From Anaerolineaceae bacterium UBA700 (lineage in GTDB: Bacteria; Chloroflexota; Anaerolineae; Anaerolineales; Anaerolineaceae): a DNA stretch of 6,959 bases. Made by a program: the position numbers and the translations under genes. This document shows, piece by piece, positions 1 to 6,959 of the stretch. A model generated the notes under the pieces. The model did no database searches and was not told the origin of the DNA. It saw only the letters and a list, made by a program, of their open reading frames with translations. The stretch covers positions 1 through 6,959 of the forward strand of contig DBMK01000018.1 in the NCBI GenBank assembly GCA_002298885.1, read 5' to 3'. Each line of letters starts with the position of its first letter. The first letter of the stretch is position 1.

Positions 1-350
1 TGGTTGTAGAGCGCCCCGTGCGGCTTGACGTGCGCCAGCTCCACTCCCGCCGCCCGGGCAAAGCCGGCCAGCGCCCCTACCTGGTAGAGCACGAACGCCT
101 CCACCTCCTCCGGGGCCAGGCTCATCTCGCGCCGCCCGAAGCCCTGCAGGTCGGGGTAGGCAGGGTGGGCCCCCACCCGCACCCCCGCCCGCACGCACAT
201 CCGCACCGTCGCATCCATCACCAGCCCGTCGCCGGCGTGAAAACCGCAGGCAATGTTGGCCGAGGTAATGTACGCCAGCATCGCCGCATCATCCCCCAAC
301 CGGTACGCCCCAAACGACTCGCCCATATCGCAATTCAAATCTACATTCAT
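1..350 (-). CDS. pxpA: 5-oxoprolinase subunit A (LamB/YcsF family), 3' end cut by window edge
   Basis: PxpA works with PxpB and PxpC in the cytoplasm to hydrolyse 5-oxo-L-proline (pyroglutamate) to L-glutamate at the cost of ATP. The 116 complete residues present match the start of the LamB/YcsF family almost motif by motif: DLNCDMGE (4-11), [10 protein letters not shown] (32-41), GAHPAYPD (60-67), GFGRR (70-74) and [10 protein letters not shown] (107-116). Family members are about 250 residues, so roughly half lies to the left of the window. The ATG at 348-350 is preceded by a GAGG Shine-Dalgarno-like sequence about seven bases upstream and starts exactly where the family starts. Its usual partner pxpC is on the same strand but about 5.7 kb upstream. 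The gap directly upstream holds a giant inverted repeat and a divergent RNA promoter. I saw no convincing promoter for pxpA itself. Identification is secure; participation in an intact 5-oxoprolinase is inferred. Confidence 0.96.
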
Positions 351-367
351 AGATAATCCTCAAGTCT

Positions 368-528
368 AAAGTCGGTCAGTCGATCAGTCTGTCAGTTTAA
401 CCACGAATTACGCCAATTGTTACGAATTGGTACGAATTTTTTAATAAGCTATTCGCGACAATTCGTCATCATTCGTGTAATTCGCGGACAAACTGACTGA
501 CTGATCGACTGAAATACTGACCGACTTT
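368..528. repeat. 161-base composite inverted repeat (giant imperfect hairpin)
   Basis: The two halves pair along nearly their whole length. The outer arms come from a GTCAGTC-type word family: 368-380 pairs with 516-528 (13 of 13), 381-388 with 500-507 (8 of 8) and 391-398 with 490-497 (8 of 8). The inner arms come from a different ACGAATTAC-type family: 401-417 with 471-487 (14 of 17), 422-429 with 459-466 (8 of 8) and 433-437 with 451-455 (5 of 5). The terminal loop is about 13 bases. It fills most of the space between pxpA and the divergent RNA promoter. It encodes no protein and carries no recognisable transposase ends. It could be a non-autonomous mobile element, a structured RNA or a processing/termination site; the sequence alone does not decide. 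Confidence 0.85.
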
Positions 529-559
529 CTCACTTGTCTATACGACATCGAAATCACCC

Positions 560-587
560 TTGACTTGTCCGATTCGGTTGCTATAAT
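560..587 (+). promoter_or_regulatory. Sigma-70-type promoter for the candidate RNA
   Basis: TTGACT at 560-565 (five of six against TTGACA) and TATAAT at 582-587 (six of six) are separated by 16 bases. Transcription would begin around 594-596, exactly where the sequence that pairs with the 3' end of the RNA begins (595). No open reading frame worth translating follows on the plus strand before the terminator at 908-957, so the promoter appears to serve a non-coding transcript. Confidence 0.75.
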
Positions 588-593
588 AATTGT

Positions 594-899
594 ACAGGGA
601 GTTCTGAGGAATTGGAAAGCTCCTCACTGCTCAGAAGCCAATGAAACGTTCGAGCCCGCCTTCGAAAGAATAATTGGGACGAAACGCCACAAAGGCCGAA
701 GATAACTAAGGTGTAGATGCTTCAAAAGGAAAACGGAAGGCTCTTCTCGAGGGAGAAGACCGGAAGCAACCCAAAGAAGCGGAGCCTTAGAAATCTCATG
801 CGAATGCGCACTCCTCAACACTGTAAAACCAGGACGAGAAGAAGGGCGGTTCAAATGGAACAGAGAGTGAACTGAAGGTTACTTGGAACCCCTGTTTTT
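594..899 (+). ncRNA. Candidate free-standing structured RNA of about 300 bases, family not recognised
   Basis: The segment starts at the predicted start site of a near-consensus promoter and ends in a U-rich run ahead of a strong terminator. Its ends pair: 595-599 with 890-894, then, past a bulged A600, 601-604 with 886-889, extendable with wobbles to 607/883. A nested central arm can form from 706-711/785-790 (CTAAGG/CCTTAG), 719-723/776-780 (GCTTC/GAAGC) and a hairpin at 739-761 (TCTTCTC/GAGAAGA plus two G-C pairs). A 3' domain can form from 809-813/865-869 and 821-824/860-863. Alternative 5' pairings exist (602-608/630-636 versus 606-610/621-625), and ATTGG at 611-615 can pair with CCAAT at 638-642. 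TTGGG at 674-678 can pair with CCCAA at 770-774 as a long-range contact. I do not see the signatures of RNase P RNA, tmRNA or SRP RNA, and it is long for 6S RNA. The helices are hand-drawn and lack covariation support. Confidence 0.6.
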
Positions 900-907
900 A
901 TTTAAAT

Positions 908-957
908 AAATGCGGTGTTTTCAGGCAGCGAGGCTGTCTGAAAACACCGCATTTTTT
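908..957. terminator. Strong intrinsic terminator, probably bidirectional
   Basis: A perfect 17-bp stem pairs 908-924 with 938-954, extended by four more pairs (925-928/934-937, one a G-U) around a CGAGG loop. On the plus strand it runs into six T residues (952-957), so it would end the candidate RNA. On the minus strand the stem begins immediately beside the hpt stop codon (956-958) and is followed by an A/T-rich tail (TTTATTTAAA when read on that strand), so it probably also ends the hpt unit. Confidence 0.9.
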
Positions 958-1543
958 ATCCCTGGCTTTTATGGCCTTTGAGTACGTCGGCTTTCAAAAG
1001 GCCGACGAAGGGCAAATTGCGGTATTTCTCCTGGTAGTCCAGCCCATAACCCACCACGAAGCGGTCAGGCAGGTCGAAGCCCTTGTACTTGAGCGGGGTC
1101 TCGATCAGGCGGCTGGTTGGCTTGTTGAACAGTACGCACACCTCCAGGCTGGCCGGCTGGCGGGCGCGCAGGCTGCGCAGCAGGTAATTGAGGGTCAGGC
1201 CGGTGTCGATGACGTCCTCCACAAAGAGCACGTGCCGCCCGGCAATGTTCGTCCCCAGGTCTTTCTCCAGGCGCACCAGCCCGTTGCGCCGCGTCTCGTT
1301 GGAATAGCTCGATACCGCCAGGAAATCCACCTCCAGGGGGATGGTGATGGCCCGCAGAAGGTCGGCCATGAAGATCACCACGCCCTTGAGCACCCCCAGC
1401 ATAAGCGGGTCGCGCCCGGCGTAGTCCGCCGAAATGGCCCGCCCCAGTTCGCTCACCCGCTGCTGCAGCTCCTCGGCCGAGATCAGCACTTCCTTGATCT
1501 CAGCTCCCAGCTCGCCGTAGGCCTCCAGTCCGCTGCGGTTCAT
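956..1543 (-). CDS. hpt: Hypoxanthine phosphoribosyltransferase
   Basis: The enzyme salvages hypoxanthine, and usually guanine, by transferring phosphoribose from PRPP to give IMP or GMP in the cytoplasm. The 195-residue product has the expected family layout: LKGVVIFMADLLR (52-64), SSYSNETRRNGLV (78-90, flexible loop) and the PRPP-binding loop LFVEDVIDTGLTL (106-118) with the acidic pair E109-D110. Beyond these are FNKPTSR (139-145, with the purine-contacting lysine K141) and FVVGYGLDYQEKYRNLPFVGLL (162-183). The frame is open further upstream, but this ATG is chosen because it gives the normal family length and overlaps the upstream stop codon as ATGA. That overlap implies translational coupling, and no strong ribosome binding site is visible. 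The stop abuts the terminator hairpin at 908-957. The N-terminal 20 residues are a little longer than in many homologues. Confidence 0.95.
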   Translation of the reverse strand: MNRSGLEAYGELGAEIKEVLISAEELQQRVSELGRAISADYAGRDPLMLGVLKGVVIFMADLLRAITIPLEVDFLAVSSYSNETRRNGLVRLEKDLGTNIAGRHVLFVEDVIDTGLTLNYLLRSLRARQPASLEVCVLFNKPTSRLIETPLKYKGFDLPDRFVVGYGLDYQEKYRNLPFVGLLKADVLKGHKSQG

Positions 1544-1926
1544 TGTCCGTTTTTCTTCTGGGCCGCAGTGCCCTGGATCTGGTCGGCGCTGTCGTACAGG
1601 CCGTATTTCACCATCAGGTCGCGCATCTCGCGCCGCTTCAGCAGCTTGACGTGCACGTGCGGGTACAGCTCCTGCATGCGCCGCACGCGGCGGTTCTTGT
1701 AGGTTGCCAGCTTGGGCCGCAGGGTGGTCAGCTCGATATAAAGGTCCTGCGACGGCAGGTAAAAATCGGGGGCGAACGCCTCCAGTACCGTGCCGTACTC
1801 GTCCCATTCCAGCGGAAAAGTACGCGGCTCGTACTCCCACTCGATGCCGTAAAAATCAAGGATCTTGGCGAACGTCTCTTCGGAAGGATGGACAAATTTT
1901 GGGTGGCTATGTTGCAAGGTGCTCAA
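1540..1926 (-). CDS. Small PD-(D/E)xK-nuclease-like protein coupled to hpt
   Basis: I do not recognise a named family. The 128-residue product resembles the core of a PD-(D/E)xK nuclease fold: an early helix with E16-E17, then FAPDFYLP (51-58) with D54, then YIELT (63-67) with E65. A basic helix follows (YKNRRVRRMQELYP, 76-89) and a strand (HVHVKLLKRR, 90-99). The catalytic lysine expected two residues after E65 is T67; K72 or K77 might substitute, or the protein may be inactive. The TTG start at 1924-1926 is supported by AAGGAAG six bases upstream; no ATG exists in the conserved N-terminal part. Its stop overlaps the hpt start by ATGA, so the two are probably co-translated. A function in DNA or RNA processing is only an inference from the fold-like motifs. 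Confidence 0.8.
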   Translation of the reverse strand: MSTLQHSHPKFVHPSEETFAKILDFYGIEWEYEPRTFPLEWDEYGTVLEAFAPDFYLPSQDLYIELTTLRPKLATYKNRRVRRMQELYPHVHVKLLKRREMRDLMVKYGLYDSADQIQGTAAQKKNGQ

Positions 1927-1952
1927 AGAGGGCTTCCTTTATATAGAAGGGG

Positions 1953-2062
1953 AGATTCACCACGCACCTGCCCTGGCGGGCGGTGCCAGGGGAGGCACAG
2001 AGACACTGAGAAAACCATAAAACCAGGTTTTCTCAGTGTCTCTGTGCCTCCGTGGTGAATCT
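1953..2062. repeat. Long inverted repeat with a hairpin inserted into one arm
   Basis: A perfect 26-bp stem pairs 1991-2016 with 2026-2051 around a nine-base loop. The pairing resumes outside it for 11 perfect base pairs (1953-1963 with 2052-2062), but the left arm is interrupted by 27 bases (1964-1990). These can fold into their own hairpin (1971-1977 with 1985-1991, CCCTGGC/GCCAGGG). The right arm reads through 'GTGCCTCCGTGGTGAAT'. Similar 'accacggaggcacagagacac' style words are, as I recall, dispersed in several bacterial genomes. The element lies between two same-strand genes and could act as an attenuator or processing site; it is not coding. Confidence 0.88.
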
Positions 2063-2067
2063 TCACT

Positions 2068-2634
2068 TTAACTCTTTTCCAACTGCTGTACGGCGCGGCA
2101 GATGATGTCAGTGGCGGTGTCGGCGCTGAGGTGGGCGGTGTTGATCACCAGGTCGTACAGGGCGGGATCGTTTACGTCCACGTTGTAAAAACGCTTGATG
2201 TAGCTCTTGCGCTCGCGGTCGCTGGCCCGCGCCTGGGCCCGGGCCGCCGCCAGCGAGGTGCGGTGGCGCTCGGCCAGGCGCTGCACGCGGATCTCGAAGG
2301 GGGCGATCATACGCACGTGCAGTGTGCCAGGATGATCGCGCAGCGCCAACTGACCGCCGCGGCCCACGATGACCACATTGCCCTGGTGGGCCAGCTCCTC
2401 CATCACGGTGTGCATGGCCTGCAGGTAAGCCTGGTATTCCTCGGCGCTGGGGGTGAGGCCCAACAGGTGCAGCTCGTCGATCACCGCCAGGGCCACCTCC
2501 GGCGCGCCGGCGCGCAGGGCAGCCTGGTTAATTAACTGGCGCATCATCACCCGGTACCCCAGGCGGTCCGCCACGGCATTCGCCACGATATTTCCCAGGC
2601 TGCCCCACTGGCGAGAAAGCGTGATCACAGCCAT
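2068..2634 (-). CDS. Cytidylate-kinase-like protein
   Basis: The 188-residue product belongs with the cytidylate kinase-like nucleotide kinases (AAK26 type), P-loop proteins distinct from classical Cmk. Visible features are a modified phosphate-binding loop SRQWGSLGNIVA (7-18), VIVGRGGQ (88-95), and a lid-like basic stretch SDRERKSYIKRFYNVD (138-153). The terminal YDLVINTAHLS (160-170) is typical of the group. Members are often annotated as cytidylate kinase, but the true substrate of these short stand-alone forms is generally untested, so a gene symbol is withheld. The ATG at 2632-2634 begins the family-typical 'ItlSRq' strand. The upstream RBS is weak (AAAGG about nine bases away). A TATAAT on the same strand at 2658-2663 may be its -10 element. 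Downstream, a long inverted repeat separates it from the nuclease-like gene and hpt. Confidence 0.88.
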   Translation of the reverse strand: MAVITLSRQWGSLGNIVANAVADRLGYRVMMRQLINQAALRAGAPEVALAVIDELHLLGLTPSAEEYQAYLQAMHTVMEELAHQGNVVIVGRGGQLALRDHPGTLHVRMIAPFEIRVQRLAERHRTSLAAARAQARASDRERKSYIKRFYNVDVNDPALYDLVINTAHLSADTATDIICRAVQQLEKS

Positions 2635-2657
2635 AACCGCTTTGCCTTTCTTAAAAT

Positions 2658-2663
2658 ATTATA
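2658..2663 (-). promoter_or_regulatory. Possible -10 element for the cytidylate-kinase-like gene
   Basis: Read on the minus strand this is a perfect TATAAT, 24 bases upstream of the start codon. The position where a -35 element should lie is occupied by the iterated repeat at 2664-2729 and gives only poor matches (GTTTCA at a 17-base spacing). If this promoter is real, the repeat supplies part of it. Confidence 0.4.
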
Positions 2664-2729
2664 GCGTGAAACGTAAAACGTGAAACGTGAAGCGGGACGA
2701 ATTCACGTTTCACGCTTCACGTTTCACGT
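2664..2729. repeat. Iterated ACGTGAA-word inverted repeat, copy 1
   Basis: The word ACGTGAA/ACGTAAA is repeated several times and then mirrored. The perfect part pairs 2678-2694 with 2713-2729 (17 of 17, ACGTGAAACGTGAAGCG), with a degenerate AATTC-containing loop between. It lies between the divergent cytidylate-kinase-like gene and padR. It shares its words with the copies at 4176-4234 and 5981-6019. Confidence 0.9.
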
Positions 2730-2742
2730 CCCAAACTACCCC

Positions 2743-2771
2743 TTGACATCCTTAATACATCGTGCTACTAT
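2743..2771 (+). promoter_or_regulatory. Sigma-70-type promoter of padR and the membrane gene
   Basis: TTGACA at 2743-2748 (perfect) and TACTAT at 2766-2771 (five of six against TATAAT) have the optimal 17-base spacing. The start site would fall near 2778, inside the palindrome at 2770-2805. A repressor bound there would block initiation directly. Confidence 0.82.
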
Positions 2772-2805
2772 ATATAGCGTAACGATATATCGTAATGCTT
2801 TATAT
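2770..2805. promoter_or_regulatory. Operator-like palindrome over the padR start site
   Basis: A perfect 12-base palindrome ACGATATATCGT (2782-2793) is flanked by arms that still match at nine of twelve positions, giving a 36-base near-palindrome. It overlaps the end of the -10 element and runs almost to the ribosome binding site. PadR-family repressors commonly bind such AT-rich dyads in their own promoters, so autoregulation by the downstream product is the natural reading; it is inferred. Confidence 0.65.
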
Positions 2806-2818
2806 ATAAGGAGGCGTC

Positions 2819-3172
2819 ATGAACCAACCCATCGAAACCCAACTGCCCCTCTCCGAGGTCAGCTTCTACATTCTGCTCTCCATGGCCAACGAACCTCGTC
2901 ACGGCTACGCCATCATGAAGGACGTTTCCGCCCTCAGCGGCGGGCGGATCGAGCTCTCCGCCGGCACGCTGTACGGCGCCCTCAAGCGCATGCTCGAGCA
3001 GGGTTGGATCGAACGCCTCGAGGACGATCGCGAGCTGGACGAGACCGGCCGCCCGCGCAAGGTCTACCGCCTGACTGCCCTTGGCCAGGGCGTGTTGAGC
3101 GCCGAGACCGAGCGCCTGCGCAGCCTGCTCGCCGCAGCCGCTCAACGCTCCCAGGGGACCCTGCCAGTATGA
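2819..3172 (+). CDS. PadR-family transcriptional regulator
   Basis: A cytoplasmic DNA-binding repressor of 117 residues, the length of the short PadR subgroup with a single C-terminal dimerisation helix. The winged helix shows the family signatures: FYILLSMANEPRHGYAIMKDV (16-36), the recognition region LSAGTLYGALKRMLEQGWIE (46-65), and the wing TGRPRKVYRLTALG (76-89). The helix at 92-110 would be the dimerisation helix. The ATG at 2819 is preceded by AAGGAGG (2808-2814) with a short four-base spacing. The promoter and palindromic operator lie directly upstream. The stop codon overlaps the next gene's start (ATGA at 3169-3172). That arrangement, a PadR regulator coupled to a membrane protein, is common and suggests the regulator controls its neighbour. 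The inducing ligand cannot be read from sequence. Confidence 0.95.
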   Translation: MNQPIETQLPLSEVSFYILLSMANEPRHGYAIMKDVSALSGGRIELSAGTLYGALKRMLEQGWIERLEDDRELDETGRPRKVYRLTALGQGVLSAETERLRSLLAAAAQRSQGTLPV

Positions 3173-4164
3173 AGGCCAACAATGCCTGGGTGGGTCTCTA
3201 CCGCCGCCTGATCCTCCTCTACCCCGCGGGCTTCCGCAGCGAGTTCGGCGCCGAGATGGTCTCCGTCTTCGCCGAAAAGCTGGCAGACGCCGGGCGGGGC
3301 GCCCCGTGGGTCGCCTGGCACGAGCTGGTCGACCTGCCGTTCAATCTTTTGCGTGAATACGTTCAGAATCCAGAGTTAAACATCATGTTCGAAAAAATTC
3401 TCACTCACCAAAAACATTCCCGCTGGCGCCAGGCAGGCGCCCTGGGATTTGCCATCGCTTTCGTCTTCCTCGAGCTGGTCATCGGCCTGGTGCAGATCGC
3501 CCAGAACAGCGCGTACGCCTATTCCAGTTGGCAGGCCGTTCTCATGCCCGCCGTGTTCAACCAGCCGGACGGCTCCGTCCAGGCGTCCCGGTTCAGCTTG
3601 ATCGGATTGGGCCTCCTGGCGCTGGCAGGGCTGGCAGCCGGACTGGTCATCAGCCGGGCCGAAAAGCCGGCCCACCCGCTGCGCTTTGGGCTGGCCGGCG
3701 CAGTGGGGATGCCGGCCGCCTACGCGGTCCTGGCCACCGGCTCCACCCTGCTGGCCTCGGCGGCGCCCCTGTCGCCGTATGTGCAGGCCTTCTTCAACAT
3801 TCTCTCCGGCGCCCTTTTCGGGGCGACAGCGGCCCTGCTGTTCGGACTGCTGGCGGGCAGCCCGCCCCGCCGCCTGCTGCGCCTGCTTCTGGCAGGCTTC
3901 TGGGGCTTCGTCCTGGCTGCCTTTGCCAGCATCCTGGTGAACCTGGGGCTCAACCTGGCGTGGGGGCTGATCGCCAAACTGATCGCAGCCCTCACGAACA
4001 CCTCCGCCGCCGCGCTCACCGGCCTGGTCGCCGGGCTGATTATCCACCTGCCGGTCAGCGCCGTCGCCGGCTGGGTCTTCGGCTCCTGGCTCGGTAACGA
4101 GATGGAACCCTCAGGCGCAGCCGGTCAGTCGATCAGTATGTCAGTCGGTCAGGTGATCAGTTAG
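3169..4164 (+). CDS. Polytopic membrane protein coupled to PadR, C-terminus supplied by a repeat
   Basis: Function unknown. The 331-residue product starts with a cytoplasmic prefix, LYRRLILLYPAGFRSEFGAEMVSVF (10-34), of a type often found in PadR-linked permeases and membrane proteins. About six or more hydrophobic segments follow: roughly 90-110, 142-162, 173-195, 207-229, 237-270 and 277-307. No ATP-binding or catalytic motif is visible. The ATG at 3169-3171 overlaps the padR stop, so translation is probably coupled; the frame is open further 5' but that part is the padR gene read in another frame. The last 13 or so residues (from about 319, GQSISMSVGQVIS) and the stop are encoded by a GTCAGTC-type repeat also found in the hairpin at 368-528. 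The original C-terminus has therefore probably been replaced. PadR repression is likely. Confidence 0.88.
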   Translation: MKANNAWVGLYRRLILLYPAGFRSEFGAEMVSVFAEKLADAGRGAPWVAWHELVDLPFNLLREYVQNPELNIMFEKILTHQKHSRWRQAGALGFAIAFVFLELVIGLVQIAQNSAYAYSSWQAVLMPAVFNQPDGSVQASRFSLIGLGLLALAGLAAGLVISRAEKPAHPLRFGLAGAVGMPAAYAVLATGSTLLASAAPLSPYVQAFFNILSGALFGATAALLFGLLAGSPPRRLLRLLLAGFWGFVLAAFASILVNLGLNLAWGLIAKLIAALTNTSAAALTGLVAGLIIHLPVSAVAGWVFGSWLGNEMEPSGAAGQSISMSVGQVIS

Positions 4165-4170
4165 TCGGTC
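4122..4170 (+). repeat. GTCAGTC-word repeat forming the 3' end of a gene
   Basis: The first 24 bases match 373-396 with one mismatch; the shared core is CGGTCAGTCGATCAGT. Further GTCGGTC and GATCAGT words follow. Unlike the copy at 368-528, no mirrored partner is present; the unrelated iterated hairpin at 4176-4234 begins about five bases later. The stop codon of the membrane protein (4162-4164) lies inside it. Confidence 0.85.
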
Positions 4171-4175
4171 GTAAA

Positions 4176-4234
4176 ACGTAAAACGTGAAGCGTGAAACGT
4201 GAATTAATCACGTTTCACGCTTCACGTTTTACGT
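4176..4234. repeat. Iterated ACGTGAA-word hairpin, copy 2 (27-bp perfect stem)
   Basis: 4176-4202 pairs with 4208-4234 at all 27 positions around the loop ATTAA. The arm is built from ACGTAAA, ACGTGAA and GCGTGAA words like those at 2664-2729. It sits between the convergent stop codons at 4164 and 4243. It could end transcription from both sides, though the flanking tails are only weakly T-rich, so terminator function is uncertain. Confidence 0.93.
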
Positions 4235-4242
4235 GCTTTAGC

Positions 4243-5820
4243 CTAATTCTCCGCCGGCCAGAATACGGCATTGTCGAACAGCACCTTAAAGCCCTCGTCG
4301 GGGATGTCCTGATTGGTCATTATCATCAGTCCCAGCCGCCCCGCGCCAAAATGGGCCATCTGCGGATCACTGATCGGGGTCTGCTTCTCAGCGTTGATGG
4401 TCAGGATCACCTGGTTATCCTGGCATGACAGGCCAATGCGATTCTTCTCCCCGGCTTTTCTCAAACCGTCTGCCGGCAGCAAGCCCGGCTCGGTCAAGGC
4501 GGTGACATCTTCCCCTTCAACCCTCAACACACTGTATTGGCCCCGGAACGGGTCGATGAATACCACGTAATGTTTTGTGTCTGACTGCCAACGGCAGACC
4601 AGGCCATACATGCCTGCTGCCGAGGTATCGAACCCGGAAGGCACCTGGAAGTCTACCTCACCCCGCGTTGGGAAGTAGCTCAAAGGCGGGAATGATACAT
4701 AGATCTTGTCCGGCGAATTGAGCTGGATGGCATAGGCCCCATTTTCGAGACCCGCGGTTGTATTGGCCTCTTTTCTCGCAGCCCAGCCCTGATTACGACT
4801 GAAATCATCACTGAACGACGTGCGTGGCGCCGGCATGATGCCGATTACAGCATCAACAGCTTGCGGAAAATATGTTGGTCCAAGCAAGAAAAAAGCCATC
4901 ACACCCAACACGCCTGCAGCAAATACGGCTCCACCCATCCCAATTCGCACTCGCCTTGACCTTCCGGTCAGCAGAAGAACCATCGACAGGGCAAAAGAGC
5001 TCCAAATGATAATATCCAAATAGCTTCCTATCGTCAGGTCGTGCCAAATATTGAATGCGCACATGAACAGCGAATAGGTCAGGGCGGTCCGCCTGGATTT
5101 TTGCTTTCCATGCAGCAGATTGATAACGGCCAAAATCGCTAACACCAGGCCGATACCAATGGTGGCTTGCCCCCGGAACGCCTGCCAGACCAGGATCAAA
5201 ATCACGATCCCATACAGACCTGCCGCCACGCGCATGGCCAGCTTATCGCTGCCATCCTGGCGCATCGGGTCCTGGAGATGCTCGTCCAACTGCGGCGACG
5301 GGTTCCTGGTCGCCTCCTCATTCAGGATCTCCCGGGCCAGGTCTGGCAATCCCAGCCTGCGCAGGTCATCAGCCTGACTCAGCACCTGCTGGATATCTGG
5401 CGTTTGCGTCGCGGCCTCTCCGGGGGCATGCACAGCGGCGAACTGGCGCGCCAGGTTTTCGGCGAAAGGCACCCAATAGCCTGAGGAGGTGAAGGGCACG
5501 CTGACATCAACGGCCGTTTCCGAAAATCCGCGGCGCACAAAGATGCGCATGACCGGCTTCGACCCGCGCTTTGCGGCGTCAAACGTGATGGCACTGATGT
5601 ATGTTATTTGGATAGAGATTGCCCCTCCGGCCTGTCCTTTCTGGACGAGGACAATACGCCGCCGGGTCAACCCGATCAAGTACTCCTGTGTAGCAAGGAA
5701 CGGCCCAAACTTACCCTGGGTATATTCCAGCAGCGTTTCGCCCGATTCCAGCACAGCCTCGAGCGCCGCTCGCACCTTCCGGTCGCGATCGGTCTCATTT
5801 TGATGTATAAAGAAGGTCAT
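4243..5820 (-). CDS. PH-like / transmembrane / jelly-roll (LamG-like) protein of unknown function
   Basis: The 525-residue product has three parts. Residues about 16-130 resemble a bacterial PH-like domain (GETLLEYTQGKFGPFLATQEYLIGLTRRRIVLV, 27-59). Residues about 140-185 form a polar linker with a helix, DIQQVLSQADDLRRLGLPDLAREIL. A membrane block has four or five segments, roughly 197-213, 219-237, 246-262, 267-285 and 294-313. The C-terminal part (about 335-525), starting SFSDDFSRNQGWAARKE and ending FDNAVFWP, looks like a concanavalin-like beta-sandwich of the kind that binds polysaccharide. No catalytic residues can be named. The ATG at 5818-5820 is chosen over an in-frame start 15 codons upstream because GGAGAG lies nine bases before it. 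It stands alone between convergent and same-strand neighbours. A role in envelope sensing or glycan contact is inferred from architecture only. Confidence 0.85.
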   Translation of the reverse strand: MTFFIHQNETDRDRKVRAALEAVLESGETLLEYTQGKFGPFLATQEYLIGLTRRRIVLVQKGQAGGAISIQITYISAITFDAAKRGSKPVMRIFVRRGFSETAVDVSVPFTSSGYWVPFAENLARQFAAVHAPGEAATQTPDIQQVLSQADDLRRLGLPDLAREILNEEATRNPSPQLDEHLQDPMRQDGSDKLAMRVAAGLYGIVILILVWQAFRGQATIGIGLVLAILAVINLLHGKQKSRRTALTYSLFMCAFNIWHDLTIGSYLDIIIWSSFALSMVLLLTGRSRRVRIGMGGAVFAAGVLGVMAFFLLGPTYFPQAVDAVIGIMPAPRTSFSDDFSRNQGWAARKEANTTAGLENGAYAIQLNSPDKIYVSFPPLSYFPTRGEVDFQVPSGFDTSAAGMYGLVCRWQSDTKHYVVFIDPFRGQYSVLRVEGEDVTALTEPGLLPADGLRKAGEKNRIGLSCQDNQVILTINAEKQTPISDPQMAHFGAGRLGLMIMTNQDIPDEGFKVLFDNAVFWPAEN

Positions 5821-5915
5821 TAAAAAATTCTCTCCGCTGTAGATTTCCCCCCCGGCATAGCTCAATCTGGCATCCCTCTTGCTGTTCTCGCCGGGACAGA
5901 TTTTATTTCACATTA

Positions 5916-5943
5916 ATAATACCTTATCTTTATAAATCTCCAA
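5916..5943 (-). promoter_or_regulatory. Possible promoter of the PH-like/jelly-roll gene
   Basis: On the minus strand, TATTAT (5916-5921, five of six) follows TTGGAG (5938-5943, three of six) at a 16-base spacing, in an AT-rich block that contrasts with the GC-rich genes. The leader to the start codon would be about 90 bases. The -35 match is poor. Confidence 0.35.
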
Positions 5944-5980
5944 TATATTTTACATAAAGATTTCAGGACTGCGCTTAGAT

Positions 5981-6019
5981 TATGAAACGTGAAGGGTGAA
6001 ACATGAATTCACGTTTCAC
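5981..6019. repeat. Iterated ACGTGAA-word repeat, copy 3, overlapping the pxpC stop
   Basis: Starts with ATGAAACGTGAAGGGTGAAA-type words and contains a 24-base palindrome (5996-6019) with one mismatched pair, centred on GAATTC. It uses the same words as the copies at 2664-2729 and 4176-4234. The pxpC stop codon (6016-6018 on the minus strand) is inside the palindrome. Confidence 0.88.
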
Positions 6020-6959
6020 ATCTCCTGCAGTCCCCGGACAATCCTTCTCCACTCTACCTGGGCCTGCTCCACGCTCACGGCCCGGAAGCGCACCCGGCCG
6101 CGGCCGGGCGGGCACTGGGCCAGCAGCGGCAGGCTGGCGCCGGTCACCACGCCGATCTTGGGGTAGCCGCCGGCCGTCTGGTGGTCGGCCATCAGTACGA
6201 TCGGCTGCCCGTCGCCCGGCACCTGCACCGCTCCCAGCGGGATGCCCTCCGATAGAATGTCCACCCCGCTCCGGTGAGCGACTGCCGGCCCGGCCAGGCG
6301 GTAGCCCATGCGGTCGCAGGCGGGGGACAGGGTGTATTCGCCTTCAAGAAACGCCGCCTGCCCCGCCTCTGTGAAAGCGTCCGCCTGCGGCCCCAGCACA
6401 ACCTCCACCTCCACCCGGTCAGCGTAGGCCGGCCGCAATCCCCCGGGGAGCTCCCGGCCCGCCCGCTCGTATAATTGGGACGCTTCCCCCAGCTCCAGCG
6501 AGTCGCCTTCCTGCAGCGCTCGTCCCTCCAACCCGCCGAACCCGCCGCGCAGGTAGGTGGCGCGCGAGCCCATCACTGGAGCCACATCGACGCCGCCGCT
6601 GAAGGCCAGGTAACTCCAGCCAGCGCCTTCGATAGGGAGCAGCGCTACAACCTCGCCCCGGCGCACCCAGGCCGCCATCCAAAGCGGAAGCTGCCGCCCG
6701 CCAACTTCCAGCACGAAGCCGCGCCCGCCGGCGGCCACCAGGCATTCCCCCTCCACCCGCAGCGCCGGCCCCAGCAGGGCGCATTCCAGCCCCGCCGCTC
6801 CCGGCGGGTTGCCCACCAGAGCGTTCGCCGCCATCAGCGCCACCCGGTCCATCGCCCCGCATCCCGGCACTCCCAGGCGCTCATAGCCCACCCGTCCGAG
6901 GTCCTGGACGGTGGTGAGAAAGCCGGGGGAAAGGACTTTAAAGAAGTTTTTTTGGGTCA
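6016..6959 (-). CDS. pxpC: 5-oxoprolinase subunit C (KipA / biotin-dependent carboxyltransferase-like family)
   Basis: PxpC joins PxpB and PxpA in ATP-dependent cleavage of 5-oxoproline to glutamate. The frame is open to the right edge: reading in from the edge gives TQKNFFKVLSPGFLTTVQDLGR, the family N-terminus. The last two bases are 'TG' of what is most likely an ATG whose first base is at 6960. Numbered from there, motifs are TTVQDLGR (16-23), GVPGCGAMD (30-38), LVGNPPGAAGLE (48-59) and YLAFSGGVDVAPVMGSRATYL (117-137). The strongest block spans 237-270, including PGDGQPIVLMADHQTAGGYPKIG. Length would be 314 residues, normal for the family. A GTG at 6889-6891 also opens a frame but would discard conserved sequence. 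The 3' end runs into an iterated repeat. pxpB is expected just to the right, and pxpA follows only about 5.7 kb downstream. Confidence 0.95.
   Translation of the reverse strand, partial: TQKNFFKVLSPGFLTTVQDLGRVGYERLGVPGCGAMDRVALMAANALVGNPPGAAGLECALLGPALRVEGECLVAAGGRGFVLEVGGRQLPLWMAAWVRRGEVVALLPIEGAGWSYLAFSGGVDVAPVMGSRATYLRGGFGGLEGRALQEGDSLELGEASQLYERAGRELPGGLRPAYADRVEVEVVLGPQADAFTEAGQAAFLEGEYTLSPACDRMGYRLAGPAVAHRSGVDILSEGIPLGAVQVPGDGQPIVLMADHQTAGGYPKIGVVTGASLPLLAQCPPGRGRVRFRAVSVEQAQVEWRRIVRGLQEM

What the first reader, a model, noticed from the sequence alone, without database searches (positions are those of the whole stretch)
560..957. Free-standing candidate structured RNA of unrecognised family with its own promoter and terminator
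Seen: a near-consensus promoter, a roughly 300-base non-coding stretch whose 5' end (595-604) pairs with its 3' end (886-894), several nested helices inside, two long-range contacts and a 21-pair terminator stem. Known: RNase P, tmRNA, SRP and 6S RNAs have signature motifs or sizes that I do not find here. Inference: this is an abundant trans-acting RNA, possibly new. It is not a leader, because the next gene downstream (hpt) is convergent.
Basis: partly seen in the sequence, partly recalled or inferred. Interest (0 to 1): 0.82.

Follow-up and report, generated by a model that had tools for sequence, protein, structure and literature searches.

The report
New structured RNA in Anaerolineae bacteria
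The stretch is a real gene for a roughly 300-letter folded RNA that appears to make no protein, has relatives in dozens of Anaerolineae genomes with matching compensatory changes, and fits no family in the public RNA library searched, so it looks like a new RNA of still unknown job.

Summary
Window 594-897 (+) is a non-coding RNA gene with an 11/12 sigma-70 promoter (560-587) and a 20-pair terminator stem (910-952). A covariance model built from 12 other Anaerolineae loci, window excluded, finds it at 119 bits, E 1e-30, and finds 52 of 80 hpt loci at E <= 0.01, 12 of them training loci. It finds one copy in each of 32 of 249 genomes of the class. Compensatory changes support the end helix P1, P2 and P5; P1 also passes a tree-based null. 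No Rfam family reaches its cut-off at this RNA. 6S, RNase P and SRP genes are separate in most of 20 carrier genomes. The RNA usually lies tail-to-tail with hpt, but three genomes keep it elsewhere with a strong promoter, so it most likely acts in trans. Function is inferred: a scaffold or protein-binding RNA, in style like raiA/ModT or OLE but with no detected kinship. Two loci carry a tandem dimer. Expression is untested.

The parts
560..587 (+). sigma-70-type promoter, TTGACT-16-TATAAT (TG before the -10)
   Evidence: 11 of 12; a promoter of at least 9/12 ends 5-9 bases before the RNA in 46 of 85 sequences (window included) against 3.1% of base shuffles; 23 of the other 39 have one of at least 10/12 at 14-140 bases, a score that 0-6 of 100 shuffles reach
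594..897 (+). the structured RNA itself (inferred start about 594; 3' end at the U-run 896-903 or at the terminator)
   Evidence: R1 covariance model hit 594-897, 119.2 bits, E 1.1e-30, window not in the model
594..608 (+). P1, 5' strand (bulged A at 600)
   Evidence: covariation
882..895 (+). P1, 3' strand
   Evidence: covariation; pairs 595-894 and 602-888 exceed every pair of 40 tree-simulated null alignments
610..613 (+). P1', 5' strand (AAUU); pairs with 877-880 (GGUU)
   Evidence: two near-invariant U-G pairs, which also fix the strand
877..880 (+). P1', 3' strand (GGUU)
614..617 (+). GGAA side of a purine-rich internal loop; opposite side about 873-876 (UGAA)
   Evidence: conserved GGAA and GAA next to P1' in alignment A1; the loop reading is mine
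618..629 (+). P2, 5' strand (register in the window ambiguous); partner about 861-873
   Evidence: 7 of 7 P2 pairs of the model have changes on both sides in the family; window row reads 623-628/862-867 with one A-A mismatch
706..723 (+). P5, 5' strand (CUAAGG ... GCUUC); pairs with 776-790
   Evidence: pair probability at least 0.998 at the four pairs checked; all 11 P5 pairs have changes on both sides in the family
776..790 (+). P5, 3' strand (GAAGC ... CCUUAG)
905..957 (.). terminator hairpin between the RNA and the convergent hpt gene
959..1543 (-). hpt (phosphoribosyltransferase), convergent neighbour in most homologous loci examined

Best explanation
Window 594-897 encodes a member of a family of independently transcribed structured RNAs of Anaerolineae (Chloroflexota) that no source searched here describes. 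Shown by sequence: homologues, many with their own strong promoter, pairing of the two ends (P1), compensatory changes in P1, P2 and P5, usually one copy per genome, and movement relative to its usual neighbour hpt. Inferred: it acts in trans as a stable RNA. The end-to-end rod (P1, tandem U-G P1', purine-rich loop) would protect the termini and present an invariant docking surface, most likely for a protein; the branched distal part, roughly 110 to 300 bases by lineage, would be a scaffold that lineages elaborate, extend at the 5' side or duplicate.
For: Model R1 from 12 other loci finds the window at E 1e-30, and 52 of 80 hpt loci at E <= 0.01, 12 of them training loci (E-values of home-made models are rough). 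Structure-blind alignment of 20 sequences: 24 of 38 pairs with changes on both sides (shuffled mean 14.9) and 84.7% of cells paired against 39-56% when slid. On 46 sequences not used in the model: 31 of 40 pairs and 93.3% paired, though that alignment is fitted to the model. Tree-based null: two P1 pairs beat every pair in 40 simulations and 6 of the top 9 of 9870 column pairs are in P1. One match in each of the 32 positive class genomes and 29 positive family genomes. Promoters. Three genomes with no R1 match at hpt (L003, L004, L076) have the RNA elsewhere, each with an 11/12 promoter. No Rfam family over its cut-off at the RNA.
Against: No transcript was seen; the mechanism is inferred from anatomy and no partner is known. 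The models find the RNA in only 32 (R1) and 27 (R2) of 249 class genomes, 29 of 121 family genomes, 3 of 301 phylum genomes, and 7 of 22 genomes picked mostly because their hpt locus had no R1 match, three of those seven at E 0.045-0.44. Some misses are sensitivity: R2 finds weak copies beside hpt in L053 and L059, whose genomes R1 scores as empty. In the tree null only two pairs are clearly significant, a third has E 0.1, P2 and P5 do not stand out, and one of the top five pairs (613-881) does not fit the structure. One R2-positive genome shows two matches. The frequent hpt linkage would also suit a local role.
Confidence: 0.75

Rival explanations
1. Base-pairing regulator: the structured body carries an exposed seed that pairs with mRNAs, as trans-encoded small RNAs do.
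For: Free-standing, own promoter, terminator; conserved across genomes.
Against: The near-invariant columns lie mostly in the paired ends and in short purine-rich stretches, not in one long unpaired seed; the size, branching and strict end pairing are unusual for such RNAs (recalled). No target search was made.
Confidence: 0.15
2. Cis element of hpt: an antisense or 3'-end device that controls or terminates the convergent hpt transcript.
For: In 71 of 90 loci examined the RNA lies within 300 bases of hpt, convergent; 53 of the 90 had been chosen through hpt.
Against: Four loci have it 1.8-3.5 kb away and two on the other side of the nearest hpt; 13 of 37 loci found through the RNA have no hpt within the flank held, at most about 1.5 kb. 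Three genomes with no R1 match at hpt keep the RNA elsewhere with an 11/12 promoter. The RNA does not overlap hpt.
Confidence: 0.05
3. Divergent form of a known RNA (6S, RNase P, SRP, tmRNA, raiA/ModT).
For: Similar size to raiA (209 model positions), and the ends pair as they do in 6S (recalled).
Against: 6S over the cut-off in 16 of 20 carrier genomes, and none of these 16 6S loci holds an R1 match; RNase P over the cut-off in 16 of 20 (17 with any match) and SRP in 19 of 20; raiA over the cut-off in 0 of 20 (14 have weak matches at E <= 10, best 0.25; in the nine of these whose RNA coordinates I know they lie elsewhere). L079 has a tmRNA and this RNA as two genes; tmRNA was not searched for in the 20 genomes.
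Confidence: 0.03
4. A small-protein mRNA or a chance inverted structure.
For: Two short ORFs overlap it on the + strand and one on the minus strand; folding energy is only modestly unusual.
Against: The two + strand ORFs are not conserved as protein beyond 10-19 residues at the 5' end; many length changes and strong covariation.
Confidence: 0.02

Closest known systems
raiA motif RNA / ModT (Rfam RF03072; also called ARRPOF, recalled)
   Same: Structured non-coding RNA with 8 predicted paired regions, a consensus of 215 nt in C. difficile and a conserved sigA promoter (PMC11706538: listing abstract and passages); molecular function unsettled (recalled).
   Different: No match to this RNA; 0 of 20 carrier genomes over its cut-off. 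Its listing abstract names Bacillota first; 'Chloroflex' does not occur in its main text.
OLE, ROOL and GOLLD RNAs
   Same: Large structured bacterial RNAs; [quoted passage not shown] here two loci encode a tandem dimer.
   Different: No Rfam match; much smaller units (164-361 nt among the 86 sequences listed; the OLE, ROOL and GOLLD sizes are recalled); self-association not tested.
6S RNA (RF00013)
   Same: Length of the 6S model (187 positions) close to the short forms (about 175-192 nt); end pairing of 6S recalled.
   Different: A separate gene in 16 of 20 carrier genomes, with no R1 match at any of these 16 loci; the long form is branched.
Chloroflexi-1 RNA (RF01698)
   Same: A described RNA motif from Chloroflexi (PMC2864571, table passage).
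   Different: Listed there for Chloroflexus aggregans; its accession is given as an Rfam family, and the Rfam scans gave no match to it.

Membership tests
any Rfam 15 family (4227 models) | covariance-model match at or over the gathering score | tested here: not met
   Window at E <= 5: 22 matches, none over its cut-off and none inside 594-897. 560-910 at E <= 10: four weak matches, 12-15 bits against cut-offs of 40-104. Five homologous loci, eleven more loci, and L064 10500-11300: only matches below cut-off. L068, L079, L059: a tmRNA in L079, at another place than this RNA
6S RNA | RF00013 match at this RNA | tested here: not met
   6S over the cut-off in 16 of 20 carrier genomes; none of these 16 loci has an R1 match at E <= 1
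RNase P RNA (bacterial A) | RF00010 match at this RNA | tested here: not met
   over the cut-off in 16 of 20; on other contigs or far away where the RNA's coordinates are known
SRP RNA | RF00169 match at this RNA | tested here: not met
   found in 19 of 20; on other contigs or far away where the RNA's coordinates are known
tmRNA | tmRNA gene call or RF00023 match at this RNA | tested here: not met
   ARAGORN finds none in the window, Rfam none; L079 has both a tmRNA and this RNA as separate genes; not searched in the 20 genomes
raiA / ModT | RF03072 match at this RNA | tested here: not met
   0 of 20 over the cut-off; no match in the window
this new family (model R1) | full-length match to R1 (P1 with bulge, P1', P2, P5); own promoter and convergent hpt are usual, not required | tested here: met
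   window 119.2 bits, E 1.1e-30, model positions 1-329; P8 of the model fits the window poorly
OLE-type RNA-only oligomers | homodimer in solution | not testable with these tools
   only the tandem gene copies of L061 and L064 hint at it

The most novel reading that the evidence does not exclude
A new class of RNA scaffold in Chloroflexota that works as a pair: most genomes make one unit that self-associates through its branched domain, while some lineages have fused two units into one tandem transcript. The invariant P1/P1' rod docks a dedicated, still unknown protein.
Probability: 0.2. Interest if true: 0.88.

Novelty: categorically new. Interest (0 to 1): 0.74.

Why it matters
Bacterial RNA families of this size with strong covariation and no known relatives are uncommon (my judgement), and earlier ones such as raiA and OLE opened their own questions. 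The family is defined well enough here (models, helices, promoter, three named isolates that carry it) for direct bench tests, and the tandem-dimer genes give an unusual handle on whether the RNA self-associates.

Tried and rejected
Exact 3'-end motif scan of the class: 9 of 199 genomes, far less sensitive than the models. Extension to Dehalococcoidia: L068 (titled Dehalococcoidia) has a P1-like element with a U-run behind hpt, seen by eye, but a DNA search of 148 genomes of its class gave, besides itself, eight short matches that look like chance, none with hpt in the flank, and R1 and R2 do not match L068; left as a lead. Viral copies: one contig with an exact motif match in IMG/VR, no model match, in what looks by eye like coding DNA; rejected. 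Protein coding: rejected for the two + strand ORFs. Folding energy as proof: rejected, because the minus strand folds better. Sequence-only model R3 scores lower than R1 in 45 of the 46 sequences (none in the model's training set) that R1 matches (window 84.6 against 119.2 bits); L061 is the exception, 23.4 against 21.5. The two models also differ in effective sequence number, so this is only supportive. Rows dropped: the covariation test used 75 distinct sequences after leaving out ten weak loci (L079, L059, L053, L141, L142, L144, L044, L135, L138, L139) and repeats, and only the 144 of 575 columns with at least 75% occupancy, so helices missing from short forms could hardly be tested; searches left out one locus cut by its contig end (L017) and repeats. 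Literature: seven searches listed no paper on such an RNA among the rows shown (lists capped at 10-15; searches counted 134 and 313 papers). Two surveys of structured RNAs in 26 and 50 bacterial genomes do not name Anaerolinea or Chloroflex in the main text (term searches). Most subscription papers and all bioRxiv preprints outside PubMed Central are not held, and no supplement was read.

Full report
Observation. The window (6959 bases) holds, on the plus strand, a promoter TTGACT-16-TATAAT at 560-587, a stretch without a conserved + strand ORF from about 594 to 897, and a hairpin of at least 20 pairs with a T-run at 910-952, between the RNA and the convergent hpt gene. The drawn helices exist. 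Free energy alone is unimpressive (z = -2.37; the opposite strand z = -3.67), so I turned to comparison.

Homologues. No whole genome is held for the window. Hpt served as an anchor: 80 loci, most of them Chloroflexota and mainly Anaerolineae by their record titles. nhmmer with the window RNA gave 27 hits at E <= 10, in 27 of these loci, and iterated profiles paired both ends of the RNA in 42 loci. A covariance model R1 built from 12 of them, without the window, hits the window over its full length at 119.2 bits, E 1.1e-30, and 53 of the 80 hpt loci at E <= 1, 52 at E <= 0.01, of which 12 are training loci. A second model, R2, from ten short forms of 176-192 nt covers other lineages; it matches the window only weakly and in part (12.4 bits, E 0.02).

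Distribution. R1 matches 32 of 249 genomes of the class of Longilinea at E <= 0.01, each once. R2 matches 27 of 249; eight of these handles are not among the R1 hits, a few are weak (E 0.002-0.004), and one genome shows two matches. In the family of G013 (the genome of L001) R1 matches 29 of 121, each once. In the phylum R2 matches 3 of 301, one of them strong. Of 22 genomes picked mostly because their hpt locus had no R1 match, R1 finds 7, three of them only at E 0.045-0.44. Large scans score only the best few candidates per genome under stricter filters, and R2 finds weak copies beside hpt in L053 and L059, whose genomes are among the R1 misses. So the counts are lower bounds, and true absence is not shown.

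Structure. P1 pairs the two ends around a conserved bulged A. P1' is AAUU with GGUU; two of its pairs are U-G in 52 and 48 of 58 sequences, which fixes the strand, since the complement would be A-C. A purine-rich loop leads to P2 and a branched region with P5 (UCUC..GC..GCUUC with GAAGC..GC..GAGA; in the window CUAAGG..GCUUC with GAAGC..CCUUAG). On the structure-blind 20-sequence alignment A1 (11 or more of its rows are training loci), 24 of 38 pairs show changes on both sides (shuffled mean 14.9, 0 of 500 shuffles as high) and 84.7% of cells pair, against 39-56% when partners are slid; P2 is poorly aligned there, 51.9% paired. On 46 sequences outside the training set, aligned to the model and therefore leaning towards it, 31 of 40 pairs covary. 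With a null simulated along a tree on 75 sequences, P1 pairs 595-894 and 602-888 exceed every pair of 40 simulations, 599-890 has E 0.1, and 6 of the top 9 pairs are in P1; the others of the top 9, with E 0.7 or more, do not fit the structure, and P2 and P5 do not stand out.

Gene anatomy. Of 85 sequences with enough upstream DNA, window included and not independent of each other, 46 have a sigma-70 promoter of at least 9/12 ending 5-9 bases before the RNA, against 3.1% of shuffles. Of the other 39, 23 have one of at least 10/12 at 14-140 bases (0-6 of 100 shuffles reach that score), which would leave a 5' extension; 16 have neither. L061 and L064 carry two units at a spacing of 267-273 bases, head to tail, between one promoter-like sequence and one U-run read by eye; in the aligned blocks the units are 70-79% (L061) and 88-93% (L064) identical.

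Context. In 90 loci examined, hpt lies convergent within 300 bases of the RNA's 3' end in 71, 1.8-3.5 kb away in four, on the other side in two (one of them, L046, has a second hpt), and not within the flank in 13. 53 of these loci were chosen through hpt; among the 37 found through the RNA itself, 24 have the convergent hpt and 13 do not within the stretch held, at most about 1.5 kb a side (some of the 37 repeat genomes of the first set, and L142 is a weak match). Three genomes whose hpt locus gives no R1 match (L003, L004, L076) carry the RNA elsewhere, at L117, L180 and L114, each with an 11/12 promoter 8-9 bases upstream. This argues for a function in trans.

Identity. No Rfam family reaches its cut-off at the RNA in the window, in short forms, in other loci or in the dimer. 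Of 20 carrier genomes, 16 have 6S over the cut-off, and none of those 16 loci holds an R1 match; 16 have RNase P over the cut-off and 19 have SRP RNA; none has raiA over its cut-off, though 14 have weak matches and so do 6 of 14 control genomes. Seven paper searches showed nothing on it among the rows listed. I rate it categorically new at the level of RNA family; the broader kind, orphan structured bacterial RNA, is known.

How it may work. Shown from sequence: a conserved gene, many copies with their own strong promoter, for an end-paired RNA, usually one per genome. Inferred: a stable trans-acting RNA in which the rod of P1, tandem U-G P1' and purine loop docks a protein and the branched part is a scaffold. 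The dimer genes suggest self-association, untested. A base-pairing regulator remains possible.

Noticed in passing
L064:10620-11165 (-) and L061:1515-2130 (-): Two head-to-tail units of the RNA behind hpt after one promoter-like sequence; several GNRA-type loops in each unit, seen by eye and in single-sequence folds.
   Followed up: partly
window 1543-1926 (-): Small protein (128 aa) beside hpt without a Pfam match, found near hpt in most loci examined, also where the RNA lies kilobases away.
   Followed up: partly
window 1991-2051, 2662-2738, 4170-4234 and about 5982-6020 (by eye): Intergenic inverted repeats, 78-100% complementary, of the GTGAAACGTGAA type and of another; they gave sub-threshold microRNA matches in Rfam and look like dispersed palindromic elements.
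   Followed up: no
window 368-528: Long imperfect inverted repeat (62-base arms, 81%, and 29-base arms, 83%) between the LamB/YcsF gene and the RNA promoter.
   Followed up: no
L068:2765-2975 (-): P1-like element with a U-run behind hpt in a MAG titled Dehalococcoidia; could be a distant relative, unconfirmed.
   Followed up: partly
upstream of the RNA in L046, L058, L062, L069, L124, L133: Short-form lineages seem to have long 5' extensions, alike by eye in some; a promoter of 11/12 lies 136-140 bases upstream in L058, L062 and L069. Perhaps an extra domain.
   Followed up: partly
L059:3863-4095 (-): Lower P1 stem fully replaced (UUACG/CGUAA) with the bulged A kept, read by eye; the model match is weak (14.4 bits).
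   Followed up: no
L079:367-791 (+): A tmRNA gene (RF00023, 150.7 bits) lies on the same short contig as hpt and this RNA.
   Followed up: no
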